64,000 bases of DNA from a virus. The notes beneath the pieces are model-generated. The model saw nothing but the letters and a program-made list of their open reading frames with translations, made no database searches and had not been told where the DNA came from. Position 1 is the stretch's first letter. Every line of letters begins with the position of its first letter. Shown here piece by piece: positions 1 to 64,000 of the stretch. The DNA lies in IMG/VR virus record IMGVR_UViG_3300037808_001516, positions 62,001 to 126,000 of that record; one strand, 5' to 3'. The position numbers were made by a program, and so were the translations under genes.

Positions 1-972
1 CTTGACGCCGTCTTGACAGACCTCGGAAGAAAGCGTCTGGCAGCAGGAAATTTTAGAATTTCTAAGTTCGCGTTGGGAGACGAGGAGGTTAATTATAATC
101 TTTTTAACTCAACTGACTCTAGAGGTTCTGCATTTTACGATCTTGAAATTATGCAGACACCAGTCTTGGAGGCATTCACAAGCGACCAGTCTTTAATGAA
201 GACAAGGTTAATGAGTTTTGCTAGAAACAATATACTTTACATGCCTATGTTAAAGATAAACAACAAGTCGGAAAATCAATCAAGCCAACCAGACAGTGCC
301 ATTCAGGGCTTCACTCTCATGGCGGACAAAGACACTGTGACGCACGATTCTGGAAACGATAGAGGACATAAGCCCGGATTTATTAGTGGAATGATGGGAG
401 ACTCAGCACAAACAACGACTCACATAGCGATCGATCAGGGCATCGACTCCGGTGATGACGGACTAAACATAACTCAAACTCTCGACCCAGGACTGCTTGA
501 GACAGCATTCGTAGTAAAGGTCGACCACAGAATATTGAGACTAGAGTCTTACACTGGGGAGTCCACTTACAATACGCTTACAAATCAATTCATCGATGAC
601 GATGCCATAGCTACATACTACATAATGCAAGGGCAAGAAGGCTCTCCGATCTTAGGACCTAGAGAAGCAGGCTTCAGAATGAGGTCTGATCTTAGAGATT
701 CTAATACCACTGAATTGACTACTATCGGCGGCCACGAGATGTTCGCTGGCCCCCTTGGTAACGTCTTGCGCATTGTACCTAGGGTTTCCAATTCGGCTCA
801 ACAGTCTACGTCTCTTTTCACGGAACTTGGGGCCTCGAAGACAAATCTAGCGACCCGAACCGGAGGAGCGAATATGAGCAATTACAGATACATAGATACC
901 GTAATGAATATTACAGGTATGACCACCGGGTACTCAATTGACGTACCGATAAGAATTATAAAGAAAAGTTAA
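1..972 (+). CDS. virion structural protein, 5' end missing
   Basis: The frame is open from base 1 (reading L-D-A-V-L-T-D-L-G-R), so the true start lies upstream. A TTG at 13 is only an internal candidate. The visible 323 residues have no catalytic motif. They read like a beta-rich phage structural protein: polar, Ser/Thr/Asp/Gly-rich, ending in an alternating hydrophobic stretch (YSIDVPIRIIKKS). The opening, with a predicted terminal domain followed by N-Y-N-L-F-N, resembles virion proteins encoded beside tail genes in marine myophages, but I cannot assign it to a named family. The next two genes follow directly with short gaps and are also structural-looking, so this is probably part of a tail, neck or fibre set. 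Confidence 0.6.
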   Translation, partial: LDAVLTDLGRKRLAAGNFRISKFALGDEEVNYNLFNSTDSRGSAFYDLEIMQTPVLEAFTSDQSLMKTRLMSFARNNILYMPMLKINNKSENQSSQPDSAIQGFTLMADKDTVTHDSGNDRGHKPGFISGMMGDSAQTTTHIAIDQGIDSGDDGLNITQTLDPGLLETAFVVKVDHRILRLESYTGESTYNTLTNQFIDDDAIATYYIMQGQEGSPILGPREAGFRMRSDLRDSNTTELTTIGGHEMFAGPLGNVLRIVPRVSNSAQQSTSLFTELGASKTNLATRTGGANMSNYRYIDTVMNITGMTTGYSIDVPIRIIKKS

Positions 973-986
973 ACTAGGAGATTAAA

Positions 987-2030
987 ATGGCAAATTCTTT
1001 TTTCAAAACACTGACATCCGCGGACCGCACTCAATCACGCACTTTGTTGCACGAGAACATTCCAATTACGGGAACACTACTATCTGGAACTTACAATACC
1101 GATTCCGCAGGAAGAGAGGTTAACGTAAAAGTTTTTTCTCACGGAATGTTTCAGTCTGTGTATGATTATCCATACGCCAGCTCTTCAGCGAATCATATCC
1201 TAGATTTAGCCGCAGGGTTCAGCACCGATGCAAGTTCGGTCTCTTCTTCTGCAACTGCAGCAGCTGCACAGGCGCCGAAGAAGGTAAACATATACAATCA
1301 AATGGCACAGGTACTGGTAGGGTATGACACGGGAAGCAACGTTCGAACATTCGATATTGATGGTAACTTCGCCGACACCGGCACTAAGCATCATGACGTA
1401 ATATTCGTAAACTTTTCTAGGCTCCTTGTTAAGGATGAAATAAAGAAGGGTAGCTTCTCCATAGTGTTAGGCACAGGCTCAGCCTATGCAACGCCTTTCA
1501 GCAACACCCTCACAGTGTCTGACACTGGAGCCGCGACTTCATACCTGTCCAACTCACCTGCAGGTGAGTACGGTTTATTGAAGAGTGGATCCACCAATGT
1601 TGGATTGGTTTACTACCAGGCAGGCGTTGCTGTCTTGACAGGGTCAGTTTTCGGAACGGGATCAAACATGACGTCCACCGGGACTAAAATAGAAGGGTTG
1701 CTGACAGGGTCTTCAATAAACGCAACCGCAGATGCAGTAAGACACAGAATACAGAATATATCCTTCAACAATACAACCGAGCTTAATTCTACAATATTCT
1801 TCTGTAGAGCTAATCACAATGAGTTTAATTACAGTTCTAATCCCACTTATTTGAGTGGGAGTAAGATTGTGGTGAAGGACAATGAGCCCCTTAATCTGCC
1901 TAGATCGTATGTGACAACTGTGGGATTATATTCTCCAGACAATGAACTTATGGCTGTAGCTAAAGTGTCTGAGCCTCTACGCAAGGATCCAACCAACGAA
2001 CTAACATTGAGAGTTCGACTGGATTACTAA
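987..2030 (+). CDS. virion structural protein, paralogue of the next gene
   Basis: 347 residues, ATG preceded by TAGGAG about 8 bases upstream. The protein is Ser/Thr/Gly-rich with no enzyme motif. Its last quarter carries blocks also found in the gene at 2032-3213: an F-N-Y-S-S-N-P-T-Y-L-S block, and a C-terminal pattern V-T-T-V-G-L-Y-S-P-D-N-E-L-M-A-V-A-K followed by a short R-x-R-x-D-Y end. This suggests the two genes arose by duplication and occupy related positions in the particle. I infer a tail, collar or fibre-associated role from the company it keeps. Confidence 0.6.
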   Translation: MANSFFKTLTSADRTQSRTLLHENIPITGTLLSGTYNTDSAGREVNVKVFSHGMFQSVYDYPYASSSANHILDLAAGFSTDASSVSSSATAAAAQAPKKVNIYNQMAQVLVGYDTGSNVRTFDIDGNFADTGTKHHDVIFVNFSRLLVKDEIKKGSFSIVLGTGSAYATPFSNTLTVSDTGAATSYLSNSPAGEYGLLKSGSTNVGLVYYQAGVAVLTGSVFGTGSNMTSTGTKIEGLLTGSSINATADAVRHRIQNISFNNTTELNSTIFFCRANHNEFNYSSNPTYLSGSKIVVKDNEPLNLPRSYVTTVGLYSPDNELMAVAKVSEPLRKDPTNELTLRVRLDY

Positions 2031-2031
2031 A

Positions 2032-3213
2032 ATGAGTTTTAAAAGGTTTCAGCAGAAAGACATAGTGAACAACACTATGGTTGCTAAACCTGAATTTAAT
2101 TTTATAGTTCACAGCGGCAGCACGTTTCTTCAGAGAGAGAGGTCCGTCGACGGCAACTTTTCCAACACAATAAAACATATAGAATCAGGTCATGTAAGTT
2201 TACACGAACTAAACATCAACAGACCTAGTGATTCATTAATCTATTCCTTTATTGAAAAAGACAGCACCAGATATTCATTCAAGACAATAACAACAACAGA
2301 ATTTGATTCTGAATCCACTTTCGGGTTTGGATCTCAAATGACATCTTCTTACCCTGTCAGCGCATCTCTAAGCAGGATATATGTACCAGCAGGTATTGAG
2401 TTTAACACAGGTGGAGTGACAGCCCACGTAAATAAGAAATACATCAGGGCTTTGAAAAACCCCATATCGTCATCAAACGTCTTGGGCCCGTCAAACAAGT
2501 ATGGATCCCTAGGCACTTCCGCGGTCAACATGATCTGCGCCCCTGGTATCTTTGCCGGGTCTGGAATCGACAAGGGCTCGATTGAACTGAACTATTATGT
2601 GACTGGAACATTGGTTGCGACTGCCAAAGATCTATATTCTGATGGAAGGATGATACAAACATACGGTTCAACAACATCCGTTGAAGTGGGAATGGTAGTT
2701 TATAACCAGGGGATTATTTTATTAACGTCTTCAACCAGCCTACATACAAGCACAGATAAGTTTTTCTCACCATCCTCAACGGCCAACCCATCTTGGTTAT
2801 CTTTCGGTACCGGTTTAAAACAGGCCGGCCTATCGCTCTCTCACGGAGATGTAGAAGACTCTTCATATTCTATAAATTTCAAGGGGACTAACAAGATACC
2901 CACACTTACAATGTTTGCATTTTCAGAAAAAGGAGAGCATAACTTTTCTAAGAATCCGACATTTTTATCAAGATCTTCAGGTGAGGTATATTTTCAGAAC
3001 AAAGAGAATTATAGAGAGAGACAGTATCAAATAAAGAAGGTGAATAAATCTCCGTATGCAGACCACCAGGAAGAATTTCAGAACGTGACTTACATTTCAA
3101 AAGTGGGCATATATGACAAAGACAAGAACCTAATAGCTATCGCCTCTCTAGCTAACCCAGTAAAGAACACTGAAAAAAGAGACTTTATGTTCAAGATGAA
3201 GATAGATTTTTAA
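2032..3213 (+). CDS. virion structural protein, paralogue of the previous gene
   Basis: 393 residues. Starts one base after the stop of the previous gene, so translation is probably coupled. The C-terminal region matches its neighbour: H-N-F-S-K-N-P-T-F-L-S, then Y-I-S-K-V-G-I-Y-D-K-D-K-N-L-I-A-I-A-S-L-A-N-P and a terminal M-K-I-D-F. The middle is beta-rich and polar. There is no signal peptide, membrane segment or catalytic motif. Together with the two upstream genes it looks like a set of particle proteins built on a common C-terminal module. Exact position in the virion is unknown. Confidence 0.6.
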   Translation: MSFKRFQQKDIVNNTMVAKPEFNFIVHSGSTFLQRERSVDGNFSNTIKHIESGHVSLHELNINRPSDSLIYSFIEKDSTRYSFKTITTTEFDSESTFGFGSQMTSSYPVSASLSRIYVPAGIEFNTGGVTAHVNKKYIRALKNPISSSNVLGPSNKYGSLGTSAVNMICAPGIFAGSGIDKGSIELNYYVTGTLVATAKDLYSDGRMIQTYGSTTSVEVGMVVYNQGIILLTSSTSLHTSTDKFFSPSSTANPSWLSFGTGLKQAGLSLSHGDVEDSSYSINFKGTNKIPTLTMFAFSEKGEHNFSKNPTFLSRSSGEVYFQNKENYRERQYQIKKVNKSPYADHQEEFQNVTYISKVGIYDKDKNLIAIASLANPVKNTEKRDFMFKMKIDF

Positions 3214-3881
3214 TGGATATTCTAAAGAAGAAGATGAAGTTTTTGGCAACAAAGTTGTCCGCTTTGCAGTCCGAGTTCTCCGTCTCTAGAGAAATATTCG
3301 AATTGGCCTCACGAGAAGTTGATAGCATGTTTAAGCAGAAATACTTTCCAGAATCTTCGATGGTAGAAGAAGAAAAAAATAAGGACTTGGAAGAGTATGA
3401 CCCTGATCAGGACCAAGAACAGGAAGAAGTTAAGGCAGAACCAGCCCCGCCGGAACCTCCAAACCCAGAAGACATGCCAGAGCAACAATCAGCGCTGAAG
3501 GACGCATCTCCAGAAGTAAAAAAGATGTTTAAAAAAATAGCATCTCAGTGTCACCCGGACAAGTTGCAAGATATGGACGATGGGTTTGAAAAAACAAAAA
3601 AAGAACAACTCTACCAAAAAGCAAGACAAGCACTGGAAAACAATGATGTACTGATAATGGCAGATGTCGCCAACGAACTTGGGGTTGAGATACCTGAAAT
3701 AACCGAAACGCAACTAAAACAGACTGAACAGAAAATTATTTCTATAAAAAAAGAACTATCAATGATAGAATCAACAGCAGTGTGGCACTGGTTCTTCACA
3801 GAGGACCCCGCAAGAAAAGATGACATTTTAAAACAATTATTTCAAGTGATGTATGAAGAACAACAAAACGCTAGGTCTTGA
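3213..3881 (+). CDS. J-domain (DnaJ-like) co-chaperone protein
   Basis: 222 residues; its ATG shares the last A of the preceding TAA. Residues 1-45 are helical and coiled-coil-like, 50-95 form an acidic, proline-rich linker, and 95-155 read as a J domain with the diagnostic His-Pro-Asp at 114-116 (SQCHPDK). J domains stimulate the ATPase of DnaK/Hsp70, so the protein could recruit host DnaK to virion assembly or to replication complexes. The J domain is internal rather than N-terminal, and the zinc-finger and client domains of true DnaJ are missing. The tail (VWHWFFTEDPARK) is unrecognised. The gene end overlaps the next gene by 29 bases. Confidence 0.75.
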   Translation: MDILKKKMKFLATKLSALQSEFSVSREIFELASREVDSMFKQKYFPESSMVEEEKNKDLEEYDPDQDQEQEEVKAEPAPPEPPNPEDMPEQQSALKDASPEVKKMFKKIASQCHPDKLQDMDDGFEKTKKEQLYQKARQALENNDVLIMADVANELGVEIPEITETQLKQTEQKIISIKKELSMIESTAVWHWFFTEDPARKDDILKQLFQVMYEEQQNARS

Positions 3882-4398
3882 CATTTCAACTTCTATTACC
3901 GGAGCGACGGTCATGCAAGACAGTAAAATACTAGAAACAGTGTTCTGGGACACCAGAAACAAAAGAAAGTTTCCTACCTTCTATGAAAAAGCAAAGTTTA
4001 TTAAAGAAAATATCTTGACAATAAAAAAGAAACATGGTATAACTAATATATACATCGAGCAATCTTTGCAATCATTCCGCTCGGGATTCTCTTCAGCGCA
4101 GACTTTGTCGACGCTAGCCAGGTTCAACGGTGTCGTGTCGTGGTTCTGCTTTGAGATATTCGGAATCCAACCAGAAATGATTGCAGCAACATCCGCCAGA
4201 AAACAAGCAGGTGTCGGCATCAAGCGTGGCGATAATGCTAAAGAAAAGGTTTTACAATTTGTTATTGACAACTTCCCACAAATTGAGATACAATATACAA
4301 AACACGGAAATCCAAAACCGGGCACACTAGACATGTGTGATAGTATTGTAATCGCTTTAGCGGGAGATAGACTTGTCAGAGAAGCTCAAATTACTTAA
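3853..4398 (+). CDS. RuvC-like Holliday junction resolvase
   Basis: 181 residues, starting inside the end of the J-domain gene. The RNase H-fold acidic residues of RuvC-type resolvases are in place: D10 in LGLDIS, E69 in IYIEQS, and D160/D163 in LDMCDSIVIA. The length is close to bacterial RuvC (about 170). Such phage enzymes cut four-way or branched DNA, resolving recombination intermediates or trimming DNA before packaging, which T4 does with the unrelated endonuclease VII. The primase gene overlaps its 3' end, so it belongs to a DNA-processing group. A nearby alternative within the same fold would be a different RNase H-like nuclease. Confidence 0.8.
   Translation: MKNNKTLGLDISTSITGATVMQDSKILETVFWDTRNKRKFPTFYEKAKFIKENILTIKKKHGITNIYIEQSLQSFRSGFSSAQTLSTLARFNGVVSWFCFEIFGIQPEMIAATSARKQAGVGIKRGDNAKEKVLQFVIDNFPQIEIQYTKHGNPKPGTLDMCDSIVIALAGDRLVREAQIT
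4015..4043 (+). promoter_or_regulatory. candidate sigma70 promoter inside the resolvase gene
   Basis: TTGACA at 4015-4020 and TATAAC at 4038-4043 with a 17-base spacer, and TGG just before the -10 (extended -10 form). It lies about 330 bases upstream of the primase. Being inside a coding region it could be chance, but it matches 11 of 12 consensus bases. Confidence 0.4.
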
Positions 4399-5290
4399 GA
4401 AAGCTCTAGGCCACTGTTGGTCTAATGAAGATGAACACCAGTTCAGTTGTCCAAAATGTAACCATCATAAGCTAAAATTATCGGTCAACATAGATAAGGA
4501 TGTGTTCAAGTGCTGGATCTGTGACTACTCTGGAACAAAGATATCGCAACTAATTAGACAGTGTACACCAGCCTATTACGCTGACTGGAGACAGTTGGCG
4601 GGAGAACTCGACCTTGCGAAATACGACACTATATTCGCAGAGCATGTGCCTGAGCCTCCGCAAATAATAGATCTACCAGAAAATTTCCAAACACTAACAG
4701 GTAAAAAGACAAGACTCAAAAGGAGAGCCCTAGGTTATCTTTACTCTCGCGGCTTTACAGATAGAGATATTTTGACTTGGAAGATTGGTTTCTGTGATTA
4801 CGGAGAGTATCAAGACAGAGTTATCATCCCAAGTTTTGATGACGATGGTAATGTTAATTTCTTTGTGGCGAGATCATATACAGACGATTGGATGAAATAC
4901 AAAAACCCAAGAGTCAGTAAGGATATTATCTTCAATGACCTCAACATTGATTGGGATGATGATGTAATCTTGGCTGAAGGCGTGTTCGATGCAATGAAGT
5001 GTAAGAATGCCGTTCCACTGCTTGGTTCGACTCTGAGGGAAAACTCAAGACTATTCCAGAAGATATGCGATCGCAAGCCTGATGTATACTTGGCTTTGGA
5101 TGAAGATGCCAAAGGGAAAGAGTTTGGGATAGCAAACAAATTGAGAGAATACGGCATTAAAGTTATGTCCATCGATGTCAGCGGCTATTCGGACATTGGA
5201 GAGATGCCACAAGAGGTGGTAGAACAGCGAAAACAAAATGCGGATATTGTATCCGATTTAGACTATTTACATTATAAATTAGATTTTTAA
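4373..5290 (+). CDS. DNA primase, zinc finger plus Toprim
   Basis: About 305 residues from a TTG start that overlaps the 3' end of the resolvase gene. A Cys4 zinc-binding module is visible at C26/C29 and C47/C50 (SCPKC and KCWIC). The middle and C-terminal parts contain a Toprim-type core: V-I-L-A-E-G-V-F-D-A-M with the catalytic glutamate, then Y-L-A-L-D-E-D-A-K-G as the DxD-like metal site. This is the layout of DnaG and T7 gp4-type primases, which make RNA primers for lagging-strand synthesis. The helicase is separate (51219-52595), as in T4, so primase and helicase are not fused. I see no in-frame ATG that would keep the zinc finger intact. Confidence 0.82.
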   Translation: MSEKLKLLKKALGHCWSNEDEHQFSCPKCNHHKLKLSVNIDKDVFKCWICDYSGTKISQLIRQCTPAYYADWRQLAGELDLAKYDTIFAEHVPEPPQIIDLPENFQTLTGKKTRLKRRALGYLYSRGFTDRDILTWKIGFCDYGEYQDRVIIPSFDDDGNVNFFVARSYTDDWMKYKNPRVSKDIIFNDLNIDWDDDVILAEGVFDAMKCKNAVPLLGSTLRENSRLFQKICDRKPDVYLALDEDAKGKEFGIANKLREYGIKVMSIDVSGYSDIGEMPQEVVEQRKQNADIVSDLDYLHYKLDF

Positions 5291-5302
5291 AGGAGTTTTA
5301 TA

Positions 5303-5533
5303 ATGAAAAAATCAGAACTGAAGAGAATGATAGCAGAAGAAGTTTCCAGAATAACCGAGTCCGCCGGCTCGGTTCGTCATGACCTAAGGTATATCAAAGA
5401 GATAATTGAAGAAATCGGCGCCAACCCCGACACCGGTCCCACCGCCCTAGACTTCCAAAATATCATGGGGCATTGCAAAAGAGCGCTGCAGCGACTAGCC
5501 GACCGGGAAAAATATCAAAATCCGGCAAAATAA
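5303..5533 (+). CDS. small protein with KKSELK-type N-terminal signature
   Basis: 76 residues, good Shine-Dalgarno (AAAGGAG). The first 20 residues (MKKSELKRMIAEEVSRITES) resemble the starts of the genes at 5555, 5862 and 17061. The rest is helical with no known motif. I-T-E followed by S fits the loose [LIV]-x-E/[AGS] cleavage pattern of T4-type prohead proteases, so it may be a prohead-internal protein, though this is inference. It could equally be a small DNA-metabolism accessory, given its place between primase and the Mre11-Rad50 fusion. Confidence 0.6.
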   Translation: MKKSELKRMIAEEVSRITESAGSVRHDLRYIKEIIEEIGANPDTGPTALDFQNIMGHCKRALQRLADREKYQNPAK

Positions 5534-5554
5534 CAAAAAAGGAGAAAATCATAA

Positions 5555-5818
5555 ATGAACAAAACACAACTAAAAAGACTAATAAAAGAAGAAACTAAAA
5601 AAGTATTAAATGAGAGAGGAAACTCCAAACAGAATGCCATGCACAATGCAAGGAGAGCACTTGAAACAGAAGATGTTAAATGGCTAAAAGATGCACTTTT
5701 ACGTTTAATGAATGAGATGGCCGGCTTAGACCCGGAGCTAAAATTTTATCTACCAAAGAAAGAAGAGCCACAGTGTCATGATACACCATTCGGCCCGTTG
5801 TGCCCGGACGATGATTGA
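5555..5818 (+). CDS. small protein with KKSELK-type N-terminal signature
   Basis: 87 residues, SD AAAAGGAG. N-terminus MNKTQLKRLIKEETKKVLNE is the same type of amphipathic, K/E-rich leader as in the neighbouring small genes. The middle is helical and the C-terminus holds two cysteines and an acidic DDD tail. I do not recognise a family. The shared leader is the main information, pointing to a common targeting or interaction signal. Confidence 0.55.
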   Translation: MNKTQLKRLIKEETKKVLNERGNSKQNAMHNARRALETEDVKWLKDALLRLMNEMAGLDPELKFYLPKKEEPQCHDTPFGPLCPDDD

Positions 5819-5861
5819 TCAAGCACGGAATAGAGTCAAAACAAGCAACAGGAGAACAATA

Positions 5862-6032
5862 ATGGAACTTACAAAAAGAAGACTAAAAGAAATAATCGCA
5901 GAAGAGATGAACCACTTAGCAGAAACAGGCGACCTCAACATGATTACCGAATCAGAAAAGAAAGCATTCGCTATCATTCTTGAGAAGCTTACACCAACTC
6001 AACTTGAGACCCTCGGCCTCAAAAGAATTTAG
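5862..6032 (+). CDS. small protein with KKSELK-type N-terminal signature
   Basis: 56 residues. I chose the ATG at 5862 because an AGGAG sits just upstream and the leader (MELTKRRLKEIIAEEMNHLA) then aligns with the other small proteins. A longer frame beginning at 5778 would overlap the previous gene in another frame. Helical throughout. L-A-E/T and I-T-E/S occur after the leader. Function unknown. It ends just before the strong promoter at 6033. Confidence 0.55.
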   Translation: MELTKRRLKEIIAEEMNHLAETGDLNMITESEKKAFAIILEKLTPTQLETLGLKRI

Positions 6033-6061
6033 TTGACACCCCTACCAAACCCTGCTATACT
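6033..6061 (+). promoter_or_regulatory. sigma70 promoter for the Mre11-Rad50 fusion gene
   Basis: TTGACA at 6033-6038, 17-base spacer, TATACT at 6056-6061, about 30 bases before the start codon at 6092. The element begins at the base after the previous stop codon, so it is intergenic. It suggests transcription by host RNA polymerase early in infection. Confidence 0.8.
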
Positions 6062-6091
6062 TGTATCATAACAATTATTCACGGAGAATAA

Positions 6092-9000
6092 ATGAGATTT
6101 GCTCACATTGCGGACACCCATATCCGAAACCTAAAATACCATTTTGAATACAAAGATGTATTTCAACAACTTTATAAATCACTAAAAGAAGAAAAGGTGG
6201 ACTACATTATCCACTGCGGAGACATCGCACACACCAAGACACAAATCTCACCAGAGTTTGTGGACATGTGCAGAGACTTCTTCCAGAACCTTGCAGCCAT
6301 CGCACCAACCTACATCATCCTAGGTAATCACGACGGCAACCTTCGCAACGGTTCTAGGCAAGACGCTCTTTCCCCTATTGCAAAGGCAATCAATGACCCA
6401 AATCTCATCCTGTTAAAGAACGCCGGAGAGACAAAAATCAATGATAAGTTTTGTCTAAATGTTTTATCTGTATTTGATGAGGAAAACTGGACCGAACCAA
6501 CAGACTACAACCTAGTTAACATAGCGTTATATCACGGCGCTATTGATAAATCCAAAACAGACAGCAACTGGACACTAGGCGGCGACCATAGTATCGAAAT
6601 CTTTGAAGAGTTTGACTTTGGCTTTCTTGGGGATATTCACAAAACACAAAAGTTAGATAAGGAAGGTCGTATCTGGTATGCTGGCTCTACAGTTCAACAA
6701 AATTTTGGTGAGTCATTGGATAAAGGTTATCTACTTTGGGATATTGAAAGTAAAGACAATTTTACCAATAGACTCATTACCTTCAATAACCCAAAGCCTT
6801 TCATTACTCTTCCTCTAAGTGAGAAGGGCAATCTGCCAAGACTAAAGCCACCAGAAGGTGCACGTCTTCGTATCGTATCTGAGAGTAATGTATCTCTGGA
6901 CAAGGTTCGTAAGGCCGTCGACATTGCAAAATTTAAGTACAATCCTGAGTCGGTAACTTATCTTAACAGGGCTGCCGGTAAACAAATCAAAGTAGCAGCA
7001 CCAGAAGGTCTAGAGAAACAAGACTTACGAGACATCAAGACACAGGAAACTCTAATGGCTGAGTATCTAAAAGAATACGAGTCGACAGAAGAAGTTCTAG
7101 AGAAAGTTTATAAACTAAACAAAGAATTCAACAAGCAAATTGAAGAGAACGAAGACGTAATGAGGAATGTCAATTGGTCACTTCAGAGTTTGGAGTGGGA
7201 CAACCTATTCAACTACGCAGAAGGAAACAGGATTGACTTTACCAAATTAGAAGGTATCGTTGGTATCTTTGGGAAGAATTACTCAGGCAAGTCTTCTATT
7301 GTGGATACTTTGCTTTACTCTATGTATAACTCTACCTCGAAGTCTATTCGAAAGAACTTAAACATTATCAACCAAAACAAAGATGAATGTGTTGCCACAG
7401 CAACCATCAAGGTTGATGGAACAGACTACATCATAGAACGAAAGTCAAACAAGTACACAAAGCGCCTAAAGGGTGTAGAGACTCAGGAGGCAACGACGGA
7501 CTTAGAATTCTACTCAAAAGACGCGATGGGCAATCACACGGGACTCAACGGCACATCGAGACAAGATACTGACAAGAATGTGCGAAGATACTTCGGGACT
7601 CTACCGGACTTCCTCGCAACCTCCATGGCCTCTCAGTTGGACTCGTTGTCTTTTATCAACGAGGGTTCAACAAAAAGAAAAGAGTTTCTGGCCAAGTTCT
7701 TAGATTTGGAAATCTTTGATAAGAAGTTCAAGATGGCAAAGGAAGCTTCGGCCGAAATCAAAGCGTCTCTCAAGAGGCTCGAAGGTATCGACTTTGATGG
7801 AAACATCAAGGACATCAAATCGGAAATCACCAAGGGAGAGCTTGCAATCGAAAAGAACAAAGCAATCTGCAGCACCCTCAAAGAAGAGCTAGGAGACTTA
7901 TCACAAGCTCTAAACGACCTTCAGAATAAGATTGCATCAGTTCCAGCAGACGTCATAGACCCTGTGATGACATCACGGGCCATAGCGAACAAGCAGCAAG
8001 TGATACTACAGACCACAGCTCAGAAGACTGAGGCTCAACAGCTACTAATGGAGAACGAGACAAAATTTGAAAAGATAGACACGTTTCTCGCAGCATTCGA
8101 AGTAGATTCATACCGAAAGAAGAAAGAACTTATCGATTCTAGTTCTGAAGATCTTGAATTGTTGCTTGCTCAAATGGAGAGTGAATCTAAGAAGAAGAGT
8201 AGAAATAGAGAAAAACAAGACCTACTATCACAAGTGCCTTGCGGGTCACAATTTCCCACTTGCAAGTTCATCAAGGATGCGCACCAAGCAGTCGATTTGA
8301 TTCAGATATCTGAAAAGAAGATGAGTTCTATGTCTAAAGATATCAATTCTTTAGGAGAGAAAATTTCTTCACTGGAGCCTTTGAAGGTGGCAAGCCATCT
8401 TGATAAGTACAATCAACTGGTGGAGAAGAGAAATCAAATAGCAACAACAATCGCAAACAGCAAGCTCGTTGTTGAACGCGCAGACAGCTCCCTGTTCAAG
8501 GAGCAGGTTGAATTAGATGAGCTTAATACCAAGGCAAACTTGTACGAAGAAAACAAGGAAGCTATCGAAAACCTAAAACAACTCCTATCAGATAGAGACA
8601 ATTTGAAGGAACAGGCATTATCGAAAGAAAGGGAGCTTACATCATGCGATCAGAGAATTATGCAGCTTCATAAGAAGCACGGCTCATCAGAGCAAAAGCT
8701 GGTTCACATGCAACAACAACACAAGGAGTTTCAAGAACTAGAAGAGAACTTTGCTGCCTATCACTTGTTCATGGTTTGCTGCCATCCCAATGGTGTTTCT
8801 TATGAAATCATAAAGGAGAGGTTGCCTTACATCAACCAAGAAATCTCCAAGATCTTGACAAACATTGTAGACTTCGAGGTCTTTATCTCTAACAATGAGG
8901 ACAAGCTTGACATCTTTATCAAGCACCCAAGCCACGACCCTCGTCCATTAGAGATGGGATCTGGTGCAGAGAAGACAATCGCATCAATGGCCATTCGACT

Positions 9001-9229
9001 TGCATTTTTAACTGTGTCCAGTTTACCAAAGTCCGACCTATTTATACTTGACGAGCCGGGAACTGCTCTCGATGAAGAAAACATGGAAGGCTTTGTCCGT
9101 ATCTTAGATATGGTCAAGGGATACTTCAAGACTGTTCTTCTTATCTCACATCTCGACAGTTTAAAAGATTGTGTAGACATGCAGATAAACATCGAGAAAA
9201 AGAACGGCTATGCGCACGTAAACATTTAG
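6092..9229 (+). CDS. single-chain Mre11-Rad50 (SbcD-SbcC, T4 gp47-gp46) fusion nuclease/ATPase
   Basis: 1045 residues in one uninterrupted frame. Residues 1-335 are an Mre11/SbcD-type metallophosphoesterase: D8/H10 (ADTH), D44 (CGDIAH), N79-H80 (LGNHD), H148 and H183 (GDIH). Residues 357-1045 are Rad50/SbcC: Walker A GKNYSGKSS at 394-402, long coiled coils, a central zinc-hook-like Cys pair (C717 and C724, spaced wider than the usual CxxC), signature GSGAEKT near 956-962 and Walker B LFILDEPG at 983-990. Normally these are two subunits that process DNA ends for recombination-dependent replication. Here they are joined by a helical linker. M357 (ATG at 7160) sits just where a separate Rad50 chain would begin. 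Confidence 0.9.
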   Translation: MRFAHIADTHIRNLKYHFEYKDVFQQLYKSLKEEKVDYIIHCGDIAHTKTQISPEFVDMCRDFFQNLAAIAPTYIILGNHDGNLRNGSRQDALSPIAKAINDPNLILLKNAGETKINDKFCLNVLSVFDEENWTEPTDYNLVNIALYHGAIDKSKTDSNWTLGGDHSIEIFEEFDFGFLGDIHKTQKLDKEGRIWYAGSTVQQNFGESLDKGYLLWDIESKDNFTNRLITFNNPKPFITLPLSEKGNLPRLKPPEGARLRIVSESNVSLDKVRKAVDIAKFKYNPESVTYLNRAAGKQIKVAAPEGLEKQDLRDIKTQETLMAEYLKEYESTEEVLEKVYKLNKEFNKQIEENEDVMRNVNWSLQSLEWDNLFNYAEGNRIDFTKLEGIVGIFGKNYSGKSSIVDTLLYSMYNSTSKSIRKNLNIINQNKDECVATATIKVDGTDYIIERKSNKYTKRLKGVETQEATTDLEFYSKDAMGNHTGLNGTSRQDTDKNVRRYFGTLPDFLATSMASQLDSLSFINEGSTKRKEFLAKFLDLEIFDKKFKMAKEASAEIKASLKRLEGIDFDGNIKDIKSEITKGELAIEKNKAICSTLKEELGDLSQALNDLQNKIASVPADVIDPVMTSRAIANKQQVILQTTAQKTEAQQLLMENETKFEKIDTFLAAFEVDSYRKKKELIDSSSEDLELLLAQMESESKKKSRNREKQDLLSQVPCGSQFPTCKFIKDAHQAVDLIQISEKKMSSMSKDINSLGEKISSLEPLKVASHLDKYNQLVEKRNQIATTIANSKLVVERADSSLFKEQVELDELNTKANLYEENKEAIENLKQLLSDRDNLKEQALSKERELTSCDQRIMQLHKKHGSSEQKLVHMQQQHKEFQELEENFAAYHLFMVCCHPNGVSYEIIKERLPYINQEISKILTNIVDFEVFISNNEDKLDIFIKHPSHDPRPLEMGSGAEKTIASMAIRLAFLTVSSLPKSDLFILDEPGTALDEENMEGFVRILDMVKGYFKTVLLISHLDSLKDCVDMQINIEKKNGYAHVNI

Positions 9230-9237
9230 GAGGATTT

Positions 9238-9438
9238 ATGATGACAGCAATAAAAGCATGGGCAGACAAACACACGGAAAGATTTATTTCTCGCAAGTTC
9301 TTAGCGTGGCTAACAGCGACAGGGCTAGTAGCATACGGCTCAGTAACTTCTTCGGACTGGGTTTCGGTAACGTTAGCATACATTGGATCACAAGCAGCAG
9401 TCGACCTTGCCACACAGTGGAAGCACGGTAAGCAATAA
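9238..9438 (+). CDS. small membrane protein, holin-like candidate
   Basis: 66 residues, AGGAGG at 9228-9233. A second ATG at 9241 has better spacing and may be the real start. Two hydrophobic stretches are visible (FLAWLTATGLVAYG and VSVTLAYIGSQAAV), each long enough for one membrane pass, with basic ends. Size and topology fit a phage holin or other small inner-membrane protein. The two genes that follow are also membrane-anchored and overlap tightly, so this may be a lysis or envelope cassette. However, the recognisable cell-wall enzyme is 46 kb away at 55805, so the holin role is unproven. Confidence 0.55.
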   Translation: MMTAIKAWADKHTERFISRKFLAWLTATGLVAYGSVTSSDWVSVTLAYIGSQAAVDLATQWKHGKQ

Positions 9439-9824
9439 TGTTATATCTCAAGATCTTCTGGGCTTGGATAAAGAAAAACTGGAAGCTATCAGCACTTGCA
9501 GCATGGACCATTTTTATTTGGCTTGTGTCTCGCAAGAATGCCGATGGCGCCATCCAAGCCATGAAGGCGAACAAGGAGTCTTATGAAGCTCAGATCCAGG
9601 GCCTCAAAGATGCTCACGAAGAGGAAGTTCAAAAAAGAGAAGAACTTCACTTAAAATATCGTGTGACTCTTGGTAAGATAAAAGAAAAATACGATCTCGA
9701 AGAAGAACAGCTTTCTCGTAAAAAGAAAAAGAAAGTAAAAGAGATCATAAAGAAAGCAAAGGACAATCCTGATGAGATCAATGAAAAAATTGAAAACCTC
9801 TTTGGCTTTACTGCTGCTGATTAG
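9438..9824 (+). CDS. membrane-anchored coiled-coil protein, spanin-like
   Basis: 128 residues, ATG overlapping the previous TAA. One N-terminal transmembrane helix (LSALAAWTIFIWLV, about residues 17-32) is followed by a long, highly charged coiled coil (residues 40-115) with a KKKKK run. One membrane anchor plus a coiled coil is the layout of inner-membrane spanins (Rz-like), but also of many phage envelope proteins. Its end overlaps the next gene, as spanin pairs often do. The next protein lacks a lipobox, so the pair is not a textbook Rz/Rz1. Confidence 0.5.
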   Translation: MLYLKIFWAWIKKNWKLSALAAWTIFIWLVSRKNADGAIQAMKANKESYEAQIQGLKDAHEEEVQKREELHLKYRVTLGKIKEKYDLEEEQLSRKKKKKVKEIIKKAKDNPDEINEKIENLFGFTAAD

Positions 9825-10215
9825 TTTTACCAGCATCTCGTTTGCAGCGCCAGGAAAATATAAACAAGTAGAGCAAGGGGACACTGTCCCTTTTTCTGGT
9901 TGGTGTTTTGACAAAGAAGCATCAGCACAGATACTAGCAGACAAAGAATTTCAAGAAAAACAATGCAAGCTCAAGACCAATAGAGCTTTACAGATTCAGT
10001 TCGCAAACTATGATTTAGAGTTGGGTAAACTCAAGGCCGACATGAAATATGAAGTTGGCACAAGAGATACGATTATCGAAGCTCTAAAGGAAGAGAATCT
10101 AAAATTAGAAAAAGTTATTATCGATAGTTCGAACACTCACTGGCACGTCTTCGCATCTCTCGGCTTTGTAGCTGGAGCTATATTGACCATAGTAATTGTG
10201 GAGACTGTAGAGTGA
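9781..10215 (+). CDS. exported protein with C-terminal membrane anchor
   Basis: 144 residues from the ATG at 9781 (9772 is an alternative). A clear Sec-type signal peptide (MKKLKTSLALLLLISFTS then ISFA/AP) precedes a short domain containing a Cys pair (WCFDKEAS and QCKLK), then a helix, then a C-terminal transmembrane segment (ASLGFVAGAILTIVIVE). So it is probably a periplasmic protein held in the inner membrane. It overlaps the coiled-coil gene upstream, and the GTG of the next gene overlaps its stop. A lysis or superinfection role is possible. No family recognised. Confidence 0.55.
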   Translation: MKKLKTSLALLLLISFTSISFAAPGKYKQVEQGDTVPFSGWCFDKEASAQILADKEFQEKQCKLKTNRALQIQFANYDLELGKLKADMKYEVGTRDTIIEALKEENLKLEKVIIDSSNTHWHVFASLGFVAGAILTIVIVETVE

Positions 10216-10583
10216 AAGAAAAAGATCTAAACGAAGTAGCTAAAATAGAAAAAGCAATAAAGGAGAAGTACGGAGATGAAGCGATTCAGAACCCTAAGGG
10301 ATCTTGGGATCAGGAGAAAGAAAATAAATATCTGGAAGACCTCAAATCTTTTTACAAAAGGGATCCTCGCAAAAAAACAACAGAGGTCATTGGGGATGTC
10401 AAAATTAAAACAAGAAAAGCATCGAACCAGGTAGAGAGAGAATGCCCAGTTTGTGGTTCATATTCCTTCTCTGGACGAGATGATGTTTATATGACAAAGT
10501 TTAACTGCTGTTTTGATTGTTATATTCAGCATGTCGACGGCCGAGAAGAAAGATGGAAATCGGGCTGGAGACCAAACAACTAA
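10212..10583 (+). CDS. zinc-ribbon protein
   Basis: 123 residues from a GTG that overlaps the previous TGA. Residues 78-103 hold a zinc ribbon: C78-P-V-C81, then C99-C100-F-D-C103. The N-terminal 70 residues are charged and helical. The arrangement suggests nucleic acid or protein binding. It is the last gene before the packaging and head cluster and is followed by the first copies of the CTATTTA element. Specific function unknown. Confidence 0.6.
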   Translation: MKEKDLNEVAKIEKAIKEKYGDEAIQNPKGSWDQEKENKYLEDLKSFYKRDPRKKTTEVIGDVKIKTRKASNQVERECPVCGSYSFSGRDDVYMTKFNCCFDCYIQHVDGREERWKSGWRPNN

Positions 10584-10610
10584 CTATTTACTATTAGAAA
10601 ACTATTTATT
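10584..10610 (+). promoter_or_regulatory. tandem CTATTTA late-type elements before the packaging operon
   Basis: CTATTTACT at 10584 and CTATTTATT at 10602-10610, in the 46-base gap before the ATG at 10630. The same element recurs ahead of six other structural transcription units. The second copy is only a few bases from the Shine-Dalgarno (TAAGAGG), so it may act as an mRNA feature or upstream-reading signal rather than a classical -10. Confidence 0.45.
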
Positions 10611-10629
10611 GTAAGAGGAATTTAAAACA

Positions 10630-11130
10630 ATGGCAACAACTTTAGAAATTATAAACTGTATCTCACAGGTACTTGCTAATTCATATGACGGAGCACTTGA
10701 CGAGAGCGGAGAACCGGTTAAAATTGGTCTCCGAAGGGAAGAGGGTAACCCCCTAATAGATCAAAGAGTCATGGACGGATTTGGAGCGCACATCAGCGGA
10801 AACAGACTTCACATCAAATACCACGCAGAAATACCACTTAAAGAAGTTCACTCAAATGGTTTCGAGGGAGAGATGGAATCCATGGTGGAGAAGGTCAAGT
10901 CTTTTATTCAGAAGGAATACAATAAATTGAAAAAATCTTCTCTTTCTCTTTCGGATCCAAGTGAGGTTGATGTTCTTGTTGAATATGTATCTCGTATACG
11001 TTGCAGTGTCAAGGTACACAAATGCTACGAAATAGGAGGAGTCCAGTCAGAGATCAACGATCCAGAATCTACTGAGCGTCCCACAGACCCATCATTCGCT
11101 AAGATGGTTGCTCTCGGCGGACTTAAGTAA
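10630..11130 (+). CDS. conserved-looking hypothetical protein before terminase
   Basis: 166 residues, SD AGAGGA. Mixed alpha/beta, with no recognised motif. It lies immediately upstream of the large terminase gene, where many phages carry the small terminase, but I see no helix-turn-helix or coiled-coil signature that would justify that name. The region GLRREEGNPLIDQRVMDGF looks like an exposed loop-rich particle protein. It may be a virion or packaging accessory protein. Confidence 0.5.
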   Translation: MATTLEIINCISQVLANSYDGALDESGEPVKIGLRREEGNPLIDQRVMDGFGAHISGNRLHIKYHAEIPLKEVHSNGFEGEMESMVEKVKSFIQKEYNKLKKSSLSLSDPSEVDVLVEYVSRIRCSVKVHKCYEIGGVQSEINDPESTERPTDPSFAKMVALGGLK

Positions 11131-11139
11131 GAGGCTTTA

Positions 11140-12726
11140 GTGTCGATAAAACTTACCAAGCAAGAAATAATGAAGGAAATTGTCCGATGCGGCAAGAAGC
11201 CTGAATACTTTATCCACACATACGCAAAGATAACTCACCCAATGAGAGGGCTGATACCCTTCCACTTGTATCCATTCCAAGAAGACCTGTTGGAAGATTT
11301 CGAAGACAATCGATTCAACATCATACTCAAAGCGAGACAGTTGGGAATCTCTACAGTCACCGCGGCATACGTTGCATGGATGATGATGTTTCATCGAGAG
11401 AAGAATGTGCTTGTCATCGCGACTAAGTTTAACACCGCGGCAAACTTAGTAAAGAAAGTTAAGGCAATCATCAAAGCTTTACCAGATTGGCTAAAGATCT
11501 CCACAGTAGATATAGACAATAGAACCTCATTTGTTCTTTCTAACGGATCACAAATTAAGGCATCATCCACATCCGGGGACGCCGGGCGATCGGAAGCACT
11601 ATCTCTTCTCGTCATAGATGAAGCAGCACACGTAGAAGGCCTTGACGAGCTGTGGATGGGCCTCTACCCTACACTATCAACTGGTGGTCGATGCATCGCC
11701 TTGTCTACCCCTAATGGTGTGGGAAATTGGTTTCACAAAAACTACGTAGAAGCGGAGAATAAGTCAAATGATTTTTTCCCAACAAAACTACCGTGGGACG
11801 TCCACCCAGATAGAGACCAGGAGTGGTTTGAAAAAGAGACCAGAAATATGTCTCGTAGGGAAATTGCTCAGGAGCTAGAGTGCAACTTTAACATGTCTGG
11901 TGAGACAGTCTTCGGCGCCGAGGACTTGGAATTATATTTGAACATGTCTTGTGAACCCAAGCACCGAACTGGATTCGACAGAAACCTTTGGATCTGGGAA
12001 GAGAGAAGACAAAACAACACTTACCTTATCGCTGCAGATGTTGCCCGCGGTGATGGTAAGGATTACTCAGTGTGCCATGTTTTCAAATTGGAAACAATGG
12101 AACTTGTTGCAGAGTATCAGGGAAAGGTTACACCGGACGTGTTCTCTAGGGTTCTATTTGACGTGGGACAAGAGTATGGAAACGGATTACTGGTGGTAGA
12201 AAACAACTCAGTAGGTTTTGCAGTCCTTGACAAGCTTAAGGAAATGCAGTATCCTAATCTTTACCATTCCATTAAGTCCACACACGAGTTTGTGGAGGAA
12301 TATCAAGCAGATCAGATGTCCAACGCGGTACCTGGATTCTCTACAACGTCAAAAACGAGACCTTTAATAGTCGCTAAGATGGAAGAATTCATTAGAAATA
12401 ACCTAATTAAGATATATTCCACTCGTCTACTAGCTGAAATGAAGACTTTTGTTTGGAATAACGGAAGAGCCGAAGCTATGAGATCTTACAACGACGATCT
12501 CATAATGGCTTGCGCCGTCGGGTGCTGGGTTAGAGATACTGCACTGGCAGTAAACCAGAGGGACGCCGAGTACGCTAAAGCTTTTATAGGTTCCATTACG
12601 AAAACTACAAACGAAATGGACACGAGGATAAAAGGTATGGTTGGAACGCAAAAATTAAAAATGACAGATGCCGCAAATGAGCATCAACAAAACATCGCCG
12701 CATTTCCGTGGCTATTTAAGGGATAA
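11140..12726 (+). CDS. terminase large subunit (T4 gp17-like)
   Basis: 528 residues from GTG at 11140 with TAAGAGG upstream. ATPase: the Walker A variant KARQLGIST at 64-72, Walker B LLVIDE at 156-161 and coupling motif ALSTPNG. Nuclease: RNase H-like acidic residues in AADVARGDG (near 299), in VVENNSVG, and in SYNDDLIMA towards the C-terminus. The enzyme pumps DNA into the prohead through the portal and cuts the concatemer. Size is close to T4 gp17 (610), a little shorter. The portal gene follows after three bases. Confidence 0.93.
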   Translation: MSIKLTKQEIMKEIVRCGKKPEYFIHTYAKITHPMRGLIPFHLYPFQEDLLEDFEDNRFNIILKARQLGISTVTAAYVAWMMMFHREKNVLVIATKFNTAANLVKKVKAIIKALPDWLKISTVDIDNRTSFVLSNGSQIKASSTSGDAGRSEALSLLVIDEAAHVEGLDELWMGLYPTLSTGGRCIALSTPNGVGNWFHKNYVEAENKSNDFFPTKLPWDVHPDRDQEWFEKETRNMSRREIAQELECNFNMSGETVFGAEDLELYLNMSCEPKHRTGFDRNLWIWEERRQNNTYLIAADVARGDGKDYSVCHVFKLETMELVAEYQGKVTPDVFSRVLFDVGQEYGNGLLVVENNSVGFAVLDKLKEMQYPNLYHSIKSTHEFVEEYQADQMSNAVPGFSTTSKTRPLIVAKMEEFIRNNLIKIYSTRLLAEMKTFVWNNGRAEAMRSYNDDLIMACAVGCWVRDTALAVNQRDAEYAKAFIGSITKTTNEMDTRIKGMVGTQKLKMTDAANEHQQNIAAFPWLFKG

Positions 12727-12729
12727 AAC

Positions 12730-14718
12730 ATGGCAAGCAAAAAGAATAAAAACAACACAAGAAACCCACAAAGTCTATTGTTCAGGAGACTGACGAGACT
12801 GTTGTCGGGCCCTCTGACTCAGTACCGGACTCAAAACAATCACCGGCTCAGGAGAATTGACTTAGACAAATATGCTAATAGCTTTACTTCTACATCCGGA
12901 AAGGATTTTAAAAAGACTGCGTACAATCCTTACGACAATTTGCAAGCGCAATATATGGCATCTCAACAGAGAGCAGAAAGATACGTAGACTTCGACCAGA
13001 TGGAATACACACCTGAGATTGCTTCCTCACTTGATATCTATGCTGACGAGATGACAACTTACTCTTCTCTCTCTCCGATGTTAAGCATTGAGTGCCCCAA
13101 TGAAGAGATCAAGGCAATTCTAAGCTCTCTTTACAGTAATGTGTTGAACATAGAACACAACATGTTCTCTTGGTGTCGAACAATGTGCAAGTATGGAGAC
13201 TTCTTCTTATATCTCGATATAGATGATGAGCTTGGAGTTACGTCAGTTATTGGTCTCCCAACACAAGAGCTTGAAAGATTAGAAGGAGAAGATAAAACAA
13301 ATCCTAATTATGTGCAATATCAGTGGAACTCAGCCGGACTTACTTTTGAAAACTGGCAAGTGGGACACTTTAGAATCCTCGGCCAAGACAAATACAACCC
13401 ATATGGCACATCTGTTTTGGAACCATCGAGGAGAATATGGAGACAACTAACCCTTATCGAAGACGCTATGATGGCGTATCGTATCGTTAGATCACCCGAG
13501 AGGAAAGCTTTCTATATCGACGTTGGCAATATACCTCCGCAAGACATAGAACAGTATATGCAAAAGGTGATGACTCAAATGAAGAGAAATCAAGTTGTAG
13601 ATTCAAAGACAGGCCGAGTAGACTTGAGGTATAATCCACTCTCAGTGGAAGAAGATTATTTCATCCCTGTCCGCGGCAATAGCAGTACAAAGATAGAGAC
13701 GGTACCTGGAGGTAAATATACAGGCGATATCGACGATGTTAAGTATTTGAGAGACAAACTGTTTTCTGCACTTAAGATACCAGCCGCTTACATTTCTTCC
13801 GACGGAGAAAAAGCGATGGAAGACAAGACAACCCTGGCACAGAAAGACATTAGATTTGCAAGGACAATCCAAAGACTTCAAAGGTCTGTCATATCAGAGC
13901 TTGAAAAGATTGGAATTATTCACCTTTATACGTTGGGGTACAGAGAAGAAGATCTTGTTTCCTTCACATGTCACTTAAACAATCCCTCAAAGATCGCCGA
14001 GATGCAAGAACTCGAACACTGGAAGAGTAGATTCGAAATAGCGGGGAACGCAACAGAAGGGTTCTTTTCTAAGCAATGGCTAGCAAAGACTTTATTCGGA
14101 ATGTCCAACGAAGAATTTATCAGGAACAGAAGAGAAATGTTCTACGACAAACGATACGAGGCAGCTCTAGAGACAGCAGGGGAAGCCGAGCAGGCAGAGT
14201 TAACTTCTGATTTGAATTCCGGAGTCGATGATCTTGAGACGACTGCAGGCAATGCGGACCTCGCCGGCGGCACCGGCGCCGTAGGTTCTGAGCCTGAACT
14301 TGGTGCTTCGATACCTGCCGCTGGTGCAGACCTTGGAGCAGACGATGCTGGCCAGGACGGAGACCTACTAGCAACACCACCAGGAAAACGAGAGGACGAC
14401 AAGGGAAGAACCACGACAGACAAGTCTCACGGATGGTACGAGCCCCGCGGACTAAAGCCCGGCGGAGACCGTAGAAGGGCGTCAGGACCACGGAAGAAAA
14501 ACATGAACCGCGCCGCATCCCCGGAAACAGGAACAATGAGAAAGATGTTCCCTGGTATGGAAGAACTTTCAGGCTTAACAAAAGCAACCAGTGTTTATGA
14601 AGATAAAAAGACTAATTATAAAGTAGAGGAGACAAAAATCCTCAAAGAACAAAAAGAGTTAGATGCTCTTTTCAAAAGCCTAAAAGCGAGGGACGAAAAG
14701 AATGAGACTGAAGCATAA
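12730..14718 (+). CDS. portal protein (T4 gp20-like)
   Basis: 662 residues. The region from about 75 on (QRAERYVDFDQMEYTPEIAS, then SSLDIYADEMTTYS) and the CKYGDFF-LYLDID stretch are typical of T4-type portals, the dodecameric ring at the head vertex through which DNA passes. The core ends around residue 490. It is followed by an unusual low-complexity tail, first Ala/Gly/Asp-rich and then Lys/Arg-rich, of roughly 130 residues, making the protein longer than T4 gp20 (524). The 3' end overlaps the next gene by 17 bases. Confidence 0.9.
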   Translation: MASKKNKNNTRNPQSLLFRRLTRLLSGPLTQYRTQNNHRLRRIDLDKYANSFTSTSGKDFKKTAYNPYDNLQAQYMASQQRAERYVDFDQMEYTPEIASSLDIYADEMTTYSSLSPMLSIECPNEEIKAILSSLYSNVLNIEHNMFSWCRTMCKYGDFFLYLDIDDELGVTSVIGLPTQELERLEGEDKTNPNYVQYQWNSAGLTFENWQVGHFRILGQDKYNPYGTSVLEPSRRIWRQLTLIEDAMMAYRIVRSPERKAFYIDVGNIPPQDIEQYMQKVMTQMKRNQVVDSKTGRVDLRYNPLSVEEDYFIPVRGNSSTKIETVPGGKYTGDIDDVKYLRDKLFSALKIPAAYISSDGEKAMEDKTTLAQKDIRFARTIQRLQRSVISELEKIGIIHLYTLGYREEDLVSFTCHLNNPSKIAEMQELEHWKSRFEIAGNATEGFFSKQWLAKTLFGMSNEEFIRNRREMFYDKRYEAALETAGEAEQAELTSDLNSGVDDLETTAGNADLAGGTGAVGSEPELGASIPAAGADLGADDAGQDGDLLATPPGKREDDKGRTTTDKSHGWYEPRGLKPGGDRRRASGPRKKNMNRAASPETGTMRKMFPGMEELSGLTKATSVYEDKKTNYKVEETKILKEQKELDALFKSLKARDEKNETEA

Positions 14719-15520
14719 CAAGAAAAGAAACACAGCATTTGTTTACGAGGCACTGGTAAGAGAGTTGACAGAGTCGGTTGTTAAGAACAACAAAAACAAA
14801 CAAAACAAGATTGTTTCAATTATCAAGGACCACTTCAAGGGAGACTCCTTATTGAAAAAGGAGCTGGAGCTTTATAGAACCATATATGAAACCCGACATA
14901 TTGAAAAGACCACAGCCGAGAAGATTGTTGTCCAAGTTAAAGAAAAGCACGACTCTATGGATAAGAGGATGTTGTTCTTGGAACAATCTGCGCTCATCAA
15001 TAAGATAAACAGAACACTGTCGAACAAAGTTTATAACAACTTTGTTCCAAATTATAAGACGATAGCTTCGGTTTATTCTATTTTTCAAGAGGCACTGCCA
15101 GTAAAGGACAGAGTTCTTCTGGAAGAGAACATTGTTGATCAAATGTCCGCATCAGCAAACACAATCCAAGAGTCGCAACAACCTATTGATTCACTTGTGT
15201 ATGGAACTTTTGTAACTAAGTTCAACGAAGAGTATTCTGATTCGTTGAATGAGAATCAAAAAACGCTCCTAAGCACCTATGTATCCTCTTTTGAGAACAA
15301 TGGAGTGGACTTGAAGATATACTTAAACGAGGAGATCGGTAGAATAAAGGGAAGGCTAGTCGAAATAAAAGAAGAAAACAACAATTCAGAGCTTAAAGAA
15401 AAGTTAGAAAAAGTTTATAATATTTTAGATGAGACAAAGACAAAAGAAATAGACACCTCTACATTAGAGGTTGTTCTTTCTACGCAACAGTTATTGGAAG
15501 AGTTGGAAAATGGCGATTGA
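14702..15520 (+). CDS. head-cluster protein of unknown function
   Basis: 272 residues, starting inside the end of the portal gene. Strongly helical, charged, with a conserved-looking start (R-N-T-A-F-V-Y-E-A-L-V-R-E-L-T) that I associate with proteins encoded next to the portal in marine T4-like phages, though no function is known to me. Its place between portal and protease suggests a head assembly, core or connector-associated role. Confidence 0.6.
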   Translation: MRLKHNKKRNTAFVYEALVRELTESVVKNNKNKQNKIVSIIKDHFKGDSLLKKELELYRTIYETRHIEKTTAEKIVVQVKEKHDSMDKRMLFLEQSALINKINRTLSNKVYNNFVPNYKTIASVYSIFQEALPVKDRVLLEENIVDQMSASANTIQESQQPIDSLVYGTFVTKFNEEYSDSLNENQKTLLSTYVSSFENNGVDLKIYLNEEIGRIKGRLVEIKEENNNSELKEKLEKVYNILDETKTKEIDTSTLEVVLSTQQLLEELENGD

Positions 15521-16052
15521 TATTAAAATAGAATTAGACCCTAGGATAAATTTAAAAGCCAGAAGAACAATAGAGGGCAACATTATAATACTAGACCATG
15601 AAGACATGGACATAGTTTTGATGTCTGAGAAGAAGAAGTGTATAGCGTTTCCGAAGGAGTCAATGTCGGATAAGGTTTACTCCTCTCAGGACAGGATGTT
15701 CAACTTCTTAGCCAAAAGAGGATTGATAAATCGTGGCACCATTCGCGGAGGTAATGTCTTTGGTTCCTTAGAGGCAGACATGCTTGAATCTAAGATCCCC
15801 GGTGTTGATTACGGCCAAGCACTTCTATATTCTATTCACGAATATATTACAGACGAGCGCCCATATTTCAAATCAGCTGAAGAGTATGATGATGCTCGCC
15901 TTGATGCAATGCTTCGCCCTTCAACTGAAGATTCGACTGAGCTTGGAGACGTGCCGCAGAAAGCCAGTAAGGGTTCGATGACTAAACAGATCGGACCATA
16001 CGGCTTTCAATACAACTACTCCCTCGTCAGAGAGGACCAAGGTGAAGACTAG
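15510..16052 (+). CDS. head-cluster protein of unknown function
   Basis: 180 residues. I choose the ATG at 15510, which overlaps the end of the previous gene by 11 bases; an upstream TTG at 15471 would add residues that merely read the previous gene in another frame. The protein begins MAIDIKIELDPRINLKARRT and is mixed alpha/beta, with no catalytic motif. The C-terminus (IGPYGFQYNYSLVRED) looks structural. Probably a head accessory. Confidence 0.55.
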   Translation: MAIDIKIELDPRINLKARRTIEGNIIILDHEDMDIVLMSEKKKCIAFPKESMSDKVYSSQDRMFNFLAKRGLINRGTIRGGNVFGSLEADMLESKIPGVDYGQALLYSIHEYITDERPYFKSAEEYDDARLDAMLRPSTEDSTELGDVPQKASKGSMTKQIGPYGFQYNYSLVREDQGED

Positions 16053-16363
16053 TGACATTTATTTGGTTCTCACTTATTTCATATGGCCTCACCCAGATCC
16101 TCGTTTACGGAAAAATCCTAGACCCAATCCGCCCAAAGTCCGGAAAGTTAGGGCAATTGCTTGAGTGCCCAATGTGCACCGGCTTTTGGGTGGGTCTATT
16201 TTTATGGTCCGTAAAGGACTATACTCAACTATTTACTTTTGATAATTCTTTTGTTACAGGCATACTGCTTGGTTTCGCCGGCTCCGGCTCGGCATACATC
16301 GGCAATATGATTTTTGGTGACGAAGGAATAAAAATTGAACATCTTGTAAGGGAGAAAAAATGA
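16052..16363 (+). CDS. DUF1360-like small membrane protein
   Basis: 103 residues from a GTG that overlaps the previous stop. Three hydrophobic segments (IWFSLISYGLTQILVYG, TGFWVGLFLWSV, GILLGFAGSGSAYIG) surround a C-P-M-C-T-G-F-W motif, characteristic of DUF1360-type membrane proteins found in phages and Firmicutes. The motif may hold a metal or redox pair. Why an inner-membrane protein sits in the head cluster is unclear; T4 initiates proheads on the membrane, which would fit, but that is inference. Confidence 0.6.
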   Translation: MTFIWFSLISYGLTQILVYGKILDPIRPKSGKLGQLLECPMCTGFWVGLFLWSVKDYTQLFTFDNSFVTGILLGFAGSGSAYIGNMIFGDEGIKIEHLVREKK

Positions 16364-16425
16364 GAGACTTAATTACAATAAAGAGAATGCTAAGACCAGT
16401 AAGACGCTGTAAAGCCGGCTGCTAG
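16360..16425 (+). CDS. possible 21-residue basic peptide
   Basis: ATG at 16360 overlaps the previous TGA (ATGA) and has AGGGAGA six bases upstream. It encodes a very basic 21-residue peptide (MRDLITIKRMLRPVRRCKAGC). Its stop TAG is followed directly by the ATG at 16426. It may be a leader peptide that couples translation to the protease gene, or a real micropeptide. Weak support. Confidence 0.3.
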   Translation: MRDLITIKRMLRPVRRCKAGC

Positions 16426-16430
16426 ATGAC

Positions 16431-16445
16431 GCGGGTGGCCCCCGC
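16431..16445 (+). promoter_or_regulatory. hairpin ahead of the protease start
   Basis: GCGGG (16431-16435) pairs with CCCGC (16441-16445) around a 5-base loop. The stem ends four bases before the GAGG (16449-16452) that serves the ATG at 16459. It could tune translation of the protease or separate it from the short upstream frame. Confidence 0.35.
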
Positions 16446-16458
16446 TGTGAGGAAAAAC

Positions 16459-17064
16459 ATGAAACTTATTAGAGAATATTACGAATTATGCGAAGGCGGC
16501 GTATGCCAAGACCTTCTTACTGAAGATGACAAGAAGTTTGTCGCCGAAGGCGGCCGCATGTTGTCCGGCGTTATGCAAATGGCAGAAACTCAAAACGGTA
16601 ATGGCAGAGTGTACCCACAAGCCATACTGGAAAGAGAGGTCGCTAACTATGCCAAGCTTGTAAAAGAACGCAGAGCACTTGGGGAACTAGACCATCCAGA
16701 CAGTTCTGTCATTAACTTGGCTAACGCTTCGCATATGGTCACTAAGATATGGATGGAAGGCAAGGTCTGTAAAGGTACAATTAGGGTATTGCCGACACCA
16801 TCCGGAAAGATCCTTGAGGGCCTCATTGACGCTGGTTGCCTGTTGGGTATATCCTCACGAGGTATGGGGTCGGTGACTGAGAGAAACGGTATTACTATGG
16901 TAGAGGATGATTTCCAGCTTCTTTGTTTTGATATGGTTTCAGACCCTTCAACGCCAGGAGCTTTCATGTTAAAAGAGGCTAAAGAAAACACAAACATCTT
17001 CACCAAAGAAGACAAGATTGACAGAGCTATAAACAACTTTCTACATAAGTTTGGAGAAAAATGA
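16459..17064 (+). CDS. prohead core protease (T4 gp21-like)
   Basis: 201 residues from the ATG at 16459, chosen because GAGG lies six bases upstream; an in-frame ATG at 16426 would add 11 residues with no Shine-Dalgarno. The signature A-L-G-E-L-D-H-P, then a serine-containing block (ANASHMV) and the G-I-S-S-R-G-M-G-S block are those of the T4 gp21 serine protease family. The enzyme sits in the prohead core and cuts scaffold, core and capsid precursors after [LIV]-x-E. Its own N-terminus carries L-C-E/G and V-A-E/G, plausible self-cleavage sites. Confidence 0.9.
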   Translation: MKLIREYYELCEGGVCQDLLTEDDKKFVAEGGRMLSGVMQMAETQNGNGRVYPQAILEREVANYAKLVKERRALGELDHPDSSVINLANASHMVTKIWMEGKVCKGTIRVLPTPSGKILEGLIDAGCLLGISSRGMGSVTERNGITMVEDDFQLLCFDMVSDPSTPGAFMLKEAKENTNIFTKEDKIDRAINNFLHKFGEK

Positions 17065-17477
17065 AGAAATCAGAGTTAAAAAACATCATTAAAGAGTGTG
17101 TAAAGGAAATATTGTTCGAAGAGGGCGTACTTTCTAATCTCGTCGCAGAGGTTGCATTTGGTATTGCAAAAGCTCAAGGAACATTGGTGGAAAACAACAA
17201 GCAACCCCAAGACACGAAAGCAGCGCAAGAATTAAAAGAAGAACAACAAGAGTCGAGAAGACAAAAACTTCTCGAAACAAAAAGAAAGATGCTAGATGCT
17301 ATGGGTAATCAAAACATGGCTAACGTCTTCGAAGGTACAGAACCACTCAAGTCTGCCGGCACCCCTCAGGCTTCACCAGCCCAAGGACCGATGGCAGGAA
17401 GAGACCCTAACGATGCTGGTGTAGATATCAGCGGTTTGTTTAGTGTAGCAGGACAAAAGTGGAACGCTCTAAAGTAA
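17061..17477 (+). CDS. probable prohead core protein with KKSELK-type leader
   Basis: 138 residues, ATGA overlap with the protease. The start (MKKSELKNIIKECVKEILFE) matches the leader of the small proteins at 5303-6032. A charged coiled coil follows (residues 60-90, E/Q/K/R-rich), then a Pro/Gly-rich linker and a short conserved-looking end (ISGLFSVAGQKWN). Its position between the protease and the scaffold and capsid genes suggests an internal core protein, comparable to T4 gp67/gp68, but I see no sequence match to those. Confidence 0.55.
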   Translation: MKKSELKNIIKECVKEILFEEGVLSNLVAEVAFGIAKAQGTLVENNKQPQDTKAAQELKEEQQESRRQKLLETKRKMLDAMGNQNMANVFEGTEPLKSAGTPQASPAQGPMAGRDPNDAGVDISGLFSVAGQKWNALK

Positions 17478-17487
17478 AGGAGAAACG

Positions 17488-17724
17488 ATGAGCAAAGGAA
17501 AAGTATGTCACGTTGAAATCGTGATACATGATCAGAACCAAGTAGAGAGGATGATCAAGAAGTTTACGCGCAAGTGTAAAAAGCAAGGTCTGTTCGCAGA
17601 ACTACAGGAAAGAAGATACTTCAAAAAGAAGTCTCTTAAGATGAAAGAAAAACGGGAAAATAAAAAGAGGTTGTCCCAAAAAACAACTCAAAAGATGAAA
17701 GACAAATTTAACAAATTTGATTAG
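17488..17724 (+). CDS. ribosomal protein bS21-like
   Basis: 78 residues, extremely basic. The pattern F-T-R-K-C-K-K-Q-G-L-F-A-E-L-Q-E-R-R-Y-F followed by K-K-K-S-x-K-x-K-E-K-R-x-N-K-K-R matches bacterial bS21 ([23 protein letters not shown] and a basic helix). bS21 sits on the small subunit near the anti-Shine-Dalgarno and helps start-site selection. Phages of several lineages are known to carry bS21, which may bias host ribosomes towards phage mRNA. SD AGGAGA upstream. It lies between core and decoration-type genes, so it may be expressed late. Length is close to E. coli S21 (71). Confidence 0.75.
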   Translation: MSKGKVCHVEIVIHDQNQVERMIKKFTRKCKKQGLFAELQERRYFKKKSLKMKEKRENKKRLSQKTTQKMKDKFNKFD

Positions 17725-17735
17725 GAGAACACAAA

Positions 17736-18155
17736 ATGGCAAAAGGATTTAGCAATGTACCAGCACCATCGCATGAGTTTAGAAGTGCATCAAGCTGGGG
17801 TAGGACAAGAGGCCCGAAGAATTTAGCCGGCACCAACGGCACGCAGGTGTCAGCTGCAACGGCGCCTCCAACATCCGTAACGAATGGTTATGCAACAGAG
17901 AACCAAAGGTATTTGCACTTACGGTTTAAAGAATCACAGAACACATCCAGAACAATAACGGTGTGGGCTTGGTCTCATGCATTCGGAGCGTGGTCAGCTT
18001 TAACAGACTTGACTGGAACGGCCGTAACTCTTACATGCGACGCCGAAACAAAATATAGAGTGTTTGAGATAAGCGGCGTCGACAGAGTTTATTTCCAGGC
18101 ATCCGGTGCACTACATGGCTCTGACGAACTTCACGCAGCAGGCTCAACGTTCTAG
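17736..18155 (+). CDS. virion protein sharing a domain with the next gene
   Basis: 139 residues, SD AGGAGA. The whole protein is equivalent to the last ~130 residues of the next gene: both have S-S-W-G-R-T-R-x-P-K-N-x-A-G, Y-A-x-E-N-Q-R-Y-L-H-L, and I-S/S-G-V-D-R-V-Y-F. It is beta-rich and Trp-containing, so a small capsid- or fibre-associated domain is likely. I infer a decoration or head-fibre role from its place next to head genes. Confidence 0.6.
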   Translation: MAKGFSNVPAPSHEFRSASSWGRTRGPKNLAGTNGTQVSAATAPPTSVTNGYATENQRYLHLRFKESQNTSRTITVWAWSHAFGAWSALTDLTGTAVTLTCDAETKYRVFEISGVDRVYFQASGALHGSDELHAAGSTF

Positions 18156-18164
18156 GAGAAACCA

Positions 18165-19367
18165 ATGTCTAAAAGAGTTAACTTAAAAGCAGTTCAGTTT
18201 TCTTCGAATGGAGACACAATAGATATCGCAGACAGCGACAACTTATCTTTTACAGATGGTTCGGGCACAGACAAGCCTTTTTCTATATCTGCTTGGGTGT
18301 ATGTCGGAAATATCGCAACAGACTCAGGTGTAATAATTTCACGAAGAAATAGAGACGGCGCCGGCGTCCAAGACGGTGAGTGGATAATAGAACACGTCAA
18401 CGGAAAAATTAAAGCTTACTTGTATGCTGATAATGCTTATAACGAACAAGCAGGCTTCTCAACTTCGAACAGGTTAATATTTGAATCTTCTGCCGCAAAC
18501 CTAACTTCTGCTACCTGGCACTTCATAACAGTTACATACGATGCAAGTCAAGCCACCACCGGACTTAAGGTATACAAAGATGGGACGGAGATCACTGCGA
18601 ACAAAACTGTACAGAAGAACCTCTATGCCGGCATGCCCAATTATAATATCGTTACTACCATCGGCGGCACCGACAGCCCCGATACAAATACGTTTGAGGA
18701 TAACATTGCTGACGTCGTTGTTTTTGATAAGGAACTTTCGCAAACTGAGATAACAGAAATATACAATGGCGGAAAAGTTAAAAACATGACAAAGGCCACC
18801 ACATACAACAACATTATCTCTTGGTGGAAGATGGGCGACGACACCGATGCTCCAATCGCCAATGGAATAAAAGACTATGTGGGCTCGAACAACGGGACCA
18901 TGGTCGGAGACTCTGTTATAGTCACTGTACCCGCACTGGATACAGACAGGATAGGTAATGACGGAGTTATGATACCATCAAGTTGGGGTCGCACCCGACA
19001 ACCAAAGAACATCGCTGGCGACCACCAGGTATATGTTCATGGTGGCATCGCAGGAAACATGCCGACAACAGTACCAAGCGGAGTAGACGCAGGGTATGCG
19101 CTGGAAAACCAAAGATATCTACATCTTTACTGGAAGGCTGCATCCACAACTGCAGCAGTGACAGCCTGGACATACAGTCATGCCTCCGGCGATTGGTCAG
19201 AACTATATGATACTGGTGGAACACAGGTGAAACTGTCAGTCTCAGGGGCCCCCGCAGATACCATGAGAATCTTTGAAGTGTCAGGTGTAGACAGGGTTTA
19301 CTTTCGCCAATCCGGCACCGCACTCGCGGCAACTGATTTGTTTGCAGCAGCTGCCTCTAGCTTCTAG
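18165..19367 (+). CDS. LamG/concanavalin-like virion protein with duplicated C-terminal domain
   Basis: 400 residues, SD AGGAGA. Residues about 20-220 look like a Laminin-G / concanavalin A-like jelly-roll: F-S-I-S-A-W-V-Y-V, the W-H-F-I-T-V-T-Y-D block, L-K-V-Y-K-D-G-T-E and the I-A-D-V-V-V-F-D-K-E-L-S-Q-T-E-I block are the usual landmarks, and I-I-S-W-W-K-M-G follows. Such domains bind glycans or proteins. The last ~130 residues repeat the preceding gene product. A surface-exposed capsid decoration or fibre is the most likely role, perhaps aiding attachment to sugars. Confidence 0.65.
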   Translation: MSKRVNLKAVQFSSNGDTIDIADSDNLSFTDGSGTDKPFSISAWVYVGNIATDSGVIISRRNRDGAGVQDGEWIIEHVNGKIKAYLYADNAYNEQAGFSTSNRLIFESSAANLTSATWHFITVTYDASQATTGLKVYKDGTEITANKTVQKNLYAGMPNYNIVTTIGGTDSPDTNTFEDNIADVVVFDKELSQTEITEIYNGGKVKNMTKATTYNNIISWWKMGDDTDAPIANGIKDYVGSNNGTMVGDSVIVTVPALDTDRIGNDGVMIPSSWGRTRQPKNIAGDHQVYVHGGIAGNMPTTVPSGVDAGYALENQRYLHLYWKAASTTAAVTAWTYSHASGDWSELYDTGGTQVKLSVSGAPADTMRIFEVSGVDRVYFRQSGTALAATDLFAAAASSF

Positions 19368-19402
19368 CAGAAATTTTTCCTTCCCTTTAGAAACTGAAAA
19401 CA

Positions 19403-19411
19403 CTATTTATT
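19403..19411 (+). promoter_or_regulatory. CTATTTATT late-type element before scaffold/capsid
   Basis: CTATTTATT in the 99-base gap between the LamG gene and the scaffold gene, preceded by AAAACA. The gap also holds GTATAATATAAT at about 19436-19447, an AT-rich stretch just before the scaffold Shine-Dalgarno (TTAGGAG). Confidence 0.5.
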
Positions 19412-19466
19412 AAGAGGCGGACCAATCCGTCGTCCGTATAATATAATTTGTTAGGAGTCAAAAATA

Positions 19467-20663
19467 ATGTCAAACTTACTGGAAAGAGCAATCATCGATG
19501 CAAAAGCGTTGAAGGAAGTGGCGCTTAAAAACGCAGAACAGCTTGTAATAGAGAAATACTCTGTAGAAGTCAAAGAAGCGATGAGCCAGATCCTTGAAGA
19601 TGAATCTGCCGAAGCCATGGTCGACCTCTTCGGAGATGAACAGTCTGCAGAAGCAGGCATGCCCGAGTCTCCTGAAGGAGAAGAACTCGAAGATCCTATC
19701 ACAACTAGTGATATAGAATCTCAGATACCAGATGCATTCATGTCCGACGACGAAGAAATAATCCAAATCAAGTTGGACTCTCTCGATGATGAAATCGAAG
19801 ACGAAGATGCTTTGTTTGGAGGAGACGACAAGCTGGATGACGATGAGATAGGTATCGACATCACAGACGACGAAGAGATGGACGCGGACCTTGATGCCTC
19901 TATCGAGCCTGACATCGACCTGGGATCTGATCTCGGCTCCGACATAGGCGCAGGCATGGACACTGCAGGATTGCAAGAAGTCATAGCTTCCGCTTTACAG
20001 GATATTCTATCCGAGGAAGAAGAGGATGAGGAAGACCTTAACGAAGAGGACAAAGAAGAACTCGATGAGGAGATTGACCTAGATGAGCTTATGGAAAGAG
20101 TCAGAGTCGAAGGCACTCCACAAAAGTCTGGTTGGGCCGGAACACCAGAATCTATCATGAAAGAATACGAATCAATGCTGCTTGCTAGAGAGCAAGACAG
20201 CGAAGTAAAAGAAGAGAACGAGGAACTTCGAAAGAATGTTGCCGCTCTTCAAAAAGAAAACAAGACACTTACTTCTGCGGCACTCAAGCTGCAGGAGCAA
20301 AACAAAGATTTTACTACAGCATTTAACACATTGCAAGAAAAGTTAGAGACCATGAATGTTTCCAACGCAAAGTTGCTGTATATTAACCAGGCTCTAGAAA
20401 ATGCCTCCTTGAATGAGCGACAAAAAAGAAAAATTGTCGAAGCCATTTCGAAAGCCGGAACAGTACAAGAAGCAAAGATTGTATTTGAAACTATGAACGA
20501 CACAGTTGTTACTACTTCAGACGTGAGGAAAGAAACTACTTTAAGTGAAATGGTATCAAGAAAGTCTTCACTACTTGTCGCGGCTCGAAAAGAGCAACCA
20601 AAACAGGAAGCCAGCCCCTTATTCAATAGAATGCAAGCGCTGGCAGGAATAAAGACAAATTAA
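19467..20663 (+). CDS. prohead scaffold / core protein (T4 gp22-like role)
   Basis: 398 residues, strikingly acidic in residues 40-220, with long runs of D and E, and coiled-coil from about 230 to 320. Acidic, helical, and placed directly before the major capsid gene is the profile of T4 gp22-type scaffolds, which fill the prohead and are degraded by the gp21 protease. I rely on composition and position rather than on a conserved motif. I-L-E/D and similar sites are available for the protease. Confidence 0.75.
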   Translation: MSNLLERAIIDAKALKEVALKNAEQLVIEKYSVEVKEAMSQILEDESAEAMVDLFGDEQSAEAGMPESPEGEELEDPITTSDIESQIPDAFMSDDEEIIQIKLDSLDDEIEDEDALFGGDDKLDDDEIGIDITDDEEMDADLDASIEPDIDLGSDLGSDIGAGMDTAGLQEVIASALQDILSEEEEDEEDLNEEDKEELDEEIDLDELMERVRVEGTPQKSGWAGTPESIMKEYESMLLAREQDSEVKEENEELRKNVAALQKENKTLTSAALKLQEQNKDFTTAFNTLQEKLETMNVSNAKLLYINQALENASLNERQKRKIVEAISKAGTVQEAKIVFETMNDTVVTTSDVRKETTLSEMVSRKSSLLVAARKEQPKQEASPLFNRMQALAGIKTN

Positions 20664-20682
20664 TTCTAATAATATTACAGAA

Positions 20683-20692
20683 AAGGAGGTGA
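20683..20692 (+). promoter_or_regulatory. very strong ribosome binding site of the capsid gene
   Basis: AAGGAGGTGA, a 10-base match to the 16S rRNA anti-Shine-Dalgarno, seven bases before the ATG at 20700. It is the longest such match I see in the window and fits the need for the most abundant virion protein. Confidence 0.8.
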
Positions 20693-20699
20693 ATTTATA

Positions 20700-22481
20700 A
20701 TGTCTATTTTACAAAAATTAACAGAAGGCGTACAGTCCCGCGATATGCAGGCCGAAGGTGCAGCTCTTCTTAACAAATGGGAAGCTACTGGCTTGCTTGA
20801 GGGTCTCAATGAGGGATCAGCAAAGCAAGGTATGGCAGTTCTTCTAGAAAACCAAGCAAAGGAGCTTCTCCGTGAGGCTTCTACAATGGGTGCAGGCGAT
20901 GTCGAAGGCTTCGCAGCAGTTGCATTCCCAATCGTTCGTCGTGTATTCGGCGGGTTGATTGCAAATGATCTCGTATCGGTTCAGCCAATGAGCTTGCCGT
21001 CCGGTCTCATTTTCTTTCTTGATTTCACACATAACAATTCTAAGGGTGGAGCCATCGGTGGCGATTCTATCTATGGCGGTAATGTGGTTGGTCGTCAGTT
21101 GACTGGCGGTGTTAATCTTGCAGATCCAGCCGGCTACGGCAACAACGTCGGTAAGGGTGGTCACTATGACTTCGGTCATGCACACTCATCACCAACTGGT
21201 TCTGCAACTTCAACAGCTACTCGTAGTACTGCTACCGGCGTCGGTTTTACTAGCAAGACCATCGCGAGCCTGGTTGAGGCTGATCTTAAGCTTATCGATT
21301 ATGACGTAGATATCACGGAATTAGGCAACAGCGACTCTGATGCAGAAATTACAGTTCAGGTGATTACGGACGCTGCTGAGTTAACCGCGCTTAAAGCAGC
21401 AAATATCGACCTAGAAAATCTTTCTGGCCTACAAATCGCGGCCGCTCAACTTGATACCCCTGAAAGAATGGTTCGTAGGTTAACCAAAGCAATACACAAC
21501 GCAGCAGGTGAACTTACTGGTATCCGAATCGTCCTCATCGACGAATCAGGCGCTGTCACAACCGTCGCTACCGATAATGTGGATTTCACATTCCCAGTTG
21601 TTGACGAGTTCACAAATGGTGTAGCTGCAGGTTCAGTTGTTGGTGGTGCACCATTCGGTCTTGAAGGTTCCGACAATAATGGCGGCGACTTTGATGGTGT
21701 TGGTCGCGACATAATGTCCGAGATCGACATCAAGGTTGACAGCATCGCTGTTACCGCACAGACCAAGAAGTTGAAGGCCAAGTGGTCTCCAGAGCTTGGT
21801 CAGGACCTCAACGCATACCACAACTTGGATGCAGAGGTTGAGTTGACTGGCATTCTTTCAGAGCAGATTGCTTTGGAAATTGACCGTGAGCTTCTTAGTG
21901 AGCTTGTTAACGGTGCAACCGCCGGTACTCGATACTGGAGCCGCGCTCCAGGTTTGTTTGTTAACTCTCTCGGCCAAGAAGTCGGTGCTAACACAGCTGC
22001 TCCAGACTTCACCGGTACAGTTAGCGAGTGGTACGAGACGCTCATTGAGACAATCAATGATGTAAGCGCTCAGATCCACAGAAAGACGCTTCGTGGCGGT
22101 GCAAACTTTGTTGTTTGCTCTCCAGAGGTTGCTAACATCCTTGAGTTCACCAGTGGTTTCCGCGCAAGCGTAACTGCTGACCAGGACAGAGGCACAATCG
22201 GCGCCGTCCGCGCTGGTAGCTTGAGCAAGAAGTTCGACGTTTACGTTGATCCTTACTTCTTGCGAAACGTGATCCTCGTTGGTCGTAAGGGTAGCTCGTT
22301 CCTTGAGAGCGGGTTTGTATATGCGCCTTACGTACCACTCCAGGTAACACCAACCATCTTCGGTACGGAAGACTTCATACCGCGTAAGGGTGTAATGACC
22401 CGCTACGCGAAGAAGATGGTACGACCTGACATGTACGGTCTTGTTGTTGTTCAGGATCTACTTGGTAAAGAAGGTAGATAA
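20700..22481 (+). CDS. major capsid protein (T4 gp23-like)
   Basis: 593 residues. The early region V-S-V-Q-P-M-S-L-P-S-G-L-I-F-F-L-D-F is the hallmark of T4 gp23, and the C-terminal region (YVDPYFLRNVILVGRKGSS, then FVYAPYVPLQVTP) is equally typical. gp23 forms the hexamers of the head shell after removal of an N-terminal propeptide; here L-L-R-E/A at residues 56-60 fits the prohead protease consensus and would remove 59 residues (65 in T4). Arginine codons are mostly CGT/CGC, unlike the AGA-rich neighbours, consistent with high expression. A strong terminator follows. Confidence 0.95.
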   Translation: MSILQKLTEGVQSRDMQAEGAALLNKWEATGLLEGLNEGSAKQGMAVLLENQAKELLREASTMGAGDVEGFAAVAFPIVRRVFGGLIANDLVSVQPMSLPSGLIFFLDFTHNNSKGGAIGGDSIYGGNVVGRQLTGGVNLADPAGYGNNVGKGGHYDFGHAHSSPTGSATSTATRSTATGVGFTSKTIASLVEADLKLIDYDVDITELGNSDSDAEITVQVITDAAELTALKAANIDLENLSGLQIAAAQLDTPERMVRRLTKAIHNAAGELTGIRIVLIDESGAVTTVATDNVDFTFPVVDEFTNGVAAGSVVGGAPFGLEGSDNNGGDFDGVGRDIMSEIDIKVDSIAVTAQTKKLKAKWSPELGQDLNAYHNLDAEVELTGILSEQIALEIDRELLSELVNGATAGTRYWSRAPGLFVNSLGQEVGANTAAPDFTGTVSEWYETLIETINDVSAQIHRKTLRGGANFVVCSPEVANILEFTSGFRASVTADQDRGTIGAVRAGSLSKKFDVYVDPYFLRNVILVGRKGSSFLESGFVYAPYVPLQVTPTIFGTEDFIPRKGVMTRYAKKMVRPDMYGLVVVQDLLGKEGR

Positions 22482-22507
22482 TACAGCTACAAGCTAGCAC
22501 AAAAGCT

Positions 22508-22540
22508 AAGCCCAGTCTTCGGACTGGGCTTTTCTTTTTC
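22508..22540 (+). terminator. Rho-independent terminator after the capsid gene
   Basis: Ten-base stem (AAGCCCAGTC 22508-22517, GACTGGGCTT 22522-22531) closed by a TTCG tetraloop and followed by TTTCTTTTTC. This is a textbook intrinsic terminator 27 bases past the capsid stop codon. Confidence 0.92.
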
Positions 22541-22558
22541 TATTGATTAAACCATGTA

Positions 22559-22567
22559 CTATTTATA
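22559..22567 (+). promoter_or_regulatory. CTATTTATA late-type element
   Basis: CTATTTATA 28 bases after the terminator tail and 32 before the ATG at 22599. Its location right after a terminator argues that it restarts transcription of the post-capsid genes. Confidence 0.5.
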
Positions 22568-22598
22568 TTGATAACCTTAAAACAGGAGGACCCCAAAA

Positions 22599-23495
22599 AT
22601 GGGCAAGAAAAGAAGATATTTGACCAATCCCAAGAAGTTTGGCAAAAAGCATTTTGAAATTTTAGACAACATGGACGGCACTGATGACAATATTATTTCA
22701 TCGGACAACGCCGTACTAGCTATAAGAACACTAGGACTCGTAGCAAACAATGACAGGACAATCTCTCTTACAACAGAGTTGTTCGGTTCAGGTTCAGACA
22801 CAGAGTTCTTAAGGTACAAGTTCCCTGTTACTGGTGGCGTAGCAGTTCTCGCCGACATTATTGGTAGCGAGACTTGTGAGAGAAAAGTTACTTCCACTGG
22901 ATATCAGTTCACGGCTTCATTGCCGGCTAACGCTAGCGTGGCAGGCCCACTGAGAGACGCCTCCGGAAATATCTTTGTCTTGCCCACAGGTAAGACAGAT
23001 GTGTTGGCTGCCATAGGAACTAACTTTCCAGACAACATATCAACCCCAGCAAATGCAACGACTTTCTTGCAAGAGTCGGTAACAGTTAGCACGGCCCCAA
23101 TCGGCGTAACCAGTACACTCTTGGATACCTCTCTTAGTAGCACCGGCGCACTAACAATGAGTTGTACTGCTGGATTAGTTGGAACAGGTCCACAACACGG
23201 TTCTGGTTCTGGAGTTGGATCGTCTCAGGTTTACTCTATCGCTAGCGCCGTCGGTCATGGTTTCCACGTCGCCTTATCTGGCAACTTGACAGGGTCCTTG
23301 ACTTTGAGCCAGCATAGCGGTTTTGCAACGACGCCAAACTACCATGGAAGCTCATCGGTTGTTCTTTTGGCTTCCGCATCAGTTGCTGCACTTGCTGCAC
23401 AGACACTTACTGTCACATTCACTCCACTGGATGTAAACGGAGCACAATCAACAAGCGAAGCGGTATCGACAACGATGACCGTACCATTCACATAA
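22599..23495 (+). CDS. virion structural protein after the capsid gene
   Basis: 298 residues, SD AGGAGG. A basic N-terminus (MGKKRRYLTNPKKFGKKHF) is followed by a Ser/Thr/Ala/Gly-rich beta domain with two glycine-rich patches. No catalytic motif. It follows the capsid gene in its own transcription unit, so it may be a minor capsid or decoration protein. The next gene begins similarly (MGKKKKILLKYKK). Confidence 0.55.
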   Translation: MGKKRRYLTNPKKFGKKHFEILDNMDGTDDNIISSDNAVLAIRTLGLVANNDRTISLTTELFGSGSDTEFLRYKFPVTGGVAVLADIIGSETCERKVTSTGYQFTASLPANASVAGPLRDASGNIFVLPTGKTDVLAAIGTNFPDNISTPANATTFLQESVTVSTAPIGVTSTLLDTSLSSTGALTMSCTAGLVGTGPQHGSGSGVGSSQVYSIASAVGHGFHVALSGNLTGSLTLSQHSGFATTPNYHGSSSVVLLASASVAALAAQTLTVTFTPLDVNGAQSTSEAVSTTMTVPFT

Positions 23496-23511
23496 TACGA
23501 AAGGATAAGTA

Positions 23512-23904
23512 ATGGGTAAAAAGAAGAAGATTCTTCTCAAGTACAAGAAACTTGGCATAATAAGCAAGAAGTGGGAAAAGAAATTTGCTCACTTCTTGCA
23601 GGCCAACATCGACACATTCACTGCAAAAGTTGAAGAGACATTGGAAAAGGTTGATCAAGTTCTTGAATCAACGCAAGTTGTTATCGATTCTACAAAAGAA
23701 GTCGAACCAACTGAGCCTGTAGAAGTGGTCGTGGAAGAGAAGCCTAAAACTACAAGAAAAAGAAAGTCGCCTACAAAGAAGACTGCTACTACTGCAGATA
23801 AGAAGACGACACCAGCCAAGAAGAAGCCAACTGGTTCAACTGAAAAGAAAACCACCACTACAACTCGTAGAAGGCGAACCACCAAAACTAAAACAGAAGC
23901 CTAG
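23512..23904 (+). CDS. protein with histone H1-like basic tail
   Basis: 130 residues. Residues 1-70 are helical. Residues 80-130 are almost only K, T, R, P, A, S (for example KTTRKRKSPTKKTATTADKK), strongly resembling histone H1/AlgP-type DNA-binding tails. This would bind DNA non-specifically. In a head gene neighbourhood it could be a packaged protein that condenses or pilots the genome. The repeats arise from simple AAG/ACT triplets, so length may vary between relatives. Confidence 0.6.
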   Translation: MGKKKKILLKYKKLGIISKKWEKKFAHFLQANIDTFTAKVEETLEKVDQVLESTQVVIDSTKEVEPTEPVEVVVEEKPKTTRKRKSPTKKTATTADKKTTPAKKKPTGSTEKKTTTTTRRRRTTKTKTEA

Positions 23905-23965
23905 GTGAAATGGCCGCCTGGACAACTAGTTATAATGATAAACTATAACTTGTGAGGATCTGTAA

Positions 23966-25225
23966 ATGTCTCTACCAACTCTAACTCCAGCGAGCGCTCT
24001 TTCGGCCGTTGTACTTCCTGTTACTGGTGCAACCAACAAGGTAAACACCGCGGTACCATACAAGATTTACTCTGATGAAACATCGCCGCTTTACTCTTCT
24101 GAGTTTATTTCAGGCGCAGTGGATCAGGTATCTTATGTGTATAAGAAACTTGGAGGAGATGTACTAGACCTGGAGATAACAGAGGGAAATGTTTACGCTG
24201 CTTACGAAGAAGCTGTTCTGGAATATTCATACTTAATAAACGTCCACCAAGCAACAAACATTCTATCGGATACTCTAGGGAACACTACAGGATCGTTTGA
24301 TTCAAAGGGCAACATAGAGTCAGGCTCATTGTCGTCTTCGTTGGGAGGCGAACATGTAGCGCTTAAGTACCCCAAATTCGAATATAGCATGACCCGTCGC
24401 ATCGCTGATGGTGTAGGTGCAGAAGTGGGAGTTAATGGCTCGGTCCAATACTCAGCTTCTTTCGATGTTACTTTTGGTATTCAAGATTATAACCTTCAAG
24501 ATATTATAAGTTCTTCTGAAGAATACTCCGGATCAGTTGGGAACAAGACAGTGCTTATTAAGAAGGTCTTCTATAAGACCCCTCACGCCATGTGGAGATT
24601 TTTTGGTTATTACGGTGGACTGAACGTCGTGGGCAACATGCAGAGTTATGGTCAATTTTCAGACGACTCAACCTTTCAACTGATTCCGACCTGGCAAAAC
24701 AAGTCTCAAGCGCTGGCTTTCGAAGATGCAATATATACTAGAATGTCTCATTTTTCATATGAACTGAGAAATAACAACTTAAGGCTAAGCCCTATACCAT
24801 ACACTGGCGGCCCAACAAAGATGTGGGTTGAGTTCTCTATACCAACGGACGTTTGGGACAACGACGACACCGCAACTGACGGTATAAACAACATGAACAC
24901 GTTGCCGATCGGAAATCTTCCGTTTAAGAACATAAATTCAATAGGTAAGCAGTGGATCAGAAGGTTTGCCTTGGCACTATGTAAAGAGACTTTAGGGCAG
25001 GTAAGATCTAAGTTTGGAAATGTTCCAATACCAGGTCAGCAGGTCAGCTTGAACGGTACCGCACTGGTCAGTGAAGCAAAAACAGAGCAGAATGCTCTGC
25101 GAGACGAGCTAAAAACTACGCTAGCTGAACTTACATATGCTAAATTAGCCGAAGCTGATGCGAATATGCTTGAAAGTACTGAGAAAGTTTTGGATAAGGT
25201 TCCAAACTATATTTTTGTGGGGTAA
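23966..25225 (+). CDS. probable neck / head-completion protein
   Basis: 419 residues. The region D-L-E-I-T-E-G-N-V-Y-A-A-Y-E-E-A-V-L-E-Y resembles the helical start of proteins that attach to the portal in marine myophages. The rest is beta-rich, with a conserved-looking W-R-F-F-G-Y-Y-G-G segment. Its position after capsid genes and before the next connector-like genes suggests a neck role comparable to T4 gp13. A 7-base inverted repeat (AGTTATA/TATAACT, 23928-23950) precedes it. Confidence 0.55.
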   Translation: MSLPTLTPASALSAVVLPVTGATNKVNTAVPYKIYSDETSPLYSSEFISGAVDQVSYVYKKLGGDVLDLEITEGNVYAAYEEAVLEYSYLINVHQATNILSDTLGNTTGSFDSKGNIESGSLSSSLGGEHVALKYPKFEYSMTRRIADGVGAEVGVNGSVQYSASFDVTFGIQDYNLQDIISSSEEYSGSVGNKTVLIKKVFYKTPHAMWRFFGYYGGLNVVGNMQSYGQFSDDSTFQLIPTWQNKSQALAFEDAIYTRMSHFSYELRNNNLRLSPIPYTGGPTKMWVEFSIPTDVWDNDDTATDGINNMNTLPIGNLPFKNINSIGKQWIRRFALALCKETLGQVRSKFGNVPIPGQQVSLNGTALVSEAKTEQNALRDELKTTLAELTYAKLAEADANMLESTEKVLDKVPNYIFVG

Positions 25226-25230
25226 TGTAA

Positions 25231-25719
25231 ATGTCTGAAGATAACAAATGGTCACAACCAGCATCACCGCCGCCGCCCTTGTTTACGGGAAAGAAGGAAA
25301 AAGACCTTGTAAAGCAAGTCAACGATGAAATCATCGAAAGAGTTGTTGGGCAGACAATAGCATACTACCCAGTAAGCTTGGAGCATACAAATTTTCACGA
25401 AATCTATGGAGAAGCCATACAAAAGTCTTTTTTAAACCCAATAAGAGTCTATGCGATGGTCTCTTATGTGTCAGAGACAACCACGACCACTCCGCTTGGC
25501 GTAGACAGGGTTGAAAGAATAAAGGTATCGTTTCACAAAAGAAGATTAACAGAAGATCAGGACCTCTTTGTCAGAGAAGGGGACTTTGTACAGTACGGTG
25601 ATAACTTTTATGAAATATTGACACTCTCTGAACCGATTTGGCTTTACGGACAAGTAGAATCGAAGTTCGAAATAACCGCAGAGTGCGTCAGAGCTAGAGA
25701 GGGTTTATTTAATGTCTGA
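25231..25719 (+). CDS. probable neck / head closure protein (gp14-like position)
   Basis: 162 residues, five bases after the previous stop. A proline-rich start (SQPASPPPPLF) precedes a beta-barrel-like part with a typical head-closure phrase (F-V-R-E-G-D-F-V-Q-Y-G-D-N-F-Y-E-I). That pattern, a beta strand pair around G-D, is common in head-tail connector proteins that close the portal channel. Overlaps the next gene by 8 bases. Confidence 0.55.
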   Translation: MSEDNKWSQPASPPPPLFTGKKEKDLVKQVNDEIIERVVGQTIAYYPVSLEHTNFHEIYGEAIQKSFLNPIRVYAMVSYVSETTTTTPLGVDRVERIKVSFHKRRLTEDQDLFVREGDFVQYGDNFYEILTLSEPIWLYGQVESKFEITAECVRAREGLFNV

Positions 25720-26530
25720 AATTACCAACGATGTGAAAAAAGTCTACTTTGACCCATCAACTATTGAAACTATTGACAAATCTGTGTTAAACTTTATTAA
25801 AGGATTGAATCTTTTCTCGAATACTAATGAAGGGTGGAGAGAGGTTCCAGTGGTGTGGGGAACTTCAGAGAGAGCATTCCTGGTAAAGAACAGCAAGGAC
25901 ATAAGAGACCAGCAAGGGATCCTAAAGTTGCCAATAATATCGGTATATAGAAGCTCCATAGTGAAAGACATGTCGAGTAAAGGAGTATTCCAGGGCAATG
26001 TGCCTGGCAACAACGACGAACAAGGAGGAAGCCTTGTTGTGTCGAGAGTCATAAACCAAGATAAAACAAAGAACTTTGCAAACGCAGACGCAAAGAGACT
26101 CTATAAGCAGGAGAACTATCCTTACGATAATCAGAAGATTGTATACAAAACAGTCAGTGCACCAATGCCTGTAAATGTAACAGTATCATATGAAATTACG
26201 ATAAGAACAGAATATCAGCAACAAATGAACGAATTAATGTTGCCTTTTATCACAAAACCTGGTACTATAAACTATGTAAATTTACAAGAAAGCGAACACA
26301 GATTTGAAGGATTCGTAGACGGAAACTTTAATGACCAAGGAAACTTGCAGAACTTCTCTTCTGATGAGAGAAGGTTTGAGACCAAGATATCATTAAGAGT
26401 TGTCGGGTATTTAGTCGGTGAAGACAAAAATGGAGAAAGACCACACTACTCGATCCGAGAAAATTTTGTAGAAGTAAAGATGCCAAAAGAAAGAATTATA
26501 ATAGATCCCGATGAGTGGGACAAGACATAA
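25712..26530 (+). CDS. probable tail completion / terminator protein (gp15-like position)
   Basis: 272 residues, overlapping the previous gene. Mixed alpha/beta; the stretch A-P-M-P-V-N-V-T-V-S-Y-E-I-T-I-R-T-E-Y is characteristic of tail terminator or sheath-capping proteins in marine myophages, where a beta strand leads to an Asn-rich helix (QQQMNELMLPF). In T4 such a protein (gp15 or gp3) caps the tail so it can join the head. Assigned by position plus that stretch. Confidence 0.55.
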   Translation: MSEITNDVKKVYFDPSTIETIDKSVLNFIKGLNLFSNTNEGWREVPVVWGTSERAFLVKNSKDIRDQQGILKLPIISVYRSSIVKDMSSKGVFQGNVPGNNDEQGGSLVVSRVINQDKTKNFANADAKRLYKQENYPYDNQKIVYKTVSAPMPVNVTVSYEITIRTEYQQQMNELMLPFITKPGTINYVNLQESEHRFEGFVDGNFNDQGNLQNFSSDERRFETKISLRVVGYLVGEDKNGERPHYSIRENFVEVKMPKERIIIDPDEWDKT

Positions 26531-26554
26531 ATCAAAAAAGAAAGGATACTTAAT

Positions 26555-26875
26555 ATGTCAGAAGAAAACAACAAAGAGCAAGAAAACGCGCCACAATCAC
26601 AGGAGGTCGTAGAGATCGAATGGGAGGAAGTCAAGGAACTTGTCAGTGTCAGAGCAGCACTAAGCCAAACAGAGAACGAACTAGCACGGTTTATGCTACA
26701 GGCTGAGAGAAGAAAGAACATGCTGGTGGCAAAAGTAGAGCAACTCGAAGCTGGCCTCTATCAGTTGGGTTCAGAGCTTAGAAGTCAGAAAGAGATTGAT
26801 GACTCATTTACTTACGAGTTAAAATTACCATCCCAGATTGGGGAAAAGGGCTATTTTCTCCGGAAAGATTCATAA
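26555..26875 (+). CDS. small coiled-coil protein
   Basis: 106 residues, SD AAAGGA. Acidic N-terminus followed by a single long coiled coil (residues 30-90) and a short tail. No family recognised. Probably a tail or neck assembly accessory, given its neighbours. Confidence 0.5.
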   Translation: MSEENNKEQENAPQSQEVVEIEWEEVKELVSVRAALSQTENELARFMLQAERRKNMLVAKVEQLEAGLYQLGSELRSQKEIDDSFTYELKLPSQIGEKGYFLRKDS

Positions 26876-26936
26876 ACACCACCACAGCAGACTACTTAGG
26901 TTATAACCGCAAGTTCAACATAACAAGGAGAGAGCG

Positions 26937-27149
26937 ATGTATACAACTAGCGACATAGGCATAGCAGCTTATCTGCAACTAAGGAAGTTTAAGCTTACGG
27001 AGTGTAGGAGATTGGACTCTGGGAAGTTTCATTTTGTCTTTGAAGACCCTAATAATCAATGCTCGGTAATTGCACTTGAGTTTCTAGATTCTGACTTTTG
27101 CAGATTTGATAACAACGTTAGAAACTTAAAGAAAATTCTCTTCTCTTAG
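26937..27149 (+). CDS. DUF5659-like small protein
   Basis: 70 residues, SD AAGGAGA. The pattern A-A-Y-L-Q-L-R-K-F-K-L followed by G-K-F-H-F-V-F-E-D resembles DUF5659, a small alpha/beta domain found in phages and Gram-positives with no known function. The gene is the last before a 129-base AT-rich spacer and a CTATTTATA element. Confidence 0.5.
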   Translation: MYTTSDIGIAAYLQLRKFKLTECRRLDSGKFHFVFEDPNNQCSVIALEFLDSDFCRFDNNVRNLKKILFS

Positions 27150-27278
27150 TGTAATCGGAAACTATTTATAAGCAGACGTTCGTTAGCTTCATTTAAATAA
27201 CATTCCCTCATATTTAATACTCTTATATTTTATAAAATAATATTATTTTTTATATAACATATATAGGAGGAAAAATAT
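27150..27278 (+). promoter_or_regulatory. AT-rich leader with CTATTTATA element before the fibre gene
   Basis: Begins with CTATTTATA at 27162-27170, then a run that is nearly all A and T from about 27195 to 27268 (for example TTATATTTTATAAAATAATA), ending in AGGAGG before the ATG at 27279. I see no gene in it. The AT richness could assist promoter melting. Confidence 0.5.
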
Positions 27279-30200
27279 ATGGCTTATGAAATAAGTTCTT
27301 CCGTCGCAAACTCTACTTTCGCTATTCAGGGGGTGACCTCATCCGTTACAAACGGATTCGAGCAAGGCGGCAAGTTTAGCCCAGACGGAACGAAATTGGC
27401 TGTGGGCACATATCGCCATGGCGGAGCCGGATCAACGGACTATGGTATAGACATCTATACCTCAGCCTCATCTGGCGGATGGACTCGAACAGAATCCATC
27501 GACACCGGAACCAGCGGCCCCGGGGCCCACATGGAGTGGTACTCAGCCACTAATATCTTTGCGATTGTTGGAAACAACATCAAAAACTTTCTCAGTGGCG
27601 CTTCTGGTTGGTCAGCCGGTCAGGTTAACGTTGCAACTGGTGGTGATCGTTACTTTGAATTCAACCCAAGTAAAACGATTCTCGCAACATGGAAAGGTAC
27701 AGACCAAAACTGGAGGTCTATCTATTCAGGCTCAGGAAACTGGACTTCAACATCAGACCAGTCCGCAGGCAGCTATGGCGACCTGCAGAGTTTGGCTTGG
27801 ATATCTGATGATGTTATCGCTTTAGGTTATCCAGAGAACTCATCCTACAGAGGTATCTTGTTGACTTACAAGACAACTAACGGTGGCTCTAGCTATAGCA
27901 TGGCTGAATATCTGAATGGCGATTCAGTCCAGTTGCCAGGTATGGGTGCTGCTTTGTATTATCACACGTCGAGCAACGCTCTTCTCGTGGGAACACGCGC
28001 CGCTGCAGCTGACACTGAGAATGCTAAAAACAAGCTAATCTTGATCCAGTCAGGTTCTGAAGGTCACCTACCTGCGAGCTATACCTCTCACACGGTTATA
28101 GACTCTGGTAAAAGACCGATAGACGGCTTTCAGACTGCACCACAGTCTGGAAACGGTGATAGAGTGCTCATGGTTACCCATGATGACGGTGCTGACGATG
28201 CTGACTTGTTAGCAATCGAATCCGGATCGGCCGGATGGAAAGTTACAGTAATCGATGATAACATTCAAGGCCCAAGTTCGGAAGGTAATATTGATATATC
28301 ATCTCTCGGTGCTGTTGTTTCGAATGACATTGGAAACGGCTCCGGCCAGGCTACCTTTGTAGTCAGGCAGATGATATCTGCAGACCCAGCACTTGCATCT
28401 ACTGTTGCATCGACTGTTGGCAGTTCCGGAGGAACCGTTAAGGCAGGTGGTACTAATTCATCCCCTGTAGGTCAGGTTGTAATACCGTCAAACGCGCTTG
28501 GCGGTAATGTGTCCGTCAGTGTTGATACCGCGCATGCGTCGTCGTCCGTCAAATTAGGCTTAAGAACGCTAGGAGAAGCTTCTAGTAATATAATTCGCCT
28601 AACGCCACATGGCACAAAGTTTAGTTCAGCAGTTACAGTTACGATTCGTTTGAAAGATGGAGCTTCAACCGACAACTTACAGTTGTTGAAAAGAAACAGT
28701 GAAACCGGACAATGGTATGATACCGGAGTCAGCTTATCTGTTTCTTCAGGCACAGTATCTTTCACCACTACTAGCTTTAGTGATTATATAATAATAGGAG
28801 GACAAAAAGTGGCTAGAACAAAAATAAATAATATACAATTAGATAGATTAGAGAGGGCAAACTCGGTCTTAGCTTCGGCTTTGAACCTTACAGCTTCGGC
28901 AAACACAGTTGCACTGGATGTGATTGATTCAGACAGATTTTTACTGCAATCAGCAAGTGGAGAATCTCAGATAGTCTCAGCATCGGCTATAGCAACATAT
29001 ATGGCAACAAAGGTACAGCCTACCCATATCCAAACAACGGATACGGACACAGCAGGGACATATAGAGTCACGTTTACAGACTCAACAGACACAGATACTA
29101 CATCACAAATCTTTACTGATGGTGATCTAGTTTTTAATGCAGGAACAAATGCTTTAAGCATGGCAATCCTGTCAGCATCATCAGATATCAGCGGCTCAGC
29201 TGCACTTTTCGTAGGATCTAGTGCAACCGTTAATAATGGGCTCACAGTCACTGCTGGTGGCGCAACAGTTACAGCGGGCGGACTTACCGTCTCGGCTGGC
29301 GGAGCAAGCATAACAGGACCAGTAACTTCATCTGCAGCTGTAAGGACCGGTGCAGGCTTGATTACTGGTCAATCTATTTTGGACATTGGTACAGACAGTG
29401 ATCCTGATGCACTAAGAGTTGGTTCAAGTAATGTTAATGTTTCATTGTCTCTTGAGTCGAGTGGTCCATCCTCCGGTGCATTTACTGTAGCCGGCGGCGT
29501 CGGTATCGGCGACGACCTTTTCGTCGGTAATGAAATATCTGGTTCTGGTGATCTTAAAGCAGGAACCATCACCATGGCGGAATTCACTGTTGCTAGAAAT
29601 GGTAACACTGATATTGATGGTACCTTGAACGTTGAAGGTGTTCCAACTTTTCAAGCTGGTGCAGTCTTTTCGTCCGGTATTACAACCGCAGGTGCAATTG
29701 CAGGGGCAACAACAATCTCTGGTTCGAGCACAATCTCAGGCCATGCCTTGGATATCGAAACGGATGCAAACGTCGCAGGTGACCTTACTGTTGTTGGTGA
29801 TCTTGTAATTCAGGGCGCCACAACAACGATTGAAACCACAAATCTTCTCGTGGAAGATAGCTTGATTGAGATCGCCCGCGGCAATGGCGGCTCTAGAGCA
29901 TCCAATGCAGGAGCTGGTCTCTTTATTTCTGGTACATTGGCTAACGATGTTTCACTTACTGTACAAGGCAGCGGCGGACGACTTAGAGTCAGCGGTTCCA
30001 CCCCTGGTTTTGATACTGTGTTTGGCGGTTCTTACGCCATCAACGGAAGCTCGGTCCTCAACAACACAACACTTGGAAGCTCTGTTGTTAATTCAAGCTT
30101 GACTTCCCTCGGGACACAAGCAGAAGCGTTGAACATGGGCTCTCAGGGCATTACTGCTGCTGGCGCAATCGCTGGTGCATCAACTGTATCTGGTTCTGGT

Positions 30201-31331
30201 CTTGCATCTGCAGGTGGCGGTCTCGCTGCCGGCTTTGGTAGCCAGTTCACCGTAAGCAACGCAGGCGCAGTTGTCGCGGCTAGTTTGAATAACAGCGCTG
30301 GTGGAATCACCAACGCTGGATCGATCAACGGCGCAACTACTATTTCTGGCTCTGGCCAGTTATCTTTAGCAGTTGGGATTAGTGCTGCAAACGAAAACTT
30401 CACTGTAAGCAGTGCAGGCGCAGTTGTTGCTGCTAGTTTGAACAACAGCAACGGCGGCATTACCAACGCTGGTTCAATTGCTGGCGCAACTAGTGTTGAC
30501 GGTTCAGGTGATCTTACCATGGGTACAATCACGATGACTGGCTTCGCTGTTGATGCAGACGGTGACACTGCTCTCAAGAGTCTTACTGTTGATGATGGAT
30601 CGACAATCGGTACAGACAGCGACTCAGACATGCTGACTCTTACCAATGGTTCTGACATCACCGTTGCTTCAGACCTTGATCTTGTTGTTAGCGAAGGTAA
30701 ACTTAAGCTTGGCTCTACAGCAGTAACTTCTACTGCTGCAGAACTCAACTTGCTTGATGGTGTATCCGGTCTCGTCCAAGCTGACTTTACTAAGTTGGCA
30801 GCGGTTGACGCGACTGCTGCAGAACTCAACTTGCTTGACGCTTCTGCAGGATCCGATACGGCTCTTGCTTCTGGCGACGGTGTCATTTTTGGTGATGCAT
30901 CAGACAGCAACAACACTAAGAAGGCTACAATGCAAAACGTTGCAGACCTTTTGGGCGCTGGTGATGGCTTGCAGGTTAACGACTCAACCGCTGCAATCAG
31001 AATTGATTATGTCAACGACATTTTCTCTTCAGCATCACACATGAACGCTGGATTGTCATACGATATGATAACAGCATCTTTAAGTGCAACACCATTATCA
31101 TCATCATTGCAGGTTTACCTCAATGGTATGCTTCAGGTTGTTTCTGGAGCTGTCGACATCAGTGGCTCTTCTTCAGGTGTATATACTCCTGTTTCTGCTT
31201 TTGACTATAAGCTTTCCGACGGATCAAGTGAATTTGGTCTTGGAAATGCTATGGACACAGCTACTAAAGTTATCTTCGCAGAGCCAATTGACAATGATGA
31301 CGTAGTACAAATCAAGTACATCAAAAAATAA
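27279..31331 (+). CDS. long tail fibre / receptor-binding protein, apparently a fusion
   Basis: 1350 residues. Residues 1-360 look like a beta-propeller (KFSPDGTKLAVGTY, and repeated S-G-W/S-G-N blades). Residues about 370-505 resemble a ZU5-type domain (G-G-T-V-K-A-G, V-V-I-P-S-N-A-L, F-S-D-Y-I-I-I-G). From about 506 a second part begins that starts like an independent fibre protein (VARTKINNIQLDRLERANS) and holds long repeats (A-G-A-I-A-G-A-x-T-x-S-G-S-G units of ~51 residues, and T-A-A-E-L-N-L-L-D twice). An in-frame AGGAGG plus GTG at 28809 could start a shorter 840-residue product. Fibres of this type bind host surface sugars or proteins. A terminator follows. Confidence 0.75.
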   Translation: MAYEISSSVANSTFAIQGVTSSVTNGFEQGGKFSPDGTKLAVGTYRHGGAGSTDYGIDIYTSASSGGWTRTESIDTGTSGPGAHMEWYSATNIFAIVGNNIKNFLSGASGWSAGQVNVATGGDRYFEFNPSKTILATWKGTDQNWRSIYSGSGNWTSTSDQSAGSYGDLQSLAWISDDVIALGYPENSSYRGILLTYKTTNGGSSYSMAEYLNGDSVQLPGMGAALYYHTSSNALLVGTRAAAADTENAKNKLILIQSGSEGHLPASYTSHTVIDSGKRPIDGFQTAPQSGNGDRVLMVTHDDGADDADLLAIESGSAGWKVTVIDDNIQGPSSEGNIDISSLGAVVSNDIGNGSGQATFVVRQMISADPALASTVASTVGSSGGTVKAGGTNSSPVGQVVIPSNALGGNVSVSVDTAHASSSVKLGLRTLGEASSNIIRLTPHGTKFSSAVTVTIRLKDGASTDNLQLLKRNSETGQWYDTGVSLSVSSGTVSFTTTSFSDYIIIGGQKVARTKINNIQLDRLERANSVLASALNLTASANTVALDVIDSDRFLLQSASGESQIVSASAIATYMATKVQPTHIQTTDTDTAGTYRVTFTDSTDTDTTSQIFTDGDLVFNAGTNALSMAILSASSDISGSAALFVGSSATVNNGLTVTAGGATVTAGGLTVSAGGASITGPVTSSAAVRTGAGLITGQSILDIGTDSDPDALRVGSSNVNVSLSLESSGPSSGAFTVAGGVGIGDDLFVGNEISGSGDLKAGTITMAEFTVARNGNTDIDGTLNVEGVPTFQAGAVFSSGITTAGAIAGATTISGSSTISGHALDIETDANVAGDLTVVGDLVIQGATTTIETTNLLVEDSLIEIARGNGGSRASNAGAGLFISGTLANDVSLTVQGSGGRLRVSGSTPGFDTVFGGSYAINGSSVLNNTTLGSSVVNSSLTSLGTQAEALNMGSQGITAAGAIAGASTVSGSGLASAGGGLAAGFGSQFTVSNAGAVVAASLNNSAGGITNAGSINGATTISGSGQLSLAVGISAANENFTVSSAGAVVAASLNNSNGGITNAGSIAGATSVDGSGDLTMGTITMTGFAVDADGDTALKSLTVDDGSTIGTDSDSDMLTLTNGSDITVASDLDLVVSEGKLKLGSTAVTSTAAELNLLDGVSGLVQADFTKLAAVDATAAELNLLDASAGSDTALASGDGVIFGDASDSNNTKKATMQNVADLLGAGDGLQVNDSTAAIRIDYVNDIFSSASHMNAGLSYDMITASLSATPLSSSLQVYLNGMLQVVSGAVDISGSSSGVYTPVSAFDYKLSDGSSEFGLGNAMDTATKVIFAEPIDNDDVVQIKYIKK
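28796..28811 (+). promoter_or_regulatory. internal ribosome binding site and GTG start in the fibre gene
   Basis: AGGAGG at 28796-28801, seven-base spacer, GTG at 28809 in the same frame as the fibre gene. The residues that follow (ARTKINNIQLDRLE) look like a natural protein start. Confidence 0.45.
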
Positions 31332-31355
31332 TTGATCCCACCATAATTCCCACCT

Positions 31356-31388
31356 AAGCCCGCCTTTTTGGCGGGCTTTTCTTTTTCT
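31356..31388 (+). terminator. Rho-independent terminator after the fibre gene
   Basis: Nine-base GC-rich stem (AAGCCCGCC 31356-31364, GGCGGGCTT 31370-31378) with a TTTTT loop and a T-rich tail (TTCTTTTTC). It ends the fibre transcript before the sheath unit. Confidence 0.92.
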
Positions 31389-31390
31389 TA

Positions 31391-31410
31391 TTTCCTTTGC
31401 GCAAAGGAAA
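31391..31410 (+). repeat. perfect 20-bp palindrome
   Basis: TTTCCTTTGC followed immediately by its reverse complement GCAAAGGAAA, two bases before the CTATTTATT element. Could be an operator for a dimeric regulator or the stem of a second hairpin in the transcript. Confidence 0.6.
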
Positions 31411-31412
31411 AA

Positions 31413-31421
31413 CTATTTATT
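31413..31421 (+). promoter_or_regulatory. CTATTTATT late-type element before the sheath gene
   Basis: CTATTTATT, 44 bases before the sheath ATG at 31465 and 25 bases after the terminator tail, next to the 20-bp palindrome. Same sequence as the element before the scaffold gene. Confidence 0.5.
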
Positions 31422-31464
31422 AAGTAAAATAACATTTATCTTGATCCGCAAAGGAGATATTAAC

Positions 31465-34400
31465 ATGGCATCTAGAAAGTTTAGATTCGTTTCACCAGGA
31501 GTATTCCTCAAAGAAATAGACAATTCACAACTCCCAAGGACACCCGAAGGTGTCGGACCAGTGATTATCGGTAGAACCCGAAAAGGCCCATCAATGAAGC
31601 CTTATAAAGTTCGTTCATTAGAAGAGTTTGAAAGGGTATTTGGCAAGCCAATGCCCGGAAACCAGGGAGAAGACCCTTGGAGAGATGGTACCGGCCTTTT
31701 AGCTGAATCTTACTTGCCGTATGCTGCAAGGGCTTATTTGTCCGCAGATATTGATTCACCAGTTACAGTAATAAGACTTGCTGGTGTCGCCGGCGACGAT
31801 GCCGCTGCCGACGGAGCAGGCGAGCCAGGCTGGGAAGCATCAAACGCTTGGGGCTTATTTGTAATGCCCAAAGATTTCAGCGCATCCGCCGCTGATCTAG
31901 AATTAGCTGCAATATTTTACGGAGCAACAGACTCGACGGCCTCCGATTTTGGAATAAAAACAAAGGGTATACACGCTTCTGGTGGAGCAGGCACAGCCGG
32001 AGGAAGTGATATATTAACAGTAAACAATACAGGAACTCAGCTTGGAACCGACGGTCGTTTCACGGTTCAGCTTTCAGCTTCATCCGGAACAAGAGAGATT
32101 TCATTTGCATTCGAAGATATAAGAAAAGATTTTAACACAAACCCAGTAATGACGAATACAACAATCTCTTCTGTCGCATCCGGCACCCTAGCAGAACATT
32201 ATTGGCTGGGTGAGACTTTTGAAGAAAACTACAGAAAAGTTTCATCATCAGCCGGCCAGAATGGGTTGGTCGCGGTAGCGATGCAGTTAACAGATCTGAT
32301 GGACGATTTTAAGAGCTTGGAGCACGGCCTAACCGAGGCTAGAAGTGGCTGGGTTTTTGGAAACGATACCTCTGGGAACCCCTCTGCCTTTTCGGAAGCT
32401 AATCAGCAGAAGCTTTTTAGAATTATTTCAATCCAGGAAGGTTTTGAAGCAAGTAGGGACTTGTTGATTGGGATTGAGGATATCCGACCAGCACGCCCGG
32501 GTGCATTTGAGCGCTTTGGCACGTTCTCTGTAGTAGTGAAAAGAATAACTCCGTCAAATGTTGTGGAAATAGAAAGATTTGATGGATTAAATCTAAATCC
32601 AGAGTCAGCCAACTTCATCGCAAGACGAATTGGGGATGTTTATATGGAATGGGACTCTGTACAGAAGAGAAACAAGATGTACGGAAGCAATTTGAATATT
32701 TCAGAATTTATCAGAGTTGAAATGAACTCTGAAATAGAGGTCCAGGGTGGCCCTATAAATGTTGAAACAGTGCCGTTTGGTTTTTATGGCCCAATCGTCC
32801 CTAAAACTGAAGCAAAGGCAGTGGCGGGCACAGGTGGCGTAGCTTCCGTGGGTAGCTTCAAGGCCCTAGATGCATTTAACGCTACTGGAGCAAATGGCCG
32901 CACATTTAGAATTAAAACAGTGGCCAATACAACTGGGTTAGTGTTCGAACTCAAATCAGATCTGACTTCCGCAGCCGCGGCATCATCAAATGCTGCAGGT
33001 CAGGACAATGAAGCGGCACCAAAGGTTGGAACCAACGGAATTAGTGCAGGTGATAACGCGGCATTTGCAGCTGCAGTAAAGGCAGCAATTGAAGGGTCAA
33101 CATTAGCGTCAGATTTAACGGTATCCGCGGTTGTTGCAGACGGCTCCGACTCTGTGATAACGATAACACAAAAAACCTTAGGTGCTGTAACTACTGCAGC
33201 ACATGAGACCGCAGCCGATGGGAATCACTTTACGATCACAGAAACAAACGCCGGAAATAACCCGGAGTTTCTTGTCTCGCCAGGCTTTTCGACTTGGGCA
33301 ACGGCCGAAGTTTCATTATCTGGAGCGGTAGCTGATTCATCTGATATAAGTCTTAAGTGGCCACCAGCACCGCTTGTTGCAACTGGGTCAAAAGAACCAG
33401 GTCAATCAGCAGGGTATATGTTTGGTGTTACTCCATTCAAACAAACTTACACCGGTGGAGCAGGAACTCCAACAAGAGAGATTAATAAGGGCTATGTTGA
33501 CTTTGTTAGAATAATGTCCGATTACGGAACCTTAATAGCAGATCAGACGTCAGGAATCGACGGCACCAACGGCGAAGCACCTTATAAGTTTACATTGGAT
33601 GAAGTTATTATTACACCTAAGACTGGAGTCACACACGCAAATCTAACAGGCCCAGGTGAAGTGAAGTCTGCAGTGTACACTACAGGATCACGTACTGCAT
33701 CCGCCGCCGGCGGTATAGCCGCCTCGTGGACTCAGCACGTCGATAAATCAGGCTCATGTGATATTAGAACTTTACTTGATATTGTTGGCGGCTTTAATAT
33801 GCCACTCGCCGGCGGCTCCGATGGTGTTAACATTATAGAAGCAGATCCATTTAATATGGGAGTTGTAGACGCCGACGCGACAACTGCAACATCTTATGCT
33901 TTCGCATCCATAGACAGAGCGATTGAGATGATAAGGGACCCAGAACTGATAGAACATAACCTCGCTGCAATGCCTGGTGTCACAAACACCACATTGACAA
34001 CAAAGCTTGTCAGAACATGTGAATCAAGGGCAGACTCTCTGGCAATCATCGATTTACCAGATGTTTATGTACCTCCATTTCAGGCAAAGTGTTCAACTTT
34101 CAAACAAAGAGTAGATGGTACGACACCAGAACTCTCAGCGAAGAATTTAGTGTCGCGACAGCTCAACTCTTCTTATGGGGCAACTTATTACCCATGGGTT
34201 AAAATTAAAGATGAAGTCTTCAACAGGGACGTCTGGGCACCCCCTTCAGTGGTTGCACTCGGCGTCATGGCATACACAGAAGAGCGCGACGATGTCTGGT
34301 TTGCTCCTGCAGGCTTTAACAGGGGTGGGCTGAATACCGGCAACGCTGGCTTACCAGTGCTTCAGGCTTCTGAACAACTATTGGCAAAGGACAGAGATAC

Positions 34401-34815
34401 ACTATATGCAGCAAACATTAATCCAGTTGCACAATTCGTATCAGAAGGCTTGGTCATATTCGGACAAAAGACACTTCAAAGCACACCTTCTGCGCTTGAT
34501 AGAATAAACGTCAGAAGACTGTTAATCTTTGTAAAGAAGGAAGTTTCTAGAATTTCTAACGGTCTTCTTTTCGAACAAAACGTACAGGCTACGTGGTCAA
34601 GATTTACAAACCAGGTAGTACCTTTCCTTAACCGTGTAAAGACACGATTTGGATTGTCAGATTTCAAGGTTATCTTGGATGAGACAACAACAACACCCGA
34701 TCTTATTGATAGAAATATCATGTATGCCAAAGTTTTATTAAAGCCGGCAAGATCAATTGAGTTTATTGCAGTAGATTTTGTAATAACAAACACAGGAGCT
34801 TCTTTCGACGATTAG
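31465..34815 (+). CDS. tail sheath protein (T4 gp18-like) with an inserted domain
   Basis: 1116 residues from the ATG at 31465 (SD AAAGGAG). The start R-F-V-S-P-G-V-F-L-K-E-I-D and the I-G-R-T-R-K-G-P block are the gp18 signature, and the C-terminal third (FVSEGLVIFGQKTLQ, LNRVKTRFGL, RSIEFIAVDFVI) is typical sheath. T4 gp18 is 659 residues. The excess includes an Ala/Thr/Gly-rich insertion at roughly 450-600 (for example SSNAAGQDNEAAPKV). The sheath contracts to drive the tube through the envelope. The insert is probably displayed outside the tail. Confidence 0.93.
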   Translation: MASRKFRFVSPGVFLKEIDNSQLPRTPEGVGPVIIGRTRKGPSMKPYKVRSLEEFERVFGKPMPGNQGEDPWRDGTGLLAESYLPYAARAYLSADIDSPVTVIRLAGVAGDDAAADGAGEPGWEASNAWGLFVMPKDFSASAADLELAAIFYGATDSTASDFGIKTKGIHASGGAGTAGGSDILTVNNTGTQLGTDGRFTVQLSASSGTREISFAFEDIRKDFNTNPVMTNTTISSVASGTLAEHYWLGETFEENYRKVSSSAGQNGLVAVAMQLTDLMDDFKSLEHGLTEARSGWVFGNDTSGNPSAFSEANQQKLFRIISIQEGFEASRDLLIGIEDIRPARPGAFERFGTFSVVVKRITPSNVVEIERFDGLNLNPESANFIARRIGDVYMEWDSVQKRNKMYGSNLNISEFIRVEMNSEIEVQGGPINVETVPFGFYGPIVPKTEAKAVAGTGGVASVGSFKALDAFNATGANGRTFRIKTVANTTGLVFELKSDLTSAAAASSNAAGQDNEAAPKVGTNGISAGDNAAFAAAVKAAIEGSTLASDLTVSAVVADGSDSVITITQKTLGAVTTAAHETAADGNHFTITETNAGNNPEFLVSPGFSTWATAEVSLSGAVADSSDISLKWPPAPLVATGSKEPGQSAGYMFGVTPFKQTYTGGAGTPTREINKGYVDFVRIMSDYGTLIADQTSGIDGTNGEAPYKFTLDEVIITPKTGVTHANLTGPGEVKSAVYTTGSRTASAAGGIAASWTQHVDKSGSCDIRTLLDIVGGFNMPLAGGSDGVNIIEADPFNMGVVDADATTATSYAFASIDRAIEMIRDPELIEHNLAAMPGVTNTTLTTKLVRTCESRADSLAIIDLPDVYVPPFQAKCSTFKQRVDGTTPELSAKNLVSRQLNSSYGATYYPWVKIKDEVFNRDVWAPPSVVALGVMAYTEERDDVWFAPAGFNRGGLNTGNAGLPVLQASEQLLAKDRDTLYAANINPVAQFVSEGLVIFGQKTLQSTPSALDRINVRRLLIFVKKEVSRISNGLLFEQNVQATWSRFTNQVVPFLNRVKTRFGLSDFKVILDETTTTPDLIDRNIMYAKVLLKPARSIEFIAVDFVITNTGASFDD

Positions 34816-34833
34816 GAAAAAGTTTCTTTAACA

Positions 34834-34842
34834 CTATTTAAT
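34834..34842 (+). promoter_or_regulatory. CTATTTAAT variant before the tube gene
   Basis: CTATTTAAT in the 44-base gap between sheath and tube. It lies immediately upstream of the TTAGGAG ribosome site, so as a -10 it would give an almost leaderless mRNA. Confidence 0.4.
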
Positions 34843-34859
34843 TTAGGAGATTTTATAAC

Positions 34860-35450
34860 ATGGCAAATAACTTTTGGAATATAGCGAGCGTCGAGCCAAA
34901 GCGTTCATTTAAGTTTTTACTTTACTTTAACGGGATGCCGCAGTTTGTAGCGAAATCTGTAACAAAACCAAACTTTCAGATTACCACAACACCGCATAAT
35001 TTTTTGCAGCACCAATTTAATTTTCCAGGAAAAGTTACTTGGCAGCCAATAAATATTACTATTGTTGATCCGATACAGCCAGATTCTGCACAGAGCTTAT
35101 ACAACATTATAAAGAACGCAGGATATGTCACGCCGCCAAACGTCGCATCAGATGGTGATTCTGGAAAGAGAACACTTAGCAAGGAGGGTATGGTAAGCCA
35201 GCTTGGAAACAGAATTCAAATAGATCAGATAGGTCCCGGAGGCGCACAAGATGTTAAAGAACGTTGGCATCTTAACAACCCCTTGATTACTTCTGTAACT
35301 TTTGGTGATCTAAGTTATGAGAATGACTCAATTTTAAACATTACGATAGGTATAACCTACGATTGGGCAGATCTCAACGACGGCGGCCTACCAGTAAACC
35401 CAACACCGTGGGCTTCATCCACAGCAGTGGGCGGCAGTACACTTACATAA
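34860..35450 (+). CDS. tail tube protein (T4 gp19-like)
   Basis: 196 residues. The motif K-R-S-F-K-F-L-L-Y-F-N-G near the start, the F-N-F-P-G-K-V-T-W block and the N-I-T-I-G-I-T-Y-D-W-A-D end are those of gp19-type tube monomers, which stack as hexamers to form the DNA conduit. T4 gp19 is 163 residues, so the size is right. Placement after the sheath gene is the T4-like order. Confidence 0.9.
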   Translation: MANNFWNIASVEPKRSFKFLLYFNGMPQFVAKSVTKPNFQITTTPHNFLQHQFNFPGKVTWQPINITIVDPIQPDSAQSLYNIIKNAGYVTPPNVASDGDSGKRTLSKEGMVSQLGNRIQIDQIGPGGAQDVKERWHLNNPLITSVTFGDLSYENDSILNITIGITYDWADLNDGGLPVNPTPWASSTAVGGSTLT

Positions 35451-35468
35451 TAAAGAAAGAGAGGCGTT

Positions 35469-36359
35469 ATGTCTAGAAACTCAAAGAAGTTTCAAAAACA
35501 GAGCAATTCAGAAGGCTCAAAAGATACAAAGACAGAAAGACAGGACCCAAGAGAGAATATTCTTTCCAAACTGTCTTTTGTCGCAAGCACACAAACAATA
35601 CAATTGCCCACCGAAGGTTTACATTACCCTAAGAGCAGCCCTCTTTATGGCGTAGCAGAGGTAGAAGTCAAACACCTTACAGCCAAGGAAGAGGACATGC
35701 TAGGCTCCCTGGTAGCGTCAAATTCAAGGGAAATTTTCACCCGGGTCGCGCAGAGTATACTGATCAGCCCTCAATTCGACACATCTTTGCTTTGTCAAGA
35801 GGATTTGACGGCAATATTGCTGCAAGCAAGGATTACGGGATTCGGAAAAACTTACACAGCGAGTGAATTCTGCACAGCGTGCACACAAGTAACACACTTT
35901 GAATACGACTTGACAAGACAGGAAGTCATTAAGCCATCCCTCAAGGGCGTATCATATGATCCGTCAGAAAACACTTACGAAGTTGTGCTTCCAACTTTTG
36001 ATGATATGAAGATCAAGTTAAAGGTTCTTTCTGAAGAGGACTATGCTGCTCTCGACAGAGAAGAGCAGAAAAAGAAAGAGCTTGGAATTGATTTCAACAG
36101 AACGGAAGCGTTTTTTAAAATGGCGATATTGTCTGTAGAGGACAGGCAAGATAAAGATATTATAGAGACATTGATAACCAACTTACCGGCATTAGATTCC
36201 ACTGTTATCAAGCAGGTCTATACAAATAGTAGACCAAGAATCTCAACCATGCAAGAAGTAGAATGCCAGAACTGCGGAGCAGTCAGCCGAAGGGAGGTGC
36301 CCGCTTCATGGGCCAGGTTTCGCCCTGACAAAGCAATATATTCAGAGGGTTACTTATGA
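35469..36359 (+). CDS. T4 baseplate/tail chaperone-like protein
   Basis: 296 residues. The phrase L-P-T-E-G-L-H-Y-P followed by V-E-V-K-H-L-T-A-K-E-E-D-M-L resembles the T4 baseplate-hub family represented by gp26 and relatives. A CQNC pair near the C-terminus, with C-T-A-C earlier (FCTACTQ), may bind zinc. It occupies the slot between tube and tape measure where other tailed phages encode tail assembly chaperones. The +1 frame continues past its stop as a conserved-looking helical segment, see the next entry. Confidence 0.65.
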   Translation: MSRNSKKFQKQSNSEGSKDTKTERQDPRENILSKLSFVASTQTIQLPTEGLHYPKSSPLYGVAEVEVKHLTAKEEDMLGSLVASNSREIFTRVAQSILISPQFDTSLLCQEDLTAILLQARITGFGKTYTASEFCTACTQVTHFEYDLTRQEVIKPSLKGVSYDPSENTYEVVLPTFDDMKIKLKVLSEEDYAALDREEQKKKELGIDFNRTEAFFKMAILSVEDRQDKDIIETLITNLPALDSTVIKQVYTNSRPRISTMQEVECQNCGAVSRREVPASWARFRPDKAIYSEGYL

Positions 36360-36375
36360 GGAAATATTCTACCTC

Positions 36376-36486
36376 ATGAGAGAGTGCAACTTTTCTTTTA
36401 CTGAAGCCTACAACTTACCCATCGGCCTCAGGTCTTGGTTTGTGGAAAGAACAGTCAAATATCTAACTCCACCAGATGATAAATAA
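36376..36486 (+). CDS. small tail-chaperone-like protein or +1 frameshift extension
   Basis: 36 residues from the ATG at 36376 (MRECNFSFTEAYNLPIGLRS then WFVERTVKYL). The frame is open back through 36340, giving Y-E-E-I-F-Y-L in front. That continuous helical reading would follow naturally from the end of the previous protein if the ribosome skipped one base at TTA-TGA-G (36354-36360). Shine-Dalgarno spacing for independent initiation is poor (GAGG 14 bases away). This is the arrangement of chaperone pairs encoded before tape measure genes. Too short for standard gene calling. Confidence 0.5.
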   Translation: MRECNFSFTEAYNLPIGLRSWFVERTVKYLTPPDDK

Positions 36487-36498
36487 ATAAAATATATC

Positions 36499-36507
36499 CT
36501 ATTTATA
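36499..36507 (+). promoter_or_regulatory. CTATTTATA late-type element before the tape measure
   Basis: CTATTTATA 31 bases before the TTG start of the tape measure gene, in the AT-rich intergenic region. Confidence 0.45.
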
Positions 36508-36537
36508 GTAATGTAGACTTTTGAGGAGTGAAGCAAA

Positions 36538-38310
36538 TTGGCTATTGATTTTAAAACCGCGTCCAATGATGATATTCAGAAACACATCCAGGGTATAGTT
36601 GACAAAGCAGTCAAGAAAGACAGGGACTCTAGAAGTGACTCGAAAGAACAAAAAGAACGATTCAGCAGACTGTACAAAGATGACGCTAAAGAGCTAGGGA
36701 CGGTGACTGAGCTATTAAAATCTATAAACGAGCAAACAAACATATATAGAAAATCTCTACAACAACTCGGTGGCGAAGGCGCCTTTTTTGTTAAAGGTGG
36801 TCCACTGCAAGAAGGCCTGAACGCTACGATCAAAAAAATGGATGCGCTCACTGCATCACCCGAAAAGGGAGCAGAGGCATTTAAGCAGTTAACTGTACAA
36901 ATAAAGAACTTTGCTCAACTGGCGAAGGCAACAGAGGACGCCCAGGGCGGTTTGGCTGCTTCATTGGCCGAACAAGCAGCAGTTCTCAATGATCTGGGGC
37001 TTAGTTATGGAAATTTTAGCAAGAACGTGGACTTTGCAATATATTCCATGGGTCAATCCCGCGGCGCCGTAGACGGCCTAAACACCTCCTTGGTGAATCT
37101 GTCAAGCCAAATAGGAATGCTGCCCGATGACGTATCGAGAAATTTTCAAATGGTCGCGAAAAACTTAGCATATAGTTTTCAAGGAATAAAAGAACAGTTT
37201 GTGGGAATCCAAAGACTCTCAGCAGAAACTGGTGTTTCTATTGACAACTTGATGGGCAAGTTCGGACAAAGGATGGATACTATATCAGGAGCATCCGAAA
37301 TGGCTGCAAAGATTAACTCTCTCCTGGGAAAGAACGCGTTCAGCGCAACCGAACTTTTAACAATGACAGAAGAAGAAAGAATGACCTCAATCCGTGATGA
37401 ATTGATGGATTCAGGCGCCGCCAGCACAGCGCTCGGCGATGGAGTGCAAGGCAAATTTGCTCTACAATCCATAAACGAGGTCTTGGGATTGGGGTTAGAT
37501 GATACAAGAAGATTTCTACAAACAGGTGGCCTCAAGCAAGATATCACAGATAAGGTGAGTGGAGACTTCAACGCCGGCTCAATGGACAGCTTCACGAAGG
37601 CAACCGACAAATCAGCTGACGCCTTGGAGGACTTTACAAATATTATATTAAGGTTTATGACACCAGCACGAGAGCAAGCAATTAGATCAAGAAGGGAAGC
37701 AATGGAAAAACCCAGTACCCTCCTAGGAGTCGGAGTCTTTAGAGATTCGGGCGAAACAGGCGACATCAACACAGCGATGATAAATAACTTAGGCTTTAAA
37801 GACCTTATGTTTACTTACAATCAAGACAAAACCAAAGCCAACAACCTTGGAGTAGACGAAATTACGCTGAAAGGAATCGCCGCGAGTATAAACGCCGGAG
37901 GTGCCTCTGCACTTAAAGCCCAACAAGAAGCTAGAAATCTGAATATCATGTTAGGATCATCTTCAGCAATACGAGGAGGAATCAGTCCACTTCAACAATC
38001 AATAATCGCCAAAACCCCTGAAAAGTTTGGCATGAGAGCAGCGCTGATAAACCAATTCCGCGGAGGAACAACCGCTGCCGAACTAGGTCTAGATGCAGAC
38101 TCGAAGAAAGAAGACATCAGAGGTGCCTTCGATTCAACCACAGGCACTTTTAAAAAAGGAGGTGGGGCGGGCCCGCCTCAAGCTCAAACCCGGGTCCCAG
38201 TTTTGAGGCCGAATTTTTCATACAACCCGACGGTTAATGTCACTGTAAACGGAAAACCAGCTGAAAACGTGCTCGTTGAGCACCTTAAACCATTAGACCC
38301 CGACGAATAA
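36538..38310 (+). CDS. candidate tape measure protein
   Basis: 590 residues from TTG (GAGGAG nine bases upstream). Long helical regions rich in K, E, Q and A (residues 1-260), an S/T/A-rich middle, and a short beta tail. The order tube, chaperone-like pair, then this gene is the classical tape measure position, which sets tail length. It is short for a tape measure (roughly the size of T4 gp29, 590). Charged helical composition supports the call, but no motif is decisive. Confidence 0.6.
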   Translation: MAIDFKTASNDDIQKHIQGIVDKAVKKDRDSRSDSKEQKERFSRLYKDDAKELGTVTELLKSINEQTNIYRKSLQQLGGEGAFFVKGGPLQEGLNATIKKMDALTASPEKGAEAFKQLTVQIKNFAQLAKATEDAQGGLAASLAEQAAVLNDLGLSYGNFSKNVDFAIYSMGQSRGAVDGLNTSLVNLSSQIGMLPDDVSRNFQMVAKNLAYSFQGIKEQFVGIQRLSAETGVSIDNLMGKFGQRMDTISGASEMAAKINSLLGKNAFSATELLTMTEEERMTSIRDELMDSGAASTALGDGVQGKFALQSINEVLGLGLDDTRRFLQTGGLKQDITDKVSGDFNAGSMDSFTKATDKSADALEDFTNIILRFMTPAREQAIRSRREAMEKPSTLLGVGVFRDSGETGDINTAMINNLGFKDLMFTYNQDKTKANNLGVDEITLKGIAASINAGGASALKAQQEARNLNIMLGSSSAIRGGISPLQQSIIAKTPEKFGMRAALINQFRGGTTAAELGLDADSKKEDIRGAFDSTTGTFKKGGGAGPPQAQTRVPVLRPNFSYNPTVNVTVNGKPAENVLVEHLKPLDPDE

Positions 38311-38323
38311 TAGGAGGAATAAG

Positions 38324-38962
38324 ATGCCATTTTTTGATGAAATAGCGAAAAAAGCAGGACAGATCATAACATTTACATCTGTCGCGACAGGAGATGAAGT
38401 AAGCTTTCCAGCTTTTATAACACAGTTCAATGACAGTTACAACGTAGGATGGTCGGGAGACACGCTCTTCGGCCGTACTGATCCTGTGAAACATTACACG
38501 TCAACAACCAGAAGAATAAACGCAGGTTTCGATATTCTTGCAAGAAATAGAGAAATAGCAGTGAATAATTTTAAAAACTATGGTAGACTAATACAGATGC
38601 TTTACCCTGTTTTTAGCGAAAAAGTCGGACCAAGTGGCAACTCTAGGACGATTAAAGCTGCCCCGCTGATCAGGATCAAATACGCAAACTATATAAAATC
38701 CTCTGCCAGCCAATCAGGGCTTTTAGGATGCATACAGGGTTTTAGTTTTCAGCCTGACTTCGCCGCCGGACACTTCTTGACAGGAGAAAACGACATGATA
38801 CCAGTAAAATACGCCGCATCAATTGTTTTTGAACCGCTGCACGAGACACCGCTCGGATCCAACATGCAGGGAGAATTCTTGACTGAAAACTTTCCCTACA
38901 ACCAGGAGCCGGGTAGAAGAAAATCCCCCATGCCGGGCGATTTAACTAATATATTAACTTGA
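38324..38962 (+). CDS. baseplate tail-tube cap/initiator-like protein
   Basis: 212 residues, SD AGGAGG. Beta-rich; the S-F-P-A-F-I-T-Q-F-N-D-S-Y-N-V-G-W block and F-G-R-T-D-P-V are typical of tube-initiating baseplate proteins of myophages (T4 gp48/gp54 role), which link the hub to the first tube ring. Position just after the tape measure gene agrees. Confidence 0.6.
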   Translation: MPFFDEIAKKAGQIITFTSVATGDEVSFPAFITQFNDSYNVGWSGDTLFGRTDPVKHYTSTTRRINAGFDILARNREIAVNNFKNYGRLIQMLYPVFSEKVGPSGNSRTIKAAPLIRIKYANYIKSSASQSGLLGCIQGFSFQPDFAAGHFLTGENDMIPVKYAASIVFEPLHETPLGSNMQGEFLTENFPYNQEPGRRKSPMPGDLTNILT

Positions 38963-38973
38963 GGTAAGAAAGA

Positions 38974-39327
38974 ATGACTAAATGGAATGAAGGAGTAGAA
39001 AAAGTAGCAAACGACACAGATATCGTGAAACCTTTTCTAGATAAAATAGGTGTGACAAAGGTCAACCACTACAGTTTAGCCTTTTTTGGTGATCCTGTGG
39101 ATGAAGAATTCTTAAAAGAGATAACTGTGACTACTCACATCTTCTCATCGGGAGATAAGCTAAGCAAAATAGCATATGATCACTATGGAGACCCTCGACT
39201 CTGGTGGGTCTTAGCTTGGTTCAACGCTAAGCCAACGGATTTTCACTGTAAAATCGGAGATGTGATAAGAGTACCAGAACCCCTACCAGAAGTTCTGCTG
39301 CAGGCTTACAAGAGGGATGAAAACTGA
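38974..39327 (+). CDS. baseplate wedge protein with LysM-like fold (T4 gp53-like)
   Basis: 117 residues. The stretch I-F-S-S-G-D-K-L-S-K-I-A-Y-D-H-Y-G-D-P-R-L-W-W-V-L followed by I-G-D-V-I-R-V-P matches T4 gp53 and the LysM repeat (S-G-D-T-L-x-x-I-A at the start). In T4, gp53 connects wedges around the hub. LysM in other settings binds peptidoglycan, so a weak cell-wall contact is possible. Confidence 0.75.
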   Translation: MTKWNEGVEKVANDTDIVKPFLDKIGVTKVNHYSLAFFGDPVDEEFLKEITVTTHIFSSGDKLSKIAYDHYGDPRLWWVLAWFNAKPTDFHCKIGDVIRVPEPLPEVLLQAYKRDEN

Positions 39328-39339
39328 CGGTAAAGTAAT

Positions 39340-41589
39340 ATGGCTAAAGAAAACAACAAAGAACCAACATTTTTTCCTCAAGGCTTTTTGGTCTACAAAA
39401 AAGCTTATGGGTCGATTTTAGATAAGAGCTTGTCTCTAAGCAGCCTGGGGCAAAACGGAAACACCTATACTCCTGTCGCAAAGCTAAAAGGAAACTACAT
39501 GCCAGAAGTGGTTGTCTCAAGATTGGTTAACACTGACGGGGTATCTGTTGACAACCGGTTGTTGAACCTCGAAAACCACAAGCTCTCAGCCCTCGTTCCT
39601 GAACTCAGGCTTTATAGGGTCGTCGAAGGGGATTCTCAAGCAACTTTACCCTTCTATTTCCCCATCGCTGCAGAGTATGATTTTGATAGCGACGGTAAAT
39701 TAAATCTAAACAAGTCCAGCTTCTCTGCAAATGCAGCCGTCATAGAGAATTTTGGATTTACAATGTCTGGAGTAAACCCATATCAAGTAACAAGAAAGTT
39801 TTTAAACTCACAACTGAGCATAAAAGTCGATAACCTTTCAGTGTTGTTCAATGAGAAACCAGGCTACGCGATGTTAGCAGACCTTTTCACAATCCGAGCC
39901 GGAGGTCGGCGAACAAACTTCCCGGGATCCGATAAGGCCCACACACCTGGCGCATTAGCATCCGGAAGAAGCTGCAGAGTAATAGCCACAGTGGGGTATT
40001 CTGTGCCAAGAGATCACAACATGTTTACAGCAGAGGAAATAATATCAATAGAACAAACAAAACAGATAATAAACCTTTACTATTCCGGTCATGATTTAAC
40101 CGTCGCTGCAGACGGTGCAACATCAGTGTCAATAAAATATACAGGATATTTGGAAACCATAAAAGACGATTCTAGTTTTGATTTTCTATCTGACTCTTCC
40201 ACTAAGGCTGGCAACCACCGCAGAGAATCCAAGACTGATAGAGCGGCGAAGAAGCTAAACAAATCACTTGGAAGAGAAGAAGATAAGAAGGGGGATGAAA
40301 CAGAGGAGGACAAAAAGGAGAGACAAAAGAAAACACAAGACGACATCGCTGCAGCATTCCGAGAATTAATAAGCAACATGTACGAGCTGAAGAGGATACA
40401 CAGGACAGAATTTGACCCAACCTATTATTCTTTAACCAGCGCGGACTTTGCTGAGGAACAAGGGCCCCCTGCCCCACAACAACAAGCGGAAGAGAAGAAT
40501 GAATTTTCAATTTTCAACAGACACGCGATTCATTACTTTACTTTTGGAGATTTTGTTGATTCGTACTTCAAAAAGATAGGCAACGATCTAGACGAAGCGA
40601 TGAAGAAGAACGAACAAAAAAAGCCGAAATCTAAATCAAAAGAGGACTTGGATGAGGCGATTAAGAAAGCACAAAACGCCAAGGAGAGTTTGAAGGCATT
40701 AAATATTTTAATGTGCGACATCAATGTACAAAGAAAGAAGGAGAGTTCTCAGGGTTATTCATTTATAGAGAACGTGGCAGATGTGCCTATATCTTTGGAC
40801 ACTTTCTACACTATGGTCTGGCATGCAATAAGAAAACAGACAATTGCGTTTTTCGATATGAAGTCTTTTTTGAAACTTTCTTTGGAGCTTCTAAATAGAT
40901 CCCTTGATTATTTTCCGGGCGCCCCAATCATAGAAGATATCGAATACAAGATGTCTACCTATTCGTCTAGAAAATTGAAACAGAAGATCAACAAGGGCAT
41001 AATAGATATTGACCAGTCAGAAAAATCAGCAGGGTCTTTTACGAAAGGATCCATAAAGGATCTTGCAGAGTATATAGTGTTCCACCAGCAGCCCGCGAAA
41101 TACTCAAAATCTCCAGGAAGCGGAAATAGAAACAAAGATTCAAGTTCAGGTATATTCCACCTACAGCCCAACAAAGACAGGGGGCTTTTGAAAAATGTCT
41201 CCTTCTCCAAAATCAGCCAGCCCGCTCGCGAGGCAAGTCTGGTTGTGGGTAATGGTGACCTTTATGACGAGCTGAGGATCCCCCACAACGCAACCGCAAC
41301 TATGTTTGGAAACTTCATGTTCTTGCCAGGAAGCCAGGTTTATGTAGATCCGAATACTTTGGGATTTGGAAGTGTCAGAGACAAGAACTCAGCAGCACGT
41401 CGACTAGGGTTCGGAGGATATTACACAGTAGAAAGCGTGTCAACCTCCTTCGCCGGAGGTAAATTAGAGACGTCCTTGAGCTTGTTGTTTAACGCATTCC
41501 CGGAAACTAACAGCCAACTTTCTTTGTCATCTAATTCGCTGAAATCAATCAACAAAGTAACAAACACGATGGGAGCTAAGAAACCATGA
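39340..41589 (+). CDS. large baseplate / hub structural protein
   Basis: 749 residues. Beta-rich N-terminal 270 residues, then a highly charged helical insertion at roughly 285-345 (K/E/D-rich, probably a coiled coil) and another at about 410-460. The C-terminal part (MFGNFMFLPGSQVYVDPN, FGGYYTVESVS) reads as a hub-like closing domain of the kind that ends in baseplate hub or gp27-like proteins. No catalytic site seen. It overlaps the next gene by 4 bases. Confidence 0.55.
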   Translation: MAKENNKEPTFFPQGFLVYKKAYGSILDKSLSLSSLGQNGNTYTPVAKLKGNYMPEVVVSRLVNTDGVSVDNRLLNLENHKLSALVPELRLYRVVEGDSQATLPFYFPIAAEYDFDSDGKLNLNKSSFSANAAVIENFGFTMSGVNPYQVTRKFLNSQLSIKVDNLSVLFNEKPGYAMLADLFTIRAGGRRTNFPGSDKAHTPGALASGRSCRVIATVGYSVPRDHNMFTAEEIISIEQTKQIINLYYSGHDLTVAADGATSVSIKYTGYLETIKDDSSFDFLSDSSTKAGNHRRESKTDRAAKKLNKSLGREEDKKGDETEEDKKERQKKTQDDIAAAFRELISNMYELKRIHRTEFDPTYYSLTSADFAEEQGPPAPQQQAEEKNEFSIFNRHAIHYFTFGDFVDSYFKKIGNDLDEAMKKNEQKKPKSKSKEDLDEAIKKAQNAKESLKALNILMCDINVQRKKESSQGYSFIENVADVPISLDTFYTMVWHAIRKQTIAFFDMKSFLKLSLELLNRSLDYFPGAPIIEDIEYKMSTYSSRKLKQKINKGIIDIDQSEKSAGSFTKGSIKDLAEYIVFHQQPAKYSKSPGSGNRNKDSSSGIFHLQPNKDRGLLKNVSFSKISQPAREASLVVGNGDLYDELRIPHNATATMFGNFMFLPGSQVYVDPNTLGFGSVRDKNSAARRLGFGGYYTVESVSTSFAGGKLETSLSLLFNAFPETNSQLSLSSNSLKSINKVTNTMGAKKP

Positions 41590-42698
41590 GTGAAATTTTC
41601 CGAGGCGGAGCCACCAATAACTTTGCAGATGAATATAATGAAAAGGTAAAATACAGAAACTTTCTTCTTCAGTCCGGGTATAGCTTTTTGGACACTCTAT
41701 ATAAAGATACGTTGTATGGTTTTATTAATCGGTCGTATGATGTCATCGCTCCGGTCCCAGATACGACAACCTTTGGAGATTATTCTGCAAATGCGGAAGG
41801 GTTGGTTTACGTTGTAAATCAATTTAACGATTTCAGGACATACTACCTGGAGAAGGCAGCCCAGGGAAACTTCACTGTTCCTGCGCTTATCACCGACCTC
41901 TCTCCACGCGTCAGTTTTGAGGACTATGAGGTCAATTATTTCAGGTACTTGGACAGCTATAAGACATCGATGATACAGAAGGTCCCCACCGGCCGGAATA
42001 CTGCGCCCTTGGGTTTTGAGCCATTTGTAAGGTTTTGCCATCAGAAAATCTTTGAAATAGACATGTTAGGGCTTCCAGCTACGAAGTCTGGTTTTATGCT
42101 ATCAAACAGCGCGGATGTTTACAACACAGGCCTCTACATAGATATGAGGCAAACCCCTGCCCGGGCAGTGGATCAACAAAGAGCGGACTTCATATCGGAC
42201 GAAGGGTTTCCTTGTTTTATGGAGTTGGCAAATAAGTTTGGATTTTATGTTGATGGAAACTTCCCCTGGCGAATCGCGGTTAATCTCAATCACGAATATA
42301 CGATATCAAAATTGATGAATGGGCGCCCGACTCCTATGTTCCAAAACTTGTACTCAGACCAACACACCATGAAAGTCTGCTTAGATGACTACGACGCTAT
42401 AATCAGAATGTATAAAGAGATGTACGTCGCATACAGCGAACTCAGGGGCACTCCTGTTCTTAGCGGCTTTGCAGACACCGCACCCCCGAAGTTATTTTTG
42501 GAAACCCTTTTACTTCACAGGTTTAACGAGTTATCGATGATGAGGGATTACTCGGAAAACTCATATTTTAAAATAATTTTAAGAAATACTCTTGACATAT
42601 TCGACCGTTTCGGGTTAATATCTAATAGTGGAGCAATCGGATATATAGGTAACTTCTGTGCCCAACAGCTAAAAGATAAGATTTTAGGACAACAGTGA
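41586..42698 (+). CDS. baseplate-associated structural protein
   Basis: 370 residues, ATGA overlap. Mixed alpha/beta with a high content of Tyr/Phe (for example FVRFCHQKIFEIDML and YSDQHTMKVCLDDYDAI). No known motif. It is the last gene of the tail cluster, just before the mini polymerase, so it is likely a baseplate or tail accessory. Confidence 0.5.
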   Translation: MSEIFRGGATNNFADEYNEKVKYRNFLLQSGYSFLDTLYKDTLYGFINRSYDVIAPVPDTTTFGDYSANAEGLVYVVNQFNDFRTYYLEKAAQGNFTVPALITDLSPRVSFEDYEVNYFRYLDSYKTSMIQKVPTGRNTAPLGFEPFVRFCHQKIFEIDMLGLPATKSGFMLSNSADVYNTGLYIDMRQTPARAVDQQRADFISDEGFPCFMELANKFGFYVDGNFPWRIAVNLNHEYTISKLMNGRPTPMFQNLYSDQHTMKVCLDDYDAIIRMYKEMYVAYSELRGTPVLSGFADTAPPKLFLETLLLHRFNELSMMRDYSENSYFKIILRNTLDIFDRFGLISNSGAIGYIGNFCAQQLKDKILGQQ

Positions 42699-43825
42699 TA
42701 TTACAGACACTAGACATAAAAGACAATTGCAAGGGCATCTTTCACAAAGGTGCTTTTTTGCTTGAAGATACGCAGCCAGCCATATCCAATTATTCTGTGG
42801 CATGGAAGCACTCCTCTTTGTTAGATGACGAGAAGTTTCGTTATTTGTATCTTTCTCTGAAGAGCGATGATTTGTCCGGCTATTGTCATGATCCTCATAT
42901 ATTCTCGACATACAAAAAGAAAATGTCAGCACAACAAAAAGCTGCAATTGCAGCAAAGATAAGTCTACAGGACGAGTGCTTTTTCGACCTACTGCCAAAA
43001 CATCAACTTACAAGGTGGTTCCAGCTCCGACAACAGGCCTTGGAAAATCTACACAAGGTGTCCAAAATAGAAGATGATTATGACATCCTTCATAAGGCAC
43101 ATGTCCTGACTTCTGAGATTGGCCGCCAAGATTTAATGTTCGAGGGCAAGAAAGGCAGAGTTCAATACAACATCTTTGGCTCGGCAACAGGAAGACTGAC
43201 CACAAAGAAAGGTTCAGTGCCTATCATGACCCTAAAGAAGGAAGACAGGCACAAAATAACCCCTCAGAACGATGCTTTCGTGGAACTAGACTTAAACGCA
43301 GCAGAAGTAAGAACGCTAATGGCTCTATCAGGCCGAGAACAGCCGAAGGGGGACATTCATGAGTGGGTCGTGGAGAATGTGTTCAATGGAGAGATAGAGC
43401 GCTCAAAAGCAAAGGTAGAGCTGTTTGCGTGGTTGTATAATCCTTCGAGTTCGGAAAGTCGATTTGACGAATTTTTTTCGCGGCAAATTTTTCGAGATTT
43501 TTTTGCCCCTGAAGACCAGACGCTGAAAACTCCATTTGGCAGAGTCTTGGCGGTTGACGAAAGAAAAGCGCAAAACTACCTACTCCAATCGACGACATCA
43601 GATCAAGTACTTGAAAACGCGTACAAGATTATGAAGATGCTTAAGGGCAAAAAAAGCAAAATAGCATTTACACTACACGATTCGATTATTATTGACATGT
43701 GCAAAAAAGATGCTATAATGTTAAGAGACATAAAAAAACAGTTTGAAAAAACTCGATGGGGAAGTTTTATGAGCACATGCAAAATCGGTAAAACTTTCGC
43801 CGATCTAAAGGAGTTGAAGCTTTGA
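42695..43825 (+). CDS. compact family A DNA polymerase, polymerase domain only
   Basis: 376 residues from a GTG that overlaps the previous stop. Family A landmarks are in order: F-G-S-A-T-G-R-L at 161-168, motif A V-E-L-D-L-N-A-A-E (D199), a motif B-like R236-x3-K240-x3-F244-x3-Y248, the T-P-F-G-R at 279-283, and motif C H328-D329. Pol I is 928 residues; here both nuclease domains are absent and the fingers/thumb are short. Since a Pol III alpha is also encoded, this enzyme may do gap filling or repair, or priming-related synthesis. Motif B is less canonical, so activity is not certain. Confidence 0.85.
   Translation: MILQTLDIKDNCKGIFHKGAFLLEDTQPAISNYSVAWKHSSLLDDEKFRYLYLSLKSDDLSGYCHDPHIFSTYKKKMSAQQKAAIAAKISLQDECFFDLLPKHQLTRWFQLRQQALENLHKVSKIEDDYDILHKAHVLTSEIGRQDLMFEGKKGRVQYNIFGSATGRLTTKKGSVPIMTLKKEDRHKITPQNDAFVELDLNAAEVRTLMALSGREQPKGDIHEWVVENVFNGEIERSKAKVELFAWLYNPSSSESRFDEFFSRQIFRDFFAPEDQTLKTPFGRVLAVDERKAQNYLLQSTTSDQVLENAYKIMKMLKGKKSKIAFTLHDSIIIDMCKKDAIMLRDIKKQFEKTRWGSFMSTCKIGKTFADLKELKL
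43692..43719 (+). promoter_or_regulatory. strong sigma70 promoter ahead of the tubulin-like/R-M cassette
   Basis: TTGACA at 43692-43697, 16-base spacer, TATAAT at 43714-43719, with TGC before it (extended -10). All 12 hexamer bases match consensus. It lies in the last codons of the mini-polymerase gene, about 100 bases before the TTG at 43822. Confidence 0.75.
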
Positions 43826-44658
43826 AAAACATTTTGGGCATTGGAACCGCTGGCTGCAACATAGTAGAGCAGTTATCTGAATATCCTGTATACAAGTGCC
43901 ACCATATTTCAAATGAAATAAAAAAAACTTCGAAGTATAAGTTTGCGCTGACAGAGCTAGACGGCCCTGAAGAGTACGAGTCAATGGACATGTCCAAGTT
44001 GCACAAGTGGCTCTCGACAATCGAGAAGAATTGCACTGTGTTTCTGTGCGGAGCATCAAACTCGGCCGGCATCACGCTTCGGGCACTACATGTACTACAC
44101 CAGAGAGGTGTAAAAGTAGAGATAGTGTATTTCAGACCTGAAACAGAGGTCTTATCAGAGGAAAAAACTCTTTCTGAAAGGGCTTTCCGCGGCATTTTGC
44201 AAAATTATGCTCGAAGTGGTCTTTTTGAGGGTATGCGCCTTATTTGTAATCTCCGTCTGGAAGAGATTGCCGGGTCAACAAACGTGTTCGAATATTACAG
44301 TCAAATAAATCGAGTGTTCACAAACACCTATTATATGATAGATGTGTTTAAAAACACAAAACCAATCACGTCGACATTTAAGCGCCCAAAAGATTCTTGC
44401 AGGATATCAACAATAGGCCTCAGCGCTGTTGAGGGGGAAGAAAAGTTATTTTTTCCTTTCAATCAGGAGACGGAAGTGGTATACTATTATGGTATCAATG
44501 AAGAAAAGTTGAAAACTGAAGAGAACCTTTTCAGGACAATCACAGACAAAGTAAAAGAAAGAATAACAGATGAAACAAAAGTTTCATTTGGCATCTATCC
44601 AACGCAATATGAAGTAGATTACGTTTACGTGGAAAACTTCTCGCCAAAAATTCAATAA
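43822..44658 (+). CDS. tubulin/FtsZ-like GTPase-fold protein (divergent)
   Basis: 278 residues from TTG (AAGGAG eight bases upstream), overlapping the previous stop. The start I-L-G-I-G-T-A-G-C-N-I matches the first FtsZ glycine loop (G-x-G-G-x-G-x-N). Residues 73-107 (VFLCGASNSAGIT... then VKVEIVYFRPE) occupy the place of the tubulin signature loop GGGTGTG and the strand after it, and L-I-C-N-L-R-L-E-E-I mirrors the FtsZ V-I-P-N-D-R-L-L region. The signature loop is degenerate, so nucleotide binding may be altered. Phage tubulins (PhuZ) and TubZ move DNA or capsids. Role here unknown. Confidence 0.6.
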   Translation: MKNILGIGTAGCNIVEQLSEYPVYKCHHISNEIKKTSKYKFALTELDGPEEYESMDMSKLHKWLSTIEKNCTVFLCGASNSAGITLRALHVLHQRGVKVEIVYFRPETEVLSEEKTLSERAFRGILQNYARSGLFEGMRLICNLRLEEIAGSTNVFEYYSQINRVFTNTYYMIDVFKNTKPITSTFKRPKDSCRISTIGLSAVEGEEKLFFPFNQETEVVYYYGINEEKLKTEENLFRTITDKVKERITDETKVSFGIYPTQYEVDYVYVENFSPKIQ

Positions 44659-44665
44659 GGGACAC

Positions 44666-45355
44666 ATGTTTCAAGCAAATATTTCAGATCTACGTTCAGA
44701 TCGACAGAAGCTTAATTATAATCTAGCTATCGATTCGAAATTCGAAAAAGGTGTAAACCCAGAGGCCCTCAATCGACTGTGTGAATACCTTAGCATGACA
44801 AAGGAAGAGGTGGTATTGAAAGCATCTCGTGACGAGGCTTTTGAAAAGACCGTTGCTATGTATGTCTCGATAAACGCTAGTAGGCAAGGTACAAAAGACG
44901 AAGCGTTCATTGTCCAAGGTATTTCTCGTGAGGTTAAGAAATATGGTATCGATATTAGAAACTATACCACTAACGAAAAGGTGCCAATCCGAGAGAGCAG
45001 CCAGGTCTTGCCAAGATCGCAAGCTAAAAAGAAACACGACAGTCATCTTTTGATGAAATCATTTGACTTTGGCGGTAAGATATGTGATAATAGGAGAATA
45101 GAAGGTTTTGCAAAAGTATGCCTTGGGTCAGGAGGACACCAGGATAACGTATTTCACGAAGCTTCTGAATTCATGAAATGGGCTTCAGAATACGGCAGCA
45201 AAAACACAATCTATACCGTTTTGATTGACACCGATCAAGAGAAAATTTTCAACAACTTAAAGAATCTAGAAGAAGAATTAGGAAAACAAAATTTATGGGT
45301 AGCAAGCCACAGAGAACTCCAAGAAAGATTAATCTCTCTAAAAAACGAGAACTAG
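44666..45355 (+). CDS. candidate restriction endonuclease
   Basis: 229 residues. The gene overlaps the DNA methyltransferase by 61 bases. Two blocks stand out: I-N-A-S-R-Q-G-T-K-D-E near residue 75, and G-F-A-K-V-C-L-G-S-G-G-H-Q-D-N-V-F-H-E near residue 170. Both are the kind of polar, Gly/Asp/Glu/Lys-containing blocks I associate with PD-(D/E)xK-type restriction enzymes encoded next to their methyltransferase, but I cannot place the catalytic triad firmly. If correct, the enzyme cuts DNA not modified by the neighbour. Alternatives: a DNA-binding partner of the methyltransferase. Confidence 0.45.
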   Translation: MFQANISDLRSDRQKLNYNLAIDSKFEKGVNPEALNRLCEYLSMTKEEVVLKASRDEAFEKTVAMYVSINASRQGTKDEAFIVQGISREVKKYGIDIRNYTTNEKVPIRESSQVLPRSQAKKKHDSHLLMKSFDFGGKICDNRRIEGFAKVCLGSGGHQDNVFHEASEFMKWASEYGSKNTIYTVLIDTDQEKIFNNLKNLEEELGKQNLWVASHRELQERLISLKNEN

Positions 45356-46449
45356 GCCAATTCTATACTACGAAGTACGACTACATCTTAGAAGGCATGA
45401 GTATTCCTGCGCGATCCAAGGTTATCGAGCCTTTCGTAGGAGCAGGGGACCTTTGCCTATGGGCACACCAGAATGGAGTTGATGTAAGCGAGGTAGAGTG
45501 TTATGATATTGACCCACCATCGACTCTACGACTTGAGTTTGATATTCTAGTTCGCGACACTCTGAAGAGTCCGCCTGATTATGACAACAAATTCATATTA
45601 ACCAATCCGCCATTTCTTGCAAAAAACAAGGCTAAGCAGTCGGGATACGAAGATATATTTACTCGATGGGCTACAAATGATTTGTATAAATGCTTTTTGG
45701 AGTCTTTGATTGAGCAGGATCCTGCAGGTGGCGTGGTGATTTTGCCTCTTAATTTTTTCTGTGATGATAGAAAAGTCGAAACGAGAGATAGGTTCATTAA
45801 TAAGTTTTCTATAAAGAGGGTCAACATTTTCGAGGAACAGGTGTTTGCAGATACGACGTATACCATTTGTTCAGTCGAATTTGAGAAAAGGTCCAGTCCT
45901 GTCCTTCCTGTTATAGACATAGACACTTATATTTATCCAAGAAGAGAAAATATCAAGATGTCCGTTTCTAGCTCCACGAAGTGGAAGGTAGGTTCAGAAG
46001 TACTCGCACGGAAGCAGAGTGAGTATAAAGTTTCTAGATTGACCCATTCAATGGTGTTTGATGATTGTGTTAGGAATAAGACCTTAAATCCAGAAAAAGA
46101 AAATAAAGTCACAAATATCTTGCTAAAATGTGTTGATGGTGGTAAGATGGATTCTAGAATAAAGTTGGAGTGGAACAAAGTGCCTCTTTTGGCAAAAGAT
46201 ACTGACAGAGCTTTCTGTACTGTTGTTATCGACCCGCCAATCTCCAACAAAAAACAAAAAAAACTTATTGACAAATTTAACAAAAAGTTAGAAAATTATA
46301 GAAGCAAATATAACAGTCTGTTTTTGGTGAACTATAGAAACTCATCAAAATCATATGCAAGAAAGAGAATGTCTTTTGACATAGCATTTAACTTAATCAA
46401 AGAATGTCTAAACGAGTTAGACAAGAAGGAGAAAAAAAATGAGCAATGA
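45295..46449 (+). CDS. N6-adenine DNA methyltransferase (Eco57I/TaqI-like)
   Basis: 384 residues. Motif X (G-Q-F-Y-T-T, 21-26), motif I (I-E-P-F-V-G-A-G, 44-51), the acidic C-Y-D-I-D-P (69-74), and the catalytic N-P-P-F (104-107) are all present, the gamma-class order of amino-methyltransferases. The start at 45295 is needed to keep motif X. Residues 200-384 would be the target recognition domain. The enzyme moves a methyl from S-adenosylmethionine to adenine. It could protect phage DNA or pair with the upstream candidate nuclease as a restriction-modification system. Confidence 0.85.
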   Translation: MGSKPQRTPRKINLSKKRELGQFYTTKYDYILEGMSIPARSKVIEPFVGAGDLCLWAHQNGVDVSEVECYDIDPPSTLRLEFDILVRDTLKSPPDYDNKFILTNPPFLAKNKAKQSGYEDIFTRWATNDLYKCFLESLIEQDPAGGVVILPLNFFCDDRKVETRDRFINKFSIKRVNIFEEQVFADTTYTICSVEFEKRSSPVLPVIDIDTYIYPRRENIKMSVSSSTKWKVGSEVLARKQSEYKVSRLTHSMVFDDCVRNKTLNPEKENKVTNILLKCVDGGKMDSRIKLEWNKVPLLAKDTDRAFCTVVIDPPISNKKQKKLIDKFNKKLENYRSKYNSLFLVNYRNSSKSYARKRMSFDIAFNLIKECLNELDKKEKKNEQ

Positions 46450-48172
46450 TCATTTTGTGGGAATACCAAGTATTCACCTACTGAAAACATATGAAAACAA
46501 GAAATATCCAAATATATATGCAGCATTAGAGGAATACATCGACAATTGTTTTGATGCTTTCGAGAGAGTGTATTTTGAGGAGACAAAATTCCTCAAGCCG
46601 CCAACAATCACTTTCTCTCTAGGTGGAGATAGTATTGTAATAGGAGATAACGCCTCAGGAATGGACCAGGAACAATTAAAGACAGCCTTAAGGCTTGGGG
46701 ACTCGGGAACAGATAAGTTTGGACTTCAAGACTCTTTAGGTATGTTTGGTTGCGGCGCCTCATCAGCCGCTTTGACTGTTGGGGAATCTCTTGAATTTCT
46801 GACAAAGACCAAAGAAGGAGATTTGCTTTATGGTGCACTAGATCCAGATTATATTCAAAAGCATGGCAATTGGGCTTACCCCCTTCGACAGGGGTCTGAA
46901 GCAGAAGGGGTCGTGTTTGAGAATATTCTCGGTACCGACACGGAGTCTGGAACGGTAGCATCTGTACGTGGTCTTGCGGAGGCCCCAAAGAATAGGACCA
47001 ACTTCTACAGCACCTTGAAGACCAAGATTAGAACTAGATATAGTCATAAATTTATGAACCTAAAACAACAAGGCAGAGAGGTTTCGTTTAAATTCTTAAA
47101 GGGTGACAGTAGGAACTTTAACGCCACGGAGAACGTTGTCGACGTCCTGTGTGATGAGGATGCGAGTAAAACTAAATTCTTTAAAAATTTCGGTGGTCCA
47201 AACTGTGATGTGTCATGGATAAACGTTTTTGGGTGCCAGGTTGGTGTAAGGGCTTCATTTACTGAAAGTTATGACGCTCACCTCTCAAACAAGCGAGAAA
47301 AGGGAACTTCTGAAAATTACTGGGGATACGGAATTAATGTAAATCAGAAGCAGGGAATATACTTTTACAGAAATGGAAAATTGTTGGAGACCAGGAGCGG
47401 AGACCCTATTTGGAAGTATCACGGCGCGCTCCGAGGACTGTTGGTCGAGATCCACATAACCGAAGACCTTATTGAAAAAGGACTTGTAAAAATCGCACAA
47501 GAGAAAACTTCAGTTATCTTAAGTGAAGAGCTTAAGAAGGAGATGAAGAGGATCTTTCAACCAATCACGACTAAAGTCCGAGGATTGCGAGAGAGCGAGT
47601 CCAGCCAAAGTGTGCACCTAACGGACGAACAGGAAAAACAAAAGGCTGCAGCTACCGTAGAGGGAATTGGCAGGGCCCTGAAGACCAAGAGGAAAGAAAC
47701 TAAAGGATCTGATTCTTCTTCATCATTAAGCGAGGTTATCAAACAAACTTCTAGAAAAAACAAAAGCTATGTTGGATCTGGAGACAAGGTAGAGGTAACA
47801 AAGTCTAACAAAAAGCAGAGTGACTTTGATTACAAGTGGGTCAACCAGACTAGATCAAAGACTACCCCGTTTTGGATTGAGTATACCAACCCGGAGGCAT
47901 CTGTTGACAAAATCAACACTTCTAAAACAATTGTCCTCAATCAGGCACACCCAATGATGGGGGAGTTGAAAAACGCGAACCTGACTCACACAGCTATTAT
48001 TCTAGCAGTGGCAATTGCTTACGGGATAAACAAGGACAATGATTTCTCTACGGAAGAGTTTGAGGAGACAGCTCATGGCATCGGAGAGATAGCTTTGAAA
48101 ATCATGGACAGCATGAAACCAATAACCAAGACAGAAGAAAAATCATTTAAAGTTTTAGCAAATAATGCTTGA
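46439..48172 (+). CDS. GHKL (MORC/MutL-type) ATPase
   Basis: 577 residues, overlapping the methyltransferase by 11 bases, SD GGAG. The Bergerat fold is clear: N-box E-E-Y-I-D-N-C-F-D-A (31-40), G1 D-N-A-S-G-M (70-75) and G2 G-L-Q-D-S-L-G-M-F-G-C-G-A-S-S (95-109). The remainder lacks histidine kinase, MutL endonuclease or Hsp90 domains and has a charged, Ser-rich linker near 400-450. MORC-like GHKL ATPases occur beside restriction enzymes and methyltransferases in bacterial defence loci (Iyer, Abhiman and Aravind). An ATP-driven DNA clamp or conformational switch acting with the two upstream proteins is my inference. Confidence 0.8.
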   Translation: MSNDHFVGIPSIHLLKTYENKKYPNIYAALEEYIDNCFDAFERVYFEETKFLKPPTITFSLGGDSIVIGDNASGMDQEQLKTALRLGDSGTDKFGLQDSLGMFGCGASSAALTVGESLEFLTKTKEGDLLYGALDPDYIQKHGNWAYPLRQGSEAEGVVFENILGTDTESGTVASVRGLAEAPKNRTNFYSTLKTKIRTRYSHKFMNLKQQGREVSFKFLKGDSRNFNATENVVDVLCDEDASKTKFFKNFGGPNCDVSWINVFGCQVGVRASFTESYDAHLSNKREKGTSENYWGYGINVNQKQGIYFYRNGKLLETRSGDPIWKYHGALRGLLVEIHITEDLIEKGLVKIAQEKTSVILSEELKKEMKRIFQPITTKVRGLRESESSQSVHLTDEQEKQKAAATVEGIGRALKTKRKETKGSDSSSSLSEVIKQTSRKNKSYVGSGDKVEVTKSNKKQSDFDYKWVNQTRSKTTPFWIEYTNPEASVDKINTSKTIVLNQAHPMMGELKNANLTHTAIILAVAIAYGINKDNDFSTEEFEETAHGIGEIALKIMDSMKPITKTEEKSFKVLANNA

Positions 48173-48197
48173 CGCAAACAATGAAATCTGATATTAT
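48169..48197 (+). promoter_or_regulatory. sigma70 promoter for SSB
   Basis: TTGACG at 48169-48174, 17-base spacer, TATTAT at 48192-48197, overlapping the stop of the GHKL gene and 80 bases before the SSB start. Ten of twelve bases match consensus. Confidence 0.7.
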
Positions 48198-48207
48198 ATA
48201 AACAGTT

Positions 48208-48227
48208 GGTCAGGATATTTGCTGACC
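48208..48227 (+). promoter_or_regulatory. inverted repeat in the SSB leader
   Basis: GGTCAG (48208-48213) and CTGACC (48222-48227) with 8 bases between, about 10 bases after the predicted start of transcription. T4 gp32 represses its own translation by binding a structured leader, so this may be an autogenous control site, or an operator. Confidence 0.4.
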
Positions 48228-48277
48228 TGCTATAGCCAAACGTGCAAAAAAACAACATACCATAGGAGGTAATAACA

Positions 48278-49036
48278 ATGGCACTTAATTTAGACGCTAT
48301 GAAAGCGAAACTCGATAAACTTAACGGAAAGGGAGACGGAAAGAAAAACTTCTGGCGACCAGAGGACGGAGAAAGCAATATCCGTATCGTTTCCACGAAG
48401 GACGGCGACCCGTTCAAGGAAAAGTTCTTCCACTACGGTGTTGGTGGTCAATCTTTTCTCTGCCCAAAGCGCAACTTTGGGGATGACTGCCCAACCTGCA
48501 ACTTCGCCAACAAGCTTTGGAATGAAGGCACAGAGGATAGTAAAAAGCAAGCAAAGGAGATGTTTGCAAAGCAACGTTTCTTTTCCCCGGTTCTTGTCCG
48601 AGGTGAAGAAGCAGAAGGCATTCGAGTTTGGGGATACGGCAAGATGGCTTATGAAAAGCTTCTTACAATCGTCCTTGACCCTGACTATGGTGATATCACA
48701 GACCCTGAGAATGGCAACGACCTGAAGTTGATGTACGGCAAGCTGCCTGGTGCTAGTTTCCCTCGCACCGACATTCGACCTCGGCCTCGAAAGACTGTTC
48801 TTTGTGATGATGCTGTCGGTGGAGACGACCGATGCGCAGAGCTTTTGGAGACCATTCCAAACTTTGATGAAATCTTTGAGCGCAAGACAACTGAAGAAGT
48901 TCAGTCTATTATGGACCAGTTCCTTTCAGGAGACACTGGAAATTCAGAGGTAGAAAAGTTCGGTGGCAGTAATACCACTTCTACCACGTCTTCGGACTCG
49001 GTGGAGAATGCATTCAACGATTTGTTGAATCAGTAG
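48278..49036 (+). CDS. single-stranded DNA-binding protein (T4 gp32-like)
   Basis: 252 residues, strong SD AGGAGGT. A zinc module H52, C62, C71, C74 (HYGVGG then CPKRN then CPTC) corresponds to the gp32 H-x-C-x-C-x2-C site. The early K-x-N-F-W-R-P motif and the Ser/Thr/Asp-rich acidic tail ending in S-V-E-N-A-F-N-D-L-L are typical: gp32 tails recruit replication proteins. It coats single strands during replication and recombination. Followed by RecA, as the pair would be co-expressed. Confidence 0.88.
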   Translation: MALNLDAMKAKLDKLNGKGDGKKNFWRPEDGESNIRIVSTKDGDPFKEKFFHYGVGGQSFLCPKRNFGDDCPTCNFANKLWNEGTEDSKKQAKEMFAKQRFFSPVLVRGEEAEGIRVWGYGKMAYEKLLTIVLDPDYGDITDPENGNDLKLMYGKLPGASFPRTDIRPRPRKTVLCDDAVGGDDRCAELLETIPNFDEIFERKTTEEVQSIMDQFLSGDTGNSEVEKFGGSNTTSTTSSDSVENAFNDLLNQ

Positions 49037-49043
49037 GTGAAAC

Positions 49044-50171
49044 ATGGCTAAGGTTTCGAAACTCAAAAAGGGTGCTTTAGATATTGCTTCTATCCGAGGC
49101 ATTATCAACAAGAAAGCCGGTAGAGAAGTTGCTCATTCACTTCAGGATAATAATCCAACAGAAGTGAATGAGTGGATTCCTACTGGTTCACGGTGGCTTG
49201 ATGCCATCATTTGCAAGGGCAGACATGCTGGTATCCCTGTGGGTAAAATCTCAGAGATTGCCGGCCTTCCTGGTACTGGTAAGTCATTCTTGGCTGCCCA
49301 GATTGCCGGGAACGCTCAAAAGATGGGTATTGATGTGGTATACTTTGATTCAGAATCAGCTATTGACCCTTCTTTTATGGAGCGCGCAGGTTGCGACCTA
49401 GACAGGCTTATGTATGTCCAAGCAGCATCTGTTGAGTTTGTCCTGGAGACCATCGAAGAACTGCTAGCCACTGGTAACAAATGGCTTTTTATTTGGGATT
49501 CTTTGGCTCTTACTCCCTCGATTTCTGATATTGATGGCGACTTCAATCCTCAGTCTTCGATGGCGGTAAAGCCTAGAATCCTAGCCAAGGGAATGTCTAA
49601 ATTAACTATCCCTATCGCTGATGCAGATGCAACCTTTCTAGTCCTCAATCAATTGAAGACTAACTTGGGAGCAAGAACACCAGCGCAGGCTATGACTGAA
49701 CCATACACGACCCCAGGTGGAAAGGCTATGATTTATGCTTATTCACTTCGTGTGTGGCTCACAGCAAGAAAAGCCAAAGCTAGTTTCATCGTGGATGACA
49801 ATGGTTTCCGCATTGGATCTGAAGTAAAGGTAAAGCTTGAAAAGTCTCGTTTTGGGACACACGGCCGAACCTGCAACTTCAAGATCCTATGGGGAGATGA
49901 TGCTGTTGGCGTCCAAGATGAAGAAAGTTGGTTCGATGCAATCCAAATCTCTGAAAGACTTGAACAGTCTGGTGCATGGTTTACGCTAATCCACAATGAT
50001 GGGTCTAAGGAAAAGTTCCAGCGCAAACAATGGGTCACCAAACTTGAGAGTGAAAAATTCAGAGAAAGTGTCTTGACTATTATTGAAGAAGATGTTATTA
50101 TGAAGTTCAAGAATAGAGAAGGCAACGCAGGCGACTTCTACGAACCGGAAGACATTCCGGCTGAAGATTAG
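49044..50171 (+). CDS. RecA/UvsX-type recombinase
   Basis: 375 residues. Walker A G-L-P-G-T-G-K-S at 74-81, Walker B L-F-I-W-D-S (148-153), and the region V-V-Y-F-D-S-E-S-A-I-D match RecA family members. Lengths of RecA (353) and UvsX (391) bracket it. It forms filaments on single-stranded DNA for strand exchange, which T4 uses to start recombination-dependent replication together with gp46/47, here fused at 6092. Seven bases separate it from SSB. A terminator follows 9 bases after the stop. Confidence 0.9.
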   Translation: MAKVSKLKKGALDIASIRGIINKKAGREVAHSLQDNNPTEVNEWIPTGSRWLDAIICKGRHAGIPVGKISEIAGLPGTGKSFLAAQIAGNAQKMGIDVVYFDSESAIDPSFMERAGCDLDRLMYVQAASVEFVLETIEELLATGNKWLFIWDSLALTPSISDIDGDFNPQSSMAVKPRILAKGMSKLTIPIADADATFLVLNQLKTNLGARTPAQAMTEPYTTPGGKAMIYAYSLRVWLTARKAKASFIVDDNGFRIGSEVKVKLEKSRFGTHGRTCNFKILWGDDAVGVQDEESWFDAIQISERLEQSGAWFTLIHNDGSKEKFQRKQWVTKLESEKFRESVLTIIEEDVIMKFKNREGNAGDFYEPEDIPAED

Positions 50172-50180
50172 CCACTACAC

Positions 50181-50208
50181 AGCCCGCCTCTTCTGGCGGG
50201 CTTTTTTT
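50181..50208 (+). terminator. Rho-independent terminator after recA
   Basis: Eight-base stem AGCCCGCC (50181-50188) / GGCGGGCT (50195-50202), 6-base loop, followed by TTTTTT. Nearly the same stem as the terminator at 31356. Confidence 0.92.
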
Positions 50209-50220
50209 ATGGAGAAGAAG

Positions 50221-51183
50221 ATGAATAGAGTAATGATTGTAGACGCATATAACCAGTTTATTAGAGGTTATATCGTAGACCCAAGTAAGAACCCCAATGG
50301 CGACCCAATCGGCGGCATACGGACGTTTATCAACATCACAAACAAACTGACTAGAGAAATCAAGCCAGACTTGGTAGTGTTAGTATGGGACGGCAAGGGC
50401 GGCTCGCAAAAGCGTAGAGCAATGAACAAGGCCTACAAGGGAGGCCGCAAGCCACCACGCACTAACTGGGGTCAAGTAGGTATGAGCCCGGAGGAGCTTA
50501 CGGACAATAAGGTGTGGCAACAAATGAGAGTGATTGAATACTTCAACAGTACTCCTATGATTCAGTTTATGGAACCACACGTAGAGGCAGACGACGTTAT
50601 CTCTTACATCAAGAATACATCAATGTTTGAAGACTGGCAAAAGGTCATCGTCTCAGCAGATAAAGATTTTATTCAATTATTGGATGATAAAACAATCCTG
50701 CACAGACCTATCCAGAAAGAGTATCTAAATAAGAACAGTATAGTGGAGAAATTCAACATCCACCCCACGAACTTTGCTCTTGCAAGGGCTATCGTTGGAG
50801 ACTCCTCGGATAACCTACCAGGAGTGCCTAGAGTAGGACTACCGACAGTAGCAAAGAAATTTCCTTTCCTAAAAGAAGAGAAGACGCACTACTTAGATAG
50901 CATTCTGGCTGAATGCAGTAAACCAGAAAATAACCAAAAAGTGTATACAAACATTTTAGAATCAAAGGAGTTAATAGAAAACAATTATGATATTATGCAA
51001 TTATCCTCACCAATGTTGTCAATTCAAGCCAAACAAGGGATCGACGATACGTTTGAGCAATATAGCCCCCACTACAATCAAACGGAAATGAGAAAACTGA
51101 TGATCCAGGACGGAGTTCTCACCGTAAGCACCCAAGACCTAGACCAGAGATTTAACAATATTATCTCTTCCTTTTCTCGGTAA
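50221..51183 (+). CDS. 5'-3' exonuclease / flap endonuclease (T4 RNase H-like)
   Basis: 320 residues from the ATG at 50221, which has GGAGAAG upstream; an ATG at 50209 falls on the T-run of the terminator. FEN acidic residues are visible: D8 (IVDAY), D57 (VWDGKG), E122/D124/D125 (VEADD), D147/D149 (SADKDF) and D194/D197 (GDSSDNLPG). These enzymes remove RNA primers and flaps during lagging-strand maturation. It supplies the nuclease that the mini PolA lacks. Confidence 0.9.
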   Translation: MNRVMIVDAYNQFIRGYIVDPSKNPNGDPIGGIRTFINITNKLTREIKPDLVVLVWDGKGGSQKRRAMNKAYKGGRKPPRTNWGQVGMSPEELTDNKVWQQMRVIEYFNSTPMIQFMEPHVEADDVISYIKNTSMFEDWQKVIVSADKDFIQLLDDKTILHRPIQKEYLNKNSIVEKFNIHPTNFALARAIVGDSSDNLPGVPRVGLPTVAKKFPFLKEEKTHYLDSILAECSKPENNQKVYTNILESKELIENNYDIMQLSSPMLSIQAKQGIDDTFEQYSPHYNQTEMRKLMIQDGVLTVSTQDLDQRFNNIISSFSR

Positions 51184-51218
51184 AACCTGTTATACTGTAT
51201 AGATAACAAAGGATAAAC

Positions 51219-52595
51219 ATGGAACAAGATACAAGCTTCTCCAAATTTGGTAAGTCTTTTCAGGAAGACCTATGCCACATGATTTTGAACGACCGTCCAT
51301 TCGCGGACCAAATGTTCGAAGTCTTAGACATTAACTTTTTGGAACTGAAGCACTTGAGAGTGTTCATCCAGAAGATACAGGACTACAGAAAAAGATACGG
51401 TGTACACCCAACCTCTAAGATTATGCTATCGGTCATCCGAACAGGGTTAGACAGCGAGCCAGAGTCGGTCAAGACTAGAATCAGGGACTATTACGCCCGA
51501 GTACTAGCCAATGGTCAGGAACCAGACGCGGTTGAATACATCAAGGACACAGCGCTGGATTTCTGTAAGAAGCAGAAACTAAAGGGTGCTTTGATAAAGT
51601 CGGTTGAACTAATTAAATCGTCTTCCTTCGACGAGGTGTCTAAAGTTATCGACGATGCTCTCAAATTAGGTTCAGACAATACAATGGGTTATGATTATAT
51701 TGCGGACTTCGAGGCGAGATTTCTCAAGAAAGCAAGAGACCCAGTAACAACAGGGTGGGCAGATATTGATGACATTTCTAAGGGAGGTCTTGGTAAAGGG
51801 GAGCTTGGCGTTGTTGTGGCTCCTACTGGTGCAGGCAAATCAATGGTCCTCGTACATCTTGGGGCGCAGGCAGTCAAGGCCGGCAAAAATGTACTACACT
51901 ACACATTGGAACTTGGTGACACTATTGTTGCTGGTCGTTATGACGCTGCTATTACTGGCGTTGAACTGAAAAATCTAGCAGTTTTCAAAGAGAAGATTTA
52001 TGATGAGATAAAAGATGTTCAAGGTAGGCTCATCGTCAAGGAATATCCCACCAGAAGCGCTAATATCCAAACAATCAAAAACCACATTGAGAAGCTAAAA
52101 CGCCGAGATTTCGTCCCAGACATGATCATCGTGGACTACGGAGACCTAATTCGACCAGAAAATGGCGGAAAAGATGAGAAAAGACACCAACTCGAAACTA
52201 TTTACGAAGAGCTAAGAGGATTGGCTCAAATTTGCGAGTGTCCACTCTGGACAGCATCGCAAACAAACAGGTCCGGACTGAATGCTGAAGTGATTACCAT
52301 GGAATCGATTTCGGAGGCATTCAACAAATGCTTTGTAGCAGATTTTATCTTTACCGTCTCTAGAACGGTGGAGGACAAGAACAATAACACTGGTCGTATC
52401 TTCGTAGCGAAGAATAGGAACGGCCCGGATGGACTCGTGTATCCTTTGTTCATGGATACCAGCAGCGTGACCATCAAAGTCCTGTCTCAGACAGGTGAAA
52501 CAGTAAATGATATAATTCAAAAATCTTCGAAGGACAGGTTAGATGCTTTGAAGGAAAAATACCAAGTATTCAAGAAAGAAGGAGGAAAGAAATAA
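51219..52595 (+). CDS. replicative DNA helicase (DnaB/T4 gp41-like)
   Basis: 458 residues. Walker A A-P-T-G-A-G-K-S at 201-208, Walker B M-I-I-V-D-Y-G-D near 304-311, and the S-Q-T-N-R-S motif mark a RecA-fold hexameric helicase. The N-terminal 150 residues are helical, as in DnaB and gp41. It unwinds the fork and binds primase (4373). Its TATACT at 51191-51196 lacks a good -35, so I do not count it as a promoter. It abuts the reductase gene. Confidence 0.9.
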   Translation: MEQDTSFSKFGKSFQEDLCHMILNDRPFADQMFEVLDINFLELKHLRVFIQKIQDYRKRYGVHPTSKIMLSVIRTGLDSEPESVKTRIRDYYARVLANGQEPDAVEYIKDTALDFCKKQKLKGALIKSVELIKSSSFDEVSKVIDDALKLGSDNTMGYDYIADFEARFLKKARDPVTTGWADIDDISKGGLGKGELGVVVAPTGAGKSMVLVHLGAQAVKAGKNVLHYTLELGDTIVAGRYDAAITGVELKNLAVFKEKIYDEIKDVQGRLIVKEYPTRSANIQTIKNHIEKLKRRDFVPDMIIVDYGDLIRPENGGKDEKRHQLETIYEELRGLAQICECPLWTASQTNRSGLNAEVITMESISEAFNKCFVADFIFTVSRTVEDKNNNTGRIFVAKNRNGPDGLVYPLFMDTSSVTIKVLSQTGETVNDIIQKSSKDRLDALKEKYQVFKKEGGKK

Positions 52596-54458
52596 ATGGA
52601 ATTATCGAATCAAATATTATCAGAAATAACAGTGCACATGAAGTACGCAAGGTACCTGGAGAGTGAACAGAGAAGAGAGACGTGGGACGAACTAGTAACA
52701 CGCAACATGAACATGCACCTAAAGAAGTTTCCTGAACTGGAACTTCAAATCGTCAAGGCTTACAAAATGGTCTTCGATAGAAAGGTGCTACCTTCAATGA
52801 GATCAATGCAATTTGGTGGTAAACCAATTGAAGTGGCCCCAAATCGTATCTTTAATTGCGCATTCATGCCTACTGACGACTGGAGATGCTTTGGAGAGGC
52901 CATGTTTCTCCTTCTCGGCGGTACCGGTGTTGGTTATTCTGTACAAAAGCACCACACAGAGAAATTACCAGAGATTACCAAGCCAAACATGAACAGAACG
53001 CGTCGCTTCCTAGTCAATGACTCAATCGAAGGCTGGGCAGACGCGGTAAAAGCTCTTGTACGCTCTTATTTCCAGGGAGGTTCACACCTTCGCTTTGACT
53101 TTACAGACATCCGACCAAAGGGAGCAGCACTAATCACTTCAGGTGGCAAAGCCCCAGGACCACAGCCTCTCAAGGAGTGCCTGGTCAAACTAGAAGGTAT
53201 TCTCTCAAACCGTGAAAACGGTGAGAAGCTTTCCACAATCGAAGTACATGACATGATTTGCCACATCGCAGACGCAGTTCTTGCCGGCGGCATTAGGAGA
53301 GCAGCACTTATTTCCTTATTTTCAGCAGATGACGAGGACATGATCGCAGCCAAAACAGGAAACTGGTGGGAAACCAATCCACAACGAGGTAGAGCCAACA
53401 ACTCTGTTGTACTATTACGCCACAAGATTGATAAAGAATACTTTATGAGCCTTTGGGACAGAGTTAAAGCTTCTGGCGCTGGAGAGCCTGGTTTTTATTT
53501 TTCAAACGATAAAGACTGGGGAACCAACCCTTGTTGTGAGATTGGTTTACGTCCATACCAGTTCTGTAACCTCACGGAAGTAAACGTATCTAACGTAGAG
53601 GATCAAGCAGACCTCAATGAGAGAGTTAGAGCCGCAACTTTTATCGGAACTTTACAAGCCAGCTATACAGATTTTCACTATCTTCGCGACATTTGGCGCA
53701 GAACTACAGAAAAAGACGCACTTATCGGTGTATCTATGACCGGTATCGCTTCTGGAGCCGTCTTAGAATTAGACATGAAAGAGGCAGCGAAAGGTGTAAA
53801 GACAGAGAACGCAAGAGTGGCGGAGCTTATTGGAATCAAACCAGCAGCACGAACAACTTGTGTAAAACCCGCGGGAACTACAAGCTTGACGCTTGGAACA
53901 TCTTCAGGTATCCACGCTTGGCACAATGACTACTATATTCGCAGAATCCGTGTAGGCAAGAACGAGCCTATCTACGCACACCTGTTGAGCAACCATCCAG
54001 AGCTAGTAGAGGATGAATACTTCAGTCCTCACACTACTGCCGTCATCTCTATTCCACAGAAGGCCCCAGAAGGCTCTATCATGAGAACAGAGTCGGCGCT
54101 ACAGCTACTCAAGAGAGTAAAACTCGTGACTGACGAGTGGGTAAAGCCAGGTTTTCGCAAGGGACAGAACACTCACAACATATCAGCGACTGTGTCGATA
54201 AAAGATGCGGAATGGGTTGACGTAGGCGAGTGGATGTGGGATAATAGAGCTAGCTATAACGGCTTATCGGTTCTTCCCTACAACGGTGGAACCTATACGC
54301 AGGCTCCATTCGAAGATTGCTCAAAGGAGACTTACGAAGCTATGATGGCCTCTCTCACTAATATCGACCTCACTCAGGTCTCTGAAGATGAAGACAACAC
54401 TAACCTAGCAGGTGAAGTTGCCTGTGCTGGTGGAGCTTGCGAAATAAAATTCGTATAA
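52596..54458 (+). CDS. class II (B12-dependent) ribonucleotide reductase
   Basis: 620 residues, beginning right after the helicase stop. Features of the monomeric adenosylcobalamin enzyme: C88 (IFNCAF), the L-G-G-T-G-V-G-Y block, N-P-C-C-E-I-G-L with the active-site residues near 310, and P-A-G-T-T-S-L. The C-terminal pair C610/C615 (CAGGAC) is the usual redox shuttle. It makes deoxynucleotides from ribonucleotides without an oxygen-dependent partner subunit, so no NrdB is needed. That implies the host supplies or takes up cobalamin. Together with ThyX and dUTPase it forms a dNTP supply set. Confidence 0.9.
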   Translation: MELSNQILSEITVHMKYARYLESEQRRETWDELVTRNMNMHLKKFPELELQIVKAYKMVFDRKVLPSMRSMQFGGKPIEVAPNRIFNCAFMPTDDWRCFGEAMFLLLGGTGVGYSVQKHHTEKLPEITKPNMNRTRRFLVNDSIEGWADAVKALVRSYFQGGSHLRFDFTDIRPKGAALITSGGKAPGPQPLKECLVKLEGILSNRENGEKLSTIEVHDMICHIADAVLAGGIRRAALISLFSADDEDMIAAKTGNWWETNPQRGRANNSVVLLRHKIDKEYFMSLWDRVKASGAGEPGFYFSNDKDWGTNPCCEIGLRPYQFCNLTEVNVSNVEDQADLNERVRAATFIGTLQASYTDFHYLRDIWRRTTEKDALIGVSMTGIASGAVLELDMKEAAKGVKTENARVAELIGIKPAARTTCVKPAGTTSLTLGTSSGIHAWHNDYYIRRIRVGKNEPIYAHLLSNHPELVEDEYFSPHTTAVISIPQKAPEGSIMRTESALQLLKRVKLVTDEWVKPGFRKGQNTHNISATVSIKDAEWVDVGEWMWDNRASYNGLSVLPYNGGTYTQAPFEDCSKETYEAMMASLTNIDLTQVSEDEDNTNLAGEVACAGGACEIKFV

Positions 54459-54464
54459 AACTAC

Positions 54465-54493
54465 TTGACAAATGTGATAAAATGTCATATTAT
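54465..54493 (+). promoter_or_regulatory. sigma70 promoter after the reductase
   Basis: TTGACA at 54465-54470, 17-base spacer, TATTAT at 54488-54493 (TATAAT also directly after, at 54494). Located between the reductase stop and the ATG at 54525. Confidence 0.75.
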
Positions 54494-54524
54494 TATAATA
54501 CAACTCAACAACAAAGGAGAATTT

Positions 54525-54791
54525 ATGAGTTCTAACGACAAATTGCTAACCAAAGAGGAGCACCTCTCAAACTATATCAAGACCTTCGTGGCCATTGAAG
54601 ACGCCATGGAACCATTCAAGGAGCAGCGCTCTGACCTTCGAGAATCCTACAACGAAAATGGATGGTTATCAAAGGAAGAGATGAGACTGGCAGTGAAAGC
54701 GTACCGACTTTATAAGTCAGAGACGGATATGGAAATCTTGACTGATTATGTAAACAAGTGTCAGCGTTCTATGGGGAGAATTTTAGCATGA
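54525..54791 (+). CDS. small helical protein of unknown function
   Basis: 88 residues from the ATG at 54525 (AAAGGAGA upstream). An upstream ATG at 54465 lies in the promoter, so I reject it. Entirely helical and charged, ending QRSMGRILA. The next gene overlaps it by ATGA, suggesting joint expression with the co-chaperonin and ThyX. Confidence 0.5.
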   Translation: MSSNDKLLTKEEHLSNYIKTFVAIEDAMEPFKEQRSDLRESYNENGWLSKEEMRLAVKAYRLYKSETDMEILTDYVNKCQRSMGRILA

Positions 54792-55111
54792 GTGGAGTAC
54801 CATTCAGACTCAAGCCGGTGAACAGACATCTTTTGGTGGTACCTCATGTCGCAAAGAATGAGACCACCACAGGAGTTCTGCTCCCTGACGATTTTAAGCC
54901 AGATGAAGACAGGTATATCGAGGCCACTGTTATCGATGTCGCATCTGATTGTAGCCCTCAGTTCAAGTACCTTAGGCTCGGGAACGTTGATAATAAGAAA
55001 ATTATTGTTGATAGGACCATGGTCGAGGAAGTGAAGCTAAAGGAAAAAACCCACTACATGATTTTAGAAAACTACGTAGTGGGAGTATACAGGAGGCCGG
55101 ATGAGGGTTGA
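54788..55111 (+). CDS. GroES-like co-chaperonin
   Basis: 107 residues from ATG at 54788, overlapping the previous stop. The order P-V-N-R-H-L-L-V-V, then the mobile-loop position T-T-T-G-V-L-L-P-D-D-F, then Y-I-E-A-T-V-I-D-V-A-S-D follows the GroES fold (RPLxDRVLV, GGIxLP, GxVxAVG). Length matches T4 gp31 (111) and GroES (97). T4 gp31 replaces GroES for folding the large capsid protein, so that is the likely purpose here too, given the 593-residue capsid protein. Overlaps the ThyX gene by 11 bases. Confidence 0.7.
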   Translation: MSGVPFRLKPVNRHLLVVPHVAKNETTTGVLLPDDFKPDEDRYIEATVIDVASDCSPQFKYLRLGNVDNKKIIVDRTMVEEVKLKEKTHYMILENYVVGVYRRPDEG

Positions 55112-55805
55112 ACTCTTTGACGACAAGATAGGTGCGGTTGAGTACGTTTCACATATGGGTTCAGATCTCTCGGTTGTTAATGCAGCAAGGGTATCTTTCG
55201 GATCGGAAAAAGAAGAAGTAGATGAGAAGGATATCAAACTTATCAACTACCTTATGGACCATAACCACAGTTCTCCTTTTGAGCACTGTGCTATCACGTT
55301 TAGGTTCACAGTACCTCTCTTTATACGTAGCCAGCACCACAGACACAGGACTTGGGCCTATAATGAAATCTCTAGAAGATACACATCAGTAGACATCAAC
55401 TTCTACGAACCTAAAGAGTTTAGGCAGCAGCACAAAAGCAACAGGCAGGCCAGCACTGACGACTTGATAAACCCAATTGTCGAGTACAACAGGTCCGGTC
55501 TGCCTATCTCAGCCGGAGCCTCAACATTAGTGAAAGCGCACCATCAAGAGTGTATGAAACTATTTGAGCAGATGCTGAAGTCCGGAATTTGTAGAGAGCA
55601 AGCAAGAGGCGTTCTACCTCAAAATTTGTATACGCAGTATTACGGTACAGTAAATCTACACAATCTTCTCAAGTTCGTATCATTACGTTCGCACGCAGGA
55701 GCACAGTGGGAGATTCAGCAAGTTGCCGAGGCCTGCCTAGAGATTGCAGAAGACCTATTCCCACACTCGGTACACTCATTCATCAAAAGTAAGATGGAGA
55801 AGTGA
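55101..55805 (+). CDS. thyX: flavin-dependent thymidylate synthase ThyX
   Basis: 234 residues. The ThyX signature R-H-R-x7-S is at 81-91 (RHRTWAYNEIS), followed by R-R-Y. The S-S-P-F-E-H block (57-62) and R-S-H-A-G-A-Q-W-E-I near the end are also typical. It makes dTMP from dUMP using FAD and methylenetetrahydrofolate, so phage DNA synthesis does not depend on the host ThyA. dUTPase at 63572 supplies dUMP. Confidence 0.93.
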   Translation: MRVELFDDKIGAVEYVSHMGSDLSVVNAARVSFGSEKEEVDEKDIKLINYLMDHNHSSPFEHCAITFRFTVPLFIRSQHHRHRTWAYNEISRRYTSVDINFYEPKEFRQQHKSNRQASTDDLINPIVEYNRSGLPISAGASTLVKAHHQECMKLFEQMLKSGICREQARGVLPQNLYTQYYGTVNLHNLLKFVSLRSHAGAQWEIQQVAEACLEIAEDLFPHSVHSFIKSKMEK

Positions 55806-56284
55806 TGGAATCCGTAATGACCTTGTGCCTCGCTGCCGGATTAGCTTTACAGTTGAACCCTGTCCAGCAAAGAAACGTTTGTCGATACGAAAAAGATATT
55901 ATCGAGAACGCAAATAAATATAATCTAGAGCCAGAGTTAGTCGCAGGTCTCATGTTCGTGGAGAGCGCATACTACCCAAATGCTGTTTCGCATGCAGATG
56001 CCTGTGGTTTGATGCAGGTTGTTCCTAAGTGGACAGGTGGGCGCGCCACTGGAGGTAAGAGGTACACATGCGAACAACTGAAGGATCCCAGGACAGCAAT
56101 AAGTACGGGTACCCGCATCCTAAACTGGACCATCAACAGTTTCGCAAAGGGCAATCTCGACCAGGGCCTATGCTTTTACAACGCCGGCTCGATTTGCAAG
56201 AAAGAAGTGTTCTATAAGAACCTTTACTATGTTAAATTAGTTAAAAGAATCAGAGACAAAATCAAGAGAGTATACGAGGAATAG
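55805..56284 (+). CDS. lytic transglycosylase / endolysin with N-terminal export signal
   Basis: 159 residues. ATG at 55805 has GGAG five bases upstream; GTG at 55802 is the alternative. A hydrophobic N-terminal segment (MTLCLAAGLALQL) suggests export. The SLT fold follows: catalytic E53 in F-V-E-S-A-Y-Y-P, then G-L-M-Q-V-V-P and the closing C-F-Y-N-A-G-S. It cuts peptidoglycan between MurNAc and GlcNAc. With a secretion signal it could act as an endolysin of the signal-anchor type. Four cysteines may form disulphides in the periplasm. Confidence 0.8.
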   Translation: MESVMTLCLAAGLALQLNPVQQRNVCRYEKDIIENANKYNLEPELVAGLMFVESAYYPNAVSHADACGLMQVVPKWTGGRATGGKRYTCEQLKDPRTAISTGTRILNWTINSFAKGNLDQGLCFYNAGSICKKEVFYKNLYYVKLVKRIRDKIKRVYEE

Positions 56285-56289
56285 CCACA

Positions 56290-58371
56290 ATGAGATACCT
56301 ACCTTTGCTGCTAGTCTTAGCGTCCTGCGCAGACACAGTTCCACAACAAAGCGAGACAAATGACCTACAAGTAGGCATAAGTGCAGACCTTTTGTCCCCA
56401 GACATACAAATTATAGAAATCCCAGACATCATTGTCGATGCTTATGTCGACCCTTGTGCTGATGTTCGGAACATAGACGAGGACTATTGTGAATGCTTTC
56501 CTCGTTGTTGCCAGCGGCAAACTTGGTATTGCCCACCAACAGGAACAGAGATTCAGGCCAAAGAAGCTATTCTGGACATATGCGGGGAAGACTACATTCC
56601 ATGTGATAGAAACCTGGACGACACCTGCGCGCCATCAGAGATTATCTATGAAAGCGACTGCAACCACGCATTTGACTGTCCCCCGGGAATAAACGAAGAC
56701 TTTACAATGTATTATGATTGTGATGCAAATGGTATTCCGGGCAGACAAGAGGTAAGATGCGACAAAGGTAGATTATATTATGGAGAGTGTGTAACTTGCA
56801 TCCCTTCAGACGAAGTATGTGATAGCGTCGACAATGATTGCGACGACGCAGTGGACGAGCATCAGCTAAATGAGTGTGGGCTATGTGGACCTCTTCCTCA
56901 GGATGTGTGCAACAACATAGATGATGACTGCGATGGCAATGTGGACGAAGACTTAGTTAGGGAATGTGTTACTGAATGCGAACGTGGCATCGAAGCGTGC
57001 ATCGAAGGCCGTTGGATAGGTTGTACTGCGAGACAACCAACGGAAGAAGCCTGTGATGGCTTTGACAACGATTGTGATGCTCTGGTAGATGAAGCTTTAA
57101 ACTGTCAGTGTCCCCCTGCTATGATCGGGGCCCTTATTCCCTGTATGGAGCCACCACTTACATGTGGTATGGGGTTCAAGACTTGCGAGTGTGATAACGA
57201 CGATTGCTCTTTGACTAAAATGACGGATTGTCTTGCCCTCTGTTCTTGGTTGCCTGAAGAAGTGGTACCCGCAGACGCACCAGATACTTGCGATGAATTT
57301 CTGGGTATTCCGGTAGAGCCTGAGGTTTGCAATAATTTTGATGAAGACTGCGACGGACTCATCGACGAGCAACTAACAAAGTTTTGCTACTCAGGCCCCG
57401 AAGGAACATCTAATGTGGGCGTCTGTCAAGTAGGAGAGATGTTGTGCAAGGAAGGTCAATGGTATGGAGAGGTTTCTAGTGGAGACCTACTGCTAGACTT
57501 TTGCGCCGGCGAGGTTGTACCAAGTAGAGAGATTTGTGACGGAGCAGATAACGACTGCGACGGCACTACAGACTTTGGAGAGGAAATACCAGACACAGAC
57601 ATTCTGTTCATCCTCGACTGGTCCGGGTCAATGTCGTACAGCATTGGCGCCACTCGCATGGCGATGAACAGGTTTGCTAATCAATTCGCAGCAGAGGACA
57701 AACTGAAGTGGGGACTAGAAACTGGACCCAGGATGCTACCAGCTCTTGGGCAGGACGACCTTGATACGGCAGAATATTTAAGAATTGAGACAAACATTGC
57801 AAGTTTTGCTGATTTTATGTCTGCATTCGCGAACGCCGGCAACTTCGATCTCGGATCCAGCAACGAAATGCTTCGTGACGCTGTCTATCTGTCAATTGAT
57901 AATCTAACAACCAATGGACCCTATGACGTCTCTTCAGCTAGGTGGCTAAACAGGCTATCAACAAACGTAAATTCTATCCCTCCGCTGCAGCAATTCAAGA
58001 TTGACTGGAGGCAAGACGCCGACAGGATAATCATTGTTTTTACAGATGAGGATGATCAATCTTATTTGGTTCCGGAAGTAGAACCTTCAGACCTTATAAC
58101 GGCCCTCTCCGCCACGCCAGACACAAAGCTATACGTCTTTACCAAACCTTACTATAGAGCCCAGTGGAGAAGGTATATCGACCCGACAGGTGGTAGTGCG
58201 TTCATCCTTACGTCAAACTCAGAACAGATGTACAACGACTTGATGTCTATCCTTGATGAAATATGCCTGCCTGACTCGTCGACTGCAGCCTTACTGCCAC
58301 TTGGCATGCCCGGATATAAGAGAGTTAGTTATGGATCAAGATATGATTTTGAGATGGGGATATGTTACTAG
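56290..58371 (+). CDS. lipoprotein with MopE-type metal-binding repeats and a VWA domain
   Basis: 693 residues. The start M-R-Y-L-P-L-L-L-V-L-A-S-C is a lipoprotein signal with Cys13 as lipidation site. Five copies of the MopE-type motif follow (CDSVDNDCDDAVDEH, CNNIDDDCDGNVDED, CDGFDNDCDALVDEA, CNNFDEDCDGLIDEQ, CDGADNDCDGTTDFG), in a Cys-rich region of about 400 residues. A C-terminal von Willebrand A domain begins near residue 435, with the MIDAS start D-W-S-G-S and later a T-D-E-D. Such proteins are common on myxobacterial and deltaproteobacterial surfaces, rare in phages. It may alter the infected cell surface, exclude other phages or help lysis. Confidence 0.8.
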   Translation: MRYLPLLLVLASCADTVPQQSETNDLQVGISADLLSPDIQIIEIPDIIVDAYVDPCADVRNIDEDYCECFPRCCQRQTWYCPPTGTEIQAKEAILDICGEDYIPCDRNLDDTCAPSEIIYESDCNHAFDCPPGINEDFTMYYDCDANGIPGRQEVRCDKGRLYYGECVTCIPSDEVCDSVDNDCDDAVDEHQLNECGLCGPLPQDVCNNIDDDCDGNVDEDLVRECVTECERGIEACIEGRWIGCTARQPTEEACDGFDNDCDALVDEALNCQCPPAMIGALIPCMEPPLTCGMGFKTCECDNDDCSLTKMTDCLALCSWLPEEVVPADAPDTCDEFLGIPVEPEVCNNFDEDCDGLIDEQLTKFCYSGPEGTSNVGVCQVGEMLCKEGQWYGEVSSGDLLLDFCAGEVVPSREICDGADNDCDGTTDFGEEIPDTDILFILDWSGSMSYSIGATRMAMNRFANQFAAEDKLKWGLETGPRMLPALGQDDLDTAEYLRIETNIASFADFMSAFANAGNFDLGSSNEMLRDAVYLSIDNLTTNGPYDVSSARWLNRLSTNVNSIPPLQQFKIDWRQDADRIIIVFTDEDDQSYLVPEVEPSDLITALSATPDTKLYVFTKPYYRAQWRRYIDPTGGSAFILTSNSEQMYNDLMSILDEICLPDSSTAALLPLGMPGYKRVSYGSRYDFEMGICY

Positions 58372-59114
58372 ATAGGGTTGTCATAGGTTCTACCACAGAG
58401 TCAGCCTATTACGCTCTCTTGAACGACTGCTTCTTTGTTTCGACTAGGCAGCACCCACCCATGTTTTATCGCGAGAATATTCAAACTTGGCCAAAGCTAA
58501 ATCTTATGCTGGGCTTGCTTTCACGCCTCATAGCGTTCGAGGACACAGAGACCATAAGACTCAGCGACACACAATTGAAAATCTCGGCGCAAAACAATAC
58601 ATACAAATATAACTTTAAAGAATGTTTTGTGTTCGACACCACCGCCGTACAATTGGATAATGAGGTGGAGCAAACAAATCCAAAAACTTTTATCGTTTTT
58701 GATGATTTCGAATTATCTACATTAGGTAAACACAGATTTGAGATAGAGCCGATATCAGACGGCACTGGTTTCACGCGCGAAATGCACTTCTATTCCTCAG
58801 ACAGAGTTGATGGATCTTCTTACATAACAGATTGTGTGGTGGAGTCGGAGTTGACACAAGAACAACTAAATTCCTTTGACTATTCTGACACTATAGCCCG
58901 ATTCGTAGTCGAAAGACACTTGACTTCTGTTGGTATTTATGGTACATTCATGAAGCACTATAAGAGTGGAAAGCCAAAATATCGAAAACCAAAAGTGAAA
59001 CACGTAAATAGATTTTCTTATCCCAAGGACAACAACGTATATGCGGACTCATCAACGGTAAAAATACTGAATCTTTCTATGGAGCAAATAATTGAAGAGA
59101 GCACCGAAAGGTAG
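58362..59114 (+). CDS. hypothetical protein, conserved-looking
   Basis: 250 residues, overlapping the lipoprotein gene by 10 bases. It begins V-V-I-G-S-T-T-E-S-A-Y-Y-A-L-L, a beta-Gly-helix pattern like the start of a Rossmann fold, though the glycines are fewer than in NAD or FAD enzymes. The rest is mixed alpha/beta with a basic C-terminus (KSGKPKYRKPKVKH). Its 3' end overlaps the nucleotidyltransferase-like gene by 23 bases, so the two proteins may act together. I cannot name a family. Confidence 0.5.
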   Translation: MLLDRVVIGSTTESAYYALLNDCFFVSTRQHPPMFYRENIQTWPKLNLMLGLLSRLIAFEDTETIRLSDTQLKISAQNNTYKYNFKECFVFDTTAVQLDNEVEQTNPKTFIVFDDFELSTLGKHRFEIEPISDGTGFTREMHFYSSDRVDGSSYITDCVVESELTQEQLNSFDYSDTIARFVVERHLTSVGIYGTFMKHYKSGKPKYRKPKVKHVNRFSYPKDNNVYADSSTVKILNLSMEQIIEESTER

Positions 59115-59952
59115 AAATGTTGTAGGAATTGTTCCCTTAGCTGGATGGAACAACTCCTTTGATTTCCCGTGGCCAGACTACCTGCACCCAGTCAGGCAAG
59201 GAATGTTAGCCATCGAGAGATCTGTGTATGAGTGCGCCTACGGTGGATGCGATAGCATTTGGATAGTGTGCGGAGACGACGTGGCGCCAATCGTGAAAAG
59301 AAGACTGGGAGACTACGTCATGTCACCCCGGTATTTTGAAGAGAAGGAGTTTGTAAAGAACAGGGGCTATCACGAAAAATGGGTGCCCATATTCTACACA
59401 CCGTTATCGCAAAAAGACCGCGACCGCCGGGACAGCCTGGGATGGTCAGCGCTCCATGGAGCGCTCATGGCTTTTCAGATATCTGACAAAATGTCACAGT
59501 GGGTGCTGCCTACAAAATACTTTGTCTCCTTTCCTTATGGGTTATATGATGCCACGATGATTAGAGAGCATAGGGATTCGATACGAGGACCAGCCTCATT
59601 CTTCCTTTCCTATAATGACAAAACAGTCAGGGACGGACTCTATCTTAGCTTCACGTTCTTTCCCGAAGATTGGCCAAAGTTTAAACATCACGTCAAGAAC
59701 CAGTGTACCGGTGGCAGCCGAGACACACCAATTCAACAAAGATGGTCAAGTCGTCATTTTTCACTTGACAAAATATTCAACATTGATGTAATATCAATAG
59801 ATAAGAAGGTAGAGATACCTGAGTATTACGATTTAGATACGTGGGATAGTTTGCAAGATTATTATCGATCAGAGATGAAGATGCCTAGGCCCAGCAGACA
59901 ATTTATGAAACCATATCACCACAGGAGAATGATAGAAGATGAACAAGATTGA
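59092..59952 (+). CDS. sugar nucleotidyltransferase-like protein (GT-A fold)
   Basis: 286 residues from TTG (GGAG seven bases upstream). G-I-V-P-L-A-G-W followed by Y-L-H-P-V-R-Q-G-M-L-A-I-E-R-S and then Y-G-G-C-D-S-I-W-I-V-C-G-D-D matches the start of nucleotidyltransferases and GT-A glycosyltransferases (V-x-P-L-A-G, then a helix, then a G-x-x-x-I-x-I-V strand). The usual G-x-G-x-R loop is not clear, so the activity may differ. A role in modifying DNA, virion or surface sugars is possible. Similar proteins occur in marine T4-like phages. Confidence 0.55.
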   Translation: MKRAPKGRNVVGIVPLAGWNNSFDFPWPDYLHPVRQGMLAIERSVYECAYGGCDSIWIVCGDDVAPIVKRRLGDYVMSPRYFEEKEFVKNRGYHEKWVPIFYTPLSQKDRDRRDSLGWSALHGALMAFQISDKMSQWVLPTKYFVSFPYGLYDATMIREHRDSIRGPASFFLSYNDKTVRDGLYLSFTFFPEDWPKFKHHVKNQCTGGSRDTPIQQRWSSRHFSLDKIFNIDVISIDKKVEIPEYYDLDTWDSLQDYYRSEMKMPRPSRQFMKPYHHRRMIEDEQD

Positions 59953-60136
59953 AGAAACGTATGAGCTAGTGCCGTCAATAATCAAGGAACATGCAGGCCT
60001 ACCCGACTCATTTAAAGACTTGACAAATGACCAGGAAAGGTTTATAATGGAGATGTTCCAAATTGATAGAGAAGTGGTAAAAGCCACATTGCTAGAAACA
60101 GTAGAAGAAATGAAAGAATTAGTGAATGACATCTAA
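59939..60136 (+). CDS. small helical protein before the polymerase
   Basis: 65 residues, overlapping the previous gene by 14 bases and the polymerase gene by 11. Acidic and entirely helical, with no family recognised. The consensus promoter at 60020 lies within it. Confidence 0.5.
   Translation: MNKIEETYELVPSIIKEHAGLPDSFKDLTNDQERFIMEMFQIDREVVKATLLETVEEMKELVNDI
60020..60048 (+). promoter_or_regulatory. perfect consensus sigma70 promoter for the DNA polymerase
   Basis: TTGACA at 60020-60025, exactly 17 bases, TATAAT at 60043-60048. All twelve hexamer bases match consensus. It lies about 80 bases before the polymerase ATG, inside the preceding small gene. Confidence 0.8.
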
Positions 60137-63100
60137 AACAACCAGTAATATCCCCTTCGTAGGATTACATGCCCACTCAGTTGCGGGCTCTCCATTTGAC
60201 GCTCTCGGCTATCCACCAGAGCACATGGACTTTGCCTATGAAAATGGTATGGACGCACTTGCGCTTACCGACCATGGTAATATGAATGGCCTAGCTTGGC
60301 AGGTTCTCCACGCAAAGAAGATGAAGAAGGAAGGTAAAGAGTTCAAGCCAATCTTCGGTTGTGAGGCTTACTTTATTCCATCTGTTGCGAAGTGGAAAGA
60401 AGAGTATGAGGAAATCAAAGCAGCCTCCAAGAAGAAGTCTGACTACGAAGCAGACAACTCTGGGACCACAGTGGAAGACGAGGGCTCTTCTAAAAAGCGT
60501 ATCAAGTCTGTTCTCAACAGAAGACGACATCTTATCTTGCTGGCACAAAACCAGACAGGTTTGCAGAACATCTTCAAAATGATTTCCAAGTCCTATACCA
60601 ATGATAACTTTTATCGTTATCCTCGTGTTGATTACGCCATGCTTAAGAAGCACAATGAAGGTGTCATCGCAGCTTCAGCTTGTCTTGGTGGTGTCTATGC
60701 TGGGAACTACTGGGAGAACCGAGACACTGGCCCCGACGCCATATTGGGAGCGATGCGACAAACAACACAGAAGATGCAATCTATCTTCGGTGATCGATGG
60801 TATGGTGAACTGCAGTGGAATAACGTTCCGGAGCAGCACGACCTCAACCAATACATTATCCAGATGCACCAAGAGTTTGGTATTGAACTTATCTCAACCG
60901 CTGATTCGCACTACTATAATGCAGACGTCTGGAAAGACCGTGAGCTTTATAAACGATTAGGTTGGCTAGGTAAAGGTAAGCCGGACTACTTATCAGACGA
61001 GCTTCCGCTTTCCGTTGAAGAAGTTGGCTACGAATTGTATCCAAAGAACGGAGACCAGATGTTCGAATCTTACAAGAAATACTCAGAAGAGTGCGGAGTA
61101 AAGTATGATGACAAATTGGTTCTCGACTCAATCACCAGAACGCACCAGATTGCGCACGAAAGGATTGAGACATTCCTACCAGACAACACGGTTCGGCTAC
61201 CGGACTTCGTTGTCCCAGAGGGATCGACTGCTGGTCAAACCTTGGCTGCCCTCTGTGTTGAGGGTCTTCGGTCCCTTGACCTCCATACAAACCAGGAGTA
61301 TGTGGATCGCCTCAAGCATGAAGTTAGCGTCATCGAAGAGAGGGGTTTCTCCAAGTATTTCTTGACCATGAAGTCTATCGCTGACGTTGCGGTAGAAAAG
61401 CAGCTGGTCGGCGCAGGACGAGGTTCTGCCGCCGGCTCACTGGTAGCGTACGTTCTAAACATCACCCAGGTCAACCCTATCAAGTATGGGCTTCAGTTCG
61501 AAAGATTCCTAACTAAGGGCGGCGCAGGCTACCCAGACATTGACTATGATGTATCTGACCCGATGGTCCTCAAGGAAATTCTTATTGACCAATGGGGCGA
61601 CAACTCTGTTGTACCCATCACCAATTGGAACACACTTCAGTTGCGTTCGCTCATCAAAGACATCTCAAAGTTCTACGGTATTGACTTCCAAGAAGCAAAC
61701 AATGTAACTAGTAAGATGGTTTATGAGGCAACCCCTCGGGCCAAGGCAAAGCATGGTATTACATCTGGTGTGTATGCTCCCACATTTGAGGAGTTGGTCG
61801 AGTATTCAGAGTCCTTACAGGGTTTCTTGGAAAAGTATCCGAACATCAGAACTCATATCGAGAAACTGTATGGACAAACGCGTTCTGCTTCTCGACATGC
61901 TGGCGGTGTTGTTGTAGGTGAGAACCTAGACCAGTGGATGCCACTTATCAACTCAGGAGGAGTTCGACAAACACCATGGTCCGAGGGTATGAACGTAAGA
62001 CACTTGGAGCCAATGGGTTTCATCAAGTTTGATATCTTGGGTCTTGCTTCACTTCGCATGCTGGAGGGCGCCATCGAGCGTATCCTCAAACGTCATCACG
62101 GAATGGAGAACCCTACATTTGCGGACATCAAAGATTTCTACGACAAGAACTTACACCCAGAGAAGATTGACTTGGATGATAAAGAAGTTTGGGAGAATGT
62201 CTTTCACAAGGGTAAGTGGGCAGGTATCTTCCAGTTCACAGAGACCGGCGCTCAATCGTTCTGCAAGAATGCTAAGCCAGATAACATCATTGACTTGTCG
62301 GCTATCACTTCTATCTATCGACCAGGTCCACTAGGTGCGGGAGTAGACAGAAAGTACATCGGAGCAAAGTCAAATCCAGAGGACGTGGAATACGTCAACA
62401 AGCATGTGCGAGAAGTAACAGAAGAAACATACGGCTTCCTTATTTTTCAGGAGCAGATTGCTATGTTGGCTCACAAGTTAGGCAAGGACTTATCCCTGGA
62501 TGAAGGTAATAAGCTCAGAAAACTACTTACTAAGAAGGGTACTGGTGAAGTCCAGGCTCAGAAAGACAAAATCTTTGACAAGTTCAAGCGCGGATGCTTG
62601 GAGAAAGGAATGAAAGATTATGAAGCTAGAGAACTTTGGGAAACATTTGAGTACTTTTCAGGCTACGGCTTTAATAAATCTCACGCTGTATCCTATTGTG
62701 TGCTCTCTTATCAGTGTGCTTATCTTCTTAACTACTATCCATCGGAATGGCTAGCAGCCTTCTTGGATAAAGAGCCGGAGACAAGAAAAGAAAGAGCAAT
62801 CGCAACAGCTAAGTCGCTTGGTTACAACGTAGAGCAACTCAACGTAAATACGTCAGGTGTCGGCTGGGAAATCAGCGATGATGGAAAGACTTTGATTCAA
62901 CCCCTGTCCTCCATCAAAGGACTGGGCATCAAAGCTATCGAGCAAATCATCGAGCACAGACCGTTCAACACTATTGAGGAGTTCTTGTTCCACCCGAAGA
63001 TTACTTACTCTAAACTAAATAAGAAGTCCATCACCGCTCTGTGTCTTTCCCAGGCCCTGAGCACATTACAAGACGACAGGTTCTCCGGTATGCAGCACTT

Positions 63101-63560
63101 TTATGCTGCTGTCGCAAATGACCGACCAAGGAAGGAGAAGAACCTGGATGAGAACATAGAGAGATATGAGCCAGAGGGTGACTTTTCCGAAGAAGAAAAG
63201 CTAGAGTATCTCGTCAATCTTACTGGCGTGTTCCCAATCAACGCAGTGGTTACACCAAGAGTAAGGCAGAAGCTGAACGAACTATATGTTCCGCCTATTT
63301 CAGAGTTCGACCCTGAATTAGGTGTGACCTGGTTTATCCCTAGGGAATGCATACTAAAGAAATCAAAGAACGGCAAGAACTTTTACGTGGTAAAGGTGAT
63401 TGATGACAACAACGAGATGACAACTATCCGATGCTGGGGTGTAGATCCCAAGAAAGATATTGTCCAAATCAACCGGCCTTATATGGCCAGACTAAACTAT
63501 AATCAACAGTGGGGATTTTCCACATTCAGTATGAGAAAAATGTTCAAGCTATTAGCATAA
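60126..63560 (+). CDS. DNA polymerase III alpha subunit (C-family replicase)
   Basis: 1144 residues. An N-terminal PHP domain starts at once (L-H-A-H-S at 13-17, L-T-D-H-G-N near 46-51, T-A-D-S-H later). The palm holds A-G-R-G-S-A-A-G-S-L (about 431) and the catalytic P-D-I-D-Y-D (about 470), then R-P-G-P-L-G and G-Y-G-F-N-K-S-H-A-V-S-Y. E. coli DnaE is 1160 residues, so this is full length. It would be the phage replicase in place of the B-family gp43 of T4. No DnaQ-type proofreading subunit, clamp or clamp loader is present in the window. Confidence 0.95.
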   Translation: MTSKTTSNIPFVGLHAHSVAGSPFDALGYPPEHMDFAYENGMDALALTDHGNMNGLAWQVLHAKKMKKEGKEFKPIFGCEAYFIPSVAKWKEEYEEIKAASKKKSDYEADNSGTTVEDEGSSKKRIKSVLNRRRHLILLAQNQTGLQNIFKMISKSYTNDNFYRYPRVDYAMLKKHNEGVIAASACLGGVYAGNYWENRDTGPDAILGAMRQTTQKMQSIFGDRWYGELQWNNVPEQHDLNQYIIQMHQEFGIELISTADSHYYNADVWKDRELYKRLGWLGKGKPDYLSDELPLSVEEVGYELYPKNGDQMFESYKKYSEECGVKYDDKLVLDSITRTHQIAHERIETFLPDNTVRLPDFVVPEGSTAGQTLAALCVEGLRSLDLHTNQEYVDRLKHEVSVIEERGFSKYFLTMKSIADVAVEKQLVGAGRGSAAGSLVAYVLNITQVNPIKYGLQFERFLTKGGAGYPDIDYDVSDPMVLKEILIDQWGDNSVVPITNWNTLQLRSLIKDISKFYGIDFQEANNVTSKMVYEATPRAKAKHGITSGVYAPTFEELVEYSESLQGFLEKYPNIRTHIEKLYGQTRSASRHAGGVVVGENLDQWMPLINSGGVRQTPWSEGMNVRHLEPMGFIKFDILGLASLRMLEGAIERILKRHHGMENPTFADIKDFYDKNLHPEKIDLDDKEVWENVFHKGKWAGIFQFTETGAQSFCKNAKPDNIIDLSAITSIYRPGPLGAGVDRKYIGAKSNPEDVEYVNKHVREVTEETYGFLIFQEQIAMLAHKLGKDLSLDEGNKLRKLLTKKGTGEVQAQKDKIFDKFKRGCLEKGMKDYEARELWETFEYFSGYGFNKSHAVSYCVLSYQCAYLLNYYPSEWLAAFLDKEPETRKERAIATAKSLGYNVEQLNVNTSGVGWEISDDGKTLIQPLSSIKGLGIKAIEQIIEHRPFNTIEEFLFHPKITYSKLNKKSITALCLSQALSTLQDDRFSGMQHFYAAVANDRPRKEKNLDENIERYEPEGDFSEEEKLEYLVNLTGVFPINAVVTPRVRQKLNELYVPPISEFDPELGVTWFIPRECILKKSKNGKNFYVVKVIDDNNEMTTIRCWGVDPKKDIVQINRPYMARLNYNQQWGFSTFSMRKMFKLLA

Positions 63561-63571
63561 AGGAGAAAACA

Positions 63572-64000
63572 ATGGCATCATTAGACAATAGTAGAGTAAG
63601 AGTATTTCGCACCCGGCCCGACGCGAAACTACCAGTTAGGGCACACAGAACAGACGCAGGGATGGACTTTTTCTTCAATCCCATCGAGGGCGCAGCAGTA
63701 AGAATCCAGCCAGGTCAGAGTGTCTTGCTGGAGACTGGAGTGAAGATGGAGGTACCGTCAGACTGCATGCTGCAAATCATGAACAAGTCAGGTGTAGCTA
63801 GCAAACTGCATCTCATCACAGGTGCTTGTGTCGTGGACGAGGGATACACAGGAGAGATCTTTGTAAACCTTCACAACATTGGAAAGGATGTAGAGTTCAT
63901 TGAGCCAGGACAAAAGGTCGCTCAAGGCGTATTCGTCAGAATCGAGAAACCTGGGTTACAGGTAATCGAAGAAGATAATATCTATGATAAGGAAACGACC
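63572..64000 (+). CDS. dut: dUTPase, 3' end beyond the window
   Basis: 143 codons visible, running off the right edge, SD AAAGGAGA and ATG at 63572. Trimeric dUTPase motifs are in order: motif I A-G-M-D-F-F, motif II N-K-S-G-V-A, motif III V-V-D-E-G-Y-T-G-E-I and motif IV G-Q-K-V-A-Q-G-V-F. Motif V would follow beyond the edge. The enzyme hydrolyses dUTP to dUMP, keeping uracil out of DNA and feeding ThyX. Twelve bases separate it from the polymerase gene. Confidence 0.92.
   Translation, partial: MASLDNSRVRVFRTRPDAKLPVRAHRTDAGMDFFFNPIEGAAVRIQPGQSVLLETGVKMEVPSDCMLQIMNKSGVASKLHLITGACVVDEGYTGEIFVNLHNIGKDVEFIEPGQKVAQGVFVRIEKPGLQVIEEDNIYDKETT

What the first reader, a model, noticed from the sequence alone, without database searches (positions are those of the whole stretch)
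43692..48172. Tubulin-like, candidate nuclease, adenine methyltransferase and GHKL ATPase in one overlapping cassette with its own promoter
Four genes overlap or abut (43822, 44666, 45295, 46439) behind a 12/12-match extended -10 promoter (43692-43719). The methyltransferase and GHKL motifs are clear, and the second gene has restriction-enzyme-like blocks. MutL/MORC-like GHKL ATPases are known partners of restriction-modification systems in bacterial defence loci (Iyer, Abhiman and Aravind). Adding a tubulin-fold protein to such a set is, to my knowledge, not described. It could be a phage-borne weapon against rival phages or the host chromosome.
Basis: partly seen in the sequence, partly recalled or inferred. 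Interest (0 to 1): 0.88.

Follow-up and report, generated by a model that had tools for sequence, protein, structure and literature searches.

The report
Phage restriction-modification cargo beside tubulin-fold gene
An uncultured, probably marine phage carries a DNA-cutting and DNA-marking enzyme pair (predicted site GTNAC) and an ATPase in a swappable gene slot, next to a conserved tubulin-fold gene that turns out to belong to the phage's own replication genes rather than to that cassette.

Summary
The four genes and the promoter are real, but they are not one cassette. The 43822 protein has a tubulin/FtsZ fold (model pLDDT 92.5; Foldseek E 1.7e-12 to FtsZ, TM 0.7). It is a core gene lying between a PolA-type polymerase and SSB in every relative where the slot could be read. 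The promoter belongs to this core gene. REase, MTase and GHKL are cargo in a hypervariable slot between it and SSB. That slot is empty in most relatives; elsewhere it holds other MTases, PvuII-like or other nucleases, ParB-like proteins or a lone GHKL. REase and MTase form a conserved pair, also found in T4-like cyanophages. GTNAC is depleted in this phage (0.71 in the window, 0.62 in the rest of the genome) and in most cyanophages with the REase, but in none of 15 phages without it (0.90-1.14). I therefore predict a Type II R-M system that methylates and cuts GTNAC, isospecific with MaeIII. The GHKL is MORC-like and occurs without the R-M pair in at least one relative, so partnership is unproven. 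The novel part is the reduced tubulin-fold family: no matches in the isolate phages or cellular genomes searched, and apparently lacking the usual T7/H8 element.

The parts
43692..43719 (+). promoter TTGACA-N16-TATAAT with extended -10, inside the 3' end of the PolA-type gene; core promoter of the tubulin-fold gene
   Evidence: hexamers kept in relatives with an empty slot
43822..44658 (+). tubulin/FtsZ-fold core protein, 278 aa, TTG start; flanks the cargo slot but is not part of the cargo
   Evidence: AlphaFold pLDDT 92.5; Foldseek to FtsZ 1.7e-12; conserved between polymerase and SSB
44666..45355 (+). Type II restriction endonuclease, PD-(D/E)XK-like; putative active site D134, K150, E165 (motif inference); predicted target GTNAC
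   Evidence: phrog_18366 2e-46; invariant residues; fold; site depletion
45295..46449 (+). cognate N6-adenine methyltransferase; GQFYTT (motif X), EPFVGAG (motif I), NPPF (motif IV)
   Evidence: Pfam N6_Mtase, phrog_18657; homologous to the MTase beside the REase in cyanophages
46439..48172 (+). MORC-like GHKL ATPase, 577 aa; all four ATP-binding motifs present; separate cargo
   Evidence: PF13589 3e-12; motifs and relative L031; occurs in the same slot without R-M
48169..48197 (+). SSB promoter TTGACG-N17-TATTAT, marks the 3' end of the cargo slot
   Evidence: same element directly after the tubulin-fold gene in relatives with an empty slot
42695..43825 (+). PolA-family polymerase, upstream core neighbour
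   Evidence: Pfam DNA_pol_A 4e-10; synteny
48278..49036 (+). SSB, downstream core neighbour
   Evidence: phrog_1192 1.5e-23; synteny

Best explanation
The locus is a hypervariable cargo slot between two core replication-module genes, a tubulin-fold protein and SSB, of an uncultured tailed phage. Here the slot holds a complete Type II R-M pair plus a MORC-like GHKL ATPase, arranged in tandem with the upstream core genes and probably co-transcribed with them. The MTase is predicted to put m6A on GTNAC in the phage's own replicating DNA. The REase is predicted to cut GTNAC in unmethylated DNA, that is the host chromosome or a competing phage. SHOWN: gene identities, slot architecture, the conserved REase-MTase pair, and GTNAC depletion that tracks the REase. 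INFERRED: enzyme activity, cut site and methylated base, the biological target, and expression. The tubulin-fold protein works for the phage independently of the cargo, presumably in organising replication or cell division. The GHKL most likely acts on DNA by itself or assists DNA cutting; its partner is unknown.
For: REase: phrog_18366 2e-46; AlphaFold model pLDDT 85.8 with PspGI (prob 0.97) and BstEII (prob 0.96) as matches. All 34 REase loci with readable downstream sequence carry the homologous MTase, including this virus's own contig. GTNAC o/e is 0.71 in the window, 0.62 in the rest of the genome (Poisson P 1e-8, tested after the idea came from the window), and 0.90-1.14 in 15 phages without the REase; R+ below R-, Mann-Whitney P 5e-7, not corrected for relatedness. 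GTNAC is the most depleted of 82 palindromes against relatives. Slot: mostly empty, or filled with other MTases, nucleases, ParB-like proteins or GHKL. Tubulin-fold gene present in all 57 recA-anchored loci where the slot's upstream side is visible.
Against: Foldseek matches of the REase are modest (best E 1.3e-3, TM 0.34-0.47). Pfam Tsp45I is below its cutoff. GTNAC depletion could also reflect a host R-M system with the same site. P-SSM4 (0.89), L118 and L119 carry the REase with little or no GTNAC depletion; in P-SSM3 and P-SSM4 only GTWAC is depleted. The R+ set is not phylogenetically independent. The three-gene set is seen in a single lineage (this virus and one contig identical to it).
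Confidence: 0.78

Rival explanations
1. All three cargo genes form one functional system: a MORC-like GHKL clamps or remodels DNA and licenses the nuclease, as proposed for MORC/paraMORC R-M operons.
For: Tandem genes with 61 and 11 nt overlaps. MORC and paraMORC GHKL proteins occur in R-M operons, a minority of them without a helicase (PMC2292703). The GHKL also matches MzaB of the MZA defence system weakly.
Against: GHKL relatives sit in the same slot without the R-M pair (L031 alone; L034 directly after the tubulin-fold gene). REase-MTase pairs elsewhere lack GHKL. Gene overlap is common throughout this genome.
Confidence: 0.2
2. A four-part weapon including the tubulin-fold protein.
For: Adjacency and a shared upstream promoter.
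Against: The tubulin-fold gene and its promoter are present in relatives with an empty slot. The R-M pair in cyanophages has no tubulin-fold neighbour in its annotated surroundings.
Confidence: 0.03
3. The MTase is only an anti-restriction shield; the REase is decayed or silent, and GTNAC depletion reflects host R-M pressure.
For: Complete R-M systems are reported as nearly absent from virulent phages, while solitary MTases are common (PMC4176335). Other MTases are frequent in the slot.
Against: The REase is intact with all putative catalytic residues invariant in 25 homologues, and depletion tracks carriage of the REase in two unrelated phage groups.
Confidence: 0.15

Closest known systems
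MaeIII R-M system (GTNAC, m6A) of Methanococcus aeolicus, and Tsp45I (GTSAC)
   Same: Predicted recognition site and methylated base type: M.MaeIII gives m6A at GTNAC (PMC10113651). Weak Pfam Tsp45I similarity of the REase.
   Different: Phage-borne; homology to MaeIII was not tested here; neighbouring GHKL; specificity here is only inferred from site depletion.
REase-MTase pair of T4-like cyanophages (S-RSM4, S-H38, P-SSM4, P-SSM3, ACG-2014e/i)
   Same: Homologous REase (30-37%) followed by a homologous MTase; GTNAC or GTWAC depletion in these genomes.
   Different: Different phage group and genomic site; often a different gene lies between REase and MTase; no GHKL.
MORC / paraMORC GHKL ATPases in R-M operons (Iyer, Abhiman and Aravind 2008)
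   Same: GHKL plus a downstream region with a near match to the MORC S5 motif; neighbouring adenine MTase and REase.
   Different: No SFII helicase; the MORC signature arginine is Lys (GIYFYRNGKLL); relatives occur without R-M.
PhuZ / TubZ / FtsZ
   Same: Tubulin/FtsZ fold; T1-like GxGxAGxN loop.
   Different: 278 aa; T4 loop CGASNSAG instead of GGGTG(S/T)G; the model has no helix in the H8 position and no NxDxxD; non-jumbo phages (records up to about 190 kb); core gene beside polymerase and SSB.

Membership tests
Type II restriction-modification system | REase with nuclease fold and conserved catalytic residues | tested here: met
   phrog_18366 2e-46; invariant D134, K150, E165; fold matches PspGI and BstEII, prob 0.97 and 0.96 but low TM; D..K..E arrangement rather than the classical (D/E)xK
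Type II restriction-modification system | adjacent cognate methyltransferase | tested here: met
   conserved REase-then-MTase order in 34 of 34 readable loci, the own contig included
Type II restriction-modification system | REase and MTase share a recognition site | tested here: inconclusive
   GTNAC depletion tracks the REase; methylation itself not testable
MORC GHKL ATPase | four GHKL ATP-binding motifs | tested here: met
   EYIDN, DNASGM, LGMFGCGASS and Pfam HATPase_c_3
MORC GHKL ATPase | GhXhhpXXRhl motif in the S5 domain | tested here: not met
   GIYFYRNGKLL here and GISFIRNGKRV in L031: Arg replaced by Lys; a distant plasmid relative (Priestia) has GIYFYREGRMV
MORC R-M operon | SFII helicase in the neighbourhood (about 70% of cases) | tested here: not met
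   no helicase gene in the slot; DnaB-like helicase at 51219 is a core replication gene
Tubulin/FtsZ superfamily | tubulin/FtsZ fold | tested here: met
Tubulin/FtsZ superfamily | T1 and T4 nucleotide-binding loops | tested here: inconclusive
   T1 GIGTAGCN conserved; T4 degenerate, CGASNSAG (family CGAGxISG)
Tubulin/FtsZ superfamily | catalytic T7 loop NxDxxD with helix H8 | tested here: not met
   MIDVFKN in the window, MINVFKN in the family; the model shows no helix between 177 and 227; no residue-level structural superposition made

The most novel reading that the evidence does not exclude
The core tubulin-fold family is a reduced tubulin (no T7/H8 half) that cannot treadmill on its own. 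It caps or co-assembles with host FtsZ, or forms a small scaffold, to hold the phage replication site, while the slot beside it serves as the phage's swappable arsenal of R-M and GHKL systems.
Probability: 0.15. Interest if true: 0.85.

Novelty: new variant of a known kind. Interest (0 to 1): 0.6.

Why it matters
Complete R-M systems were reported as nearly absent from virulent phages (PMC4176335). Here one is shared between unrelated phages, with a recognition site predictable from the genome alone and testable in one methylome run. The tubulin-fold family extends phage tubulins beyond nucleus-forming jumbo phages, into the replication core of a group with no match among the isolate phage genomes searched. 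The slot between it and SSB is a ready place to look for further phage-borne defence genes.

Tried and rejected
GHKL relatives in bacterial genomes: none by pattern scan; one weak plasmid relative (Priestia, 23%) whose locus was unannotated and read only as ORFs, with no R-M operon recognised. Tubulin-fold relatives in INPHARED and in bacterial genomes: none. Sequence-profile comparison with FtsZ and PhuZ: not significant; only structure shows the relation. PADLOC and NCBIfam gave no confident system. An apparent loss of the tubulin-fold gene in L197 was an artefact: that contig starts inside another R-M cargo. An RNA family search of the locus found nothing convincing. A pseudoknot in the SSB leader was considered by eye and dropped.

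Full report
OBSERVATION. The four ORFs and the 12/12 promoter are present at the stated coordinates. The window is bases 62001-126000 of a 143,905-base virus record encoding a large terminase, portal, major head protein and contractile-tail sheath, hence a myovirus-like tailed phage.

THE TUBULIN-FOLD GENE IS CORE. A search with the 43822 protein returned 79 viral loci. In the loci that reach far enough, it lies between a PolA-type polymerase and SSB-UvsX/RecA-FEN-DnaB (names). Because that sample is biased, I anchored a second one on the recA gene: 57 of 58 loci with visible space upstream of SSB carry it. The single exception is a contig that begins inside another cargo. AlphaFold on a 40-sequence alignment gave pLDDT 92.5; Foldseek matches are FtsZ at E 1.7e-12 with TM about 0.7, and three phage FtsZ or tubulin entries in BFVD. 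No relatives were found in 50,697 phage records or by pattern scan of 85,000 bacterial and archaeal genomes. The T1 loop is conserved, the T4 loop is degenerate, and the T7 motif and helix H8 appear to be missing (from alignment and secondary structure, not superposition).

THE PROMOTER IS CORE TOO. The -35 and -10 hexamers are kept in about ten of 18 aligned relatives, including relatives whose slot is empty. A second promoter and a conserved leader precede SSB and remain directly downstream of every inserted cargo examined.

THE SLOT. Between the tubulin-fold gene and SSB, 55 TUB-anchored loci have only a short gap. Others carry: Dam-like MTase with ParB-like gene; ParB-like alone; Eco57I-type MTase with a 210-aa partner; MTase with an HNH-like gene; PvuII-like nuclease; GHKL alone; an R-M set with an ECK-motif nuclease (the ParB-like and ECK-motif names are my reading of sequence). 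This is a hotspot for DNA-modification and DNA-cutting cargo. The window's set (REase, MTase, GHKL) is seen only in this virus and one identical contig.

THE R-M PAIR. The 44666 protein matches phrog_18366 'restriction endonuclease II' at 2e-46. Its relatives are in T4-like cyanophages and 35 further viral contigs. All 34 loci with readable downstream sequence, the own contig included, carry the homologous MTase next, sometimes after one extra gene. D134, K150 and E165 are invariant, and in the model lie on a strand-strand-helix core as expected of the PD-(D/E)XK family; the catalytic roles are inferred. Foldseek: PspGI, EcoT38I, BstEII, MunI, with modest scores.

PREDICTED SITE. The REase has weak Pfam similarity to Tsp45I (GTSAC) and a fold match to BstEII (GGTNACC; that site is from general knowledge), which suggested counting GTNAC. 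In the window GTNAC is at 0.71 of expectation. Tests on other data: rest of the same genome 0.62, Poisson P 1.4e-8; phages with the REase mostly 0.00-0.65, with P-SSM4 0.89, L118 0.85, L119 0.91 and L107 0.79 as exceptions; 15 phages without it 0.90-1.14; Mann-Whitney P 5e-7, not corrected for relatedness. Against its own relatives, GTNAC is the most changed of 82 palindromes. P-SSM3 and P-SSM4, whose REases are a divergent subgroup, are depleted in GTWAC only. M.MaeIII is the known m6A GTNAC enzyme (PMC10113651).

THE GHKL. All four ATP-binding motifs are present. The MORC S5 signature is nearly matched but has Lys for Arg, so I call it MORC-like and not a MORC. Relatives lie in the same slot in L031, L034 and L198; L031 has no R-M pair there or elsewhere in its 74.6-kb record. 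Iyer et al. describe GHKL proteins in R-M operons, mostly with helicases (PMC2292703).

CONCLUSION. A phage-borne Type II R-M system with predicted specificity GTNAC, plus an independent MORC-like ATPase, occupies a cargo slot beside a conserved reduced tubulin-fold gene. The R-M reading is well supported by comparative evidence; activity, target and GHKL partnership are inferred. The most original element is the tubulin-fold core family, whose function is open.

Noticed in passing
window 48200-48277: SSB mRNA leader has a stem-loop (GGTCAGGATATTTGCTGACC) kept in 24 aligned relatives, with compensatory changes at two pairs; possibly an autoregulatory operator like that of T4 gene 32.
   Followed up: partly
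window 60126-63560: A DnaE-like DNA polymerase III alpha subunit is encoded in addition to the PolA-type gene at 42695-43825, which is short (376 aa); a second perfect TTGACA-TATAAT promoter lies at 60020-60048 just upstream.
   Followed up: no
whole window and close relatives: CTCGAG, GAGCTC and CACGTG are almost absent (0 in the window; 4 seen against about 63 expected in close relatives), suggesting avoidance of a host restriction system.
   Followed up: no
window: GATC is at 0.65 of expectation in the window and 0.88 in the rest of the genome.
   Followed up: no
L197 1-2800; L206 2352-2903; L181 4565-5128; L032 10843-11418: Other nuclease or R-M cargos in the same slot: ECK-motif nuclease with MTase and ParB-like gene; lone nuclease-like ORF; PvuII-like nucleases without an adjacent MTase in the slot.
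   Followed up: partly
L084, L085 and their genomes (P-SSM4, P-SSM3): Depletion limited to GTWAC (27/85 and 21/79) while GTSAC is not depleted or is enriched (103/61 and 54/50), suggesting a specificity change within the REase family.
   Followed up: partly
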